From Atopobiaceae bacterium (GTDB taxonomy: Bacteria; Actinomycetota; Coriobacteriia; Coriobacteriales; Atopobiaceae), in NCBI GenBank assembly GCA_022483015.1, contig JAKVOB010000001.1, positions 1,078,902 to 1,142,901 on the forward strand: 64,000 nt of DNA. Reading direction: 5' to 3'. Positions within the stretch are counted from its first letter, which is position 1, and each line of letters opens with the position of its first letter. Both the position numbers and the translations under genes were made by a program. Positions 1-64,000 of this stretch are shown in pieces. The notes below the pieces were generated by a model, which saw only the letters and a list, made by a program, of their open reading frames with translations, was not told the DNA's origin and did no database searches.

Positions 1-3000
1 GCGCTCACATGCATGCCCGTGCAGGGCCTCGCCGAGGCCGTGGACGAGGCGCAGGTCGTCACGAGCTCCCTTGTGGGATCGGCCTCCGCTTCCCTGACCG
101 TCCAGGATGCCGGTCAGTCGACTGCCGATGACGCCATCTCGCAGGATGCGACGAGCGACCAGGAGGTCGACGCTTCCTCTGCGGTCAGTGCGGAGACCCC
201 TACTGCGACCGATGACGACGCGAGTGCCGTCGAGACCGCTGCCGCGACCACCGATGACGCGTCCACCACCTCCGAGACGGCCGACGCCCAGGCTGCCACC
301 ACGCAGGATGCGCTCACTGTCCAGTCCGATGACCTCGTCACACAGACATATGACGCGCTGGAGATCTTGGTAGATGGCGGCCGTACCATCACCATCTCGG
401 ACGCGAGCGAGTCTGGCATGCTCAAGATCTCTGGCCTAGGTGGCAACCCCTCCATCATCCCCGCGAGCGCCAGCGTCATACTGACGAGCGAAGATGGTGC
501 GGCCCAGGACAGCATGGTCAACGTGGTCGCCACCAAGTCCACGGTGAAGCTTGAGCTTAAGGACCTCAAGCTCAGGCACGACGGCGACAGCCCGCTTCGC
601 ATCCAGGGCGGAAGCACCGTGGTGGCCACCCTGGAGGGCTCCAGCGAGCTCAACTGCGTCGGTGGCGGTCAGCCGGGCGTCCAGGTGCAACGGGGCGCCT
701 CCCTCACGATCACAGGCACGGGCTCGCTCAACGCCCTAGGCGACACCGACGGTGCGGGTATCGGCACCTGGAACGGTGCCAGCATCTCGATGGGTTCCCT
801 CACCATCACGGGCGGGGCCCAGGTCACGGCCACAGGATATGGCGAGGCTGCTGGCATCGGCTGTGGCAACGAGGCGACGAGCGGCGGTACGGTGACCATC
901 ACGGGTGCTGGCACGAAGGTCACGGCCAACGGCGGCAAGTACGGTGCTGGCATCGGTGGCGGTGACCAGTCGGGCGGCTGCAACGTCATCATCTCCGACG
1001 GCGCCTCGCTCACGGCCACGGGCGGCTACGGTGGCGCTGGCATCGGTTCCGGCGACAAGGACGGGGGCAGCCCCGGCACGCTCACCGTGAGTGGCGATGA
1101 CACGCGCGTCACGGCAATCGGCGGGGAGAAGGCCGCGGGTGTCGGGACTGGACGTGACGCCACGCATGGCGGCACGGTCACCGTCAACGGCGGCATCCTC
1201 ACTGCCACGGGCGGGGAGTATGGCGCCGGCATCGGTGGGGGATACGAGACCTCCGGCAGCACCGTCATCATCAACGGCGGCACCGTGGTCGCGCGTCACG
1301 GTGGGGATGCCAGCGGCATCGGCTCGGGCAGCGAAGGCTCGAACGGTGGTAGCCTCACCATCAATGGCGGTTCCGTGCTGGGGTCCGGTACCTCGGGCTT
1401 CGATGAGTCCGTGCAGCCCACGCCCAAGAACGCCGACGGCGTGGAGCTCGAGCGCTACTCCGTCCAGCTCCAGTACACCTCCACCTACGAGCTGGTGACG
1501 GAGTTGAGGCTCTATGACTCTGCGGCTGCCGCGCTGTCCCAGAGCGACGTGCACATGTGGACCATCCCAGGTCCCTTTAGCGACTGTGCCGCGCTCTACC
1601 TCTACCTTCCCAAGGGCACGGACCTCGGCTACGTGACCACGAACATCGCCTCCTATAATCGCCTGGGCACCTCGGACATCTTTGAGCTCTATCAGCTGCC
1701 CTATCTGGTCCATTTCGACTCTGGTGTGGATGATGTCAGCGGCACCATGCCTGATCAGATCTGGAGGCACGGGGAGCGCAAGTCCCTCTCCCCCAACACC
1801 TTCTCGCGACCGAACTACTTCTTCGCCGGCTGGTCCAAGACCAAGGGATCCACCAAGGCGGATTACTCGGACAAGCAGGTGGTCACAGAGGTGGCATCGA
1901 ATGACTCGGTGACCCTCTATGCCGTCTGGATCCCGATGACCAAGAACGCGACCCTTACCTACGCCTCCTCGGATGCGAGCCATGGCACGGTATCCCTGGC
2001 CTCGGAGACGTTGAACTCCCAGACGGGTACGCCCTCGGGCTCCACCGTCACGGTCGCCGCCGGGTATCATCTGGTCAACTGGACCGACTCGGAGGGGACC
2101 GTCGTCTCGACGGACGCGACGTACGTGCCGGTGATGAAGAATGCCGGGTGGGTGGACGAGAACTACACGGCGAACATCGCACCCAACACCTACACCCTGA
2201 CGTATTGCGACAGCGTGACCGGCAGGTCCCTGATAGGTGGCGACTATAGCTACACGCACAACCCCTTCAAGTACACGATCACGTTGACCTACGATGCTCC
2301 CACGACGTTCAGACCACCTTCCGACGACTCGGATTACTACGGTACCTATCGGGCTGGCTACTGCTTCGACCACTGGAGCCAGAACCGGGATGGCACGGGC
2401 ACGACCTACACGGAGGACCAGGAGATCCTGAACCTCACGGATGTGCAGGACGGGCATGTCGACGTGTGGTACATCTGGAGGCCCATCAACTATTCCTTCG
2501 CCTTCCTCGGCAACGGCGCTACCTCTGGCTCCATGACGAACGAGGTCATGACCTATGACCAGGAGAAGGCCCTCACGGCGAACGCCTACGCCCGTACGGG
2601 CTACACCTTCGTCAACTGGAATCATCGCGCAGACGGAAGCAGCTGGTCCTATTCCGACCAGGCCCTTGTCAAGAACACCACCAGATATAGTGAGACCCTG
2701 TCGCTCTATGCCCAGTGGAAGCCCAACTCGTACACGGTGACCTTCGATGGCAACGGTGCGGACTCCGGTTCCATGGCTGGCCTCACGCTCGACTACGACG
2801 AGAGCCATACCCTCGACGCCAGCACCTTCACGCGTGCCGGCTACACGTTCGCAGGATGGAACACGGCTGCTGACGGCACCGGCACGGCCTACGCGGATGC
2901 GGCGAGCATCAAGAACCTGGCCACCGGCGACACCGGCGACACCTCAGCCACGCTCTATGCCCAGTGGAAGGGCGACGAGTACACGGTGAAGTTCGTTGCG

Positions 3001-6000
3001 AACGGTGGCGACGGCACCATGGCCGACCAGACCCTCGCCTACGGTACGGCCGCGAACCTCAATGCCAACACCTTTACGTGCACCGGCTATACGTTCGCGG
3101 GGTGGGCCGACGATGCGGGACACACCTACGCCGATGGCGCCTCCGTCATGAACCTGGTCACGAGCGGGAGCGGCAGCACCTCCATCACCCTCAAGGCCCA
3201 GTGGACCGCCAACACCTACACGCTCGTCTTCGATGCCAACGGCGGGACCGGCACCATGGACAAGCAATCCATGACCTACGACACCGAGGTCGCCCTCACG
3301 CCCTGTGCCTTCGCGCGTGAGGGCTGCATGTTCGCCGGCTGGACCGATGACGCGGGGCACACGTATGCCGACGCCGAGAGTGTCAAGAACCTTGCGACCG
3401 AGCAGGGTTCGACGGCGACGCTCCATGCCCGGTGGAAGGCCAACACATACACCGTGAAGTTCGCCACCGGCGTCACCGACGGCAGCGTCACGCAGACGAT
3501 GGAAGACGAGACCATGACCTACGGCATCGCGACGCCGCTCACGGCCAACGCCTTCATCCGCGCCGGCTACCGGTTCCTCGGTTGGAAGGTGGGGGACACC
3601 TCCCGCTTCGTGGCTGACGAGGCGAGCGTGTCTGACCTGGCCACCTCCGGCACCGTGACCCTCACGGCGATGTGGGAGTCCTGGCCCGACGCGCTCGTCT
3701 CCTATAACGTCATCGACCCGGCACAGGGCACGGTCTCGAGCGCCAAGGAGACGCTCACCCAGGGCCAGGGCACGCCTGCCGGCTCCACGGCCACGGCTGG
3801 GACCGGCTACACGTTCTCCAGCTGGAAGGTCTACGGGTCGGACGCCGTGGTCTCGAGCGATGCCACCCTCACGGCCGAGAAGATCAAGGCGAGCCCCGCC
3901 TGGTCGTCCGACCACTACGTCAGCACGAACTTCGTGGCCAGCTTCGAGGCCAACACCTACACGGTCACCTTCGATGCCAGCGGCGGCTCGGGCACCATGG
4001 ACCCCCAGGCCCTCACCTATGGCACAGCCGCGAACCTCGATGCCAACACTTTCGCCAAGACTGGCTACACGTTCGCCGGCTGGTCTGACGGCGCGGGACA
4101 TACGTACGCCGACAAGGCTTCCGTCAAGAACCTCGTCACCGGGGCCGTCGGTGACGAGTCCATCACCCTCACGGCCCAATGGACGCAGGACCTGGTGGTG
4201 ACCTACGTCCCCGATGACGTGACGCACGGCACCGTGAGCGTCGGCTCTGAGACCGTCGTCTCGGGCGACAACGCCCAAGGCTCCACCGCCGAGGCTGCGA
4301 CTGGCTACACGTTCGTCAGCTGGACGCTTGCCGGCTCCACGACACCCGTCTCCGTCGAGCAGACGCTCAAGCCTGCTGGCGTCACGGCCAGCGCCAGCTA
4401 TGTGGCCAACTTCAAGGGCAACGCCTATACGGTCACGTTCGCCACCGGCGTCACCGACGGCAGCGTCACACAGACGATGGCCGACGAGCCCATGACCTAC
4501 GGCACGGCCAAGGAGCTCACGGCCAACGCGTTCACGCGCCCGGGCTATCGGTTCCTCGGCTGGAGGGTGGGGGACAGCTCCCGCTTCGTGGCTGACAAGG
4601 CGAGCGTGTCCGACCTGGCGACCTCCGGCACCGTGACCCTCACGGCCATGTGGGAGGCCTGGCCCGACGCGCTCATCTCCTACAACGTCACCGACCCGGC
4701 ACAGGGCTCGGTCTCGAGCGCCAAGGAGACGCTTGTCCGGGGCCAGGGCACGCCGGTAGGCTCCACGGCCACGGCTGGGACCGGCTACACGTTCGTCAAC
4801 TGGACGGTCTATGGCTCTGACACCGTGGTGTCGAGCGATGCCACCCTCACGGCCGAGAAGATCAAGGCGAGTTCCGCCTGGTCATCCGACCACTACGTCA
4901 ACACCGACCTCGTGGCCAACTTCAAGGCCAACACCTACACGGTCACCTTCGATGCCAACGGCGGCCTCCGGCACCATGACCCCCCAGACCCTCACCTATG
5001 ACACACCTGCGAACCTCAACGGCAACGCCTTCGCCAAGACCGGCTTCACCTTCGCTGGCTGGTCTGACGGCGCGGGGCACACGTACGCCGACGCGTCTGA
5101 GGTCGAGAACCTGGCCACCGGAGCTGCCGGTGACGCCTCCGTCACGCTCACGGCCCAGTGGGTCGCCAACGGCTACACGGTCACCTTCGACGCCACCGGC
5201 GGAACCGGCACCATGCCTGCTCAGCCGATGACCTACGGGGCGGCCGCCAACCTCACGGCCTGCACCCTCGTCCGCACGGGCTATGCCTTCCTCGGCTGGT
5301 CGAAGACCCAAGGTGGTACCATCGTCGACCTTGTTGACGAGGCATCCGTCACCGACCTCGCGACCTCCGGCACCGTGCCCCTCTACGCCGTCTGGCAGGC
5401 CAACTCCTACACGATCGAGTTCAACGGTAATGGCGCCACCTCAGGCACCATGGCTGACCTGCCGATGACCTACGACACGGCCGCCAACCTCACCGCCAAC
5501 GCCTACGCCAAGGACCATTACACCTTCACCGGTTGGAACACCAAGGCGGATGGCTCGGGCACCCCGTATGCTGGCGGGGACTCGGTCGCCAACCTCGCCA
5601 CCTCAGGCACGGTCATCCTCTACGCCCAGTGGAGCGGGGACTCGTATGACGTCACCTTCGAGGGCAATGGTTCCACGTCGGGCACCATGCAGCTACAAGG
5701 CATGACCTATGGCTCATCCGCGAAGCTCACGCCCAACGGCTTCGTCCGTGCCGACTACACCTTCCTGGGCTGGGCTCTTGCCGCGGGCACGACGACCCCA
5801 GACTACTTCGACGGCCAGCTCGTCTCTGACCTCGACCCCACCACGCTCTACGCCGTCTGGGGGCAGCGCGCCGATGCCCGCATCTACTATGGGAGCTCTG
5901 ACACTGCCGTCGGGACGGTCTCCTCGGACAGCGAGCTCGTCGCCCCCGATACTGGTGTGCCATCTGGCTCAACGGCCATTCCGGCCGCTGGGCATCACTT

Positions 6001-7288
6001 CGTGGTCTGGAAGGATGCTTCCGGTGCGGAGGTCTCCGCCATATCGTTCTTCCAGCCTACGAAGCCTGTGGGGGGATGGGTCGAGACTGCCTACACGGCC
6101 AGCTTTGCGGCCAACACATACACGGTCAAGTTCGATGCCAATGGTGGCACCGGCACCCAGATGGACGATCAGCCCATGACCTACGGAACGGCCGCGGACC
6201 TCACTGCCAACACGTACGTCAACCCTGGTCATGCCTTCGTCGGTTGGAAGGATGATGCGGGACATATGTACGCTGACGGCGCCTCAGTTATCGACCTCAC
6301 GACCGAGCTTGGCGGTACCGTCGCCCTCCATGCCCAGTGGACCTCCGACCTGGTCGTGTCGTATGCCGCTGACGAGGCGTCGCATGGAAGCGTGAGCCTC
6401 GCTTCCGAGACCGTCGCCTTGGGTGGTACTGCCCAAGGGTCGACCGCCACGGCCGAGTCTGGGTATCACCTCGCGGGCTGGACGCTTGCCGACTCAGAGG
6501 ACGTCATCACTACCGAGGCGACGCTCGCACCGACCAACGTCATGACCAGCGCGTCCTATCTGGCACGTTTCGTGCCGAACACCTATACGGTGACCTTCCA
6601 GGCCAACGGCGGCACTGGTGTCATGGACGTTCAGGAGCTGTCCTACGACGCAGACGAGAAGCTCGCGGCCTGCACCCTCACTCGCGAGGGCTATGCCTTC
6701 ACCGCTTGGGCTGATGACTCAGGGCACACATACGCCGACAAGGCCAGCGTCAAGGACCTCGTGTCCGAGGCCGACGGCGGCATCACCCTCCATGCCCAGT
6801 GGATGCCGATCGCCTACACGGTCGCCTTCGATGCCAACGGCGGCGATGGCACCATGGAGCCGCAGGCCATGACCTACGGCACGGCCGCCGACCTCACCGC
6901 ATCTGCCTTCACTCGCACGGGGTATGCCTTCGCCGGCTGGAATACGGTTGCCGACGGCTCAGGCACGTCATTCTCGGAGAAGGCCAGCGTCAAGGACCTC
7001 GTGGCAGAGGATGGTTCCATCGTCACGCTCTATGCCCAGTGGACCGTCTCGTCTGTCGACGATGGGGAAAACGGCAACGGTGGGGACGGCAACAATGCTG
7101 CCGGCAGCAATGCTGGTAGCGCTTCGGGTGGCGGATCGCCCTCCTCTGGCAGCTCGGCCCAGGTCATAACCGCGCGAGCCGGTATCCCTGCGACCTCCGA
7201 CCCGGTCTTCCCGATCGGTTCGCTTACGCTCGTGGCCCTCGCCACCGCGACCTGCGGCATTGTGATACGTAAGCGCCGTCGGGGGTAG
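1..7288 (+). CDS. InlB B-repeat surface protein, 5'-truncated by window edge and frameshifted
   Basis: Secreted cell-wall-anchored protein of unknown ligand. The frame is open to base 1, and the first residues (ALTCMPVQGLAEA) look like the end of a signal peptide, so the true start lies upstream and the ATG at 13 is probably not it. In order: a Thr/Ala/Asp-rich stalk; a glycine-rich beta-solenoid-like block (about residues 120-460) of AGIG...GTVTITGG units; then many InlB/Listeria-Bacteroides repeats (YTVTFDANGG...GYTFAGW...LYAQW). The tail has IPATSD, a hydrophobic stretch and RKRRRG, resembling a variant sortase signal. One extra C near 4965 (GGCGGCCTCC where sister repeats give GGCGGCTCC) moves the frame from 1 to 2; translation resumes as a perfect repeat series to the stop at 7286-7288. 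An assembly error or a real frameshift both remain possible. Confidence 0.85.
4961..4970 (+). other. +1 frameshift in the InlB-repeat gene
   Basis: Every neighbouring repeat reads GATGCCA(A/G)CGGCGGC followed directly by TCCGGCACC or TCGGGCACC. Here one additional C is present, which ends the first frame at 5001 and requires a switch to the next frame. Repeat homology continues without loss on both sides. Confidence 0.8.
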
Positions 7289-7313
7289 CGCCCCTCATGG
7301 CTGTGCGCGTTCT

Positions 7314-7347
7314 CCGACCGCCCTTGGGACCTACCCAGGGCGGTCGG
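7314..7347. terminator. Hairpin between convergent surface-protein and ZIP genes
   Basis: Perfect 11-bp inverted repeat CCGACCGCCCT / AGGGCGGTCGG at 7314-7324 and 7337-7347. The stem can extend by GGG/CCC across a one-base bulge. It lies between two convergent stop codons and could serve both strands. No long T-run follows. Confidence 0.65.
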
Positions 7348-7375
7348 TCCGTATGGCTCACCGTACGCCGGCTTG

Positions 7376-8164
7376 CTATCCCAGCGCCACGTCGAGCACC
7401 ATCATGATGACGAAGCCCAACGCGCATCCGATGACGCCCAGGTTGGAGTGCTCGCCCTCGGCCGTCTCGGGGATGAGCTCCTCCACCACCACGTAGATCA
7501 TGGCGCCCGCCGCGAACGCGAGCAGGTAGGGGAGCAGGGTGGTGATGAGCTGCGAGAGGGCGATCGTGAGCAGCGCCGCCAGGGGTTCGACCACGCCCGA
7601 GAGGAACCCAGAGAGGAACGCCTTGCCCCGAGACTCGCCGGCGCTGCGCAGGGGTCCCGCGATGATGGCGCCCTCGGGGACGTTCTGGATGGCGATGCCC
7701 GTCGCGAGTGCGATCGCGCCGGCGACGGTCACCGTCGGGCTGCCGGCAAGCATGCCGGCGAAGACCACACCCACGGCCATGCCCTCGGGGACGTTGTGGA
7801 TGGTCACGGCGAGCATGAGCATCGTCGTCTTGTTGAGGCGCGACGGACGGCCCTCGGGCGTGTCCTCGTCGGCATGCAGGTGGGGGACGACCATGTCGAT
7901 GGCGAGCAGGAAGGCGATGCCGGCGAGGAAGCCTATGGCCGCCGGCAGCCAGGCGATGCCGCCCGACGCCTCTGCCGCCTCGATCGAGGGGATGAGCAGT
8001 GACCATACCGATGCGGCGATCATGACGCCCGAGGCGAAGCCGAGAAGTGCCTTCTGGACGTGGCCGGACATCTCCCCTTTGAGGAAGAAGGCGATGCAGG
8101 CGCCCAGCGTGGTGCCTGCGAGCGGTATGAGGAGCCCTATCGCCGTGGTCATGGTCTCGGACAT
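7376..8164 (-). CDS. ZIP family divalent metal transporter
   Basis: Predicted inner-membrane zinc/iron permease of the ZIP (ZupT/GufA-like) family, about 262 aa with eight hydrophobic segments. Diagnostic motifs are HNVPEGMAVG in one membrane helix and QNVPEGAI in the next, which supply the His/Asn/Glu metal ligands known in this family. A short His/Asp-rich loop (VPHLHADED) precedes them, as expected for the variable metal-binding loop. The ATG at 8164 is preferred over the upstream in-frame ATG at 8188 because GGGAG lies about 6 nt before it. The gene is monocistronic and converges on the surface-protein gene. Metal specificity cannot be read from sequence. Confidence 0.9.
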   Translation of the reverse strand: MSETMTTAIGLLIPLAGTTLGACIAFFLKGEMSGHVQKALLGFASGVMIAASVWSLLIPSIEAAEASGGIAWLPAAIGFLAGIAFLLAIDMVVPHLHADEDTPEGRPSRLNKTTMLMLAVTIHNVPEGMAVGVVFAGMLAGSPTVTVAGAIALATGIAIQNVPEGAIIAGPLRSAGESRGKAFLSGFLSGVVEPLAALLTIALSQLITTLLPYLLAFAAGAMIYVVVEELIPETAEGEHSNLGVIGCALGFVIMMVLDVALG

Positions 8165-8335
8165 GTGTGTCTCCCGGGTCGTCGCCATCCCGTGCGTGCT
8201 GTCGTCATAGCCATCGTACCAGCGGCATCGGCGACGGCCGCCCGGAATCAGAAAAATGATTCAACGACGGTAGCACATAGACGCGCCGGTCGAGTGGCGC
8301 TTCTCGTCCAGGGCCGTCGTGGGGGCGTGACGCCT

Positions 8336-8404
8336 CCGGGTCGCTTTGGCCAGGCAACCCACGTCTGCCAAGAGGTTGCCTGCCCGGAGTGACCCGCCAG
8401 GTCC
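8336..8404. repeat. Hairpin-forming intergenic repeat, copy 1
   Basis: 69-bp unit from CCGGGTCGCTTTGGCC to GCCAGGTCC. It contains an imperfect inverted repeat: GGGTCGC and GGCAACC on the left face GGTTGCC and GTGACCC on the right. Copy 2 lies 13 bp downstream and differs by only a few bases. Confidence 0.8.
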
Positions 8405-8417
8405 TTTCGTTCACCTT

Positions 8418-8487
8418 CCGGGGTCGCTTTGGCCAGGCAACCCACATCTGCCAAGAGGTCGCCTGCCCGGAGTGACCCGCCAGGTCC
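8418..8487. repeat. Hairpin-forming intergenic repeat, copy 2
   Basis: 70-bp unit nearly identical to the copy at 8336-8404, differing at about three positions (extra G near the start, ACGTC/ACATC, GGTTG/GGTCG). It has the same internal dyad. The pair fills much of the roughly 440-bp gap between the ZIP gene and the histidine kinase. It has the character of a REP-like extragenic palindrome. Confidence 0.8.
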
Positions 8488-8606
8488 CCGCCGCCGCTTA
8501 CCGTAAGCCTCGTCGCCCCCTATGGCCTGCGTCGTATACTGGGCACTGATATCGAGGGCTTTCGGCTCGCGTCCGTTCCGCTGGCGACACGAGGGGGTGG
8601 CAGACC

Positions 8607-11600
8607 ATGCACATCACCTGGCGTCGTGTGGCGCCGGTCCTCATCGGCCTGCTCATCGTCTCTGGCCTCGTCGCGGGCGTGGTCACCTCCGCCTGGAGCG
8701 CCCGCCAGGCCTCCGAGTCCAAGGCCGAGGCCGTCCTCACCGACAGCGCCCACGAGCAGGCCCGTTCTCTGGCCCAGACCTTCGACGGCCAGTTCCAGGT
8801 CCTCGAGGCGCTCTCTGCATCCGTCGGCCAGATGGACACCTCGGACATCTCGGCGATCTCCTCCCTGTTCGATGCCGCCTCCAAGGACATGAACGTCGGG
8901 TCACTCGTGTTCATCGGGCCCGATGGGGTCTCCCTCGTGGGCGTCAACGCGGGTGTCGACACGTCCGACGTCTCCTCGACGCAGGCTGCGCTGGCGGGCA
9001 ACCGTGGAATGGCCTATGTCGTGGGGCGGGCCTCGGGCGAGCCTGGTGTCGTGCTGTCCGTTCCCTGCTATCGGGATGGCCAGGTCGTGGGCATCGTCTC
9101 GGGCATGTACTACCGCGAGAACCTCTCTGCTGACCTCTCGGGCACGGCCTATGCCGGCGAGAGCATCTCGTTCCTTGCCAGCTCCGATGGCACGATCATC
9201 GTACCTAGCTCGAGCAGCCTCTTCGTGAATGATGACGACAACGCCTTCAACTTCATGGGCTCGGATGCGGTCAGCTTCAAGGACGGCGACTCGCTCGAGG
9301 AGATGGAGGCCTCGCTGCAGGCCGGCAAGGAGACGGTCGTCAGGTATACCTACAACGGTTCCGACCGGTTCACCATCTATACGCCGCTCACCGGCACCGG
9401 TCTGCCGGGCAACGACTGGTTCGTCGCCAACGAGATAGACGCGTCGTCCTATGCGGCGGACGTGTCGAAGGCGCAGGGCGAGGCGCTGCGCTCGATGTTC
9501 GTCTTCGGCATCTTCCTGGTGGGGGCCTTTGCCCTCTTCATGCGCTACGACTACGTCATCAGGCGTCACCAGCGCGAGGACGCTTCCGTGATCGCCGAGC
9601 GTGACCGTCAGTACGAGATCGTGCTCAAGCAGGGTGGCAAGCATGTCTATCGCTATGACGTGGCCACCGGTGCCGGCACGCACGTCTCGGAGGTCAACCC
9701 CTTCTCGGAGGCTCCCGTGCGCGAGCATATGGTCGAGACCATGCTCTCCGAGGGGCATGTCGCCCCCGACCAGGCCGATGCCTACCGTGACTTCTTCCAT
9801 CGCATCGACCAGGGCGAGCCGTTCCAGACGACCCGGTTCAAGCTGCACACGGTCGACGGTCGATGGGTCTGGTGCCAGGAGGACGCCACCACCGTCTTCG
9901 ACGATGCCGGCAAGCCCTCCTACGCCATCATCTCGTACTGGGACATCACCGACCAGCTCGAGGCGGAGGGGCGGTACGCCAAGGCGGTCGCCTATCGCGA
10001 ACTTGCCGAGAGGAGCACGGTGGCGTCGTTCCATCTCGACGTTACGAGCGATTCCGTGGACGACGGCGTCTCTGAGTACGATGACCTGCTGGCACTCGGC
10101 TCGGACGGCACCGTCACCGGGCTCATGGCCGGCATCGAGGCATCCATCCCCAACGGGGGTCTGCGGGCGATCTTCCATGAGCGGTTCTCCCGCGAGGCCA
10201 TGGTGGCAGCCTTCGGTGAGGGGAGGAACGACATCGACCTCGAGCATCCGATCCTGGCGGGGGCGGTCTCGGGGTGGTTCCACACCACGGTCCACCTCCT
10301 CCCCAACCCCCAGACGGGTGATATAGAGGGGTTCGCCTACGGCATCGACCTGACCGAGGAGCACCAGACCGAGCAGGTCCTGCAGACGCTTGCCAGCAAC
10401 GACTACGACCGTGTCATCCTCGTCGATCGCACGCGGGGCTCCTACCACGCGTTCTTCTCGAAGTCCGATGAGGACGGCGCCCGGATGGGCGGCGTGTCCT
10501 TCGATGGCGACATGCGCTCGTTCGTGCGTGCGATGATCCACCCGGATGACCGCGAGCGTGTCGCGGCGAGCCTCATGCTCGCGACCATGGGTGCGCGTGC
10601 CGACCACGAGGGCACCTTCGACGTGAGCGCACGCCTCGTCATGGACGGAACTGTCCGCAACAAGCTCTACCGGGTCTCGTCCCTCGGCATCGACAAGGGT
10701 CATCTCGTGGTGTCACGCATCGACGTGACCGACAGCGTCTCGCGTCTCCAGGCGGCGCTCGATACCGCCGAGCAGGCGAGTCGTGCCAAGGGCGACTTCC
10801 TCTCGCGTATGAGCCATGACATCCGTACCCCCATGAACGCCGTCATGAACCTCACCCGCATGATGCGCGACGAGCTCGACGACAAGCCGGCCCTCACGTC
10901 CGACCTCGACCGCATGGAGGCCTCGAGCGAGTTCCTGCTGAGCCTCATCAACGACGTCCTGGACATCTCGCACATCGAGAGCGGTACCTTCGAGCTCACG
11001 CCCTCGGTCTATGGCTTCCACGAGTTCGTGGAGTACATGGAGGGGGTCATCGTCCCGCTCTGTCGCGAGAAGGGCCTGGAGTTCGTCTGGGAGAAGGGCT
11101 CCACGTCCGTGGACCTGTATGTGGACAAGACCAGGTTCAACCAGGTGTTCTTCAACCTGCTCTCGAATGCCGTGAAGTTCACGCCCAAAGGCGGGCGCGT
11201 CTCGTTCGTCGTGCGTGACAACGTCGTCGAGAATGGCATCCTGACCTGCAACTTCGAGGTGAATGACACGGGGATCGGCATGACTCGGGAGTTCCAGCGG
11301 AACATGTTCGACTCGTTCACGCGAGCCGATGCCACCGGTGCCTACCAAGGCACGGGCCTGGGGCTGGCCATCACCAAGGCCATCGTCGACAAGATGGGCG
11401 GGACCATCTCGGTGACCAGCGCGCCCGGGAGGGGCACGAGCATCATGGTCCATCTCTCCATGGCGCTCGCCACGCCCGAGCAGGTCGCCCAGGAGTCGGC
11501 GCGACTCCATGCCTCGAGTCCGGAGCACCTGCAGGTGCTTGCGGGGAGGAGGGTGCTTCTCTGCGAGGACAGCAACGTCAACGCCCTCATCACGAGGCGT

Positions 11601-11930
11601 CTGCTCGCCAAGGTGGGGGTCGAGGTGGAGGTCGCGCAGAACGGGCAGGTGGGGGTCGACCTGTTCCAAGGCCATGACCCTGGCCACTACGATGCCATCC
11701 TCATGGACGTGCGCATGCCGGTGATGGACGGCCTCGAGGCAACACGCACGATTCGCTCGCTCGCACGCGACGATGCGAAGGCCATCCCCATCATCGCCAT
11801 GACGGCGGACGCCTTCTCCGAGGACCAGGAGCGGACCATCGCCTCGGGGATGAACGCGCACCTCTCGAAGCCGGTGGTCCCCGAGGACCTCTATCGGACC
11901 CTCGCGGAGGCCTGCGCCCCCAGACGCTGA
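8607..11930 (+). CDS. Hybrid sensor histidine kinase with C-terminal receiver
   Basis: Membrane sensor kinase of 1107 aa. An N-terminal membrane helix (about residues 8-30) and a second one (about 296-316) flank an extracytoplasmic region of some 265 aa, probably a Cache-type sensor. PAS-like modules follow (about 330-450 and 580-700; VWCQEDATTVFDDAG and YGIDLTEEHQ are typical exits). HisKA has SHDIRTPMN with phospho-accepting His737. The ATPase domain has NDTGIGM and GTGLGLAI boxes. The receiver (about 970-1100) has CEDSNVNA, phospho-acceptor Asp1034 in LMDVRMPVMDG, and the conserved Lys in LSKPV. The start follows GAGGGGGTGG. No separate response regulator or output domain is adjacent, so it is an orphan phosphorelay component and its signal is unknown. 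Confidence 0.93.
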   Translation: MHITWRRVAPVLIGLLIVSGLVAGVVTSAWSARQASESKAEAVLTDSAHEQARSLAQTFDGQFQVLEALSASVGQMDTSDISAISSLFDAASKDMNVGSLVFIGPDGVSLVGVNAGVDTSDVSSTQAALAGNRGMAYVVGRASGEPGVVLSVPCYRDGQVVGIVSGMYYRENLSADLSGTAYAGESISFLASSDGTIIVPSSSSLFVNDDDNAFNFMGSDAVSFKDGDSLEEMEASLQAGKETVVRYTYNGSDRFTIYTPLTGTGLPGNDWFVANEIDASSYAADVSKAQGEALRSMFVFGIFLVGAFALFMRYDYVIRRHQREDASVIAERDRQYEIVLKQGGKHVYRYDVATGAGTHVSEVNPFSEAPVREHMVETMLSEGHVAPDQADAYRDFFHRIDQGEPFQTTRFKLHTVDGRWVWCQEDATTVFDDAGKPSYAIISYWDITDQLEAEGRYAKAVAYRELAERSTVASFHLDVTSDSVDDGVSEYDDLLALGSDGTVTGLMAGIEASIPNGGLRAIFHERFSREAMVAAFGEGRNDIDLEHPILAGAVSGWFHTTVHLLPNPQTGDIEGFAYGIDLTEEHQTEQVLQTLASNDYDRVILVDRTRGSYHAFFSKSDEDGARMGGVSFDGDMRSFVRAMIHPDDRERVAASLMLATMGARADHEGTFDVSARLVMDGTVRNKLYRVSSLGIDKGHLVVSRIDVTDSVSRLQAALDTAEQASRAKGDFLSRMSHDIRTPMNAVMNLTRMMRDELDDKPALTSDLDRMEASSEFLLSLINDVLDISHIESGTFELTPSVYGFHEFVEYMEGVIVPLCREKGLEFVWEKGSTSVDLYVDKTRFNQVFFNLLSNAVKFTPKGGRVSFVVRDNVVENGILTCNFEVNDTGIGMTREFQRNMFDSFTRADATGAYQGTGLGLAITKAIVDKMGGTISVTSAPGRGTSIMVHLSMALATPEQVAQESARLHASSPEHLQVLAGRRVLLCEDSNVNALITRRLLAKVGVEVEVAQNGQVGVDLFQGHDPGHYDAILMDVRMPVMDGLEATRTIRSLARDDAKAIPIIAMTADAFSEDQERTIASGMNAHLSKPVVPEDLYRTLAEACAPRR

Positions 11931-12135
11931 TGACTCCGAGCGGCGGCAACCCTCAAGGTGTGGATGAGCCTTCCTGAAGATGCTCCAAGAACCGGCCTTG
12001 GATTCATCGTCAAAAAGTATATGCCTTTTATTACATAAGACATGTTTATCAGCGGACGCACGTATCGCTAGGTAAAACTGAAGGACGTCGCCAAAATTAC
12101 AGGAGGCTTCGAACATAGTTCGAAGCAGACACGAA
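11931..12135. other. AT-rich intergenic region upstream of the MBG gene
   Basis: No coding sequence is supported between the kinase stop and the MBG start (343 bp). The first 70 bp are GC-rich with only a weak 5-bp stem (CCAAG/CTTGG near 11984). From 12010 the composition turns AT-rich (TATATGCCTTTTATTACATAAG), in sharp contrast to the flanking genes. The dyad and promoter listed separately lie at its right end. Confidence 0.6.
12106..12126. promoter_or_regulatory. Perfect 9-bp dyad just upstream of the MBG promoter
   Basis: Arms GCTTCGAAC and GTTCGAAGC are separated by ATA. The centre lies about 20 bp upstream of the predicted -35 box, a typical activator or repressor position. It resembles the mycobacterial LexA box TCGAAC-N4-GTTCGA, but the spacer is 3 nt rather than 4. 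Confidence 0.55.
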
Positions 12136-12164
12136 TTGCCACTTGTCGAGTGACGATGTACAAT
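12136..12164 (+). promoter_or_regulatory. Sigma70-type promoter of the MBG giant gene
   Basis: TTGCCA (12136-12141), a 17-bp spacer, then TACAAT (12159-12164). It gives a leader of about 100 nt before the ATG at 12274. Confidence 0.55.
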
Positions 12165-12273
12165 AAGTTGATTATTTAGTGTGGACTGGTGTGTGGGGGG
12201 CTCATCTGCTCTCATATGGCAGGTACGCGGGCATGCTCTCGAGGCTATGTCGGCGCTGATACGAAGGGTGGAT

Positions 12274-15200
12274 ATGATGAACCTCTCAGGCAAGAACCAA
12301 GGCCCAGCACGTAAGCTCCTTGCGTTCTTTCTCTCGGTCGCCATGGTGATGACCTCTGTCCCCACGTCGGCTCTGAGCGAGGCCGCCACCGAGGCGTCGA
12401 CTGCCGCGCAGGCGCAGACCACCCAGGCGGCGACTGCCACGTCGGCCTCGTCGGCGAGCACGGCTGCCGCCACAGACCAGACGTCCTCGCAGGCCACCGC
12501 GGCAGAGGACACCTCCGCCCAGCAGGGGAGCGCTGCCAAGGGGTCCGGGACCACGACGACCGATTCCGCGCGGGCGACCACCTCTGACGAGGCGGCCACG
12601 GCGGAGGACGGCGTCGTCTCCGTCTCGCTTGACTTCGAGAACGCCTACATCACCTACCTCGGCCAGGTCGTGGCCGACCCCACCGATCACATGTCCGTTC
12701 CCGAGGGCAAGGCGCTCTCGTTCGCGGCCTCTGCCAACGAGGGCTATGACCTCACCGATGTCAAGACGTCGGTGAACGGCACCGAGACCACACTTTCTCC
12801 GAATGCCGATGGAACTTACACGATTGATGCGGCTTCCGTGGCGTCCGGCCTCAAGGTCGTCGTGGAGGCGACCGCCCAGGCCGATGCCGCCACCGTCGAC
12901 GACGCGGAGCCGCTCGCCTCGACGACCGTCGACGAACCTTCAAGCTCCGCTTCAGGGTCTGCCGCCACGACCACTACGGATGCCACGACCGAGGACGCCC
13001 CCGCAGCCTCCGTCATGAGCCTGTCGACGGCTTCCGCGGCCGACTATACGCTCGAGGTCGGTCAGACGCAGTACATCAAGGGCGCGTACAGCTATTCCAA
13101 TGACACATGGAAGTCCAGCGACTCCTCGATCGCATCGGTTGCGAAGGACAACGGCTGGAACTCCTCCAACGCGACCGTCACGGCTAATAAGGTCGGCACG
13201 GTCACCATCACGCATACGTATGGTTGGGGTAACAACACCTCCACCGAGACCTGGACGGTCACGGTCACGGCCGCGACCCTCACGGTAACGTTCGATGCCA
13301 ACGGTGGCAGTGCCGACGCGCCTGCGAGCCAGTCGGGCGAGCAGGGCGATGACGTCACACTTCCTGATTACGCCGGTACCAAGAGAGGCAAGGTGTTCGT
13401 CGGCTGGTCCACGTCGGACAACGCGACCGGCGACGGGAACTACAAGACGCCCGTCTATGCGGCTGGGAGCACCTATACGCTCACAGCGGACACGACCCTG
13501 TACGCGACATGGGCCAGCACCGATGTGGATGCCGAGTTCTACATCAGGCTCGACGGCACCATCGCGACCGAGCCCCAAGGACATGCCTCCAGCGAGTACA
13601 CCGGTGCCATCAAGATCGCCGATGCGGTGTCGACCGCGGCCTTCTATGCCAACTCGACCGAAGGTGTCGGCTCTCACCTGCTGAATCAGCCTACCGATGA
13701 CCAGATCAAGACGGTCTGCAACGCGAAGGGCATCTCGTATGACCCTGACACGCAGTACGTGCTCTGGTATGTCATCAAGCAGGAGAGCACCCTTCACGTG
13801 GACGGCGTGCTTCTCGACAGGGCCAAGGTGAACCTCAGCTACAACGCCAACGCTCCGGCAGGCGAATGGGCCAACATGCCCGATGGTGCCCAGTACGTGA
13901 AGGACTCCACGGCCACGGTCAGCTCGAAGGTGCCCACGCGTCCCGGCTACACGTTCAGCGGCTGGAACACGGCAGCCGATGGGACGGGCACGTCCTATGC
14001 GTCGAGCGCTGACATCACCATGTCTGATTCCGTCACGCTCTATGCCCAGTGGATCCCCAACGACAAGACGGCATATACGGTCCAGTGGGTCGCTGCTGGC
14101 ACGGGCACCGTCATCAAGACGGTCACACGCTATGCCAAGACCGACGTGACGGCAAGCGTGACCGATGCCGACAAGACGCTCGCGGGCTACACCTACGCAG
14201 GCGATTCCTACGCGGGCACGGTCCTCTCCGGCAACGTTTCCGGCGATGGGTCGCTCGTGCTCAAGCTGTACTTCTCCACGAACATCACGGTGACGGCCCC
14301 CACCGCCAGCAAGACCTATGACGGGACGGCCCTCACGGCCACCACCGCCACGCTCACGGCCGGCACGCTTGCCGAGGGTGACACCCTCGTCGCCACGGCC
14401 ACGGGCTCCGCCACCAACGTCTCCGACTCCGGTACGGGCAACAACGTGGTCTACAGCGTGAAGGTCATGCACGGTGACGTCGACGTGACGGCCAACTACG
14501 CCATCACCAAGGCAGCCGGCAACCTCACCATCACGCCGGCCACCCTCACGGTCACGACGCCCGACGCCACCAAGGCCTACGACGGCGGCGCCCTCACGGC
14601 CGCGGGCACCCTCTCCGGCCTCGTCACCGGCGAGACCGCGACCTTCTCGACCACCGGCACCCAGACCAACGTCGGCGAGTCGACCAACGGCTATGACATC
14701 AACTGGGACGGCTCGGCCAAGCAGGGCAACTACACCATCGACGCGCACCTCGGCAAGCTTACGGTCACGTCCAACTCCACGTCCGTGACCCTCACGGCCC
14801 CGAGCGACGAGAGGACCTATGACGGCACGGCCCTCACGCGCTCCACGGGCACGACCGAGACGGGCCTGCCTGCGGGCTTCACCTTCGAGGCGACGGTCTC
14901 CGGCTCCCAGACCGATGCCGGCTCCTCGGACAACACGGTCACCGGCTACAAGATCTATGACGCGAGCCACAACGACGTGACGGGCTCCTTCACCAACGTC
15001 ACGACCGTCGTCGGAAAGCTCACGGTGAATCCGGTCGCAATCAGCGTGAAGGCCAACGACGCCACCAAGGCCTACGACGGTACCGCCCTCACTGATTCTG
15101 GCTATTCCATCGCTTCTGGTGCCTTCGTCGGCACGGATGGGCTTGCCGCTGTGACCGTCGAGGGGTCGCAGACCTTCGTTGGCTCCTCTGCCAACACCGT

Positions 15201-18200
15201 CACCGACTACACGCTCGCGGATGGGACCAATGCCTCCAACTATGTCATCACCAAGCTCCCGGGCACGTTGAGCGTCACCAACGAGAACCCCATCGTCATC
15301 ACGGTGACGGCCCCCACCGCCAGCAAGACCTATGACGGGACGGCCCTCACGGCCACCACCGCCACGCTCACGGCCGGCACGCTTGCCGAGGGTGACACCC
15401 TCGTCGCCACGGCCACGGGCTCCGCCACCAACGTCTCCGACTCCGGTACGGGCAACAACGTGGTCTACAGCGTGAAGGTCATGCACGGTGACGTCGACGT
15501 GACGGCCAACTACGCCATCACCAAGGCAGCCGGCAACCTCACCATCACGCCGGCCACCCTCACGGTCACGACGCCCGACGCCACCAAGGCCTACGACGGC
15601 GGCGCCCTCACGGCCGCGGGCACCCTCTCCGGCCTCGTCACCGGCGAGACCGCGACCTTCTCGACCACCGGCACCCAGACCAACGTCGGCGAGTCGACCA
15701 ACGGCTATGACATCAACTGGGACGGCTCGGCCAAGCAGGGCAACTACACCATCGACGCGCACCTCGGCAAGCTTACGGTCACGTCCAACTCCACGTCCGT
15801 GACCCTCACGGCCCCGAGCGACGAGAGGACCTATGACGGCACGGCCCTCACGCGCTCCACGGGCACGACCGAGACGGGCCTGCCTGCGGGCTTCACCTTC
15901 GAGGCGACGGTCTCCGGCTCCCAGACCGATGCCGGCTCCTCGGACAACACGGTCACCGGCTACAAGATCTATGACGCGAGCCACAACGACGTGACGGGTT
16001 CCTTCACCAACGTCAAGACCGTCGTCGGAAAGCTCACGGTGGATAGGGCGAAACTCACCCTGACCTCCGTAAGCCTTTCGAAGACCTATGACGGCACCGC
16101 CCTCACGAATGGAACAGCAAGCCTCCTCGAGGATGGCTGGGTCTCTGGCCAGGGTGCCGACTACGATTTCACTGGCGCGCAGACCGAGTCGGGATCCTCA
16201 GCCAACAGCTTCTCCTACAAGGCGAAGAGCGGCACCAACCTAGACAACTACGACATCACCAAGTCCGAGGGTGCCTTGACGGTCGATCCTGTTACCTCAG
16301 AGGTCGTCGTGACCATCAACGGTCATTCTGCCAATGCCACATATGATGGTGCCAGCCATTCCGTCACCGGGTATACGGTCGCGTCCATCAGCAACAGCCT
16401 CTATACGGCCAATGACTTCTCGCTCACCGGGACCGACACGGTGAGTGCCGTTGATGCCGGCTCCTATCCCATGGGCCTCACGGCTGCGAGCTTTGCCAAC
16501 ACGAGCAAGAACTACACCAACGTCAGGTTCGTCGTGAGTGATGGCTCGCTCGAGGTTGCCAAGCGTGCGGTCACGCTCACAAGTGCAACGGATACTAAGG
16601 TCTATGACGGCACGGAGCTGAAGAACTCCACCGTCACCGTGTCCGGTGAAGGTTGGGCCACGGGCGAGGGCGCCACGTATGATGTCACCGGAGCCATCAC
16701 CAGTGTCGGTTCGACGACGAACGACTTCACGTATGTGCTCTCTCAGAATGCCAAGTCCTCCAACTACGCCGTCACCGAGACCCTCGGCACCCTCACGGTC
16801 ACCAAGGCCGACGCGGCGCAGAACGCCGTCACCGTGACCCCCTACGCCGGCACCTACGACGGCTCCGCGCACACCGTCTCCGCGACGGCCGCGCAGGCCG
16901 GCTCGACCCTGCTCTACAGCACGGACGGCCAGACCTGGTCCGAGACGGCTCCCACGTGGACCGACGTCACCTCCGCCCAGACCGTCCACGTGAAGGCCAC
17001 CAACCCCAACTACGGGGACGCCACCGCCGACGGCACCGTCACCATCACGCCGGCCACCCTCACGGTCACGACGCCCGACGCCACCAAGGCCTACGACGGC
17101 GGCGCCCTCACGGCCGCGGGCACCCTCTCCGGCCTCGTCACCGGCGAGACCGCGACCTTCTCGACCACCGGCACCCAGACCGAGGCCGGCAGCTCGACCA
17201 ACACCTACGCGCTCACGTGGGACGGCACCGCCAAGTCCTCCAACTACGCCGTCACCGAGACCCTCGGCACCCTCACGGTCACCAAGGCCGACGCGGCACA
17301 GAACGCCGTCACCGTGACCTCCTACGAGAGCGCCTACGACGGCTCCGCGCACACCGTCTCCGCGACGGCCGCGCAGGCCGGCTCGACCCTGCTCTACAGC
17401 ACGGACGGCCAGACCTGGTCCGAGACGGCCCCCACGTGGACCGACGTCACCTCCGCCCAGACCGTCCACGTGAAGGCCACCAACCCCAACTACGGGGACG
17501 CCACCGCCGACGGCACCGTCACCATCACGCCGGCCGCCCTCACGGTCACGACCGGCAGCCAGACCTGGACCTACGACGGCCAGGCGCACTCCAACGCCAC
17601 CGTCACGTCCACCGGGCTCGTGAACGGCGAGACGGTCTCGGCCGCCACGGACGCCTCCATCACCGACGAGGGCTCCACGCCCAACACCTACGCGATCGAC
17701 TGGGCCGCCGCCGGCACCACCGCCAAGCAGTCCAACTACACCGTCACCGACAGCCTCGGCACCCTCACGGTCGACGCGGCCGCCTACGACGTCACGGCCA
17801 CGCCCTACGCCGGCACCTACGACGGCCAGGCGCACGGCGTCACCGTCACCGCCCCCGCCGACGCTACGGTCACCTACGACACCGACAACGCCTACACGGA
17901 CGTCACGTCCGGCTCCGTCACGGTCGGCTACAAGGTGACCCGTCCCAACTACAAGGACATCACCGGCACGCAGACCGTCACCATCACGCCGGCCCCGCTC
18001 AAGGTGACGACGCCCGACGCCACCAAGGCCTACGACGGCGGCGCCCTCACGGCCGCGGGCACCCTCTCCGGCCTCGTCACCGGCGAGACCGCGACCTTCT
18101 CGACCACCGGCACCCAGACCGAGGCCGGCAGCTCGACCAACACCTACGCGCTCACGTGGGACGGCACCGCCAAGGCCTCCAACTACGCCGTCACCGAGAC

Positions 18201-21200
18201 CCTCGGCACCCTCACGGTCACCAAGGCCGACGCGGCGCAGAACGCCGTCACCGTGACCCCCTACGAGAGCGCCTACGACGGCTCCGCGCACACCGTCTCC
18301 GCGACGGCCGCGCAGGCCGGCTCGACCCTGCTCTACAGCACGGACGGCCAGACCTGGTCCGAGACGGCCCCCACGTGGACCGACGTCACCTCCGCCCAGA
18401 CCGTCCACGTGAAGGCCACCAACCCCAACTACGGGGACGCCACCGCCGACGGCACCGTCACCATCACGCCGGCCGCCCTCACGGTCACGACCGGCAGCCA
18501 GACCTGGACCTACGACGGCCAGGCGCACTCCAACGCCACCGTCACGTCCACCGGGCTCGTGAACGGCGAGACGGTCTCGGCCGCCACGGACGCCTCCATC
18601 ACCGACGAGGGCTCCACGCCCAACACCTACGCGATCGACTGGGCCGCCGCCGGCACCACCGCCAAGCAGTCCAATTACACCGTCACCGACAGCCTCGGCA
18701 CCCTCACGGTGACTGACAGCGCGTCGCCCATCATCGTTACGACGGTGGGAAGTGTCTCTACCTATGACGGTCACGCACATGGTGCGACCGTCTCGGTGAG
18801 CTCGCTGCCGACAGGCTATACGCTCGATACTGCCGCTTCCAGCGCTTCGGCTACCGACGTGACGGAGGGATCTGTCTCCGCTACGGCAGATAAGCTCGTT
18901 ATCAGGAACGCGTCTGGCCAGGATGTGACCTCGCGTCTCAACATCACGTATGTCGACGGCACCGTCACCATCACGCCGGCCGCCCTCACGGTCACGACGC
19001 CCGACGCCACCAAGGCCTACGACGGCGGCGCCCTCACGGCCGCGGGCACCCTCTCAGGCCTCGTCCCCGGCGAGACCGCGACCTTCTCGACCACCGGCAC
19101 GCAGACCGAGGCCGGCAGCTCGACCAACACCTACGCGCTCACGTGGGACGGCACCGCCAAGTCCTCCAACTACGCCGTCACCGAGACCCTCGGCACCCTC
19201 ACGGTCACCAAGGCCGACGCGGCGCAGAACGCCGTCACCGTGACCTCCTACGAGAGCGCCTACGACGGCTCCGCGCACACCGTCTCCGCGACGGCCGCGC
19301 AGGCCGGCTCGACCCTGCTCTACAGCACGGACGGCCAGACCTGGTCCGAGACGGCCCCCACGTGGACCGACGTCACCTCCGCCCAGACCGTCCACGTGAA
19401 GGCCACCAACCCCAACTACGGGGACGCCACCGCCGACGGCACCGTCACCATCACGCCGGCCGCCCTCACGGTCACGACCGGCAGCCAGACCTGGACCTAC
19501 GACGGCCAGGCGCACTCCAACGCCACCGTCACGTCCACCGGGCTCGTGAACGGCGAGACGGTCTCGGCCGCCACGGACGCCTCCATCACCGACGAGGGCT
19601 CCACGCCCAACACCTACGCGATCGACTGGGCCGCCGCCGGCACCACCGCCAAGCAGTCCAACTACACCGTCACCGACAGCCTCGGCACCCTCACGGTCGA
19701 CGCGGCCGCCTACGACGTCACGGCCACGCCCTACGCCGGCACCTACGACGGCCAGGCGCACGGCATCACCGTCACCGCCCCCGCCGACGCTACGGTCACC
19801 TACGACACCGACAACGCCTACACGGACGTCACGTCCGGCTCCGTCACGGTCGGCTACAAGGTGACCCGTCCCAACTACAAGGACATCACCGGCACGCAGA
19901 CCGTCACCATCACGCCGGCCCCGCTCAAGGTGACGACGCCCGACGCCACCAAGGCCTACGACGGCGGCGCCCTCACGGCCGCGGGCACCCTCTCCGGCCT
20001 CGTCACCGGCGAGACCGCGACCTTCTCGACCACCGGCACCCAGACCGAGGCCGGCAGCTCGACCAACACCTACGCGCTCACGTGGGACGGCACCGCCAAG
20101 GCCTCCAACTACGCCGTCACCGAGACCCTCGGCACCCTCACGGTCACCAAGGCCGACCTCACCGACGCGGCCCGCTTCACGGTCTCGCAGCCGGCCGACG
20201 TCACCTACGACGGCCTGTCGCAGAGGCAGCCCCTCACGGTGACCGACGCCACGACGGGCAAGGTCCTGGTCGAGGGCACCGACTACACGCTCTCCTACTC
20301 GTACGACACCACCGACGTCGGCACCGTCACGGCCACCGTCACCGGCATCGGCGACTACGCCGGCACGGTCGACCGCACCTACAAGATCACGCCGGCCCAG
20401 GTCACCGTCACGACGCCCGACGCCACCAAGGCCTACGACGGCGGCGCCCTCACGGCCGCGGGCACCCTCTCCGGCCTCGTCACCGGCGAGACCGCGACCT
20501 TCTCGACCACCGGCACCCAGACCGAGGCCGGCAGCTCGACCAACACCTACGCGCTCACGTGGGACGGCACCGCCAAGTCCTCCAACTACGCCGTCACCGA
20601 GACCCTCGGCACCCTCACGGTCACCAAGGCCGACGCGGCGCAGAACGCCGTCACCGTGACCTCCTACGAGAGCGCCTACGACGGCTCCGCGCACACCGTC
20701 TCCGCGACGGCCGCGCAGGCCGGCTCGACCCTGCTCTACAGCACGGACGGCCAGACCTGGTCCGAGACGGCCCCCACGTGGACCGACGTCACCTCCGCCC
20801 AGACCGTCCACGTGAAGGCCACCAACCCCAACTACGGGGACGCCACCGCCGACGGCACCGTCACCATCACGCCGGCCCAGGTCACCGTCACGGCCGCCGC
20901 GGCCTCCAAGGCCTACGGCGACGCCGACCCGGCCCTCTCGGCCACGGCCGACGGCACCCTCGGTGACGACACCATCTCCTACACGGTCTCGCGCACCAAC
21001 GAGGACGAGGCCGCCGGCACCTACGCGGGCGTGATCGTCCCCGCGGGCGAGGCGACGCAGGGCAACTACGCGGTCACCTACGTGCCCGCGGACTTCACCA
21101 TCACCAAGGCCGGCGCGGCGCAGAACGCCGTCACCGTGACCTCCTACGAGGGCGCCTACGACGGCTCCGCGCACACCGTCTCCGCGACGGCCGCGCAGGC

Positions 21201-23950
21201 CGGCTCGACCCTGCTCTACAGCACGGACGGCCAGACCTGGTCCGAGACGGCCCCCACGTGGACCGACGTCACCTCCGCCCAGACCGTCCACGTGAAGGCC
21301 ACCAACCCCAACTACGAGGACGCCACCGCCGACGGCACCGTCACCATCACGCCGGCCCAGGTCACCGTCACGGCCGCCGCGGCCTCCAAGGCCTACGGCG
21401 ACGCCGACCCGGCCCTCTCGGCCACGGCCGACGGCACCCTCGGTGACGACACCGTCTCCTACACGGTCTCGCGCACCAACGAGGACGAGGCCGCCGGCAC
21501 CTACGCGGGCGTGATCGTCCCCGCGGGCGAGGCGACGCAGGGCAACTACGCGGTCACCTACGTGCCCGCGGACTTCACCATCACCAAGGCCGGCGCGGCG
21601 CAGAACGCCGTCACCGTGACCTCCTACGAGGGCGCCTACGACGGCTCCGCGCACACCGTCTCCGCGACGGCCGCGCAGGCCGGCTCGACCCTGCTCTACA
21701 GCACGGACGGCCAGACCTGGTCCGAGACGGCCCCCACGTGGACCGACGTCACCTCCGCCCAGACCGTCCACGTGAAGGCCACCAACCCCAACTACGAGGA
21801 CGCCACCGCCGACGGCACCGTCACCATCACGCCGGCCGCCCTCACGGTCACGACGCCCGACGCCACCAAGGCCTACGACGGCGGCGCCCTCACGGCCGCG
21901 GGCACCCTCTCCGGCCTCGTCGCCGGCGAGACCGCGACCTTCGCCGACCACCGGCACGCCAGACCGAGGCCGGCAGCTCGACCAACACCTACGCGCTCGA
22001 CGTGGGACGGCACCGCCAAGCAGTCCAACTACCCGTCACCGAGACCCTCGGCACCCTCGACGGTCACCAAGGCCGACCTCACCGACGCGGCCCGCTTCGA
22101 CGGTCTCGCAGCCGGCCGACGTCACCTACGACGGCCTGTCGCAGAGGCAGCCCCTCACGGTGACCGACGCCACGACGGGCAAGGTCCTGGTCGAGGGCAC
22201 CGACTACACGCTCTCCTACTCGGACGACACCACCGACGTCGGCACCGTCACGGCCACCGTCACCGGCATCGGCAACTACGCCGGCACGGTCGACCGCACC
22301 TACAAGATCATGCCGGCCGCCCTCACGGTCACGACGCCCGACGCCACCAAGGCCTACGACGGCACCGCCCTCACGGCCGCGGGCACCCTCTCCGGCCTCG
22401 TCGCCGGCGAGACCGCGACCCTCGCCACCACCGGCACGCAGACCGAGGCCGGCAGCTCGACCAACGCCTACACGCTCGCTGGGACGGCACCGCCAAGCAG
22501 TCCAACTACACCGTCACCGAGGACCCTCGGCACCCTCGAGGTCACCAAGGCCGACATCACCGACGCGGCCCGCTTCACGGTCTCGCAGCCGGCCGACGTC
22601 ACCTACGACGGCCAGTCGCAGAAGCAGCCCGTCACCGTCACCGACTCCACGACGGCAAGGTCCCTGGTCGAGGGCACCGACTACACGCTCTCCTACTCGG
22701 ACGACACCACCGACGTCGGCACCGTCACGGCCACCGTCACCGGCATCGGCGACTACGCCGGCACGGTCGACCGCACCTACAAGATCATGCCGGCCGCCCT
22801 CACGGTCACGACGCCCGACGCCACCAAGGCCTACGACGGCACCGCCCTCACGGCCGCGGGCACCCTCTCCGGCCTCGTCGCCGGCGAGACCGCGACCCTC
22901 GCCACCACCGGCACGCAGACCGAGGCCGGCAGCTCGACCAACACCTGCTCGCTCGCGTGGGACGGCACCGCCAAGCAGTCCAACTACACCGTCACCGAGG
23001 ACCTCGGCACCCTCACGGTCACCAAGGCCGACGCGGCGCAGAACGCCGTCACCGTGACCCCCTACGCCGGAACCTACGACGGCTCCGCGCACACCGTCTC
23101 CGCGACGGCCGCGCAGGCCGGCTCGACCCTGCTCTACAGCACGGACGGCCAGACCTGGTCCGAGACGGCCCCCACGTGGACCGACGTCACCTCCGCCCAG
23201 ACCGTCCACGTGAAGGCCACCAACCCCAACTACGAGGACGCCACCGCCGACGGCACCGTCACCATCACGCCGGCCACTCTCACGGTGACTACGCCCGACG
23301 CCACCAAGGCCTACGACGGCACCGCCCTCACGGCCGCGGGCACCCTCTCCGGCCTCGTCGCCGGCGAGACCGCGACCTTCGCCACCACCGGCACGCAGAC
23401 CGAGGTCGGCACGTCGACCAACGCCTACGCGCTCGCCTGGGACGGCACCGCCAAGCAGTCCAACTACACCGTCACCGAGACCCTCGGCACGCTCACGGTC
23501 ACTGCCGCACCTGCGACGCCTGTCGTTCCCGGTGATACGACTCCGACCACGCCTGCGGGCACGACTCCCACGACGCCTGTCACGCCGGCCAGTACGACAC
23601 CGGTCGCAACGGTAGTCACCCCGATTGCCACGGCGCTCCAGAACGCCTACCAGGCGGTCATCGGGGAGGAGCCCACGCCCCTCTCGACACCTTCGACCGC
23701 TGAGGAGGAGTCCATCGACGAGAACGGCACGCCTCTGGCCACCGCCGCCGAGCCGGTCTGCTGGGTCCACTGGTACATCATGCTGGGCATGCTCGTGACC
23801 CTCGTCTACGGCCTGGTCGTCCTGTTCCGTCGCCGCCGCTACACCAAGGGCCTCAAGAACCGCGAGAAGCGCGTCCTCCGCGAGGACGACGACCAGCAGG
23901 ACAAGCAGGGCGAGAGCGCCCCGACCATCCCATCAGGAGCTGAGGCTTAG
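12274..23950 (+). CDS. Giant MBG-domain repetitive surface protein, membrane-anchored, with indel cluster
   Basis: Predicted adhesin or stalk protein of about 3,890 aa. The ATG at 12274 (with another at 12277) follows AAGGG and gives a clean signal peptide (KLLAFFLSVAMVMTSVPTSALSEA); the earlier in-frame GTG at 12181 does not. In order: a Thr/Ala/Ser-rich linker, a Big-like Ig domain (about 260-345), two InlB-type repeats (GYTFSGW), then dozens of MBG modules carrying the TYDG or KAYDG signature and ending GTLTVT. The C-terminus has a Pro/Thr spacer, a membrane helix (WYIMLGMLVTLVYGLVVLF), RRRR and a cytoplasmic tail of about 50 aa, with no LPXTG motif. Ten single-base indels at 21946-22664 break the frame (net +1). 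Module homology and the intact tail show it is one gene. A small membrane-protein gene follows after 2 bp. Confidence 0.85.
14284..15026 (+). repeat. 743-bp intragenic duplication, copy A
   Basis: Nearly identical to 15298-16040 (offset 1014 bp). The few differences are near the end (GGGCTCC/GGGTTCC, GTCACG/GTCAAG, GTGAAT/GTGGAT). It encodes several consecutive MBG modules. Even third-codon positions match, indicating recent duplication or gene conversion. Confidence 0.9.
15298..16040 (+). repeat. 743-bp intragenic duplication, copy B
   Basis: Partner of 14284-15026. The two copies are separated by a unique MBG module of about 270 bp at 15027-15297. Confidence 0.9.
17029..18231 (+). repeat. 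1.2-kb intragenic duplication, copy A
   Basis: Near-identical to 18955-20157 (offset 1926 bp) with only scattered substitutions. It covers the KAYDGG, SAYDGSAHTV, TWTYDGQAHS and TYDGQAHGV modules in the same order. Confidence 0.88.
18955..20157 (+). repeat. 1.2-kb intragenic duplication, copy B
   Basis: Partner of 17029-18231. It carries small changes such as CTCGTCCCCGGC where copy A has CTCGTCACCGGC. Confidence 0.88.
20641..21836 (+). repeat. 480-bp tandem repeat array, 2.5 copies
   Basis: Units start at 20641, 21121 and 21601 with the same CAGAACGCCGTCACCG string. Each full unit is exactly 480 bp (160 codons) and contains a SAHTVSATAAQ module followed by a module with AYGDADPALSATADG. 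The third copy is left at about 21836 when the module order changes. Confidence 0.92.
21946..22664 (+). other. Cluster of single-base indels in the MBG gene
   Basis: Comparison with intact sister modules shows extra bases at about 21946 (G), 21959 (C), 21999 (G), 22059 (G), 22099 (G), 22525 (C) and 22664 (C), and missing bases near 22033, 22480 and 22656. The first six sum to +1 modulo 3. The last four form two self-compensating pairs. No indel was noticed in the gene outside this stretch. Confidence 0.8.
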
Positions 23951-23952
23951 TC

Positions 23953-24612
23953 ATGAAGAAGAGCAACTGGATCGTCTACGTCCTTCTCGTCCTCGTCTCG
24001 GCCTTCCTCCTGTGGCTCTGGTACTACCTGGGCTTCAACAAGGTGGACAGCCCGTTCGACCTGGTCCTCTCCATCGTCTGGTGGGTCGGTGTCGCGGCTC
24101 TCGTCTGGTTCACGTTCCGCTCCGAGAGGAGGCGCCAGGCGCAGATCCGCACCATCTACGTCTCGCCTGACGCCCTGTTCAACTCCGAGCGCGGCCTCGT
24201 GTCCTGCCCCGACCCGGAGCAGCGCGTGACCCTCATGGCCGACATCCTGGACAACCTCAAGTACGACTTCCACAAGGAGGACATGCCCGAGGAGAAGGAC
24301 TTCGACTTCAGGTACGTGGTCCGCACGGAGGACTTCAAGGAGAAGGACTCGGAGGACGGCTCCGAGGCCACCACGTCCGACGCCGCACAGGCCACGGGCG
24401 CCGAGGCCACTACTCAGGAGACCGTGTCGGCAGATGCCACCGAGGTCGTACCTCCCATTCCCGTCACGGCCACGGCTGACGATGAGGACAAGGACAAGGA
24501 CAAGTGGAAGGGCTCCGTCGTCAGGATCGACTGGGACGCCGAGGGCCACCAGACCAACGAGGAGAACGACTTCGACGGCAAGGAGCAGCTCGGTCAGCTC
24601 GTGCTGACCTAA
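23953..24612 (+). CDS. Two-helix membrane protein with acidic cytoplasmic tail, partner of the MBG protein
   Basis: 219 aa, not recognised as a named family. Two membrane helices (about residues 6-28 and 36-56: WIVYVLLVLVSAFLLWLWYY and VLSIVWWVGVAALVWFTF) are followed by basic RSERRRQ, which predicts the remaining 160 residues lie in the cytoplasm. The tail has a folded-looking part (YVSPDALFNSERGLVSCPD) and then a low-complexity Thr/Ala/Glu and DEDKDKDKWKG stretch. The start is 2 bp after the stop of the MBG gene, so it is almost certainly co-transcribed and probably translationally coupled. A role in exporting, anchoring or signalling for the giant protein is inference from position only. 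Confidence 0.8.
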   Translation: MKKSNWIVYVLLVLVSAFLLWLWYYLGFNKVDSPFDLVLSIVWWVGVAALVWFTFRSERRRQAQIRTIYVSPDALFNSERGLVSCPDPEQRVTLMADILDNLKYDFHKEDMPEEKDFDFRYVVRTEDFKEKDSEDGSEATTSDAAQATGAEATTQETVSADATEVVPPIPVTATADDEDKDKDKWKGSVVRIDWDAEGHQTNEENDFDGKEQLGQLVLT

Positions 24613-24636
24613 GCGCCACCTTAGGAACGTCTCATC

Positions 24637-24672
24637 AAGGAGGCCCCGGACCGAATGGTGCGGGGCCTCCTT
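24637..24672 (+). terminator. Terminator of the MBG operon
   Basis: Perfect 12-bp stem AAGGAGGCCCCG / CGGGGCCTCCTT with a 12-nt loop, followed by CTTGTG. It lies 25 bp after the stop at 24612. Confidence 0.8.
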
Positions 24673-24952
24673 CTTGTGCGTGGCCATCCTCGCTGTTCCT
24701 CTCGGCAGCTTCGATAGCATCTGCCAATGTGCTCAAACCACAGCAGTTAGCGTAGTGTATCAGTACGAGACACAACATCTAGGGGGTGCCGATACCGTCT
24801 AATTTTCCGATGACGACCATCGCGGCCTTCTCGTCTGCTACGCTCTAACCCCATGGGAGCCCCATGGGACAGACCAACCACCGCACCCAAAACACAGCAG
24901 TGCACAGCCACGAAGTCATAACTGCAAGTATGCAAAGGTCCAGGAGGACAGG
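24673..24952. promoter_or_regulatory. Leader region of the pyruvate formate-lyase operon
   Basis: Non-coding. It contains a dyad GTGT-N11-ACAC around 24756-24774 and two CCCATGGG palindromes 11 bp apart (24850 and 24861). AGGAGG lies just upstream of the ATG at 24953. I found no convincing -35/-10 pair, so the promoter and any Rex-, FNR- or catabolite-type site stay undefined. Confidence 0.4.
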
Positions 24953-27121
24953 ATGCAGAAGGCATGGCAGGGCTTTACGGGTGGCAACTGGGAGCACGAG
25001 ATCGACGTTCGTGACTTCATCCAGAGGAACTACACCCCTTATGAGGGCGACGCGTCATTCCTCGCCGGTCCCACCGAGCGCACGAACAAGCTCTGGGGCG
25101 AGGTCATGGACCTCTTCGAGCAGGAGCGCGAGCATGGCGGCGTCCTCGACATGGACACCAAGGTCGTCTCGACCATCACGAGCCATGGTGCAGGCTACAT
25201 CGACAAGGACCTCGAGCAGATCGTCGGCCTCCAGACTGACAAGCCGCTCAAGCGCGCGCTGCATGTCAACGGCGGCATCCGCATGGCCCAGCAGGCCTGC
25301 TCGGACAACGGCTATGAGGTCGACCCCCAGATCGTCGACTTCTACACCAACTACCGCAAGACCCACAACGCCGGCGTGTTCGACGTCTACACGCCCGAGA
25401 TGCGTGCCTGCCGTCACTCGCACATCATCACGGGCCTTCCTGACGCCTACGGCCGCGGCCGCATCATCGGTGACTACCGCCGCGTCGCCCTCTACGGCAC
25501 GGACTACCTCGTCGCCGAGAAGAAGGCCGAGAAGGCCGGCACGTCCTCGATCATGACCGAGGACGTCATCCGTCACCGCGAGGAGCTCTCCGAGCAGATT
25601 CGCGCCCTGGGCGAGCTGGCCCAGCTCGGCAAGACCTACGGCTGCGACATCACGCGCCCGGCCGAGAACGTGGCCGAGGCCATCCAGTGGACCTACTTCG
25701 GCTACCTGGCCTCCGTCAAGGAGCAGAACGGCGCGGCCATGAGCCTGGGCCGCACGTCCACCTTCATCGACGTCTACGCCGAGCGTGACCTCGCAGCGGG
25801 CACCTTCACCGAGGACCAGGTCCAGGAGTTCGTCGACCACTTCATCATGAAGCTCCGTATGGTCAAGTTCGCACGTACCCCCGAGTACAACGACCTCTTC
25901 TCGGGCGACCCCCAGTGGGTCACCGAGTCCATCGGTGGCATGGGCGTCGACGGTCGCACGCTCGTCACCAAGATGAGCTTCCGCTACCTCCATACGCTCG
26001 AGAACATCGGTACCGCCCCCGAGCCCAACCTCACGGTGCTCTGGTCCAAGCGCCTGCCCGTGGGCTTCAAGGACTACTGCGCCCGCATCTCCATCGCCAC
26101 GAGCTCCATCCAGTACGAGAACGACGACCTCATGCGCGTCACCCATGGTGACGACTATGGCATCGCCTGCTGTGTCAGCTCCATGCGCATCGGCAAGGAG
26201 ATGCAGTTCTTCGGTGCCCGGGCCAACCTGGCCAAGTGCCTGCTCTATGCCATCAACGGTGGCGTGGACGAGATGAGCGGCCAGCAGGTCGGTCCCAAGT
26301 ACCGCGCCTGCGAGGGCGACACGCTCGACTACGACGACGTCATCTCGAAGTTCAACGACATGATGGGGTGGCTGTCCGCCGTCTACGTGAGCAGCCTCAA
26401 CGCCATCCATTACATGCATGACAAGTACTGCTACGAGCGCATCCAGATGGCCCTGCACGACGAGCACGTCAAGCGCTGGTTCGCCACGGGGATCGCCGGC
26501 CTCTCCGTCGTGGCGGACTCCCTCTCGGCCATCAAGTACGCGAAGGTCCACCCCGTGCGCAACGAGGACGGCCTCGTGGTCGACTTCCAGGTCGAGGGCG
26601 ACTTCCCCAAGTATGGCAACGACGACGACCGCGTGGACCAGATTGCCCACGACGTGGTCGAGAAGTTCATGTTCTACGTCCGCAAGCGCTCCACGTATCG
26701 CAACTCCATCCCCACCACGTCCATCCTCACGATCACGTCCAACGTGGTCTATGGCAAGAAGACGGGCAACACCCCCGACGGCCGTCGTGCCGGCGAGCCT
26801 CTTGCCCCAGGTGCCAACCCCATGCACCGGCGTGACACGCACGGCGCCATCGCCAGCCTGTCCTCCGTGGCCAAGCTCCCGTTCGAGGATGCGCAGGACG
26901 GCATCTCCAACACCTTCTCGATCGTGCCGGGAGCGCTGGGCAAGTCGGGTCAGGTGATGTTCTCCGCAGACGAGCTCGACGTCGACGCGTTGGGCGTGGA
27001 CCTCTCCGATGTGATCTCGAAGGCATCCGCGGCCGACATCTCGATCGAGAACCCCGTGGCCTGCGCCTGCGACTCGGATGCGAGCGCGCGCGAGGGTGCC
27101 GAGGACGTGAAGCCGGAGTAG
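24953..27121 (+). CDS. Pyruvate formate-lyase large part lacking the glycyl-radical segment
   Basis: Catalyses CoA + pyruvate to acetyl-CoA + formate in anaerobic fermentation, when complete. The 722 aa align from [26 protein letters not shown]-like PFL starts through [16 protein letters not shown] and [11 protein letters not shown]. The catalytic cysteine pair is Cys406-Cys407 (GIACCVSSM). PFL normally continues into a GGxHLNVNV...RVSGYAV glycyl-radical segment. Here that is missing, and the chain instead ends in some 50 unrelated residues ([17 protein letters not shown] to EDVKPE). The radical segment is in the next gene, 62 bp away in a different frame. The start has AGGAGG at ideal spacing. 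Alone this protein should be inactive; activity with the small partner is inference. Confidence 0.92.
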
Positions 27122-27183
27122 ACACGTCGCATCCTGACGTGGAGCGTTGATTGGAACCAGTCCCCAGAGAAGGGAAGACCCAC

Positions 27184-27435
27184 ATGAAGACCAGTGATGT
27201 CTCGCAGGACCAGGTCGACAACCTCGTGAGCATGCTCGATGCCTATGACGAGAAGGGCGGCCATCACCTGAACGTCAACGTGTTCAACCGTGACACCCTG
27301 GTTGACGCGCAGGCCCATCCCGAGAAGTACCCCCAGCTCACGATTCGTGTCTCGGGGTATGCGGTGAACTTCAACAAGCTCACCAAGGAGCAGCAGGACG
27401 AGGTCATCTCGCGCACCTTCCACGAGTCGATGTAG
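27184..27435 (+). CDS. Stand-alone glycyl-radical domain (missing C-terminus of PFL; GrcA-like)
   Basis: 83-aa protein matching only the last part of pyruvate formate-lyase. It has a short helix-like lead ([13 protein letters not shown]), [30 protein letters not shown] with the radical glycine at Gly58, and the canonical end ([17 protein letters not shown]). Unlike E. coli GrcA/YfiD (about 127 aa), it has no extra N-terminal domain, and the neighbouring lyase has lost its own radical loop. The ATG at 27184 follows GAAGGGAAG; an upstream in-frame TTG at 27151 lacks such a site. It sits between the lyase and its activase, so the activase presumably installs the radical here and the two chains dock to form one active site. 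Confidence 0.88.
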
Positions 27436-27447
27436 GAAGCGTCCAGC

Positions 27448-28269
27448 GTGCAGGACGAGTCACAGGCGCCCGACCAGGTGGTCGGGCGCCTTCACTCCAT
27501 AGAGACCTTCGGCACCGTGGACGGCCCTGGCACACGCCTCGTCGTCTTCTGCCAAGGCTGCCCCTTCAGGTGCGCCTACTGCCACAACCCCGACACCTGG
27601 GACTTCGGCAGGTGCGCCACCGCGACCGCGGCGGGGGAGGGACCGGGCACGGACGTGACCGTCGCCCATGTCATCGACGTCTTCGAGCGCAACCGGGCAT
27701 TCTACCGTCATGGCGGCATCACCGTGACTGGTGGCGAGCCCATGGCACAGCCGGGCTTCATCGGCGCGCTCTTCCAGGCGGCGCACGCTGCGCCGGCCGG
27801 ACGCATCCATACCTGCCTCGATACGGCCGGAGGCGCCTATGACCCTGCGCACCCTGAGCGCTACGAGGCGCTGCTTGCTGACTGCGATTTGGTGCTTCTC
27901 GACGTTAAGCATTCCGATCCCGAGGGACATCGCCGGCTCGTGGGCGCTGGCCCCGAGCGTCCCCTGGCCTTGGGTGACGAGCTCGCGCGTCGACGCATCC
28001 CGGTGATCATCAGACACGTGGTGGTGCCGGGTATCACGGACTCCACGGAGGAGTTGGAGGGTGTGGGGCGCATCATCGCCCGCTGGCCCAACGTAGTGGG
28101 CCTCGACCTGCTGCCATACCACACGATGGGCGTGACCAAGTACGAGGCGGAGGGGCTGCCGTACCGCCTGGCCGGCGTGGAGCCCCAGGATCCCGCCGCA
28201 ATCCCCGCAATGCGCAAGGTCGTCATGGATGCCAGGGCAGATGAGCGGAAGAAGCTCATCAGAGCCTGA
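27448..28269 (+). CDS. pflA: Pyruvate formate-lyase activating enzyme
   Basis: Radical-SAM activase (273 aa) that abstracts a hydrogen from the PFL glycine using a 4Fe-4S cluster and S-adenosylmethionine. The cluster motif CX3CX2C is at Cys38, Cys42 and Cys45 (GCPFRCAYCHNPDTW). GGITVTGGEP and the later HVVVPGITD segment are typical of PflA. The GTG at 27448 is preceded by AGGAAG overlapping the stop region of the previous gene, with a gap of only 12 bp, so the three genes form one operon. The length is slightly above the usual 245-250 aa because of a Gly/Thr insert (GRCATATAAGEGPGTD). This activase would act on the separate 83-aa radical protein. Confidence 0.93.
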   Translation: MQDESQAPDQVVGRLHSIETFGTVDGPGTRLVVFCQGCPFRCAYCHNPDTWDFGRCATATAAGEGPGTDVTVAHVIDVFERNRAFYRHGGITVTGGEPMAQPGFIGALFQAAHAAPAGRIHTCLDTAGGAYDPAHPERYEALLADCDLVLLDVKHSDPEGHRRLVGAGPERPLALGDELARRRIPVIIRHVVVPGITDSTEELEGVGRIIARWPNVVGLDLLPYHTMGVTKYEAEGLPYRLAGVEPQDPAAIPAMRKVVMDARADERKKLIRA

Positions 28270-28282
28270 GCGAACCCATACC

Positions 28283-28426
28283 CTATGCGACGAACTTCGG
28301 GAGGAAGACTATGGCCAGGGCCCCGAAGAGGATGAAAACGTTCGCGCAGGCGGTCAAGACGGCAAGCGTGGACTGATTTGGATGGGAAATGAGCACGAAA
28401 TCAGTGGTCAGATGAAGCGTTCCCAT
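28283..28426 (-). CDS. Possible tiny single-helix membrane peptide
   Basis: A 47-codon frame whose C-terminal half (LAVLTACANVFILFGALAIV) is a well-formed membrane helix followed by FLPKFVA and a stop. The ATG at 28426 lies inside the end of the DUF2304 gene with GGAAG very close to it. A GTG at 28396, just after the DUF2304 stop, is an alternative start giving 37 aa. It is the last frame of the minus-strand glycan cluster. The hydrophobic pattern is the only support. Confidence 0.3.
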   Translation of the reverse strand: MGTLHLTTDFVLISHPNQSTLAVLTACANVFILFGALAIVFLPKFVA

Positions 28427-28799
28427 CTCTTCCGTTTGCGGATGGGCCATCCTGTTCCGATGTGCGCCGGTCGTAGTCGAGCAAGGCGACCTTCTGGGTG
28501 AGCTCTGCAATCCTGGCCTCGAGTCGCGAGATGTGTGTGCTCATCATGAACACCTTGAGGACGAGGATGCCTACGAAGAAGGCAAAGAGGAAGTTGGCAG
28601 TGGAATAGACCCCAAAGAGGCTCGCCAATGCGTCAGCAGTGCTTGGGAAGATGCTGAATACCAGGAGGAGCAGTGCCATGAACAACCAAAACAGGGAGTC
28701 CTCTATACGCATCTTGGCCTTGCGAATTCTGGTGATGATGAACCACGTAATCACCAATGCTGCAACGAGCAATACGCTTCTGAATATCAAAGTCAGCAC
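28401..28799 (-). CDS. DUF2304 membrane protein
   Basis: 132 aa. An N-terminal helix (LIFRSVLLVAALVITWFIIT), the RIRKAKMRIEDSLFWLFMALLLLVFSIFP block characteristic of DUF2304, a third helix (FLFAFFVGILVLKVFMM), then a coiled segment (ISRLEARIAELTQKVALLDY) and a polar tail. DUF2304 proteins are commonly encoded next to dolichol-phosphate-mannose-synthase-like GT2 enzymes, as here, and are thought to be their membrane partners. The GTG start directly follows the TAA of the glycosyltransferase, with GGGAGGG upstream, giving tight coupling. The biochemical role is unproven. Confidence 0.85.
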   Translation of the reverse strand: MLTLIFRSVLLVAALVITWFIITRIRKAKMRIEDSLFWLFMALLLLVFSIFPSTADALASLFGVYSTANFLFAFFVGILVLKVFMMSTHISRLEARIAELTQKVALLDYDRRTSEQDGPSANGRDGNASSDH

Positions 28800-29495
28800 T
28801 TATGCCCTCCCTCTGAACAGCTGAAAGAAGAGGATGGATACGGTCTGCTTGAGCATATAGGCTGTGGCAGATCTCAGGTTGAAGTAGCTTTCGCCAGCGA
28901 TACGTTCATCCATGTTCACCTGTACCTCTTCGACACGAGCACCATTCCTTATGAGATATGCCACCGTGTCAGGCTCGGGATCCCAGTTGAGACCTCTGGA
29001 GAGCATCGCGATCATTTTCTCGTTATAGAGCCGAAGCCCAGACGTCGGGTCGTTGACTCTCTGTCCGGTCGTGACCTTGATTGCCCATGAGATGAGGATA
29101 TTGCCCATCATCCGCAACGAGCGAGGGCGAGGTTCGCTCACGAAGCGCGAACCTATGACGACATCGCTCTCGCTCGCCCTCTTGAGCATCGGTCGGATGG
29201 ATTCCGTTCTATGTTGGCCATCTCCATCGAACTGAATCGCATAGGTGTAACCCTCACGTGCGGCATACTTCATACCAGTCTGAAACGCTCCAGAGAGGCC
29301 GAGGTTGATGGGGAGATCAAGATAGTTGTATCCATTGTCCACACATACGCTCAAGGTCGCGTCGGTGGAGCCATCGTTGATCACGACGTAGTCGCATCCG
29401 GGCAGATCTTCGATTACACCGTCAACGACCTGTTTGAGGCAGAGAGCTTCGTTATATGCACAGATGATGAGAAGCGCCTGGTTCTTCTTTCTCAT
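28800..29495 (-). CDS. GT2 glycosyltransferase, polyprenyl-phosphate sugar synthase-like
   Basis: 231 aa with a GT-A fold of the DPM1/polyprenol-phosphate mannosyl- or glucosyltransferase type: IICAYNE at the N-terminus, VVINDGSTD, NLGLSGAFQTG, and the metal-binding FDGDGQH. SGLRLYN and SILFFQLFRG at the end fit the family. It probably transfers a nucleotide sugar to a lipid phosphate carrier for cell-envelope glycan assembly. The start has GAGGTG 5 nt upstream. It is followed immediately by the DUF2304 gene and separated by 171 bp (with its own promoter) from the preceding GT2 gene. Confidence 0.9.
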   Translation of the reverse strand: MRKKNQALLIICAYNEALCLKQVVDGVIEDLPGCDYVVINDGSTDATLSVCVDNGYNYLDLPINLGLSGAFQTGMKYAAREGYTYAIQFDGDGQHRTESIRPMLKRASESDVVIGSRFVSEPRPRSLRMMGNILISWAIKVTTGQRVNDPTSGLRLYNEKMIAMLSRGLNWDPEPDTVAYLIRNGARVEEVQVNMDERIAGESYFNLRSATAYMLKQTVSILFFQLFRGRA

Positions 29496-29532
29496 GCGTG
29501 CACCTCAAAGAGCAGACGCATTCCATTAGACA

Positions 29533-29562
29533 TGTATAGTCTGCCTCCTAACTGAATCGTAA
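29533..29562 (-). promoter_or_regulatory. Internal promoter for the DPM-like GT2/DUF2304 pair
   Basis: On the minus strand: TTACGA (29562-29557), an 18-bp spacer, then TATACA (29538-29533). It lies 38 bp before the ATG at 29495, in an AT-rich 171-bp gap that holds no gene. Confidence 0.45.
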
Positions 29563-29666
29563 GAACCATCTTCAACAATACTAATCCATTCGCTGGAGCC
29601 CCCATGCGGTGGGTCATCGGCGGATGAGCGAATCCCCTGGAGCATGCCGCGTTATTAACCTGAGAA

Positions 29667-30452
29667 TCAGAGACCGTTGCTCTTCTCGCCCCTTGAGTAC
29701 GCGCGCTCGATAAGCGCCGCGACGGGGCGTGGCCAGAAGCGGTCGAACATCTCTCGGTCTTCGTGTGACCTCGTATCATCCTTGATGAGGGCGGATGTGG
29801 TCGATTCCTCATGGATTCGGTGATACATGAGGAGCTGGCTCGAATAGTAGAACTCACCCTCGAGCTTTGACAGACTCTCCCAGGTATCCCAGTCAAGGTT
29901 GCTCTTCATCTGCGTTCGGAAGGGTTGGGGGCCGCAATTGGTGAGATCTAGCGTGACCGATGGGCAGCAGATTGCGGAGCCCATGGAAAGGACTCTGCGA
30001 CGGGTCCGGATATCAGAGGCGTTCTTGCCGTCAGCGAGTGGACGAAGCATGCGCCGCTTCACCTCGAGGAGATGGTTGTCGTCGATCTGCTCTCCATCCC
30101 TGAGCTCGCCATAGTTGCAGAAGAAGATGAGCGAGGAGGGCGAGCGCCCGAGCATCTCCATTGCTGTCTCCGCATAGCGCGGGAGGTAGATGTCATCCTG
30201 GTGGGCGATGGTGACGTAGTCACAGCCTGCCTGAGACACGGCGAAGTTCCAGTCCTGTCCGATGCCGTGCTCTCCCGTGTTGACGTGTACGGGGATGCCA
30301 TATGAGGAGGCGACTCCGTCGAGCCAGTCCGAGGGCGTGGACGTGGCGATGAAGACCTCACTCTCGCAGCCTTCCTGGGCCATGAGGGAGTCCAGGCACT
30401 CCTTGAGGTAGGGGCTTTGCTTGTAGGCGCAGACGGCGAACGAGTGCTTCAT
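29667..30452 (-). CDS. GT2 family glycosyltransferase
   Basis: 261 aa from the ATG at 30452 (MKHSFAVCAYKQSPYLKECLDSL). GT-A features: N-terminal VCAYKQ, the polar acceptor VNTGEHGIGQDWNFAV, and a metal-binding HQDDIYLPRY equivalent to the DXD region. A conserved WDTWESLSKLEG segment and C-terminal HRIHEESTT follow. It is likely a sugar transferase of surface polysaccharide synthesis; donor and acceptor are unknown. The start overlaps the stop of the upstream 80-aa gene in an ATGA. A longer reading from 30500 is possible but would overlap that gene by 49 bp. Confidence 0.85.
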   Translation of the reverse strand: MKHSFAVCAYKQSPYLKECLDSLMAQEGCESEVFIATSTPSDWLDGVASSYGIPVHVNTGEHGIGQDWNFAVSQAGCDYVTIAHQDDIYLPRYAETAMEMLGRSPSSLIFFCNYGELRDGEQIDDNHLLEVKRRMLRPLADGKNASDIRTRRRVLSMGSAICCPSVTLDLTNCGPQPFRTQMKSNLDWDTWESLSKLEGEFYYSSQLLMYHRIHEESTTSALIKDDTRSHEDREMFDRFWPRPVAALIERAYSRGEKSNGL

Positions 30453-30694
30453 CAGGAACGACCGACCTTTCCATAGAGAGTGAGTGCTGCTGTCGAGCAT
30501 GGATATGGGTGTCTTATGAAGGACTGGAGTACGGGCTCGACCAAGGTGTGGGCGGCTAGCGCATTCTTGATGTCTGATATGCTTTGCTCGCTATGGAACC
30601 TGTTGTAGCCGATATACGGAATGGGTTGGACGAACCTGGCGGTTTCTGCTGTGGAGGGCGACCGTTGGGCGCCTGCTGATGCCGATGCTGTCAT
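30452..30694 (-). CDS. 80-aa protein coupled by ATGA overlaps to flippase and GT2 genes
   Basis: 80-aa soluble-looking protein of no family I recognise. After a Ser/Ala-rich start (TASASAGAQRSPSTAETA) comes RFVQPIPYIGYNRFHSEQ, then a helical-looking SISDIKNALAAHTLVEPVLQ. Support is positional: the ATG overlaps the flippase TGA (ATGA at 30692-30696), AGGAAAGG lies 5 nt upstream, and its own TGA overlaps the ATG of the next glycosyltransferase in the same way. It could be a small accessory of glycan assembly or a remnant of a longer enzyme. Confidence 0.6.
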   Translation of the reverse strand: MTASASAGAQRSPSTAETARFVQPIPYIGYNRFHSEQSISDIKNALAAHTLVEPVLQSFIRHPYPCSTAALTLYGKVGRS

Positions 30695-32076
30695 CAGGAC
30701 CTTTCCTGATGAGTCTGGTCTTCTATGTCTGTCAAAGACGGTGTCATATCCGGCGCGATATCTGCATGCGACATCCTCTGAGCCTTGCGAACGTCGTGGC
30801 GCAGGAAGAGCAGTGCTGTGACCAATCCTGCCGTGACACCAGCAATGACAGTGTAGTTGATGCCGTTCATGTAGAAGACGGATTCCAAAGGCACCATGGT
30901 CATGATGACGACCACGATGGAAATCGTGGTCGAGGTGAGCATCCCCCGTAGGTCGCGACAGAGGACCAGCACGTCCGTGACGAACCAGAGTAGTGCCACG
31001 AGCGCCGTGGACATGAGCACATAGGGGAACAGGTAGGTGCATCCTGCGATGCTCTCTCCATAGACAAGCGTCAGCAATGGACTGCCGATAAGCGAGAGGA
31101 CGACAACCATGACCATGCAAGCCAGGAACATGGTCCTGGCTGTTCTCAGGAGGGTCCTCTTGAAGGCGCTCGCTCCCTCTTTCCAACGCTCGGAGAGGGG
31201 CACGAGCGCCGGGGCGTACAGATAGCGTGCAGCGGCCTGGACGAGCACGGCGGGCGTGGCCACCGCTGCATAGAGCCCGAGGGCCTCGGTCCCATAGCTG
31301 TTGGAGAACCATTGCCGGGCGACCGAGACGATGGCGCTCATGAAGAGCGTCGAGATGACGAGCGGCAGACATCCCTTGAGCAGACCCCAGGCCTCGGAGC
31401 GGCTCATATGGGGACGAAGGGATGAAATGCGTGAGGCGTGGGGGACGTCATAGACGAAGGTTACCGCCATGCAACAGACGGACATGGCAATGATGGCGAG
31501 CGAGAGGTTACCGAGGAGCACGAGACCGGCCGAGAAGGAGGCAATGAGGACGACGCCTCGTATGAACTGGGACACCCCGATGTAGTCCATACGCTGGGCG
31601 CCTTGGTCGGTCCCATACAGGACGTCGCAGAAGGCTTCGTCGGTCTTGAAGATGAGATAGACGAAGACGATGCCGATGGTGGTCGAATCCGAGGTCGTCA
31701 TGAAGGTGTAGGGGACTATGAATATTATGCCCAGGAGCAGAGTAAGGATTCGAAAGGCGACATAGGTGCCCTGGGAGTGCTCGCCATCGATGTCGGACAC
31801 CTGATAAGGACGCATGTTGTAGGTCGCGATGGGGTTGAAAAGGTTTCCTACCGTCATGGCGAAGGCGAGGAGCCCCGAGTCGTTATAGCCAGAAGAAAGG
31901 ACGACCACAAGGACCGTGGTGAGCCATAGACATCCCTGGTAGGTGAGACTTCCTATGGTATTGAAGAGCATGTTACGCTTCATCGAGAGGGGAGCGGGGC
32001 TATGGGTCGACTTCGAGATGACTAACCTCCGATGTACTGTATGACGTCCTTCTCGCTTGGATGAATCTGTATCCAT
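30694..32076 (-). CDS. Polysaccharide (Wzx-type) flippase
   Basis: About 460 aa and roughly twelve membrane helices, typical of the MOP/polysaccharide transporter superfamily that flips lipid-linked repeat units across the membrane. Visible features are the N-terminal NMLFNTIGSLTYQGCLWLTT, the Arg-containing NMRPYQVSD loop, ARQWFSNSYG and ARYLYAPALVPLSE. The start chosen is the ATG at 32076 (MDTDSSKREGRHT), with AGGAG 7 nt upstream. An ATG at 31983 is possible but lacks a good ribosome site, and the frame is open to 32136. It heads the minus-strand glycan operon. Confidence 0.88.
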   Translation of the reverse strand: MDTDSSKREGRHTVHRRLVISKSTHSPAPLSMKRNMLFNTIGSLTYQGCLWLTTVLVVVLSSGYNDSGLLAFAMTVGNLFNPIATYNMRPYQVSDIDGEHSQGTYVAFRILTLLLGIIFIVPYTFMTTSDSTTIGIVFVYLIFKTDEAFCDVLYGTDQGAQRMDYIGVSQFIRGVVLIASFSAGLVLLGNLSLAIIAMSVCCMAVTFVYDVPHASRISSLRPHMSRSEAWGLLKGCLPLVISTLFMSAIVSVARQWFSNSYGTEALGLYAAVATPAVLVQAAARYLYAPALVPLSERWKEGASAFKRTLLRTARTMFLACMVMVVVLSLIGSPLLTLVYGESIAGCTYLFPYVLMSTALVALLWFVTDVLVLCRDLRGMLTSTTISIVVVIMTMVPLESVFYMNGINYTVIAGVTAGLVTALLFLRHDVRKAQRMSHADIAPDMTPSLTDIEDQTHQERS

Positions 32077-32105
32077 ATAGTAGCTCCTGAGGTATTCGAA
32101 GTACG

Positions 32106-32134
32106 GTTCATCCCCGCTTCTCGAGGGGATGAAC
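32106..32134. promoter_or_regulatory. 10-bp dyad in the divergent glycan promoter region
   Basis: GTTCATCCCC at 32106-32115 and GGGGATGAAC at 32125-32134, perfect, with a 9-nt loop. It lies midway between the divergent flippase and membrane-protein genes (120-bp gap). It could be an operator for both or a leader hairpin. ACGGTTC occurs twice nearby (32103, 32135). Confidence 0.5.
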
Positions 32135-32196
32135 ACGGTTCGAATCGACTATCCTTGCAGGGGCCTAAGGACCATGGAATGGACGGAGCCTGTCGT

Positions 32197-34500
32197 ATGA
32201 GAATGCCTATATCGAGAATCAGCATGGGACGTAAGTTCGATTCCGCGCTCTTCTCGTTAGCTGCGTCGCTCTTCTTCTCGGTGTTCTGCGAACTCTATTT
32301 CGAGGCGCTTAGGATTTATCAGACCGGGTCTTATGACGGGCTCCTGGCTGGTACCTATTCAGCCCCTATTGTCTTGAGGACCTTGGCTCTGTTCTTACTT
32401 TGTTTCTTTGTTGGTATTGCGATTCTGGCATCTGATCGGGGACGGAGGCTGCTCTCTTTCATCTTTAGGCACCGTGTGCTCATCGGTGTCTGCATCGTTG
32501 CTGTCCTTGTTGCATTTGAGGTGAGCGGGTCGTCCATTGGCATATATTACTCAATCTATCAGGGAGAGGGCACGGGGCCGTATTTTGGCATACCCCGTTC
32601 GATTAGGTCTGACGAGTGGATTGTTACCACGTTGCTCAACGCTTCCCAGGCTGTGAATGACTACTCGCCTTTGAGCGGCCTTCTTGGGGGCGCCACAACG
32701 AATGTTTCCATTGGCTACAACCTTCCGTCTTGGAGCATCGCCAGCATCTTCCGACCTTTTCACTGGGGCTATCTGTTCCTCGGCTTTGCAAGAGGCTTGT
32801 CGTTCGTCTGGGCTGCCCGGTATATGGTGCTCTTCCTTGTGTCGTTTGACTGCGCCTTGCTCTATACCAAGGGGGACAAGTATCTGAGTGGATGTGCTGC
32901 CCTCATCCTCACGCTTTCCCCATTCATTACCTGGTGGGGCGAGGTCACGGAGGTCCTCCTGTTTGGCCAGGCGCTGGTCCTCATCCTCAACTCGCTGATA
33001 CGTGAAGACTCCGTGCTCAGGCGTGCGTTCAAGGGATGCGTCCTGGCGTGGCTCTGCGGCTGCTACATCTTCGTGCTCTATCCGGCCTGGATGGTACCTT
33101 GCTTCTACATCTTCGCCTTGATGGGCGTATGGGTCGTCATCGACTATCGTCGCGAGCTGATGGGCTCTGGAAGCGAGGGTCGTCTGTTCGTGGCGCGGAG
33201 GGACATCCCCATCGTTGTCATCCCGCTGGCGGTCGTGGCAGTGCTCATCGCCCTTGCCTTCCAATCGTCTGCTACCGAGATTGCCGCCGAGAGCGGGACC
33301 GTGTATCCCGGTGCCCGGTTCGAGACTGGCGGGGGAGGGGCCAGTCTGCTGCTGAACTATGGGCAGGGGTTGTTCTTCTCCATCGACCCCGCAAATGCAC
33401 TGCCTAACGCTTGTGAGGCGGGGGCGTTCTTCACCCTGTTCCCCTTGGGGAGCATCCTTGCCATCTGCCTGCTTGTCAAGTTGAAGGGACGGGACTTCCT
33501 CCTGGCCTCCCTACTTGCTCTCCAGGCCTTTTTTGTCGTCTTCATCTGCTTCGGGATACCTGATTGGTTGGCGAAGGTCACCCTTCTTTCCAACGTACCG
33601 GCTGCTCGCCTGGTCATCGGCACGGGGTATATCGAGGTGGTCCTGTTGCTGCGCAGCATCAGCCTGCGTGCGTGTTCGGTGCCCGCCGGCTTGCCCGAGG
33701 GCGTCGGTGGTACGCGCCCCGTTTGCCATATCAGGCAGCAGGCGGGGACACCTCGTCATCTATCTGGCGAGACCCCGGATGATGGTTGCAGGAGGGTGCC
33801 TCGGGCTCTCATCCTGCTGGTCTCCTGTGCGATCTCCCTCTGCCTCGTCCTCGTCATGAGGAACCTGTATGCGTCATACCTGAGGCTGATCTACTGCGTG
33901 CTGCTCCTTGTCATCCTTGCGGCCATGGTCTATGCGGTCCTGTCAATCGTCCTCGTGCCTGATCGATCACGGTACTACGAGAGGGCGCTCCTGATGCTGC
34001 TCGTGGCGGTCATCGTCCCGACGGGCCTCACGGTCAACCCGATACAGATCGGTGACTCGTTCCTGACCGATTCCAACATCGTCAGTGCCGTTCGGGAGGC
34101 GAACGACTCGTCTTCCGCGCAGAGCCCGCTCTGGGTCGCTGTCGACGCACATCTCTCGACCGGCAACCTCTGCACGGACGCGGGGGCGGCTACGATCAAC
34201 TGCACGAACGTCGTTCCCAACCTCGATCTCTGGCACCGAATCGACCCTTCGCATGAGTACGAGGACGTCTATAACAGGTACGCCCACATCACCGTCAGGC
34301 TCACGACCGACCCGACGTCCTTCGAGCTCGTGCAGGCAGACTCCTTCTGTCTGCATCTGAACTACGGCGACCTCAAGACCCTCGGTATCACCAACGTCAT
34401 CTCGGGGACGGCTCTTGAGGATGACCCTAGTTCCGGGGTCTCGTTCCAGGAGACCGCGCAGGTGGATGGGTATCACATCTATACCGTGAGCTATTCCTGA
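32197..34500 (+). CDS. Large polytopic membrane protein, GT-C/YfhO-like, cell-envelope glycan cluster
   Basis: 767 aa from the ATG at 32197 (GGAG 8 nt upstream; an open TTG at 32155 is less likely). About 12-13 membrane helices, with extracytoplasmic loops such as GPYFGIPRSIRSDEWIVTT, NLPSWSIASIFRPFHWG and SPFITWWGEVTEVLLFG. A soluble C-terminal region of about 140 aa ends FHLNYGDLKTLG-like. The arrangement resembles membrane GT-C or YfhO-type proteins that use lipid-linked sugars, but I cannot assign a family securely. Codon use in the first third is visibly more AT-rich than in its neighbours. It is divergent from the flippase. Confidence 0.75.
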   Translation: MRMPISRISMGRKFDSALFSLAASLFFSVFCELYFEALRIYQTGSYDGLLAGTYSAPIVLRTLALFLLCFFVGIAILASDRGRRLLSFIFRHRVLIGVCIVAVLVAFEVSGSSIGIYYSIYQGEGTGPYFGIPRSIRSDEWIVTTLLNASQAVNDYSPLSGLLGGATTNVSIGYNLPSWSIASIFRPFHWGYLFLGFARGLSFVWAARYMVLFLVSFDCALLYTKGDKYLSGCAALILTLSPFITWWGEVTEVLLFGQALVLILNSLIREDSVLRRAFKGCVLAWLCGCYIFVLYPAWMVPCFYIFALMGVWVVIDYRRELMGSGSEGRLFVARRDIPIVVIPLAVVAVLIALAFQSSATEIAAESGTVYPGARFETGGGGASLLLNYGQGLFFSIDPANALPNACEAGAFFTLFPLGSILAICLLVKLKGRDFLLASLLALQAFFVVFICFGIPDWLAKVTLLSNVPAARLVIGTGYIEVVLLLRSISLRACSVPAGLPEGVGGTRPVCHIRQQAGTPRHLSGETPDDGCRRVPRALILLVSCAISLCLVLVMRNLYASYLRLIYCVLLLVILAAMVYAVLSIVLVPDRSRYYERALLMLLVAVIVPTGLTVNPIQIGDSFLTDSNIVSAVREANDSSSAQSPLWVAVDAHLSTGNLCTDAGAATINCTNVVPNLDLWHRIDPSHEYEDVYNRYAHITVRLTTDPTSFELVQADSFCLHLNYGDLKTLGITNVISGTALEDDPSSGVSFQETAQVDGYHIYTVSYS

Positions 34501-34595
34501 TGGTTCCTGCGGCCGTACCTGTCTACAGCCTTCCTGCAGCTTTATAGGCTTCGGTAGACGGTTGGCTGCTTGCGACCTAGTGCCGTAGCCTCGAG

Positions 34596-34627
34596 AGACG
34601 CCTTGGTCCTCGTTCTCCAAGGCGTCT
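34596..34627 (+). terminator. Terminator after the large membrane protein gene
   Basis: 11-bp perfect stem AGACGCCTTGG / CCAAGGCGTCT with a 10-nt loop, followed by TCATGG. It lies between the stop at 34500 and the next gene; the rest of the 155-bp gap shows nothing else. Confidence 0.7.
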
Positions 34628-34655
34628 TCATGGTGGATGTCGAGAGGGGACTCGC

Positions 34656-35300
34656 GTGAGCAAGGCCAACAGAATCAAGCATCAGGACGATGATGGGTCG
34701 GCGGCATCGGTACCAACCGATGCGACGTCGGAGGGGAGCGACCAGGTCGCGGAGGCCTCCTCAGCGCGATCCCAGCTCAAGGGGCCGTCTGCTGGTACGG
34801 TGGCGACGGCACTCGTGGTGGTCTGCCTCCCCCTGGCCTTCTTCTGCTTCTTCGTCTGGCTCGGTGCCTATGACCTCGGGGCGTGCGTGACCGAGGCCGC
34901 CGCGCTGTGCTTCCCTGTATGCCTGGTGCTCTGGCTGGTCTCACGTCTCACGAAGGCCTCCCACGAGAGGGCCAGCGGCCTGACCGCTCGGATGGCACAC
35001 CTGCTCTATTGGGTCGCCCTCACCCTGTTCGTGGTGGGCGAGGTCATCGCCCTTGCCCAGACCGCCGCAGATGGCGCTGACATCTCGCTCGGGCTCTTCA
35101 ACGGCATCGTCTACGGGGTCGCTGCCTTGTCCGTGGTCCTGCAGGTCGTGAGCTCAATCCTGGCCAGGAGGGGCTTCTCGTCGGCCGAGGTCGCACATAA
35201 GGTCAAGACCGTGTCGCTCGTGCTCTCGATCGTCATGTGGTGGGCCCCCGCCCTCGTGGTCGCGAGCGTGGTCGGGGTCCTTGCGATGGCCGTGGCCTGA
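34656..35300 (+). CDS. Uncharacterised membrane protein
   Basis: 214 aa with a polar N-terminus (about 45 aa) and five or six hydrophobic segments (VATALVVVCLPLAFFCFFVWLG, ALCFPVCLVLWLVS, LYWVALTLFVVGEVIALAQT, FNGIVYGVAALSVVLQVVSS, VVASVVGVLAMAV). The GTG at 34656 is preceded by GAGAGGGGA. No enzyme motif is visible. It has its own terminator-flanked position between the glycan and sugar loci and converges on the esterase gene 28 bp away. Function unknown. Confidence 0.75.
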   Translation: MSKANRIKHQDDDGSAASVPTDATSEGSDQVAEASSARSQLKGPSAGTVATALVVVCLPLAFFCFFVWLGAYDLGACVTEAAALCFPVCLVLWLVSRLTKASHERASGLTARMAHLLYWVALTLFVVGEVIALAQTAADGADISLGLFNGIVYGVAALSVVLQVVSSILARRGFSSAEVAHKVKTVSLVLSIVMWWAPALVVASVVGVLAMAVA

Positions 35301-35328
35301 GCACTTGTGTCGTGCGTGCGTGTCTCGT

Positions 35329-36381
35329 TCACGCGTTCCGCATGAACGAGAGCATCTCCCGGCTCCATCCATGGGCTGACTTGCCGAAGGCGAGGCCGCA
35401 CCCATGTTCGCCCTCGGGATACAGGTGGAACAGGTGGTTGATGCCTGCGGCCTCGAGTGCCTCGTCCATGAGGGTCGAGTTCTCTGGCGGCACGCAGGAG
35501 TCATCGGCGCAGGTCCACAGATAGGTGGGCGGGAAGTCACGTCCGACCATGTGCTCCACGGAGAGGGGCCCGCGCAGGGACTCGTCGTTCCCGATGAGGC
35601 TCAGCGCGCTCTCCTCATGCTGGTGCTGGCAGAGGCTGATCACGGGATATCCCAGGCAGACCTTGTCCGGTCGCGCGCTCACGCCGGCAAGGTCCGGGTA
35701 CTGCTCGTCGGCCATGCCCGCGAAGGTGCCCACGGCGGCTGCCTCGGACGCGCAGAGGTGCCCTCCTGCCGAGAAGCCCATGGTCATGATGTCGTCGGGG
35801 TCGATCCCGTAGTCGTCGGCATGGGCGCGCACGAGACGTACCGCCTGCGCCAGGTCCGTCTGCGCCTGCGGATAGGCTGGGGCCGAGACCTGGTAGAAGA
35901 GGATGAAGGCCACATATCCGCACGCCTCCATCATCCTCAGGACCGGCGTTCCCTCTCCGCTGCAACAGACCTCGCGATAGGCACCGCCGGGGCAGACGAT
36001 GACGGCAGGCCTGCGCTCGCCCGAGGGCGTCGCATGGGGGAGGGGGGCCACCAGGAACGAGTCGATGGGGTCGCCTTCGCCATGCATGCGCGGCTCCCAG
36101 GTGGGCGCCACGTCCTTCTCCCAGAGAGGGACAGAGCGCCTGGTGCCATTCTCGGTGAGGTCGGCGATGAGGTTCGCCGCCTCGAGGAACTGCTCGACCA
36201 CCTCGAAGAACGGTATGCCCCACGGGGTCCGGCCATAGTGCTCGGCCACCCCGAGGGGCTCGTCCGCAAGCTCGGGCGGGAACATCCCCAGGAGGTCTCC
36301 CGAGAAGAAGGTCGGCAGATGCCTCCTGATTCCCGGATGGCCCATGACCTCGTTCATCGAGTGGTAGGTGGTGAATCGCAT
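35329..36381 (-). CDS. Alpha/beta-hydrolase esterase (carbohydrate acetyl-esterase-like)
   Basis: 350 aa. A roughly 110-aa N-terminal extension precedes an alpha/beta-hydrolase core: oxyanion-site strand VIVCPGGAYREV, nucleophile elbow MGFSAGGHLCAS, acid in TCADDSCVPPENS, and histidine in EGEHGCG. No signal peptide, so it should act in the cytoplasm. Spacing is 9 bp after the GH29 gene, whose stop overlaps the AGGAG of this start (GGAATAGGAG), so they form one operon. Members of this BD-FAE/Axe-like group remove acetyl or acyl groups from plant glycans. An acetyl-xyloglucan-oligosaccharide substrate is inference from context. Confidence 0.85.
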   Translation of the reverse strand: MRFTTYHSMNEVMGHPGIRRHLPTFFSGDLLGMFPPELADEPLGVAEHYGRTPWGIPFFEVVEQFLEAANLIADLTENGTRRSVPLWEKDVAPTWEPRMHGEGDPIDSFLVAPLPHATPSGERRPAVIVCPGGAYREVCCSGEGTPVLRMMEACGYVAFILFYQVSAPAYPQAQTDLAQAVRLVRAHADDYGIDPDDIMTMGFSAGGHLCASEAAAVGTFAGMADEQYPDLAGVSARPDKVCLGYPVISLCQHQHEESALSLIGNDESLRGPLSVEHMVGRDFPPTYLWTCADDSCVPPENSTLMDEALEAAGINHLFHLYPEGEHGCGLAFGKSAHGWSREMLSFMRNA

Positions 36382-36390
36382 CGTGCGCTC

Positions 36391-37866
36391 CTATTCCATG
36401 CGGACCTTGATGACGACGGGCGCGTCGCCTGCCATGCTCCTGGCTGAGACGTGGAGCCCCTCGGCGTCGGTCGACCAACATGGCCGACCCTCCCAGCCCA
36501 GTATGCTCACGTTCCGTATCAGCCCATGGAACAGGGGCAGGTCCTGGTCGGGGGAGTCCGCAAGGGAGCGGACGGTCACCTCTCCGTCCTGGGGCCAGCG
36601 CATCACGAAGGCGTAGACGGAGTCGCCCTGTACGGTGAACCGTATGTCCTGGGCCGTGTAGGGCAGCTCCATGCTGTCCGAGAACTGGCCCTGCCCCACC
36701 CTCGTGGGGCCCTCCTGTGACACGCGCCAGGGCTTGCTCCCATAGATGGCCTCGCCGTTCGCGGCGAGCCAGTCGCCGACAGCCAGGAGGATGTCCCGGT
36801 CCTCGTCAGCGATGCTCCCGTCACCCTTGGGACCCACGTTCAGGAGCAGGTTGCCATTCTTGCTGACCGTCTCGACGAGGGCGCAGATGATCTGGCGCGC
36901 CGACTTGTACTCCAGCGTGTCCGTGTAGCACCAGGAGTTGTTGGCGATGGCGGTGTCGGTCTGCCAGCAGAAGGGCTGGGCGGCATCGAAGCCGCCGCGT
37001 TCCATCTCGACGATGCCCGTGCCGAACGCCAAGGCGTCGTGCTTGTAGCAGATGCCGACCTCGCGTCCCCACCCGGCCGCGCGGTTGTAGTAGTACGCTG
37101 CCATGGTCTTGAGCGCCGGCCTGAAGGCCTCGTGCTGGATCCACCAGTCGAAGTAGAGCAGCGACGGCTTGTAACGGTCGATGAGCTCGCAGGTCCTCAG
37201 CAGCCAGTCGTCGATGAACTCCTCGGTGGGATAGGGTTTGCTTCGGAGGTCCTGCTCGTCGGCCTCGGGCATGGCCGGCCAGTAGAGGTCCCCACGCCTG
37301 AGCGGCTCGGCCACGTCGCTCGCGAACTCCCTCCCATGGCCCATGAAGAACCAATGCTCGGCCCGGTGCGAGGAGGTTCCGAAGGCCATGCCCTCCCTCT
37401 CGATGGCCTCCTTGAGCTCGCCGAGCACATCCCGGTGCGGGCCCATCTCGGCGGCGTTCCAACGTGAGAGGTCGCTCGCGTACATCTGGAAGCCGTCATG
37501 GTGCTCGGCCACGGGCACGACATAGCGCGCGCCGGCGCGGCGGAACAGGTCGGCCCAGGCTTCGGGGTCGAAGGCCTCGGCGTGGAATCGGCCGACGAGG
37601 TCCTTGTAGCCGAAGGTCGCCTGGTCGCCAAAGGTCCTGCGATGCCAAGCGCATTCCTCCTTGTCCTGGATGTACATGTTGCGTGGGTACCACTCGTTGG
37701 CGTGCGCCGCCACGCTGTAGACGCCCCAGTGGACGAAGATGCCGAAACGCGCCTCGACGAACCAGCGGGGAGGCTGCCATGAGAACAACGAGGCCCAGTC
37801 GGGCGCGTATGGTCCGGCGGTTGTCGTCGCCCTGATCTGCTCCAGCCGTTCCTGCTCGCGGTCCAT
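36391..37866 (-). CDS. GH29 alpha-L-fucosidase
   Basis: 491 aa without signal peptide, so intracellular. GH29 hallmarks: RFGIFVHWGVYSVAAHANEW, the HHDGFQMYASDLSRWNA block, SSHRAEHW, and the nucleophile strand PSLLYFDWW (its Asp corresponds to the family nucleophile). SKNGNLLLNVGPKGDGSI and the C-terminal beta-sandwich start (AIYGSKPWRV) also fit. It releases terminal alpha-linked L-fucose from oligosaccharides. It is the first gene of the minus-strand operon with the esterase and divergent from lacI. The 307-bp gap between them holds several dyads, including one shared with the kinase operon. Linkage preference cannot be told. Confidence 0.92.
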   Translation of the reverse strand: MDREQERLEQIRATTTAGPYAPDWASLFSWQPPRWFVEARFGIFVHWGVYSVAAHANEWYPRNMYIQDKEECAWHRRTFGDQATFGYKDLVGRFHAEAFDPEAWADLFRRAGARYVVPVAEHHDGFQMYASDLSRWNAAEMGPHRDVLGELKEAIEREGMAFGTSSHRAEHWFFMGHGREFASDVAEPLRRGDLYWPAMPEADEQDLRSKPYPTEEFIDDWLLRTCELIDRYKPSLLYFDWWIQHEAFRPALKTMAAYYYNRAAGWGREVGICYKHDALAFGTGIVEMERGGFDAAQPFCWQTDTAIANNSWCYTDTLEYKSARQIICALVETVSKNGNLLLNVGPKGDGSIADEDRDILLAVGDWLAANGEAIYGSKPWRVSQEGPTRVGQGQFSDSMELPYTAQDIRFTVQGDSVYAFVMRWPQDGEVTVRSLADSPDQDLPLFHGLIRNVSILGWEGRPCWSTDAEGLHVSARSMAGDAPVVIKVRME

Positions 37867-37947
37867 GGTCGGGCATGCCCCCTCGGGGTCTGGTCGGGAA
37901 TCGTCGCTTTTCGCATTGACACTCTAGGGCAGGGCAGCCCGAGCGGT

Positions 37948-37964
37948 GCGAACGGACCGTTCGC
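37948..37964. promoter_or_regulatory. 17-bp palindrome upstream of the fucosidase gene
   Basis: GCGAACGG-A-CCGTTCGC, perfect 8-bp arms. The half-site CCGTTCGC recurs at 38042-38049. It is a candidate operator for the divergent LacI-type regulator. Confidence 0.5.
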
Positions 37965-37977
37965 CGATACGCAGATA

Positions 37978-37990
37978 ACTTTGCAAAAGT
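37978..37990. promoter_or_regulatory. ACTTT-N3-AAAGT operator candidate (fucosidase side)
   Basis: ACTTTGCAAAAGT. It adjoins a minus-strand TTGACC (37996-37991), which could be the -35 of the fucosidase promoter. The same 13-bp dyad occurs in the kinase promoter at 59314-59326. Confidence 0.55.
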
Positions 37991-38025
37991 GGTCAATGAG
38001 CGAATCTGAATGCTTCTGAGCTGCT

Positions 38026-38041
38026 GTGATTCAAGAATCAC
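38026..38041. promoter_or_regulatory. 7-bp dyad in lacI/GH29 intergenic region
   Basis: GTGATTC-AA-GAATCAC, perfect arms. It lies roughly midway between the two divergent genes, next to a CCGTTCGC half-site. Confidence 0.4.
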
Positions 38042-38097
38042 CGTTCGCTCTCTACCAAGAGACGGCTCTTTCCGTCTACCGTTCACCGCCGATTCGC

Positions 38098-38134
38098 TTG
38101 ACCCCTAATCCACTCTTCCTTACTTTTACAAATG
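38098..38134 (+). promoter_or_regulatory. Predicted lacI promoter with overlapping degenerate operator
   Basis: TTGACC (38098-38103), 17 bp, TACTTT (38121-38126). The -10 box overlaps ACTTTTACAAATG (38122-38134), a degenerate form of the ACTTT-N3-AAAGT dyad. The leader is about 40 nt before the ATG at 38174. Confidence 0.4.
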
Positions 38135-38173
38135 GATTTACGAAACCGATTAACTTAACGGGCGGAAGGTGCG

Positions 38174-39169
38174 ATGGTAACCCTCAAGACGATTGCCGAC
38201 GAGTGCGGGCTGTCCTCTGCCGCGGTCTCCAAGGCGCTCCGCCACCTTCCTGGCGTGAGCGAGGAGAAGGCCAGGCAGGTCCGTGAGGTCGCCCAGCGGC
38301 TGGGGTACGTCCCTAACGTCGCCGCGCGCACCCTTCGCACGAGCCGGAGCTATAACGTCGGCGTCCTCTATGAGGCCGGCATGGACCACGAGTTCTTCTC
38401 GTCGATGCTGAGCGAGGTGCGTGCGCGCCTCGAGCGCGAGGGATATGACGTCACGCTCCTGAGCAACGAGTACAAGCACGAGGACGGCTACTACGGCCAG
38501 GTCATGCGCAGGCAGTGCGACGGCGTCATCATCATGCATCACATCTTTGACTCGGAGGGCCTGGACAAGCTCCTCTCGAGCACCGTGCCCGTGGTCTCCA
38601 TCGACCGCGTCTATACGGGCTGCACGAGCATCCTGTCCGAGAACGACCAGGCCATGCACGAGATCGTGGACTATCTCGTCGGCATGGGCCACAGGCGGAT
38701 CGCCTTCGTCCACGGCGAGATGGGCGATGTCACCCGCGCACGCATCGACGGGTTCCGCACCGCCATGGCCGCGCACGGCATCGAGGTCCCCGACGACTAC
38801 CTCGTCCAGTCCAAGTACCAGAACCCGGAGGCCGCGCGCATCGCCACCCGCGAGGTCCTGCTGAGGGGCCCCCGTCCCACCTGTGTCCTGTTCCCCGACG
38901 ACTTCGCCTACCTGGGCGCGCTCGCCGAGATGCAGTCGCAGGGCCTCTCGGTTCCCGACGACATCAGCTGCTTCGGGTTCGACGGCATCAGGCTCGCGTC
39001 CGCCGTCTATCCCTCGCTCGCGACCTACAAGCAGAACTCCCGCGGCATGGGCCGCATGGCCGTCGAGGCGCTGCTCGAGCAGATCGAGGCCGGGCACGGC
39101 TCGCAGGACGGCGTGATCCGCGTGACGGGCTCGGTGCAGCCCGGAGGCACCGTGAGGAAGATCGGCTAG
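38174..39169 (+). CDS. LacI-family transcriptional regulator
   Basis: 331 aa. N-terminal helix-turn-helix and hinge (VTLKTIADECGLSSAAVSKALRHLPGVSEEKARQVREVAQRLGY, PNVAARTL), then a periplasmic-binding-protein-like sugar domain (SYNVGVLYEAGMD, VVSIDRVYTG, GHRRIAFVHGEMGD, VLFPDDFAYLGALAEMQ, SCFGFDGIRL). GGAAGG precedes the ATG. It is the first gene of the long plus-strand sugar operon and divergent from the fucosidase operon, so it probably represses both in the absence of an oligosaccharide or released sugar. Its effector is unknown. Confidence 0.93.
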   Translation: MVTLKTIADECGLSSAAVSKALRHLPGVSEEKARQVREVAQRLGYVPNVAARTLRTSRSYNVGVLYEAGMDHEFFSSMLSEVRARLEREGYDVTLLSNEYKHEDGYYGQVMRRQCDGVIIMHHIFDSEGLDKLLSSTVPVVSIDRVYTGCTSILSENDQAMHEIVDYLVGMGHRRIAFVHGEMGDVTRARIDGFRTAMAAHGIEVPDDYLVQSKYQNPEAARIATREVLLRGPRPTCVLFPDDFAYLGALAEMQSQGLSVPDDISCFGFDGIRLASAVYPSLATYKQNSRGMGRMAVEALLEQIEAGHGSQDGVIRVTGSVQPGGTVRKIG

Positions 39170-39217
39170 TCACTGTCCCGCTATAGAAGACCAGGATTTA
39201 CGACCAGAAGGGCGAAC

Positions 39218-42127
39218 ATGAAGAACTATCGCTTTGAACAGGCCAGGACCCAGACCATCGATGCGAAGCGGCTCGTGCGCGACCGTTTCGATGCCGACCT
39301 GCTCGAGGGCTCCCTTGACGCCGAGTTCATCGATGCCGACCGCTCGAGCGCCCTGGGCTTCTCGGGCTTGCCCTTTGCGGCTCCCATCTGCGAGTACCTC
39401 ATGGCCGACCCTGCGGTGCTGTCCTACGTGAGGGACGTCGAGGGCACGCAGCTCATGGCCTTCCGGGACGGTGCGCTGGTCCACGAGACCGAGGGCGGGA
39501 GCCGCACGGTCCCGACCGACGTCGCGACCATCGTGCAACAGGTCTATGACCGCGTGCTCGCGAGCCCTGGTACGCTCGACGAGAAGGGCGAGCTCGTCCT
39601 CGACCTCAAGGCCTACCAGGTGGGTCCTCACTATCCGGTGAACCTGCTGCTCGGCAATAGGGACGGCTACCCCTATCCGCTCTACACCACGCCCAAGGCC
39701 GCGCTCGACGGCCTCGGTCGCGGCTCGTTCAGGGCCACGGGCGGCACGCAGGTCCTGGCAAGCCGTTTCGCCATCGAGCTCGAGCAGAACGGCGAGCCTG
39801 CCAACCGCCAGTTCTACCTCGTCGAGGATGGCCGTCAGATCTTCTACTCGGCCAACGTGAACGAGAACGTGGCCACGGCCACCTGCGTGCACTCGCAGGG
39901 CCGCACGGTCATCACCTACGAGACCGAGGACGGCCTCACCATCCGTCGCACCATCTTCATCCTCCCGCAGGAGGCGGGCATGCCCACCGCCGTGGAGGCC
40001 CAGCGCGTCGAGGTCGAGAACCACTCCGGCCGCGACCGTGACCTCCAGCTGGTGATGACGGGCATGTTCGGTATCGCCGACGCCTCGACCCTCGCCAACG
40101 ACGTGGTCTATGCCAACGTGGTCATCGAGAGCGAGATGGCCTATCGCGACGGCACGCCCGTCGCCATGACGCTGCACCACAAGCCCAAGGACTGCGCCTG
40201 CGAGAAGCGCTTCGCGCTGCTCCTCTCAGAGGGCAGGACCCTCGACTCCTTCTGCGTGGACCAGGCCGACTTCATCGGTCGTGGCACGCTCGACCACCCC
40301 GAGCTTGTCGGGCACCTCCCCAACCGCTATGGCCGCAAGATGTGCCCCTTCTTCGCGATGGGCACGCACCTCACGGTTGCCGACGGTGCCACGGGCGTCG
40401 TCGACGGCTTCGCCGGCATGATGGAGGGGGAGGGCGACATCTCGGGCGAGTTCGACGCTGCCCTCGACCGCTTCGTGACCCGCTACTCCGACCCGGCGGC
40501 CCTCGCCGAGACCTTCCAGGGCGTCGTGGACTTCTGGGACACCTACCCGGCCTACCTCCAGCCCAAGCTGGGGGATGCCGCGTTCGACACCTACGTCGGC
40601 CACAACCTGCCCTTCCAGGTCCTCTACCAGACGTACGTCTCGCGTGCCTTCGCCTGGACGCAGAAGTCCTATCGCGAGACGGGCTTCCGCGAGATCCAGG
40701 ACATCTACGCCTCCATGTACTACCTCGTCGCCGCGGGTGACGCCGAGCTCGTGGCCGAGCTCCTCTCGAGCTGGGTCGAGAACGTCTGGCCCATGGGCTA
40801 CGCGTACCATGACTTCACCTTCGAGGGCAAGGAGCCGGGTGACTGCTCCGATGACCAGCTCTGGCTCGTCCAGGCGGTCTGGCGCTACGTGAGCCTCACC
40901 GGCGACACCGACTTCCTCTCGCGCGAGTTCAAGATGGCAGGGCCCCAAGGCGGCACCCGTCCGCTCTGGGACACCCTCATGGCCATCCTCACCTACAGCG
41001 GCAAGATCTCGGTCGGCGCGCATGGCATGCCGCTCCTCGACAAGGCCGACTGGAACGACACGCTGCGCCTCGACCACCACGTCATGAAGGGCCCCGAGAA
41101 GGAGCAGGTCTATCGCGAGCAGCTCGAGAGGAGCGGCAAGCCCTACGGCACCCCGCTCGAGAACACCCTCTCCGAGAGTGTCATGAACGCCTGTCTGCTC
41201 AAGATCGCGGCCGACGAGGTCGCCGAGATGGCCCAGGCCACGGGGCGCGCCGCAGATGGCGCCACCGCTACCGGCATCGCACGTGCCCAGGCCAAGAGCA
41301 TGCAGGACAACGCCTGGAAGGGCTCCTACTTCGCCCGCTGCCTCATGAACGATGACCGCGGCCACGACTACCTCGGTGCCAACGGCGATGGCCTCGCGCT
41401 CGAGGACGGCGAGGACGGCACCTACTTCCTGAACTCCTTCAGCTGGTCGATCCTGGCCGGCGTCGCGTCCGAGGAGCAGATTCGCCTCATGCTGGGCAAG
41501 GTCCAGAAGAACCTCCAGACGCCTGCCGGCCTGCGCCTCTCCACGCTCGTCGACTTCGACAGGCTTGGCATCGCCACCGGCACGGCCCTGTACTTCCCAG
41601 GCGACCGCGAGAACGGCGGCGTGTTCAAGCATGCGGCCATGATGGCCACGGTGGCCGCGCTCAAGGCCTCCAAGCAGGTCTCTGACCAGGCTCTCGCCCA
41701 TGAGCTCGCCGACCTCGCCTTCTTCATGATCGACAAGACCCTGCCGTACCGCACCATGGCGGACCCCTTCCGCATCAAGGGCAACCCCCGCTTCTGCACC
41801 CAGTACAACAACTCCGACACCGGCGAGAACATCGGCCCCATGCTCTCGGGCACGGCCACCTGGCTCACGCTCGCCGTCTATGAGTTCCTGGGCATCGACG
41901 TCACCGCCGAGGGCCTCACGCTCTCGCCTGTGATGCCCGAGGGACGCGAGGACATGGGCTATGTCCTCGAGCTCGGTGACGCCACGTATGACATCGAGGT
42001 CCATGGGGGTGGCGAGAGGTTCCATGTGGGACCCGACTCCACCTGCACCGTGGATGGCCAACCTACGGGACTCTCGATCGGTCGCACCCATGACGGGGCT
42101 CGGCACAGGGTGGTGATCGACCTCTAG
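39218..42127 (+). CDS. GH94-type glycoside phosphorylase (cellobiose/cellodextrin phosphorylase-like)
   Basis: 969 aa. Such enzymes split beta-linked glucosides with inorganic phosphate to glucose 1-phosphate, saving ATP. It has an N-terminal beta-sandwich region with VGPHYPVNLLLGNRDGYPYPLY and FYSANVNENVATATCVHSQGR, then an (alpha/alpha)6 barrel: RETGFREIQDIYASMYYL, DDQLWLVQAVWRYV, LDKADWNDTLRLD (the DWND pair at Asp611/Asp614 matches the acid-catalyst region of the family), NGDGLALEDGEDGTYFLNSFSW, and a C-terminal sandwich. It is longer than classical cellobiose phosphorylase (about 810 aa), so substrate specificity may differ. No signal peptide. It follows lacI by 48 bp; AGAAGGG is upstream. 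It would supply glucose 1-phosphate to the mutase at 63211. Confidence 0.82.
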   Translation: MKNYRFEQARTQTIDAKRLVRDRFDADLLEGSLDAEFIDADRSSALGFSGLPFAAPICEYLMADPAVLSYVRDVEGTQLMAFRDGALVHETEGGSRTVPTDVATIVQQVYDRVLASPGTLDEKGELVLDLKAYQVGPHYPVNLLLGNRDGYPYPLYTTPKAALDGLGRGSFRATGGTQVLASRFAIELEQNGEPANRQFYLVEDGRQIFYSANVNENVATATCVHSQGRTVITYETEDGLTIRRTIFILPQEAGMPTAVEAQRVEVENHSGRDRDLQLVMTGMFGIADASTLANDVVYANVVIESEMAYRDGTPVAMTLHHKPKDCACEKRFALLLSEGRTLDSFCVDQADFIGRGTLDHPELVGHLPNRYGRKMCPFFAMGTHLTVADGATGVVDGFAGMMEGEGDISGEFDAALDRFVTRYSDPAALAETFQGVVDFWDTYPAYLQPKLGDAAFDTYVGHNLPFQVLYQTYVSRAFAWTQKSYRETGFREIQDIYASMYYLVAAGDAELVAELLSSWVENVWPMGYAYHDFTFEGKEPGDCSDDQLWLVQAVWRYVSLTGDTDFLSREFKMAGPQGGTRPLWDTLMAILTYSGKISVGAHGMPLLDKADWNDTLRLDHHVMKGPEKEQVYREQLERSGKPYGTPLENTLSESVMNACLLKIAADEVAEMAQATGRAADGATATGIARAQAKSMQDNAWKGSYFARCLMNDDRGHDYLGANGDGLALEDGEDGTYFLNSFSWSILAGVASEEQIRLMLGKVQKNLQTPAGLRLSTLVDFDRLGIATGTALYFPGDRENGGVFKHAAMMATVAALKASKQVSDQALAHELADLAFFMIDKTLPYRTMADPFRIKGNPRFCTQYNNSDTGENIGPMLSGTATWLTLAVYEFLGIDVTAEGLTLSPVMPEGREDMGYVLELGDATYDIEVHGGGERFHVGPDSTCTVDGQPTGLSIGRTHDGARHRVVIDL

Positions 42128-42144
42128 AGGGGGAGGGAGGACGG

Positions 42145-42161
42145 CCCGGGGACACCCCGGG
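42145..42161 (+). other. Small hairpin between phosphorylase and permease genes
   Basis: CCCGGGG-ACA-CCCCGGG, a 7-bp stem and 3-nt loop within the 74-bp gap. It may be an attenuating or mRNA-protecting stem. Confidence 0.4.
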
Positions 42162-42201
42162 GGACGGACCAACGTTGCATTCAAGAGAGGGAGGGATGTG
42201 C

Positions 42202-43674
42202 ATGCCAAGCACAAAGGTACATACGCACACGAAGGGAGGCGAGAAGCCGAAGAGGCAGCCGATCCTGTTCGTGAACCGGGCTGCGATCATGCTCGCGTGC
42301 GCGGCTGTGTTCTTCTCTGAGCTCAACCCTGCGAGGATCACCACGGCCATCAGCACGAACCTGACGTTGCTCACGTCGTGCTTCTCGTATGACTCCCTGA
42401 TCGCCAACATCCAGAGGGCCGTCATGCAGGGGACCATCTCTGGCAGCGTCTTCGTGACCCTCATGATCGCCTGCGTCGTGCTGCTCGTCGGGGTGGGCCT
42501 CTGTGTCGCCGAGGCCTGCATGTCGATGGGCAACCGTAGGATGAGGTTCAACGGCCTCAGGTTCTCGTTCGTGGGCTCGCTCGTCATGGTGGGCGGGTTG
42601 GTCTGGATGTATCTCCTGGCCGTCCAGATCGCGAACGCCAACGTGAGCACGGCCCCGGCATGCCTGTCGGGTGGCTTCTTCTACTACCTGGTCATCGCGC
42701 TCGTCATCCTGCTCACGACGGTCGCCATGTTCGCCCAGGCCAAGCGGAGCGCCGAGCCGCTCGAGGACAAGGCCGAGATGAAGGAGAAGTACAAGCTCTT
42801 CCTGATGTTCCTGCCTGTGCTCGTACTCACCTTCGTCTTCGCCTACCTGCCGCTCTGGGGCTGGCGCTACGCCTTCTTCGACTACAAGTCGGGCGGTACG
42901 CTCTCGGCTGACAACTTCGTCGGCCTCAAGTGGTTCACCATCCTGTTCCAGAACGACACCACGCGCGCGGACTTCCTCCGCGTGCTCGCGAACACCCTGG
43001 GCATCAGCTTCCTCTCCATCATCACGAGCTGGATCCCGATGATCTTCGCGGTCTTCTTGACGCAGGCACCCAGCAAGCGCTTCCGTCGCGTGGTCCAGAC
43101 GTTCACGACCGTCCCGAACTTCCTGGGCTGGGTCATCGTCTACGCCGTCGCACTCGCCATCTTCTCGTCCGATGGCTTCATCAACAACTTCCTGAACAAC
43201 ATCCTGGGCATGTCGGTCAGCACGAACTACCTCATGAACGGTGACCACATGTGGATAAAGATGCTGCTCTGGGGTCTGTGGAAGGGTGTCGGCTGGAGCG
43301 CGATCATCTACATCGCCGCCATCACGGGCATCGACCCGTCGCTGTACGAGGCTGCCGAGGTCGACGGTGCCGGCAGGTTCCAGAAGATGTGGTACGTCAC
43401 GATCCCCTGCCTGCTTCCCACCTTCTTCGTGCTCCTGCTCCTCTCCATCGGCAACATCCTCTCCAACGGCCTCGACCAGTACCTGGTCTTCTCGAACGCC
43501 ATCAACTCGAAGAGCATCGAGGTCCTGGACCTGTACGTCTACAACCTGGGTATCGGGAGCGGACAGATACCCATGTCGACCGCGGTCGGCATGTTCAAGT
43601 CCGTCATCAGCGTGGCCCTTCTCCTTGGCGCGAACACCGTGTCCAAGAAGATCCGCGGCGAGAGCATCATCTAG
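42202..43674 (+). CDS. Sugar ABC transporter permease (LplB-like) with long N-terminal membrane extension
   Basis: 490 aa from the ATG at 42202, 6 nt after GAGGGAGGG (an ATG at 42196 and TTG at 42175 are less well placed). The C-terminal 290 residues are a standard binding-protein-dependent permease: YLPLWGWRYAFFDYKSGG, VLANTLGISF, and the ATPase-contacting EAA loop YEAAEVDGAGRFQKMWYVTIP. Before it lie about 190 residues with four extra hydrophobic helices (AAIMLACAAVFFSEL, SVFVTLMIACVVLLVGVGLC, LVMVGGLVWMYLLAVQIA, YYLVIALVILLTTVAMFA) absent from usual LplB proteins of about 310 aa. It pairs with the next permease for oligosaccharide import. Confidence 0.9.
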   Translation: MPSTKVHTHTKGGEKPKRQPILFVNRAAIMLACAAVFFSELNPARITTAISTNLTLLTSCFSYDSLIANIQRAVMQGTISGSVFVTLMIACVVLLVGVGLCVAEACMSMGNRRMRFNGLRFSFVGSLVMVGGLVWMYLLAVQIANANVSTAPACLSGGFFYYLVIALVILLTTVAMFAQAKRSAEPLEDKAEMKEKYKLFLMFLPVLVLTFVFAYLPLWGWRYAFFDYKSGGTLSADNFVGLKWFTILFQNDTTRADFLRVLANTLGISFLSIITSWIPMIFAVFLTQAPSKRFRRVVQTFTTVPNFLGWVIVYAVALAIFSSDGFINNFLNNILGMSVSTNYLMNGDHMWIKMLLWGLWKGVGWSAIIYIAAITGIDPSLYEAAEVDGAGRFQKMWYVTIPCLLPTFFVLLLLSIGNILSNGLDQYLVFSNAINSKSIEVLDLYVYNLGIGSGQIPMSTAVGMFKSVISVALLLGANTVSKKIRGESII

Positions 43675-43685
43675 GAGGTGTACCT

Positions 43686-44594
43686 ATGTCTAAGAAGCAC
43701 AACGGATCGTTCACGAAGCAGTCGGCGGGCGACGTGGCCTTCAACATCATCAACACGGCCGTCTTCGTCATCTTCACGTTCATCTGCATCTTCCCGTTCT
43801 ACTATCTGCTCATCAACACGATCTCGGACAACTCGCTCGTTGCCGCCAACCAGATCACGTTCTTCCCGGTGGGGATCCACTTCGATAACTACCTGGCCCT
43901 GAAGGACGTGAGCGACTTCGGCAACTCGGTCATGGTGACCGTGTCGCGTACCGTGCTGGGGACGGCCCTGATGGTCATCATCTCGGCCTACGCGGGATAC
44001 CTCACCACCAAGCGCACGATGTGGAAGCGGAGCTTCTGGTATCGCGCGGTCGTCGTGACCATGTACTTCAACGCCGGCCTCATCCCGTGGTACATGAACC
44101 TCCTGGGCCTGGGCCTCACCGACAACTACTGGGGCTACATCCTGCCGTGCCTGATCGTGCCGTACAACATCGTCCTCGTGAAGACCTACATCGAGTCGAT
44201 CCCGGCCTCCCTCGAGGAGAGCGCGACCATCGACGGCGCGACGGCCATGCAGGTGTTCACCAAGATCATCCTGCCCCTGTCGAAGCCGATCCTTGCCACC
44301 ATCGCCGTCTTCGGCGCCGTGGCCAACTGGAACTCCCTGCAGGACTCGCTGATCCTCATGGCCAACAGCCCCCAGCTCTACACCCTGCAGCACCGCCTGT
44401 GGATCTACCTCAACACGTCCTCAAACCTGGCCACGGCCATGAACACGGGCGGTTCGGTCACCTCGGCAGCGCTCAACACCAAGGTCATCAAGTACACGAT
44501 CTCGATGGTCACCGTCATCCCGATCGCCCTCGTCTACCCCTTCATGCAGCGGTACTTCGAGGAAGGCATCATGCTCGGCGCCGTGAAGGGCTGA
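43686..44594 (+). CDS. Sugar ABC transporter permease (LplC/YtcP-like)
   Basis: 302 aa, six membrane helices. AFNIINTAVFVIFTFICIFPF at the N-terminus and the EAA loop (SLEESATIDGATAMQVFTKIILPLSKPI) are typical of the CUT1 second permease. The C-terminal YPFMQRYFEEGIMLGAVKG is diagnostic of the LplC/YtcP group, which imports complex or plant-wall oligosaccharides. AGGAGG precedes the ATG by 7 nt and overlaps the stop of the first permease gene (gap 11 bp). Confidence 0.93.
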   Translation: MSKKHNGSFTKQSAGDVAFNIINTAVFVIFTFICIFPFYYLLINTISDNSLVAANQITFFPVGIHFDNYLALKDVSDFGNSVMVTVSRTVLGTALMVIISAYAGYLTTKRTMWKRSFWYRAVVVTMYFNAGLIPWYMNLLGLGLTDNYWGYILPCLIVPYNIVLVKTYIESIPASLEESATIDGATAMQVFTKIILPLSKPILATIAVFGAVANWNSLQDSLILMANSPQLYTLQHRLWIYLNTSSNLATAMNTGGSVTSAALNTKVIKYTISMVTVIPIALVYPFMQRYFEEGIMLGAVKG

Positions 44595-44645
44595 CGTACG
44601 GTCGGCTCTGACGAATCGTCTCATACCATTCAGTCAAGGGAGCAC

Positions 44646-46424
44646 ATGATGAATCATCCAGGAAAGCATTCGATGAGTCGTAGGAACTTCGTGGGCCTCA
44701 TGGGTCTCATGGGCGCATCCGCGGCCATGGCTGGCTGCTCGGTGAGCTCCAGCGGCTCGAGCAGCTCGAGCACCACCACGGCTGCAGACACGTCCGTCCT
44801 CGACAACAAGGACACCATCACCCTCACCGTCTTCAGCGAGACGGCAAACTGGTCGGGCGCCCAGACCGGCTGGGCTGCGACGCTGCTCAAGGACCTCTTC
44901 AACATCGAGCTCAACGTCATCCCCGACACCAACGGTGCCTATGACACACGCATGCAGGCCGGCGACCTCGGCGACATCGTGATCTTCGGCACCAAGGGCG
45001 ACGACTACCAGAACGCCGTCAAGGCAGGCCTGCTCTTCGACTGGGAGAGCGAGGACCTGGTCAAGAACTATGGTCCCGACATCGAGAACTACTTCTCGGA
45101 GTCCATCGAGGCGAACCGTTCCCTCAACTCTGACGGAAAGGTCTACGGCATCGCCAACGAGCTCACCAACAAGAGCGGCCAGCGCGACGTCTTCCAGTAC
45201 GAGTGGGGCCTGCGTTGGGACCTCTATGCCAAGGCCGGCTACCCTGCCATCACCGACTGGGACAGCCTGGTCTCCGCCCTCCAGCTCATGAAGGCGCAGA
45301 GCGCCACGGGCGACACGGGCCGCACGACCTATGCCCTGTCCGCCTGGCCTGACTGGGACGACAACATGGTCATGTACGTCAAGTCGCTGGCCTCCGGCTA
45401 CTATGGCTACGACGAGCTCGGCCTCGGCCTCTACGACTCCTCCAACGGCACCTTCCATGGCGCCCTCGAGGCGGATGGTCCCTACATGCAGGCCCTCAAG
45501 TTCTGCAACAAGCTCTATCGCGCCGGCCTGCTCGATCCCGACTCGATGACCCAGACCTATGACGAGATGATCTCCAAGGCCCAGAGCGGCGACGTGCTCT
45601 TCTCGCTCTTCAACTATGCGGGCTCCGAGGCCTTCAACACCGATGCGCACACGCAGGCCAACGAGTACTTCGCAGCCTATGCGCCCACTGACGCCCACAC
45701 CATCGTCTATGGTCTCGCCCCCTGTGGCCAGAGCCGTATGTGGTCCATCGGCGCCAAGACCCTCTATCCCGAGAAGTGCATGCAGCTCATCAACTGGCTC
45801 TGCACGCCCACGGGTGCCATGGCCATCTGGTACGGCATCCAGGGCCTCATGTGGGACTACGACGACAACAAGGGCACCTACTTCACCGACCTCGGCAAGA
45901 AGTGCGCTTCCGATGCCACGACCAGCCTCGAGGGCACGCAGTGGACGTCGCCCTACAGCAGCCAGAGCTACACGCTCGGCAACACCTTCAACGACGGCAA
46001 GCTCCAGATGAACAACGAGACCTGGGGCCCCGGTGCCGTCAACCCCGACTCTGACGGCGAGCGCTTCAACAAGGTCACCTGGGCGAGCACCAAGACCGAT
46101 CCCGCCTGCGACGCAGAGGCTGACTGGCGCAGCAAGACCGGTGCCGACACCTTCGAGGACTATCTGGGAAGCACGAGCTACTCCCTCGTCCCGGCGTCCA
46201 ACTATGCCGAGTCCGAGAAGAGCTCGGAGCTCCAGCTCAAGTGGGACCAGGTCAAGAAGGAGGTCTGCAACGGGTCCTGGAAGGCCATGTACACCTCCGA
46301 TGACGCCGCCTTCGACGCCGCCGTGCAGGACATGACCACGCAGTGCCAGGGCTATGGCTATGACGAGTGCGTCTCGTGGTGCGATGACGAGGCCAAGACC
46401 CGCTACGGGCTCCAGGAGTCCTAG
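44646..46424 (+). CDS. ABC transporter oligosaccharide-binding lipoprotein
   Basis: 592 aa, LplA-type solute-binding protein. The signal sequence has a twin-arginine-like SRRNFVGLMG, a hydrophobic core and the lipobox SAAMAGC, so it should be exported (possibly by Tat) and lipidated at Cys34, followed by a Ser-rich linker. The mature part has LTVFSETANWSG at its start, FDWESEDLVKNYGPDIENYF, and the WNDY-type aromatic-rich C-terminus (NYAESEKSSELQLKWDQVKKE) usual in this large-SBP class. It captures the oligosaccharide for the two preceding permeases. GGGAG is 3-4 nt before the ATG at 44646; an ATG at 44649 is equally possible. Confidence 0.93.
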   Translation: MMNHPGKHSMSRRNFVGLMGLMGASAAMAGCSVSSSGSSSSSTTTAADTSVLDNKDTITLTVFSETANWSGAQTGWAATLLKDLFNIELNVIPDTNGAYDTRMQAGDLGDIVIFGTKGDDYQNAVKAGLLFDWESEDLVKNYGPDIENYFSESIEANRSLNSDGKVYGIANELTNKSGQRDVFQYEWGLRWDLYAKAGYPAITDWDSLVSALQLMKAQSATGDTGRTTYALSAWPDWDDNMVMYVKSLASGYYGYDELGLGLYDSSNGTFHGALEADGPYMQALKFCNKLYRAGLLDPDSMTQTYDEMISKAQSGDVLFSLFNYAGSEAFNTDAHTQANEYFAAYAPTDAHTIVYGLAPCGQSRMWSIGAKTLYPEKCMQLINWLCTPTGAMAIWYGIQGLMWDYDDNKGTYFTDLGKKCASDATTSLEGTQWTSPYSSQSYTLGNTFNDGKLQMNNETWGPGAVNPDSDGERFNKVTWASTKTDPACDAEADWRSKTGADTFEDYLGSTSYSLVPASNYAESEKSSELQLKWDQVKKEVCNGSWKAMYTSDDAAFDAAVQDMTTQCQGYGYDECVSWCDDEAKTRYGLQES

Positions 46425-46463
46425 GCGAGGATGTGCCCTTGGGGCACGTACGGTAACGACGGG

Positions 46464-46493
46464 TTCCCGGGCGGGCGTCTGCCCGCCCGGGAA
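46464..46493 (+). other. Strong intra-operon stem-loop after the binding-protein gene
   Basis: Perfect 13-bp stem TTCCCGGGCGGGC / GCCCGCCCGGGAA with the 4-nt loop GTCT, ending 12 nt before the next start codon. No T-run follows. It is placed to stabilise the upstream mRNA or attenuate downstream expression. Confidence 0.75.
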
Positions 46494-46505
46494 TGGCGAA
46501 AGGCG

Positions 46506-47165
46506 ATGGCACAGATGAACCTCAAGGTCGACTCACCCCTCATCCAGGCTGGGATCAAGGTCACGAACCTGCTCATCCTGAACATCTATTGGATCCTGGG
46601 CTGCCTGCCGCTCATCACCATCGGCACCTCGACGATCGCGGCCTTCACCGTGTGCGAGAAGATGGCCGAGGACCGTGAGGGCATCGGCATGACGCGGGAG
46701 TTCTGGGGCGCCTACAAGGAGAACCTCAGGAACGGCATTCCGCTGACGCTTGTGTTCGCCGCCGGGGCCTATGCCGTCTGGTTCAACTTCCAGCTCTTCA
46801 ACAAGCTGCCCGACAACCCCATCTGGTTCCTCATCTTCGCGATCCTCATGGTCGTGCTCATGGTGGTGCACGGCCTCTATGCCTTCGCCCTCGAGGCTCG
46901 GTATGCCAACACCCTGCGCGGCAGCCTCGTGAACGCACGACTCATCTTCTTCCGCTTCTTCCCGCGCACCCTCGCGCTCGCCGGCATCCTCTTCATCCAG
47001 TGGCTCCTGTTCTTCCAGACGTCGACGGTCCTGGTCTACGTGGGCGTCTTCTGCGCGCCGATTCTCATGATCTACACGGCGAGCCAGATCTCTATGCCCA
47101 TCTTCCGCAAGCTCGAGCACAACAGCTACGCAAACGAGTCGCTCAGCGTGAGCGGTGACAACTAG
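46506..47165 (+). CDS. YesL-like (DUF624) membrane protein
   Basis: 219 aa with four to five helices. The DUF624 signature is clear: ILNIYWILGCLPLITIGTSTIAAFTVCEKM near the N-terminus, WGAYKENLRNGIPLTLV, then NTLRGSLVNARLIFFRFFPRTLALAGI. YesL-family genes are regularly found beside LplABC-type transporters in polysaccharide loci, but their function is unknown. The ATG at 46506 has AAAGG upstream, partly under the adjacent stem-loop, suggesting lower translation than the binding protein. Confidence 0.9.
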   Translation: MAQMNLKVDSPLIQAGIKVTNLLILNIYWILGCLPLITIGTSTIAAFTVCEKMAEDREGIGMTREFWGAYKENLRNGIPLTLVFAAGAYAVWFNFQLFNKLPDNPIWFLIFAILMVVLMVVHGLYAFALEARYANTLRGSLVNARLIFFRFFPRTLALAGILFIQWLLFFQTSTVLVYVGVFCAPILMIYTASQISMPIFRKLEHNSYANESLSVSGDN

Positions 47166-47185
47166 CCATGAAGGGAACCACTCGC

Positions 47186-49159
47186 ATGATCAAGGTCGGC
47201 ATAGACTACTACCCTGAGCACTGGGACCGCTCCATGTGGGAGACGGACGTCGCCACCATGGAGGCCATGGGCGTCGACGTGGTCCGCGTCGCCGAGTTCG
47301 CCTGGGGTGTGCTCGAGCCCGCTGACGGCAAGTTCGACTTCGGCTGGCTCGACGACGCCATCGACCTCATCGCGCGCCATGGCATGAAGGTCATCCTGGG
47401 CACCACCACCAACTGCGCGCCGCGCTGGCTCTATCAGAACCATCCGGACACCCTCCAGTGGGATGGTGACGGCCAGCCCACCAACCTCGGCGTCCGTGGG
47501 CACCGTTGCCAGGAGAGCACGACGTTCAGGACGTATGCCGCGCGTATCGTCACCGAGATGTGCAAGCGCTATGCGGGGCGCCCCGAGGTCTTCGCCTGGC
47601 AGATCGACAACGAGGTCGAGATCAACCACTGCACCTGCCCGACGTGCACGGCGCGCTTCCGCGAGTGGGTGGGGGAGAAGTACCATACGCTCGACGAGGT
47701 CAACAAGGCCTGGGGGACCGTCGTCTGGAGCGGCCAGTTCCAGAGCTGGGACCAGATCACGCCGCCGCTCATGCGGCAGGGCGAGGGCTTCAGCACCGGC
47801 TGGTACAACCCGGCCTACTACCTCGACTACGAGCGCTTCTGTGCCGACTCGACGGCTGGCTACGTGCGCTTCCAGTCGGACCTCATCCGCAGCTTCGACC
47901 CGGATGCGACCATCACCACCAACACCTGCTTCGGCGGGACCATGATGTGCGACCTCCACAAGGAGGCGGCAAGCCTCGACGTGGCCTCCTACGACAACTA
48001 CCCTCCCGTCTCGATTCCCGACGACGCGGAGGAGACCTATTCCAACGCCTTCGGCCTCGACCTCATCCGCGGCCTCAAGCAGGGCAACTTCTGGATCATG
48101 GAGCAGCTCGGCGGTCAGATGGGCTGCTGGGCACCCATCAGTCCTGCGCTCGAGCCGGGCATGCTCGAGGGGTACGGCCTCCAGGCCGTGGCCCATGGTG
48201 CCGACCTTCTCTCCTTCTTCCGCTGGCGCACGGCCTCGACGGGCGCCGAGATGTTCTGCCACGGCCTGCTCGACCATGCCGACAAGCCGAACAGTCGCAC
48301 CCGTGCGCTCGAGTCGCTCATCGCGCGCCTGGCCACCATGCCCGGGCTTGCCGATACCACCGCACATGCCCAGGTGGCCATGCTCTACGGTGCCGACCAG
48401 GAGTTCTCACTGCGTGACCAACCCCAGTCCGAGGACTACCACTACTGGACGCAGCTCAAGCTCATCCACGCGGCCTGCATGAACCTCGGCGTCGACGTCG
48501 ACGTCATCGACCAGGCGGCCGACCTCTCGGGCTATGACGTGGTGATCGCGCCGGAGCTCATGGTCTGTGACCCTGAGGTCGTGGCCCACCTGGAGGAGGC
48601 TGCGACGCGCGGCGCCTCCGTGGTCGTCACCTGCCGGAGCGGCGTCAAGGACATGAACGGCAACTGCATCGTGGGACAGTACCTTCCTACGCTCCTGGCC
48701 CCGCTCTGCGGGTGCCACGTGCTCGAGTACGACCCCATAGGACCTCGCCGGCAGACGCTCCGTACCGAAGGGGACGAGGAGTACTCGATCACGAGCTGGT
48801 GCGACCTCGTCGAGTGCGACACGGCCACGACCTGGGCCCGCTACGCCGACCGCTACTACGAGGGAACCCCTGCGGTCACGCGCAACGACTTCGGGAAGGG
48901 ACATGGCTGGTACGTGGGCTGCGTCGGCGAGAAGGCGCTCTACGTCCGGCTCCTTGCCGAGGTGTTCCGCGAGCAGGGCATCGGCACCACCACGGACGTC
49001 CCCCTCGGTGTCGAGATCTGCTCTCGCTCCGGCAAGGGAGGCACGTACACGTTCGTCTTCAACGACGCCATGGTCACCAACGAGCTCGACTTCGGCCCCG
49101 AGCACCTCGTGCTCGCGCCGCTCGAGGTCAAGGTCAAGACTGACGAGGGGTGGAAGTAA
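47186..49159 (+). CDS. GH42 beta-galactosidase
   Basis: 657 aa, cytoplasmic. GH42 TIM barrel: GIDYYPEHWDRSMWETDVATM at the start, acid/base Glu143 in FAWQIDNEVEIN, a cysteine cluster (HCTCPTC) that binds Zn in this family, and nucleophile Glu306 in FWIMEQLGGQMGCWAP. A trimerisation/beta domain follows. It hydrolyses terminal beta-galactosides such as the galactosyl side chains of plant oligosaccharides. The ATG at 47186 is preferred because AAGGGA lies about 9 nt upstream; an ATG at 47168, only 2 bp after the previous stop, lacks a site. Confidence 0.93.
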   Translation: MIKVGIDYYPEHWDRSMWETDVATMEAMGVDVVRVAEFAWGVLEPADGKFDFGWLDDAIDLIARHGMKVILGTTTNCAPRWLYQNHPDTLQWDGDGQPTNLGVRGHRCQESTTFRTYAARIVTEMCKRYAGRPEVFAWQIDNEVEINHCTCPTCTARFREWVGEKYHTLDEVNKAWGTVVWSGQFQSWDQITPPLMRQGEGFSTGWYNPAYYLDYERFCADSTAGYVRFQSDLIRSFDPDATITTNTCFGGTMMCDLHKEAASLDVASYDNYPPVSIPDDAEETYSNAFGLDLIRGLKQGNFWIMEQLGGQMGCWAPISPALEPGMLEGYGLQAVAHGADLLSFFRWRTASTGAEMFCHGLLDHADKPNSRTRALESLIARLATMPGLADTTAHAQVAMLYGADQEFSLRDQPQSEDYHYWTQLKLIHAACMNLGVDVDVIDQAADLSGYDVVIAPELMVCDPEVVAHLEEAATRGASVVVTCRSGVKDMNGNCIVGQYLPTLLAPLCGCHVLEYDPIGPRRQTLRTEGDEEYSITSWCDLVECDTATTWARYADRYYEGTPAVTRNDFGKGHGWYVGCVGEKALYVRLLAEVFREQGIGTTTDVPLGVEICSRSGKGGTYTFVFNDAMVTNELDFGPEHLVLAPLEVKVKTDEGWK

Positions 49160-49164
49160 CAGCC

Positions 49165-51120
49165 ATGAGCAGGCAGGAGGCCACAACCCAGTACGCGCAC
49201 GCCCTCAAGGAGGGCAAGCGTTGCTATCAGGAGTGCGTGCGCTCTGGTCGCTATCCCTACCTGCAGGTCCTCGACGAGATCCTGGCTGGTACCGAGACCC
49301 AGGGCCGCGTCGACCTCGGTCAGGTCGAGATTCCCATCGACCGCATCGCCGGGACCAAGGAGGCCGGGAGGGAGACCGCCTTCGCGGCGAACTTCATGCC
49401 CCTGCTCGCGGCGTCCACCGAGTTCGGCATGAAGTGGACCAGCCTGTGCGAGGCACACCTGGGCGAGTCGGGCATCCAGGACCCGATCCGTGCCTACGAG
49501 TACATGGGCCGCTTCTACGTGCAGGAGGGCAACAAGCGCGTCAGCGTCATGAAGAGCTTCGGCGCCATGTCCATCACCGGTCAGGTGACGCGCATCGTCC
49601 CTATGTGGTCCGACGACCTCGAGACCCGCGTCTACTTCGAGTACCTCCACTTCTATGAGCTCTCTGGCGTGTGCCAGGTCCACTTCAACGGCGTCGGTGG
49701 CTATGCCAAGATCCAGGCTGCCCTGGGGTTCGACGCGGACCACGTGTGGAGCGCGGCCGAGCGCCGTGCCTTCATCTCGGAGTACTACCGCTTCAAGCGT
49801 GCCATCGCGCCTCTGGACCTCGACGAGCGGCAGGTGACCTGTGGCGAGGCACTGCTCGTGTGGCTCCAGGTCTACACGCTCGATGACCTCAGGACCATGA
49901 CGCCGGCCGCCCTCGCTGCGTCCGTCGTCGCCGTGCGCAAGGACATCGAGGCCGTGGGGACAGGCGGTCCCATCTCGGTCAACACGGAGCCGAACTCCGT
50001 GGACCAGGGGGTCGTGGGTCGCATCATCGGTTCGGTCTCCTCGCACAGCGTGCTCAAGGTGGCCTTCGTCTTCGAGGCGTCCCCTGCCGAGAGCCTCTCC
50101 GTCGCGGGACACGTGGAGGGAATGCGCCACCTCGAGCAGACGCTCGAGAGCCGCGTGCGGGTCTCGGCCTACTACGCGTCCAGGACGGTCCCGGTCGAGG
50201 ATGCCCTCGCGTGGGCGGCCGAGGACGGCGCGGACCTGCTGGTGGTCACGAGCCCCAACCTCGTGATGGCCTGCCGCAAGGTCGCCGCCGCATATCCCAG
50301 GCTCCGCGTGCTCGACTGCTCGGTCGCCCTGCCGTACGCCGGTGTGCGCACCTTCTCCTGCCGCGAGTACGAGACCTCCTTCATCGCCGGTGCCCTCGCG
50401 GGTGCCATGGCCGGTTCCGAGCCTGTGGGCCTCATCGCCGGCGTGCCCACGATGGGCGTCCCGGCCGCGGTGAACGCCTTCGCCCTGGGCGTCCAGCTCG
50501 TCTCTCCTGCCACGCGGGTGCTCCTCGGGTGGTCCGGTGCCCCGGGTGACGCCTTCGACGGGCTCCTGCAGCGCGGTGTCAAGGTCATCTCGAACTGCGA
50601 GGTGCCCCTCTCGGCGCAGCAGCAGGAGTACGAGGGCCTGTGCAAGGTCGACGACGCGGGTCTCACGACGCTTGCGGTCCCGCATCTCAACTGGGGCGTC
50701 TTCTATGTGCGGCTCGTCACCTCCATCCTGAGCGGCACCTGGGACGCGTTGCAGGCGCAGAGCGGCACGGCCGCGGTGAGCTACTGGTGGGGGATCGCTG
50801 CCGGCGTCATCGACCTCGAGGTAGGTCCTTCCACCCCCGACGGCCCCGCGCACCTGGTCGACCTGCTGCGTGATGGCATCGCCACCGACCGCGTGCAGGT
50901 CTTCCGCAGGCGCGTGGTCAGGCGGGACGGCAGCGTCTTCAACGACGGCAGCCGCTGGCCCACCACGGACGAGGTCCTCAACATGGGCTGGCTCTGCAAG
51001 GGCATCGAGGGTACGCTCCCCGGTCTCGACGAGCTGCGTCCCGAGGCCCGCGAGCTCGTGCGGGTGCAGGGCGTCAACCGCGCGGACTTCCCGCCCGAGA
51101 AGGGAGGGCAGCTCGTATGA
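49165..51120 (+). CDS. Cytoplasmic fusion of a ParB-like domain and a BMP (PnrA/Med) ligand-binding domain
   Basis: 651 aa without signal peptide or membrane helix. Residues about 40-150 contain a ParB-like nuclease-fold segment (IPIDRIAGTKEAGRETAFAA, DPIRAYEYMGRFYVQEGNKRVSVMK). A helical region follows to about 270. From about 295 a BMP-family sugar/nucleoside-binding fold begins (LKVAFVFEASPAESLSVAGHVEGM, ADLLVVTSPNLVMAC, FIAGALAGAMAGSEPVGLIAG, GVKVISNC). BMP proteins are usually exported lipoproteins, so an intracellular copy suggests a sensor or regulator. It begins 5 bp after the galactosidase stop and overlaps the next gene (ATGA). Confidence 0.8.
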   Translation: MSRQEATTQYAHALKEGKRCYQECVRSGRYPYLQVLDEILAGTETQGRVDLGQVEIPIDRIAGTKEAGRETAFAANFMPLLAASTEFGMKWTSLCEAHLGESGIQDPIRAYEYMGRFYVQEGNKRVSVMKSFGAMSITGQVTRIVPMWSDDLETRVYFEYLHFYELSGVCQVHFNGVGGYAKIQAALGFDADHVWSAAERRAFISEYYRFKRAIAPLDLDERQVTCGEALLVWLQVYTLDDLRTMTPAALAASVVAVRKDIEAVGTGGPISVNTEPNSVDQGVVGRIIGSVSSHSVLKVAFVFEASPAESLSVAGHVEGMRHLEQTLESRVRVSAYYASRTVPVEDALAWAAEDGADLLVVTSPNLVMACRKVAAAYPRLRVLDCSVALPYAGVRTFSCREYETSFIAGALAGAMAGSEPVGLIAGVPTMGVPAAVNAFALGVQLVSPATRVLLGWSGAPGDAFDGLLQRGVKVISNCEVPLSAQQQEYEGLCKVDDAGLTTLAVPHLNWGVFYVRLVTSILSGTWDALQAQSGTAAVSYWWGIAAGVIDLEVGPSTPDGPAHLVDLLRDGIATDRVQVFRRRVVRRDGSVFNDGSRWPTTDEVLNMGWLCKGIEGTLPGLDELRPEARELVRVQGVNRADFPPEKGGQLV

Positions 51121-51707
51121 GGATGCTTGCGGTGTCCGACAAGGAGAGCGCCTACCTGTGGGACTACTACCAGCCCGGGGTGCTCGACGGCATCGACCTC
51201 ATCGTGTCGTGCGGTGACCTCTCGGCCGAGTACCTCTCGTTCTTGGCCACGATGGGCAACGTCCCCGTGCTCTACGTGCCGGGGAACCACGACGGGTCCT
51301 ACCTCAGGAAGCCTCCCGAGGGATGCGAGTGCGTGGACGACCGCCTGGTCACCGTTGGCGGCGTGCGCATCCTGGGCCTCGGGGGCAGCGCCTCCTACAA
51401 CGGCGGGCCCTACCAGTACGACGAGTCCCAGATGCGGCGGCGCATCAGGCGGCAGGAGCTCCACATCAGGAGGGCGCACGGGGTGGACGTGATTCTCACC
51501 CATGCGTCCCCGCGGGGGATCGGTGATGCGGACGACGTGGCGCATCGGGGTTTCGAGGCGTTCCTGCCCCTGCTCGAGCGCACGAAGCCACGCTATCTGA
51601 TCCACGGGCACGTGCATCTGAACTACGGCCAGCAGATTCAACGGACCCAGCGCGATGGTCCGACGACGATAGTCAACGCGTTCGAACGGTACGTGGTGGA
51701 ACTGTAA
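51117..51707 (+). CDS. Calcineurin-like metallophosphoesterase
   Basis: 196 aa. Metal-site motifs in order: MLAVSD (first Asp; the usual xH of DxH is replaced by KE), SCGDLS, VPGNHDGSYL, LTHASPRG, and HGHVHLNYG, giving a near-complete YfcE/MJ0936-like phosphodiesterase core. Its ATG overlaps the stop of the BMP fusion by 4 nt (ATGA), indicating translational coupling and probably a shared task. The substrate (phospho-sugar, cyclic nucleotide or other) is unknown. The first DxH is DKE here, which may alter metal use. Confidence 0.85.
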   Translation: MRMLAVSDKESAYLWDYYQPGVLDGIDLIVSCGDLSAEYLSFLATMGNVPVLYVPGNHDGSYLRKPPEGCECVDDRLVTVGGVRILGLGGSASYNGGPYQYDESQMRRRIRRQELHIRRAHGVDVILTHASPRGIGDADDVAHRGFEAFLPLLERTKPRYLIHGHVHLNYGQQIQRTQRDGPTTIVNAFERYVVEL

Positions 51708-51747
51708 GGCGGGACACACAACCAGGGTTTGACGAAGGGAGCACGTC

Positions 51748-52944
<1,197 letters not shown>

Positions 52945-52984
52945 AAGCCCGTCGGCGGACCGCCGTACAGAAAGGACCCGGACC

Positions 52985-55252
52985 ATGAAGTACACCGAAG
53001 GCTATTGGCTGCGCAGCGAACGAGCCAACGAGCTCTACGCGACCAGCACCTTCTCCATGCAGCCCATCGAGGGAGGCATGCGCATCCTCGCCCCCACCCG
53101 CGAGAGCGACCATCGCTCCCAGACGGTGGACTGCCCGGCGCTCACGGTGGACTTCACCGTGGTCGGCCATAACGCCATCACGGTGCGTGCGACCCACTAC
53201 GCGGCCTTTGAGGCCCACGAGGCCCACTTCGAGCTCACACCATCGCCCGAGGCCTATGAGCTCTCGGAGGATGACGACGAGTACCGTCTCACCACGGGCG
53301 ACGTCACGGTGCATGTCTCGAAGGGCGAGTTCTCGTACTGGTTCGAGTCTGCCGGCAGGCGCATCACCGGCTGCGGGTGGCGCAACCTCGCCTACCTGCG
53401 CTGGGACCGTTCGGTCTCCTCCGTGCGTCCGGGCCCTGACTACCTGCTCGAGGACGGCGAGCCCCACATGGTGAGCGAGCTCACGCTCACCCCCGGCGAG
53501 ACCGTCTATGGCCTGGGCGAGCGGTTCGGCGCCTTCGCCAAGAACGGCCAGAGCGTCGAGACCTGGAACGAGGACGGCGGCACGGCGAGCGACGCGGCCT
53601 ACAAGTGCGTGCCCTTCTACATGTCCAACCGCGGCTATGGCATCTTCGTGAACAGCTGCGACGACGTCTCGTTCGAGGTCGCCAGCGAGAAGGTCAGCGC
53701 GGTCGAGGCGAGCGTGCCCGGCGAGTCCATCGAGTACACCTTCTTCTATGGCCCCGACCTGCACGACGTGCTCGACGCCTACACGTCGATGACGGGACGT
53801 CCCGCGCTCCCGCCGGCGTGGTCGTTCGGCCTGTGGCTGTCGACCTCCTTCACCACCGACTATGACGAGAAGGTCACCTCCAAGCTCATGGACGGCATGG
53901 CCGAGCGCAACATCCCGCTCTCGGTCTTCCACTACGACTCCTGCTGGCAGCGCGCCTTCCACTGGTGCGACTTCAAGTGGGACCCCGAGGTTACGACCGA
54001 CCCGGCCGGCATGCTCTCGCGCGTGCACGACCGCGGCATCCACACCTGCGTCTGGATCAACCCGTACGTCTCGCAGGAGTCCGACCTGTTCGAGGAGGCC
54101 GTCGAGGGCGGCTACCTGCTCAAGCGCTCCGATGGCCGTGGCACCTGGCAGTCCGACCACTGGCAGTGCGGCATGGGCATCGTCGACTTCACCAACCCCG
54201 AGGCCTGCGCCTGGTACCAGTCCAAGCTCAAGGTGCTTCTCGACCAGGGCGTCGACTCGCTCAAGACCGACTTCGGCGAGCGCATCCCGCTGGACGTGAC
54301 CTACTTCGACGGGTCCGACCCCGCCTCCATGCACAACTACTATTCGTTCCTCTATAACCGCTGCGTGTTCCAGCTCCTCGAGCGCGAGCGCGGCCATGGC
54401 GAGGCGGTCCTGTTCGCGAGGAGCGCCACGGCGGGCGGCCAGCAGTTCCCTGTGCACTGGGGCGGCGACTGCATGGCGACCTATCCCTCGATGGCCGAGA
54501 CCCTGCGTGGCGGCCTGTCGCTCTCGATGTGCGGCTTCGGCTTCTGGAGCCATGACATCTCGGGCTTCGAGTCCACGGCCACGCCTGACCTCTACAAGCG
54601 CTGGGCTCAGTTCGGCCTGCTCTCGAGCCACAGCCGCCTGCACGGTTCGGGCTCCTACCGTGTGCCTTGGGTCTTCGATGACGAGTCCTGCGACGTCGTC
54701 CGTGAGTTCGCCCAGCTCAAGTGCCGCCTCATGCCGTACATCTTCTCGAAGGCGGTCGAGGCCCACACGAGCGGCACGCCCGTGATGCGCCCGATGGTGC
54801 TCGAGTTCCAGGACGACCCCGCCTGCCAGTACCTCGACATGCAGTACATGCTGGGCAACGCCCTGCTCGTGGCCCCGGTCTTCTCGGATGACGGCCATGC
54901 CAGGTTCTACCTGCCGGCCGGCACCTGGACGGAGTTCTTCTCGGGCGACGCGACCGAGGGCGGCTCCTGGCAGGAGGGGACATACGACTACCACCACCTG
55001 CCGCTCTACGTGCGCCCCAACACGCTGCTCGCGATCGGTGCCCACGACGACAGGCCCGACTACGACTATGCCGAAGGCCTCACGCTTCGCTGGTACGCGC
55101 CCGCCGAGGGCGACGTCGCCCGCTTCACCGTGGTCGACAAGGCTGGCCTCACGCTCGACGAGGTCAAGACCACCTACTGCGGCGGTGCCGTGACGGTCGA
55201 GCAGAGCGCGGAGCTCTCCGGCCTCACCGTCGAGGTCGTGAACGGTCGCTAG
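52985..55252 (+). CDS. GH31 alpha-xylosidase (YicI-like)
   Basis: 755 aa, no signal peptide. It closely follows the YicI group: YTEGYWLRSERANELYAT start, VYGLGERFGAFAKNGQ, HYDSCWQRAFHWCDFKWD, nucleophile Asp429 in LKTDFGERIPLDVTYFDG, acid/base Asp495 in HWGGDC, and SRLHGSGSYRVPW. The KTDFGERIP form separates alpha-xylosidases from alpha-glucosidases of GH31. It removes non-reducing alpha-1,6-xylose from xyloglucan oligosaccharides or isoprimeverose. It follows the ATPase gene by 40 bp, with AAAGGA upstream, and is closed by a terminator hairpin. Confidence 0.92.
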   Translation: MKYTEGYWLRSERANELYATSTFSMQPIEGGMRILAPTRESDHRSQTVDCPALTVDFTVVGHNAITVRATHYAAFEAHEAHFELTPSPEAYELSEDDDEYRLTTGDVTVHVSKGEFSYWFESAGRRITGCGWRNLAYLRWDRSVSSVRPGPDYLLEDGEPHMVSELTLTPGETVYGLGERFGAFAKNGQSVETWNEDGGTASDAAYKCVPFYMSNRGYGIFVNSCDDVSFEVASEKVSAVEASVPGESIEYTFFYGPDLHDVLDAYTSMTGRPALPPAWSFGLWLSTSFTTDYDEKVTSKLMDGMAERNIPLSVFHYDSCWQRAFHWCDFKWDPEVTTDPAGMLSRVHDRGIHTCVWINPYVSQESDLFEEAVEGGYLLKRSDGRGTWQSDHWQCGMGIVDFTNPEACAWYQSKLKVLLDQGVDSLKTDFGERIPLDVTYFDGSDPASMHNYYSFLYNRCVFQLLERERGHGEAVLFARSATAGGQQFPVHWGGDCMATYPSMAETLRGGLSLSMCGFGFWSHDISGFESTATPDLYKRWAQFGLLSSHSRLHGSGSYRVPWVFDDESCDVVREFAQLKCRLMPYIFSKAVEAHTSGTPVMRPMVLEFQDDPACQYLDMQYMLGNALLVAPVFSDDGHARFYLPAGTWTEFFSGDATEGGSWQEGTYDYHHLPLYVRPNTLLAIGAHDDRPDYDYAEGLTLRWYAPAEGDVARFTVVDKAGLTLDEVKTTYCGGAVTVEQSAELSGLTVEVVNGR

Positions 55253-55260
55253 TCGTTCGT

Positions 55261-55296
55261 CAGGGTCCGGTCTGCCTCATAGCGGGCCGGACCCTG
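55261..55296 (+). terminator. Terminator-like hairpin after the alpha-xylosidase gene
   Basis: 10-bp perfect stem CAGGGTCCGG / CCGGACCCTG with a 16-nt loop, 8 bp after the GH31 stop. It may end the main operon or reduce read-through into the GH1-EIIC pair. Confidence 0.6.
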
Positions 55297-55351
55297 CTGT
55301 CTGGAGGTAATGGGATGCGGGCGCCAAGGGCGGCCGCGGATGGGAGAGACG

Positions 55352-56773
55352 ATGTCAGAGGTTCGGCTTCCGGAGGGGTTCTTCCTGGGTGCGGCGATGT
55401 CCGCCGCGCAGGTCGAGGGTGCAAGGTCGGTGGGCGGCAAGCTGCCGAGCACCTGGGACCTGTGGAGCGACCTCGCCCTGGAGGACTTCCACAACCATGT
55501 GGGCTCCGACCTGGGAAACGACTTCTACCATCGCTATGAGTCGGACCTCGACCTGCTCAAGGGCCTGGGGCTCACGTCCTTCCGCACCTCGATATCATGG
55601 AGCCGCCTGCTCGACCAGGATGGCAACATCAACCCCGAGGGTGCGGCCTTCTACCATCGGCTCTTCGCCTATGCGGCCAGGATCGGCCTCGAGGTCTTCG
55701 TGACCCTGTACCACTTCGACCTGCCGGCCTACCTCTTCAGGCGGGGCGGCTGGGAGTCGCGCGACACGGTCGAGGCCTTCTCGAGCTATGCCTCACGGGT
55801 GTTCGCCGAGTTCGGCCAGGAGGTGCGCTACTGGTTCACCTTCAACGAGCCGATCGTGGAGCCCGAGAACCGCTACCTCTATGGCGGCTGGTATCCGTTC
55901 GTTCATGACTTCGGGCGCTGCCGTCGGGCGCAGTACCATATCTCGCTCGCCCACTCCCTGGGCGTCTACCAGTTCAGGCGTGCCCAAGAGGCCGGCGTCG
56001 TGCGCGATGACGCCATGATAGGCCTCGTGAGCAGCTTTGCCCCTGCCTACACCAGGGACGACCCGAGCGATGCCGACCTCGAGGCACTCCGCATGTCCGA
56101 CGGGCTTGCCAACCGCTGGTGGCTCGACCTCGTGTGCAAGGGCACCCTGCCGTCGGACGTCATCGACCCGATCGAGGCGTCTGGCGTGGACCTCGACCGG
56201 CGCCCGGGCGACGATGCGGTGCTGGCGCTGGGCACGGTCGACTGGCTTGGGTGCAACTACTACCAGCCCAATCGCGTCCAGGCACCGGCACGCACGAAGG
56301 GCGACGACGGCCAGCCGATCTTCGCCGACCCCTACATCTGGCCCGATCGCGTCATGAACGAGAGCCGCGGGTGGGAGGTCTATCCCAAGGGCCTCTATGA
56401 CTTCGGCCTCAAGATCCGCGACGAGTACCCCGGCCTTGCGTGGTACGTCTCCGAGAACGGCATGGGCATCGAGGGCGAGTCCGCACACCGCGACGAGGCG
56501 GGCACCATCCAGGACGGCTATCGCATCGACTTCACGGCCGGTCACCTTGCCTGGCTGGTCAAGGCCATCGAGGAGGGGAGCGACTGCCGCGGCTACCACT
56601 CGTGGGGCGTCATCGACAACTGGTCATGGGACCACGCCTACAAGAACCGTTACGGCTTCATCGAGGTCGACCTCGACCACGACCTCGAGCGCAGGCCCAA
56701 GGCCTCCGCGGCCTGGCTCAAGGAGGTCTGCCGCACGAGGGGCTTCGAGTGGGATCCGGAGGTGGCTCGATGA
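55352..56773 (+). CDS. GH1 beta-glycosidase, probably 6-phospho-beta-glucosidase
   Basis: 473 aa from the ATG at 55352 (GGGAGAG upstream; ATGs at 55310 and 55340 are possible). GH1 signatures: PEGFFLGAAMSAAQVEG, acid/base Glu166 in WFTFNEP, nucleophile Glu368 in YVSENGMG. In DNWSWDHAYKNRY the position that is Glu in sugar-cleaving GH1 enzymes is Ser425, with Tyr434 also present. That pattern marks 6-phospho-glycosidases (S...K-x-Y), although the usual Lys position is Asn here with a Lys beside it. The direct ATGA coupling to a PTS EIIC gene supports a phosphorylated disaccharide substrate. Plain beta-glucosidase remains possible. Confidence 0.87.
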   Translation: MSEVRLPEGFFLGAAMSAAQVEGARSVGGKLPSTWDLWSDLALEDFHNHVGSDLGNDFYHRYESDLDLLKGLGLTSFRTSISWSRLLDQDGNINPEGAAFYHRLFAYAARIGLEVFVTLYHFDLPAYLFRRGGWESRDTVEAFSSYASRVFAEFGQEVRYWFTFNEPIVEPENRYLYGGWYPFVHDFGRCRRAQYHISLAHSLGVYQFRRAQEAGVVRDDAMIGLVSSFAPAYTRDDPSDADLEALRMSDGLANRWWLDLVCKGTLPSDVIDPIEASGVDLDRRPGDDAVLALGTVDWLGCNYYQPNRVQAPARTKGDDGQPIFADPYIWPDRVMNESRGWEVYPKGLYDFGLKIRDEYPGLAWYVSENGMGIEGESAHRDEAGTIQDGYRIDFTAGHLAWLVKAIEEGSDCRGYHSWGVIDNWSWDHAYKNRYGFIEVDLDHDLERRPKASAAWLKEVCRTRGFEWDPEVAR

Positions 56774-58032
56774 CGCTCGATGACGTCGCTGGAAGGCTGG
56801 GGCAGGTCGGCAACGAGGTCCATCTGCGTTCGCTGCGTGACACCTTCGAGATGCTCTCGCCTGTCGTGGTCGCCTCGAGTGCGGTGGTGCTTCTCGGCCA
56901 GGCCGTCATGGCGCTCGCTCCGGGGGCGCCCGTGGCCGAGGCCATCTGGTCGTGGGCCACGCGGTGCGTCCAGGTGACGATGGGTCTCATGGGCCTTCTG
57001 ACCTGCGCGGCTGCGGCTTGGACCCTCGCCAAGGCGAAGGGTTCCGACCGTCCGCTCGAAGCGGTGCTCGTGGCCCTTGCCTGCCTCTGCATCCTTGCGA
57101 CCTCTGCCGACGGGTCCATCGCACCCGAGGTGATGGGGCCGGCTGGCATGGTGTCAGGGCTGGTCGTGGGCCTCGGCGTGGCGGAGCTCCTCATGCGCTG
57201 TGCCGCATCCAAGCGCCTGCGCATCTCGTTCGGGGGCAACGTCCCTCCCGCCGTCGGCGATGCGCTGTCGGGCCTGCTTCCGCTGCTCGTCGTGCTGGGG
57301 GTCTCAGGTGTGCTTGCGGCCGGGGCCTGCATGGTCTCGCCGCCAGGCGTGGTCGCGCTCATGAACGCGTGGCTCCAGGTCCCGCTCTCGGCCGTGCTCT
57401 GCAACCTGGTCGTGGTGTGCGTGGTCTATGCCGCTGCCAACCTGCTGTTCTGCCATGGCCTCCACCAGGCCACCCTCACGGGCGTGCTGGTGAAGCCGCT
57501 CCTCATCGCGGCCATCTGCCAGAACATGCAGCAGGTCTGTGCCGGGGTCGCGCCGACGGGCATCATGAACGTGAGCCTCATGACGACCTGCGCGGTCATA
57601 GGCGGGTCGGGCTCGACCCTGTGCCTGCTCCTCGCCACGGCGCTCTTCTCGCACGACACCGATGCGCGCGGTGCTGCCAAGGACGCCCTTGCCCCTGGCC
57701 TCTTCAACATCAACGAACCGGTCATCTTCGGCTATCCGGTGATGGGCGAGCCGCTGCTCGAGGTCCCCTTCGTGGCTGTGCCCGTGGTGGGCCTATGCCT
57801 GGGCTATGCCGCGACGGTCGCAGGCGTCATGCCGGTCGCCGGCGTGGCCGTTCCCTGGATCTGCCCGCCAGTTCTGAGCGCGTTCCTCTCGTGCGGCGGC
57901 AGCCTTGCGGCCGTGGGGGTCCAGCTGGGCATCATCATCGTCGGGGCGCTCGTCTACCTGCCGTTCATGGTGGTCCGTGAGCGACGTACCGCAACCGCGG
58001 CGGGCGCGGGGGGCTCGGCCGACGCAGCCTAG
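56770..58032 (+). CDS. PTS lactose/cellobiose-type EIIC component
   Basis: 420 aa, about ten membrane helices. It is the sugar-translocating subunit of a lactose/cellobiose-family phosphotransferase system. GNVPPAVGDALSGLLPLLVV, the signature-like FNINEPVIFGYPVMGEP and the IICPPVLSAFLSCGGS-like end fit the family. The start overlaps the GH1 stop (ATGA at 56770-56773). No EIIA or EIIB gene is present in the window, so they must come from elsewhere. The C-terminal tail is Ala/Gly-rich. It converges on the ROK gene. Confidence 0.88.
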   Translation: MTLDDVAGRLGQVGNEVHLRSLRDTFEMLSPVVVASSAVVLLGQAVMALAPGAPVAEAIWSWATRCVQVTMGLMGLLTCAAAAWTLAKAKGSDRPLEAVLVALACLCILATSADGSIAPEVMGPAGMVSGLVVGLGVAELLMRCAASKRLRISFGGNVPPAVGDALSGLLPLLVVLGVSGVLAAGACMVSPPGVVALMNAWLQVPLSAVLCNLVVVCVVYAAANLLFCHGLHQATLTGVLVKPLLIAAICQNMQQVCAGVAPTGIMNVSLMTTCAVIGGSGSTLCLLLATALFSHDTDARGAAKDALAPGLFNINEPVIFGYPVMGEPLLEVPFVAVPVVGLCLGYAATVAGVMPVAGVAVPWICPPVLSAFLSCGGSLAAVGVQLGIIIVGALVYLPFMVVRERRTATAAGAGGSADAA

Positions 58033-58034
58033 CG

Positions 58035-58049
58035 GGCAGGCTCCCTGCC
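58035..58049. terminator. Short hairpin between convergent EIIC and ROK genes
   Basis: GGCAGG-CTC-CCTGCC within the 37-bp intergenic gap; it could serve both strands. No T-run is seen. Confidence 0.4.
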
Positions 58050-58069
58050 GCGCCTGCGCCTGCCGTCTT

Positions 58070-59245
58070 CTAGACGTTGCTCGCGAAGTCGTCGATGCAC
58101 AGGAGGGCGGCTCCGAGCTGGGTCGCGTGGCGGTAGAGGTGCGAGAGGCTCACGTAGCTCGCATCGCTGCCGAAGATGTCGAGGGCTGCCACGCGTCCGC
58201 GGATGGCCTCGAGCCAGGGGTCGAGGTAGCGCACGACCCCGCCGCCGATGATGACGTCGCAGTCGAGGGCCAGGTGGATGTCGTTGACGCCGATGGCAAG
58301 GTGGCTCAGGTAGGAGTCCCAGACCTCCTGGGCCCGGCCGTCCCCCTTGTCCAGGGCCGAGAAGAACTCCTCGAGCGTGAGGCCGAGGTCGTCCGAGAGG
58401 CACCTCGTCGAGCAGTAGGCCTCGAGACAACCCCTCCTTCCGCACGAGCAGGTACGGCCTCCCGTCTCGACGCAGATGTGCCCGAACTCGCCGCTCCGGC
58501 CGTCGTCACCAACATAGGGCGCGCCTCGTAGGAGCACGGCCCCACCGACCCCGCTCTCGAGCGAGAGGTAGGCGATGCTCTTGGTGTTCGGGCGCATGTA
58601 CCATTCGGCGAAGCCGCCGAGGTTGGCGTCGTTGCCGAAGCTCGTGGGATAGGGGATGCGGCTCCTGAGGCCCTCGAGCGGGGCATCCGTGAGGCGGAGC
58701 GTCGGGGCATGCGTGAGCGTGTCGGCGTCGCGGTCGATGATGCCAGGGATCGCCACGCCGACTCCGAGGAGGCGGGTGCGGTCGATCCCCTCGTCGTCGA
58801 CGAAGGACTCGAGCTCGCGTGCCAGCATGTCGCCGAGCGCGTCGATGCTGGAGGCGGGCTCATGACGCGTCGTGCGCGTGGCCACCTCGTCGCGGCGGAG
58901 GTTGGTGGCGATGAGGCGGAAGTGGTGGTCGGTCACCAGGACGCCGATGGCGTTGCGGGCGTCACCGTCCATCGCGAGGCGCGTCGCGGGACGACCTCCG
59001 GTGGACTGCTCCTGGCCGTTCTCGTAGATGAGCCCGTCGTCGTAGAGCTCCGTGAGGCTCTGGTGGACGGTCGGCAGGCTGAGGCCGAGCTCGGTCGCGA
59101 CCTGCTGCTTGGTGAAGGAGTCGTCGGTGTCATAGAACATGCGGAACACGCGGTTGCGCGTCTTTTGGTGACGTCCTGCGGTGGTGGTCTGGTCCATGGT
59201 GGTCACGGCTTCCGATGGGGGTCTGGTCCCAGATGCGTGGGGCAT
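58070..59245 (-). CDS. ROK-family transcriptional repressor (XylR/NagC-like)
   Basis: 391 aa. An N-terminal winged helix (RNRVFRMFYDTDDSFTKQQVATELGLSLPTVHQSLTELYDDGLI, then GRPATRLAMD) is fused to a ROK sugar-kinase-like domain: GVGVAIPGIID, SFGNDANLGGFAEW, ESGVGGAVLLRGAPYVGDDGRSGEFGHI, and the zinc-binding CSCGRRGCLEAYCS. It is divergent from the xylulokinase-like operon, whose promoter has two tandem ACTTT-N3-AAAGT-like dyads, so it is the likely repressor, relieved by a pentose or other free sugar. The ATG at 59245 has AGGAAG upstream; an ATG at 59197 is an alternative. Confidence 0.92.
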   Translation of the reverse strand: MPHASGTRPPSEAVTTMDQTTTAGRHQKTRNRVFRMFYDTDDSFTKQQVATELGLSLPTVHQSLTELYDDGLIYENGQEQSTGGRPATRLAMDGDARNAIGVLVTDHHFRLIATNLRRDEVATRTTRHEPASSIDALGDMLARELESFVDDEGIDRTRLLGVGVAIPGIIDRDADTLTHAPTLRLTDAPLEGLRSRIPYPTSFGNDANLGGFAEWYMRPNTKSIAYLSLESGVGGAVLLRGAPYVGDDGRSGEFGHICVETGGRTCSCGRRGCLEAYCSTRCLSDDLGLTLEEFFSALDKGDGRAQEVWDSYLSHLAIGVNDIHLALDCDVIIGGGVVRYLDPWLEAIRGRVAALDIFGSDASYVSLSHLYRHATQLGAALLCIDDFASNV

Positions 59246-59313
59246 GCGCTTCCTGCGGGTAATTTCCTACCGTTTACCCATATTGCGAACATCATACGGC
59301 AAAGTGCCAATGA

Positions 59314-59326
59314 ACTTTGCTAAAGT
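59314..59326. promoter_or_regulatory. ACTTT-N3-AAAGT operator candidate 1 (kinase operon)
   Basis: ACTTTGCTAAAGT, perfect 5-bp arms. It differs in only one base from the site at 37978-37990 in the fucosidase promoter. Confidence 0.6.
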
Positions 59327-59327
59327 A

Positions 59328-59340
59328 TCTTTACAAAAGT
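59328..59340. promoter_or_regulatory. ACTTT-N3-AAAGT operator candidate 2 (kinase operon)
   Basis: TCTTTACAAAAGT, one mismatch in the left arm. It is in tandem with candidate 1 at 14-bp centre spacing, 20 bp before the kinase start. Confidence 0.5.
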
Positions 59341-59360
59341 AGGATACGAAAGGACGTGAC

Positions 59361-60839
59361 ATGCTCTACCTCGGCATCGACCTCGGCACGTCGGCGGTGA
59401 AGCTCCTGCTCATGCAGGAGGACGGCACCATCTGCAACATCGTGAGCAAGGAGTACCCGGTCGAGTATCCCCATCCGGGCTGGAGCCAGCAGGACCCCGA
59501 AGACTGGATCCGCGCCGTGTGCGAGGGTATCCCCGAGCTGCTCCGCGGCTTCGATGCCAGCGAGGTGGCGGGCATCGGGTGCGCAGGTCAGATGCACGGA
59601 CTCGTGGTGCTCGATGCCGAGAACCGCGTGATCAGGCCTTGCATCCTCTGGAACGACGGCCGGACCGAGCGCCAGGTCCGCTACCTCAACGAGACCATCG
59701 GCCGCGAGCGTGTCGCCTCGGCCACGGCCAACATCGCCTTCGCTGGCTTCACGGCACCCAAGCTCCTCTGGATGCGCGACGAGGAACCCGAGAACTTCTC
59801 GCGCATCGAGAAGGTCATGCTGCCGAAGGACTACGTCAACTACCGGCTCACGGGCGTCCACTCCACCGACTTCTCCGACGCCTCGGGCACCCTCCTGCTC
59901 GATGTGGAGCATCGCTGCTGGTCGAAGGACATGCTCGACCTCTGTGGCGTCACTGAGGCACAGCTGCCGCGCCTGTACGAGAGCTACGAGCCCGTGGGAC
60001 ACCTGACGGCCGAGGCAGCCGCCACGCTCGGCCTTCCCGAGGGCGTCGTGGTCTGTGCCGGTGCTGGTGACAACGCCGCCGCAGCGGTGGGATGCGGGGC
60101 TGTCGGCTCAGGCCGATGCAACATCAGCCTGGGGACCTCGGGCACGATCTTCATCACGAGCGATGCCTTCAGGGTCGATGCCCTGAACGCCCTCCATTCC
60201 TTCGACCATGCCGACGGGGGATACCACCTCATGGGGTGCATCCTCTCGGCGGCGAGCTGCAATCGGTGGTGGTGCGAGGACGTCCTCGGGAGCTCCGACT
60301 ACGCAGGGCTCCAGGAAGGCATCGACCTCACCGACACGTCGGCGAGCCAGGCCTACTTCCTGCCCTACCTCATGGGCGAGCGAAGCCCTCACAACGACCC
60401 GGCGGCACGCGGTGCCTTCGTGGGCCTGCGCCTCGACTCGTCGCGACAGGAGCTCACGCGTGCGGTGCTGGAGGGGGTCTCCTTCGCGTTCAGGGACTGC
60501 CTCGAGATCGCCCGCGCCCAGGGCATCGAGGTCACGAGGAGCACGGTGTGCGGCGGCGGCGCCAAGAGCCGGCTCTGGCTCGAGATGCTCGCAAGCATCC
60601 TCGGCGTCACGCTCGAGCTGCCCCAGACCGAGCAAGGCCCGGGCTATGGCGGCGCCATGCTCGCGGCCGTGGCATGCGGGGCCTACCCGTCGGTCGCGGA
60701 CTGCGCCGGGCACCTGGTCCACATGAGGGGAGAGGTCGCACCTGACGTCTCCCTTGCGCAGGGATATGCGCGTCGCTACGAGGTCTGGCATGGCCTCTAC
60801 CCGGCGCTCAAGGACTCGTTCAAGCTGATGGAGGAGTAA
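59361..60839 (+). CDS. xylB: Xylulokinase-like FGGY sugar kinase
   Basis: 492 aa, FGGY family. N-terminal LYLGIDLGTSAVKLLL phosphate loop, the xylulokinase-specific GCAGQMHGLVVLD, ILWNDGRTERQV, FTAPKLLWMRDEEPENF, KDYVNYRLTG, DFSDASGTLLLD, GAGDNAAAAVGCG with the catalytic Asp, GTSGTIFI, and the C-terminal VCGGGAKSRLWLEMLASILGV. It phosphorylates a ketopentose, most likely D-xylulose to D-xylulose 5-phosphate, feeding the pentose phosphate or phosphoketolase route. AAAGGA precedes the ATG. It is first of a three-gene operon with DUF4867 and an isomerase, under the tandem dyads. Confidence 0.9.
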   Translation: MLYLGIDLGTSAVKLLLMQEDGTICNIVSKEYPVEYPHPGWSQQDPEDWIRAVCEGIPELLRGFDASEVAGIGCAGQMHGLVVLDAENRVIRPCILWNDGRTERQVRYLNETIGRERVASATANIAFAGFTAPKLLWMRDEEPENFSRIEKVMLPKDYVNYRLTGVHSTDFSDASGTLLLDVEHRCWSKDMLDLCGVTEAQLPRLYESYEPVGHLTAEAAATLGLPEGVVVCAGAGDNAAAAVGCGAVGSGRCNISLGTSGTIFITSDAFRVDALNALHSFDHADGGYHLMGCILSAASCNRWWCEDVLGSSDYAGLQEGIDLTDTSASQAYFLPYLMGERSPHNDPAARGAFVGLRLDSSRQELTRAVLEGVSFAFRDCLEIARAQGIEVTRSTVCGGGAKSRLWLEMLASILGVTLELPQTEQGPGYGGAMLAAVACGAYPSVADCAGHLVHMRGEVAPDVSLAQGYARRYEVWHGLYPALKDSFKLMEE

Positions 60840-60841
60840 CC

Positions 60842-61483
60842 ATGGAACTGACGCCCGTCACCGACCCATCGTTTGCCGCATATGGGAGGGTCGTGAGCTG
60901 CCCTGATGGGCTCCTCGGCCCAATCGTGGCCACCCTGGGGGACAAGACGCCCTGCCCAGAGGCCACTGACTACGTGGCCTCCGACCCTGCCATAGAGGCC
61001 CTGCCCGAGGCCAAGCGCCTCGGGGTCGCCCTCTATGGTGGACAGGCCGTGCAGTTCGGCTGGTGCAACGGCCACAACACCAGGCTCAACTGCCTCGAGT
61101 ATCATCGCGACAGCGAGTTCAACCTCGGTACCGTCGACTTCGTGCTGCTCCTGGCACGGCTCGACCAGGTCCGGGACGGGCGTCTCGACACCGCCGACGT
61201 CCGTGCCTTCAAGGTCCCCGCGGGTGTGCTCGTGGAGGTCTATGCCACGACGCTGCACTATGCGCCCTGCCACACGGATGCGGCCAAGGGCTTCAGGGTG
61301 CTGGTGGCGCTTCCCGCCGGCACCAATGGCCCCCGCCCTGCCGACGTCATCCCCGCGGGTGACGCGAACCTGCTCCGGGCGGCCAACAAGTGGCTGCTCG
61401 CGCATGCCGACAGCGCGGAGGCGGCACAGGGTGCCGTGGTGGCGCTCGAGGGCGACAACATCGACATCAAGGACCTGATCTAG
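60842..61483 (+). CDS. DUF4867 protein
   Basis: 213 aa. It matches the DUF4867 pattern: TDPSFAAYGRVV start, ALYGGQAVQFGWCNGHNTRLNCLEYHRDSEFN, FKVPAGVLVEVYATTLHYAPC, and FRVLVALPAGTN. The spread of His and Glu (NCLEYHRDSE and LHYAPCH) on beta-strands suggests a cupin-like metal site. It starts 2 bp after the kinase stop, so it is co-translated with it. Known members sit beside sugar isomerases and kinases, so an aldose-mutarotase, isomerase or lyonase-like role is a reasonable guess. No activity can be assigned. Confidence 0.85.
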   Translation: MELTPVTDPSFAAYGRVVSCPDGLLGPIVATLGDKTPCPEATDYVASDPAIEALPEAKRLGVALYGGQAVQFGWCNGHNTRLNCLEYHRDSEFNLGTVDFVLLLARLDQVRDGRLDTADVRAFKVPAGVLVEVYATTLHYAPCHTDAAKGFRVLVALPAGTNGPRPADVIPAGDANLLRAANKWLLAHADSAEAAQGAVVALEGDNIDIKDLI

Positions 61484-61544
61484 CGGCCTCACGCTCGCGA
61501 GGCTCCCACAAACCCATCCGTGTTCCCATACGAAAGGACCGTCC

Positions 61545-63035
61545 ATGAAATCCGACAACATCCCTGACGTCAAGCTCGGCATCATCGCCGTCAGCCGCGA
61601 CTGCTTCCCGATCCAGCTCTCGGAGACCCGTCGTGCGGCCATCGTCGCCTCCTGCCGTGCCCGCGGGCTCGACGTCATCGAGGTCAGCAAGACCGTCGAG
61701 AGCGAGGCCGACATGCTGGTCGCGGTCGACGAGGCGACCAAGGCCGGTGCCAACGCGCTCACGGTCTTCCTCGGCAACTTCGGCCCCGAGACCCCCGAGA
61801 CCCAGATCGCCCAGCGCTTCGACGGCCCCTGCATGTTCGTGGGCGCGGCCGAGGGCGACGGCGACCTCGTGAACGGCCGTGGCGATGCCTACTGCGGCAT
61901 GCTCAACTGCTCGTACAACCTCGGGATGCGCCACGTCAAGGCGCACATCCCGTCATACCCCGTGGGCACAGCCGACGACATCGCCGGCATGATGGCCGAC
62001 TTCGTACCTGTGGCCCGCGCCGTCATCGGCCTGGCACACCTCAAGGTCATCTCGTTCGGCCCGCGCCCCCAGGACTTCTTCGCCTGCAACGCCCCCATCA
62101 AGGGGCTCTATGAGCTGGGCATCGAGGTCGAGGAGAACTCCGAGCTCGACCTGCTCGTCTCGTACAAGGAGCACGCCGGTGACGCGCGCATCGACGGGGT
62201 CTGCGCCGACATGGCCGCCGAGATGGGGGAGGGCAACTACTACAAGGACCTGCTCCCTCGCATGGCGCAGTTCGAGCTGACCCTTCTCGACTGGGCCGAG
62301 GCGCACAAGGGCAGCCGCGACTACGTGGCCTTCGCCGACAAGTGCTGGCCTGCCTTCCCGAGCCAGTTCGGCTTCGAGCCCTGCTATGTCAACAGCCGCC
62401 TCGTGAGCCGTGGCATTCCCGTCTCCTGCGAGGTCGACATCTACGGTGCCGTCTCCGAGTACATCGGGATGTGCGCGAGCGATGACACCGTGACCCTGCT
62501 CGACATCAACAACTCCGTGCCCAAGAGCCTCTATGACGCCGAGATCGCGCCGACCACGGACTGCGACCTCACCGACACCTTCATGGGCTTCCACTGCGGC
62601 AACACCCCGAGCTGCAAGATGTGCTCGGACCGCGCCGTGCGCTACCAGCTCATCCAGCACCGTCTGCTCGAGCCAGAGGGCTCGGACCCCGACTTCACGC
62701 GCGGCACGCTCGAGGGGGACATCGCGGCGAGCCCCATCACGTTCTTCCGCCTCCAGTGCGACTCGGAGGGCCAGCTGCGCTCCTACGTCGCCGAGGGCGA
62801 CATCCTGCCCGCGGCCACGCACTCCTTCGGAGGTCGCGCCATCTTCGACATCCCCGAGATGGGCCGCTTCTATCGCCATGTCCTTCTCCAGAAGCACTTC
62901 CCGCACCACGGTGCCGTGGCCTTCAGGCATTGCGGCAAGGCGCTGTTCGACATCTTCACCTACCTGGGCGTGGACGACATCTCGTACAACCAGCCCAAGT
63001 CCCTTCCGTACCCTTCCGAGAACCCCTTCGCGTAA
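61545..63035 (+). CDS. L-fucose/L-arabinose isomerase-family sugar isomerase
   Basis: 496 aa. Fucose-isomerase-like fold: VKLGIIAVSRDCFPIQLSETRR at the start, ANALTVFLGNFGPETPE, KVISFGPRPQDFFACNAPI, FGFEPCYVNSRLVSRGIPVSCEVDIYGAVSEY (a Glu/Asp metal site), LLDINNS, and a C-terminal HCGNTPSCKMC segment followed by RHCGKALFDI. It interconverts an aldose and a ketose. No classical xylose isomerase is in the window and the gene is in one operon with a xylulokinase-like kinase, so it may make D-xylulose from D-xylose. Conversion of fucose released by the GH29 enzyme is the alternative. GAAAGGA precedes the ATG; the gap to DUF4867 is 61 bp. Confidence 0.85.
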   Translation: MKSDNIPDVKLGIIAVSRDCFPIQLSETRRAAIVASCRARGLDVIEVSKTVESEADMLVAVDEATKAGANALTVFLGNFGPETPETQIAQRFDGPCMFVGAAEGDGDLVNGRGDAYCGMLNCSYNLGMRHVKAHIPSYPVGTADDIAGMMADFVPVARAVIGLAHLKVISFGPRPQDFFACNAPIKGLYELGIEVEENSELDLLVSYKEHAGDARIDGVCADMAAEMGEGNYYKDLLPRMAQFELTLLDWAEAHKGSRDYVAFADKCWPAFPSQFGFEPCYVNSRLVSRGIPVSCEVDIYGAVSEYIGMCASDDTVTLLDINNSVPKSLYDAEIAPTTDCDLTDTFMGFHCGNTPSCKMCSDRAVRYQLIQHRLLEPEGSDPDFTRGTLEGDIAASPITFFRLQCDSEGQLRSYVAEGDILPAATHSFGGRAIFDIPEMGRFYRHVLLQKHFPHHGAVAFRHCGKALFDIFTYLGVDDISYNQPKSLPYPSENPFA

Positions 63036-63046
63036 GGAGGAGCGGT

Positions 63047-63083
63047 CGCGCGCGGCCTTGCCTGACCCCCATGGCCGCGCGCG
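63047..63083 (+). terminator. Terminator of the kinase-isomerase operon
   Basis: 11-bp perfect stem CGCGCGCGGCC / GGCCGCGCGCG with a 15-nt loop, starting 11 bp after the isomerase stop and followed by TCGTCCTCTT. Confidence 0.7.
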
Positions 63084-63210
63084 TCGTCCTCTTCCGGAAG
63101 TCCCTTCCGCTTGCAGATGCGTGCCGCACGCCGACGCCCTCGGTGGGTACCATGTGACGTGAGGGCCGCACGTCGGGCCGACCTATCTCATGCCAACAGA
63201 GGGGATTCCC

Positions 63211-64000
63211 ATGGACAAGAGCATCGAGGACAGCGTACGTACCTGGCAGGAGAGCGTCACGGAGCCCGACCTGGCGGCCGAGCTCGACGGGCTCGTCTCG
63301 GCCGGTGACGAGGAGGCCCTCTCGGATGCCTTCTACCGGAGCCTCGAGTTCGGCACGGCCGGCCTTCGCGGCGTCATCGGCGTGGGCACCAACCGCATGA
63401 ACGTCTATGTGGTAGCCCAGGCCACGCAGGGCCTCGCCAACTACCTCAACGCCCATTACACGAACCCCTCCGTCGCCATCGCGCGCGACTCGCGCAACAA
63501 GGGCGAGGACTTCCAGAAGGCCGCCGCCAGCGTGCTCGCGGCAAACGGGATCCACGTCTACGTCTACCCGCGCATCGAGCCGGTCCCCACGCTCTCGTTC
63601 GCGGTGCGCCACCTCCACACCTCAGCCGGCATCGCGCTCACGGCCAGCCACAACCCGGCCAAGTACAACGGTTACAAGGCCTATGACGACAACGGCTGCC
63701 AGATTGCCACGGAGGCGGCCGACGAGATCTCGGCATCGATCGCCGACGTCGACATCTTCCATGGCGTGAAGCGCATGGACTTCGACGAGGCGATCGAGAA
63801 GGGCCTCGTGGAGTGGACGCCCGACGAGGTCATCGACGCCTTCATCGACGCCGTGGCGAAGCAGTCCGTCCCGGGCTTCAAGGCCTCCGAGGACTTCAGC
63901 GTGGTCTACACGCCGCTCAACGGCACGGGCATGGAGTGTGTGAGCAAGATCCTGGCCCGCATCGGTGTCAAGAACGTCACCGTGGTGCCCGAGCAGGCCG
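63211..64000 (+). CDS. Phosphoglucomutase/phosphomannomutase, 3' end outside the window
   Basis: The first 263 residues of an alpha-D-phosphohexomutase of the long (about 550-580 aa) PgcA type. FGTAGLRGVIGVGTNRMN marks the N-terminal substrate loop; RDSRNKGEDF and the phosphoserine loop ALTASHNPAKYNGYKAY place the active Ser at 146. GAGGGGATT precedes the ATG. It converts glucose 1-phosphate (for example from the GH94-type phosphorylase) to glucose 6-phosphate. It lies beyond a strong terminator, so it is probably its own transcription unit and a housekeeping gene. The frame is open to the window end. Confidence 0.93.
   Translation, partial: MDKSIEDSVRTWQESVTEPDLAAELDGLVSAGDEEALSDAFYRSLEFGTAGLRGVIGVGTNRMNVYVVAQATQGLANYLNAHYTNPSVAIARDSRNKGEDFQKAAASVLAANGIHVYVYPRIEPVPTLSFAVRHLHTSAGIALTASHNPAKYNGYKAYDDNGCQIATEAADEISASIADVDIFHGVKRMDFDEAIEKGLVEWTPDEVIDAFIDAVAKQSVPGFKASEDFSVVYTPLNGTGMECVSKILARIGVKNVTVVPEQA

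Follow-up and report, generated by a model that had tools for sequence, protein, structure and literature searches.

Genes A and B, two adjacent genes in the 64,000-nucleotide stretch of Atopobiaceae DNA analysed here (the window), encode a ParB/Srx-fold protein with a C-terminal BMP-type domain and a metallophosphoesterase. They belong to a two-gene system that extends across two phyla and is apparently undescribed. The core of the system is the ParB fold together with the phosphoesterase, and the BMP domain is one among several exchangeable modules. Computation here shows the ParB fold, the constant association of the two genes, a natural gene fusion, the exchange of modules and the recurring sugar genes nearby. 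We tentatively read A and B as a cytoplasmic two-protein module of carbohydrate or energy metabolism, in which a sensor-gated nucleotide switch would control its own phosphoesterase.

Both reading frames are open and share an ATGA at the stop of A and the start of B, so the coordinates and the overlap agree with the preliminary description of this DNA (Table 1). Its placement of the pair between a galactosidase and a transport ATPase also holds, with the GH42 gene upstream and the MsmK/UgpC-type ATPase gene downstream.

Table 1. Features of the A-B pair and its neighbours in the window (residue numbers are those of the respective protein).
Feature	Position	Strand	Basis or remark
Gene A	49165..51120	+	651 aa; ParB/Srx-fold domain, helical region, BMP-type domain; no signal peptide
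Start and stop of A	ATG 49165; stop 51118-51120	+
Gene B	51117..51707	+	196 aa metallophosphoesterase; PF00149 and PF12850 above cut-off
Start and stop of B	ATG 51117; stop 51705-51707	+
ATGA, overlap of B start and A stop	51117..51120	+	sequence; 4-nt overlap in 38/50 clostridial pairs
Shine-Dalgarno-like GGGAGGG for B, within A	51102..51108	+	sequence; 8 bases 5' of the B start
Conserved N-terminal core of A, residues 1-265	49165..49959	+	common to BMP-less relatives
ParB/Srx-fold part of A, residues ~49-147	49309..49605	+	model pLDDT 91.6; fold matches Noc, ParB, sulfiredoxin, SerK, SbnI
EGNKRVSV, residues 121-128, counterpart of the ParB GxxR phosphate motif	49525..49548	+	invariant residues in 38 relatives
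BMP-type ligand-binding domain of A, residues 294-620	50044..51024	+	PF02608; 6pi5, 3s99; pocket comparison
Motif I of B, D8-K9-E10 (D-x-E instead of D-x-H)	51138..51146	+	comparison with relatives
GH42 beta-galactosidase, 5 nt 5' of A	47168..49159	+	PF02449
MsmK/UgpC-type sugar ABC ATPase, 40 nt 3' of B	51748..52944	+	NCBIfam UgpC model above cut-off; Pfam
GH1 glycosidase, same gene run	55355..56773	+	PF00232

Domain structure of A and B

The N-terminal part of A adopts a ParB-like fold. A model of residues 1-287, built from 33 relatives, reaches a pLDDT of 91.6, and its best Foldseek match is Noc (E 7e-5, probability 1.00). The matches at E <0.001 are exclusively ParB/Noc structures, with sulfiredoxin close behind. 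In VIA structural alignment, residues ~49-147 superpose on ParB, Noc, sulfiredoxin, SerK and SbnI (highest Z 8.3); a Z of 8 is by itself modest, and the homogeneous match list adds weight. In the profile alignment, the EGNKR segment of A falls on the GERR (GxxR) loop of ParB, and Glu121, Gly122, Lys124, Arg125, Ser127 and Val128 are invariant among 38 relatives. Distant relatives carry DGHHR or DGNHR at the same position, with the Gly and the Arg still invariant. When the profile of the A N-terminus is compared directly with that of genuine ParB proteins, the two line up in register, although with weak statistics (P 0.012 and 0.001).

Sequence models do not capture this domain. The N-terminal part is recognised by none of the Pfam or NCBIfam models, PF02195 and TIGR00180 included; two relatives score 13.5 and 15.7 bits with PF02195, against a cut-off of 26.3, and a profile search of PDB sequences gives no credible match. 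A has no Pfam match to an HTH or a ParB dimerisation domain, no parA-type gene lies beside the window pair, and the true parB of the window's genome occupies a separate locus (G000:C1:506334). The ParB-like segment on which the preliminary description staked its reading is therefore borne out by the model, Foldseek and VIA, not by Pfam.

ParB-type folds bind CTP, ATP or GTP (PMC12704722). The survey of this fold relied on PF02195, TIGR00180 and a KOfam model for its searches, and its main text mentions neither BMP domains nor phosphoesterases (PMC12704722); as the A domain matches neither PF02195 nor TIGR00180, its absence from the survey would be explained. In its fold and its invariant GxxR loop, A resembles the ParB-CTPase fold proteins (ParB, Noc, sulfiredoxin, SerK, SbnI and orphan fusions), for which fusion to lineage-specific domains is typical, as in A. 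Unlike them, it is missed by both models, shows no HTH and has a constant phosphoesterase partner.

In A, 290 residues that belong to another domain precede the BMP domain. PF02608 matches residues 298-462 with 47.1 bits (gathering cut-off 24.1), and residues 294-619 align with PDB entries 6pi5 (AtzT; E 1e-22) and 3s99 (Brucella; E 1e-17). A signal peptide, a lipobox and a hydrophobic N-terminus are all absent from A, in which the top 19-residue hydropathy among windows starting within the first 40 residues is 0.17. These results agree with the earlier view of a BMP domain without export signal, fused behind a ParB-like segment. A fragment of a transport lipoprotein or a mis-assigned start is ruled out by the Pfam architecture, the model and the hydropathy.

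In AtzT, the closest BMP structure, guanine is sandwiched between Tyr45 and Trp194 and bound via Ser97, Glu165, Asn218 and Asn220 (PMC6834077). The stacking position of this pocket corresponds in A to Trp312, present in 36 of 38 relatives and replaced by Ser in the window and by Glu in the sister genome. Ser97 is kept as Ser363 of A. Glu165, Asn220 and Trp194 are not conserved, so the BMP ligand of A is probably not guanine; ligand prediction from AtzT fails, as the key guanine ligands differ. A is thus like BMP proteins in its full-length domain match, the kept Ser and the stacking Trp of most relatives, and unlike them in being cytoplasmic, signal-less and fused to a ParB fold, in the lost guanine ligands and, in the window copy, in the Ser at the stacking site. 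Between the window and the sister genome, identity is 52% in the BMP domain and 80% in the ParB-like part. Within the window's genus, the BMP domain is more diverged than the ParB-like part, and the pocket of the window copy is altered.

B is a calcineurin-like phosphoesterase, as first proposed, and scores above the PF00149 cut-off. Among 90 sequences, Asp8, GDL, GNHD, His129 and GHxH are invariant; motif I reads D-x-E in 84 and D-x-P in 6. The third motif I residue of 41 distant B relatives is Val, Glu, Arg, Ile, Pro or Thr, and never His. The "altered" DKE motif pointed out in the preliminary description is real but not peculiar to the window copy, since the His is absent from every member read. 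Motif I without the His is a family signature of B. A damaged or inactive enzyme is ruled out as an explanation of DKE because the loss of the His is family-wide and the remaining motifs are invariant. B shares the fold and motifs II-V with other calcineurin-like metallophosphoesterases (PF00149; MPPED2, Dbr1). Its subfamily differs from other PF00149 proteins in the absent motif I His and in the ParB-fold partner that adjoins it in the full-length cases examined, single exceptions aside.

Fixed pairing and exchangeable modules

A and B are conserved together. One scan of genome contigs yields 54 loci with A. Contig ends truncate two of these (L032, L053), and L055 is a fusion; the 51 assessable clostridial loci comprise 50 with B and one without (L049). 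In those 50, B lies 3' of A on the same strand, with a 4-nt overlap in 38. The exception, L049 (2727-4727), is the sole examined clostridial A without an adjoining phosphoesterase and is divergent, on a long branch. In the window's own family (140 genomes), A is matched in 83 and B is found in 81, and the same 81 carry both; G087 and G125, with weak matches via BMP only, are excluded as non-members. Loss of joint conservation, which would have spoken against a functional unit in the preliminary description, is thus not what the genomes show.

Nearly every carrier has just one copy of the pair. Among genomes with two copies, G036 (L087, L147) holds one Oscillospiraceae-type and one family-type copy. 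G122 (L066, L145) holds a BMP copy and a BMP-less copy, the latter beside a phosphoesterase, MsmK and GH32. A tree built from 41 A proteins separates the window's A from the usual version of its own family; together with the sister and one further family genome, it nests inside Oscillospiraceae (support 100/97 and 99/96). This strongly supported nesting indicates that the window copy was acquired horizontally from an Oscillospiraceae-like donor.

An N-terminal profile search of 396 Actinomycetota genomes retrieves distant A relatives that lack the BMP domain. By hhalign, the N-terminal parts of the BMP and BMP-less groups share homology along 186 columns (99%, E 9e-18). A B-family phosphoesterase lies directly upstream on the same strand in 18 of 28 distant BMP-less Actinomycetota loci, the BMP-less form having the phosphoesterase first. 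Among 398 Bacillota genomes, 18 full-length A relatives were examined, five with and 13 without BMP, and a B relative stands beside all 18. Most relatives without a phosphoesterase neighbour (e.g., L129, L153, L154, L200 and L201) are short, with frames of <190 residues. One ParB-like relative from an actinobacterium, L138 (3007-3858), has no phosphoesterase neighbour and adjoins a gene for an MsmK-type ATPase that is read from the opposite strand.

Eight of the 13 BMP-less Bacillota proteins carry C-terminal ferredoxin-type cysteine (4Fe-4S) motifs, and Pfam confirms a ferredoxin-type domain in L210, L211 and L212, the three of the eight that were scanned. In one Erysipelotrichaceae locus (L055, 2893-4263), the ParB-like domain is fused straight to the phosphoesterase without BMP; the model of this fusion has a pTM of 0.67, and its domain arrangement was left unused. 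The BMP domain therefore does not keep the central place first given to it, since it is missing from many relatives and a ferredoxin-type domain takes its position in some. As BMP-less forms exist, BMP ligand binding is not needed for the core.

Among the side observations, the 4Fe-4S-bearing loci are L189, L192, L193 and L195-L199, and also L204, L207, L208 and L210-L214, and a SIR2-family gene follows the ParB-like gene on its 3' side in L204, L211 and L212. In two 4Fe-4S Bacillota relatives, the helical region narrowly exceeds the Pfam cut-off for DUF4032 (PF13224; 26.0 and 25.4 versus 23.8), unlike the N-terminal part of the window's A, which has no match to it. Among the papers covered, a literature search on DUF4032 found none, nor did one on the combination of BMP, ParB and phosphoesterase.

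Carbohydrate genes around the pair

Genes of sugar metabolism recur around the pair in its own family. A distinct galactokinase paralogue (PF10509; e.g., L101 6533-7786), with >60% identity to the query versus 35-44% for the common galactokinase, occurs in 34 own-family genomes, all of them pair carriers, and lies within 6 kb of the pair in 29. MsmK lies within 6 kb of the pair in 10 genomes, versus ~0.5 copies expected at random placement; the MsmK list covers pair-carrying genomes, and both the galactokinase and the MsmK figures ignore relatedness and come from six genera in each case. Most of the ABC ATPases that were grouped together have only ~31-36% identity to MsmK. GH36, galT and GH32 (Pfam-confirmed) also recur near the own-family pair, as do sucrose-phosphorylase-like and MalQ-like genes (named by eye). 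Coriobacteriia repeatedly have the module within loci for galactose, galactoside or sucrose and next to MsmK, the shared ABC ATPase. In the window, a MusI-family-like membrane protein gene lies directly 5' of the GH42 gene (46431-47165; 80.7 bits, below the cut-off of 160).

Three distant Actinomycetota (L132, L148 and L151) have GH13 next to the pair, and the L055 fusion lies near a MalQ-like gene and a weaker GH13 match. Among BMP-less Bacillota, an amidohydrolase gene (NagA-like by eye) is directly upstream twice, and the surroundings include a glucosamine-isomerase family gene and an extracellular solute-binding protein. The BMP-less pairs L202, L203, L205, L206 and L209 lie near a Rex-like redox regulator, the Pfam check of which covered L205, and most also near an endonuclease III-like gene.

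Most clostridial BMP loci have no sugar genes nearby, which rules out a sugar locus as a general rule for Clostridia. A genuine carbohydrate link of the pair exists in certain lineages but does not extend to all. Conservation across sugar loci, named in the preliminary description as a check, is accordingly found in Coriobacteriia and some other lineages and fails in most Clostridia. The same distribution does not establish control of import by the pair.

Candidate functions of the pair

A cytoplasmic ligand-gated enzyme or signalling unit, as suggested at the outset, is still the most sensible reading, given that the genes are conserved together and the ParB/Srx fold is present. The EGNKR loop in the ParB/Srx-fold domain of A is most likely a binding site for a nucleoside triphosphate. 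The C-terminal module of A, a BMP clamp for a small molecule here and a 4Fe-4S domain or nothing elsewhere, would set the state of the ParB-fold domain, which in turn may gate B by direct contact. B would be a dedicated metal-dependent phosphoesterase, with a nucleotide or a phosphorylated metabolite as its substrate. The anatomy fits this scheme, as a sensory switch is expected to look like a fixed core with exchangeable C-terminal modules; the constant partner of the core is an enzyme, and therefore the enzyme is the likely output. Because the module recurs in coriobacterial sugar loci and beside MsmK, this output would probably adjust carbohydrate or energy metabolism.

With somewhat greater reserve, we propose that the pair may represent an undescribed signalling system of Bacillota and Actinomycetota, composed of a ParB-fold nucleotide switch, exchangeable ligand or redox sensors and a phosphoesterase output without the motif I His, which tunes carbohydrate or energy metabolism. 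The ParB-CTPase fold, recently seen as a general NTP-binding module, is here tied to one enzyme family over large evolutionary distances, and A-B allows a direct test of whether a ParB-type switch can act through an enzyme, away from DNA segregation. If the scheme holds, there would also be cytoplasmic sensors among the proteins annotated as BMP transport binding proteins.

SerK and SbnI among the fold matches of A suggest another arrangement, in which A is a small-molecule kinase of this kind and B the opposing phosphatase, so that A and B together would determine how much of a phosphorylated metabolite is present, under allosteric control by the BMP or 4Fe-4S module. The constant phosphoesterase partner suits such a pair, DGHHR is present in distant A relatives, and one distant relative alone weakly matches the SerK and SbnI equivalog models (16.3 and 13.6 bits; E 0.004 and 0.03). 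These scores are far under the curated cut-offs of 380 and 350, and the SerK and SbnI fold matches are no better than those to ParB, Noc and sulfiredoxin; we regard this arrangement as unlikely.

In six genera of the family, the pair is closely linked to galT, GH36 and the galactokinase paralogue; this linkage and the GH42 and MsmK genes of the window could instead point to a house-cleaning role. B would hydrolyse a phosphorylated by-product that arises in sugar catabolism and is toxic or damaged (e.g., a sugar phosphate or nucleotide sugar), with A as a regulatory or substrate-presenting subunit. This role would leave the ParB fold and the 4Fe-4S variant unexplained, and many carriers have no sugar genes nearby, which makes it improbable.

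The nearest solved relatives of B in both sequence and fold are MPPED2 and Dbr1, at ~15% identity, too distant to name a substrate. They raise the idea that the substrate of B is RNA or a nucleotide second messenger, with B working like Dbr1, MPPED2 or a cyclic-nucleotide phosphodiesterase and A sensing the nucleotide state. Motif I of B is unlike that of both: in Dbr1, Cys replaces the Asp (PMC4176325), whereas B keeps the Asp and lacks the His. We consider an RNA or second-messenger substrate distinctly improbable.

Compared with the sensor-gated switch that we prefer, a role in anti-phage defence is very improbable: B matches most of the PADLOC model PDC-S10 (59.1 bits, E 8.7e-17; no curated cut-off is given), which is listed as a candidate model and whose match may reflect the common phosphoesterase fold, A has no PADLOC match, and the pair, rarely present in more than one copy, has metabolic neighbours wherever these are annotated.
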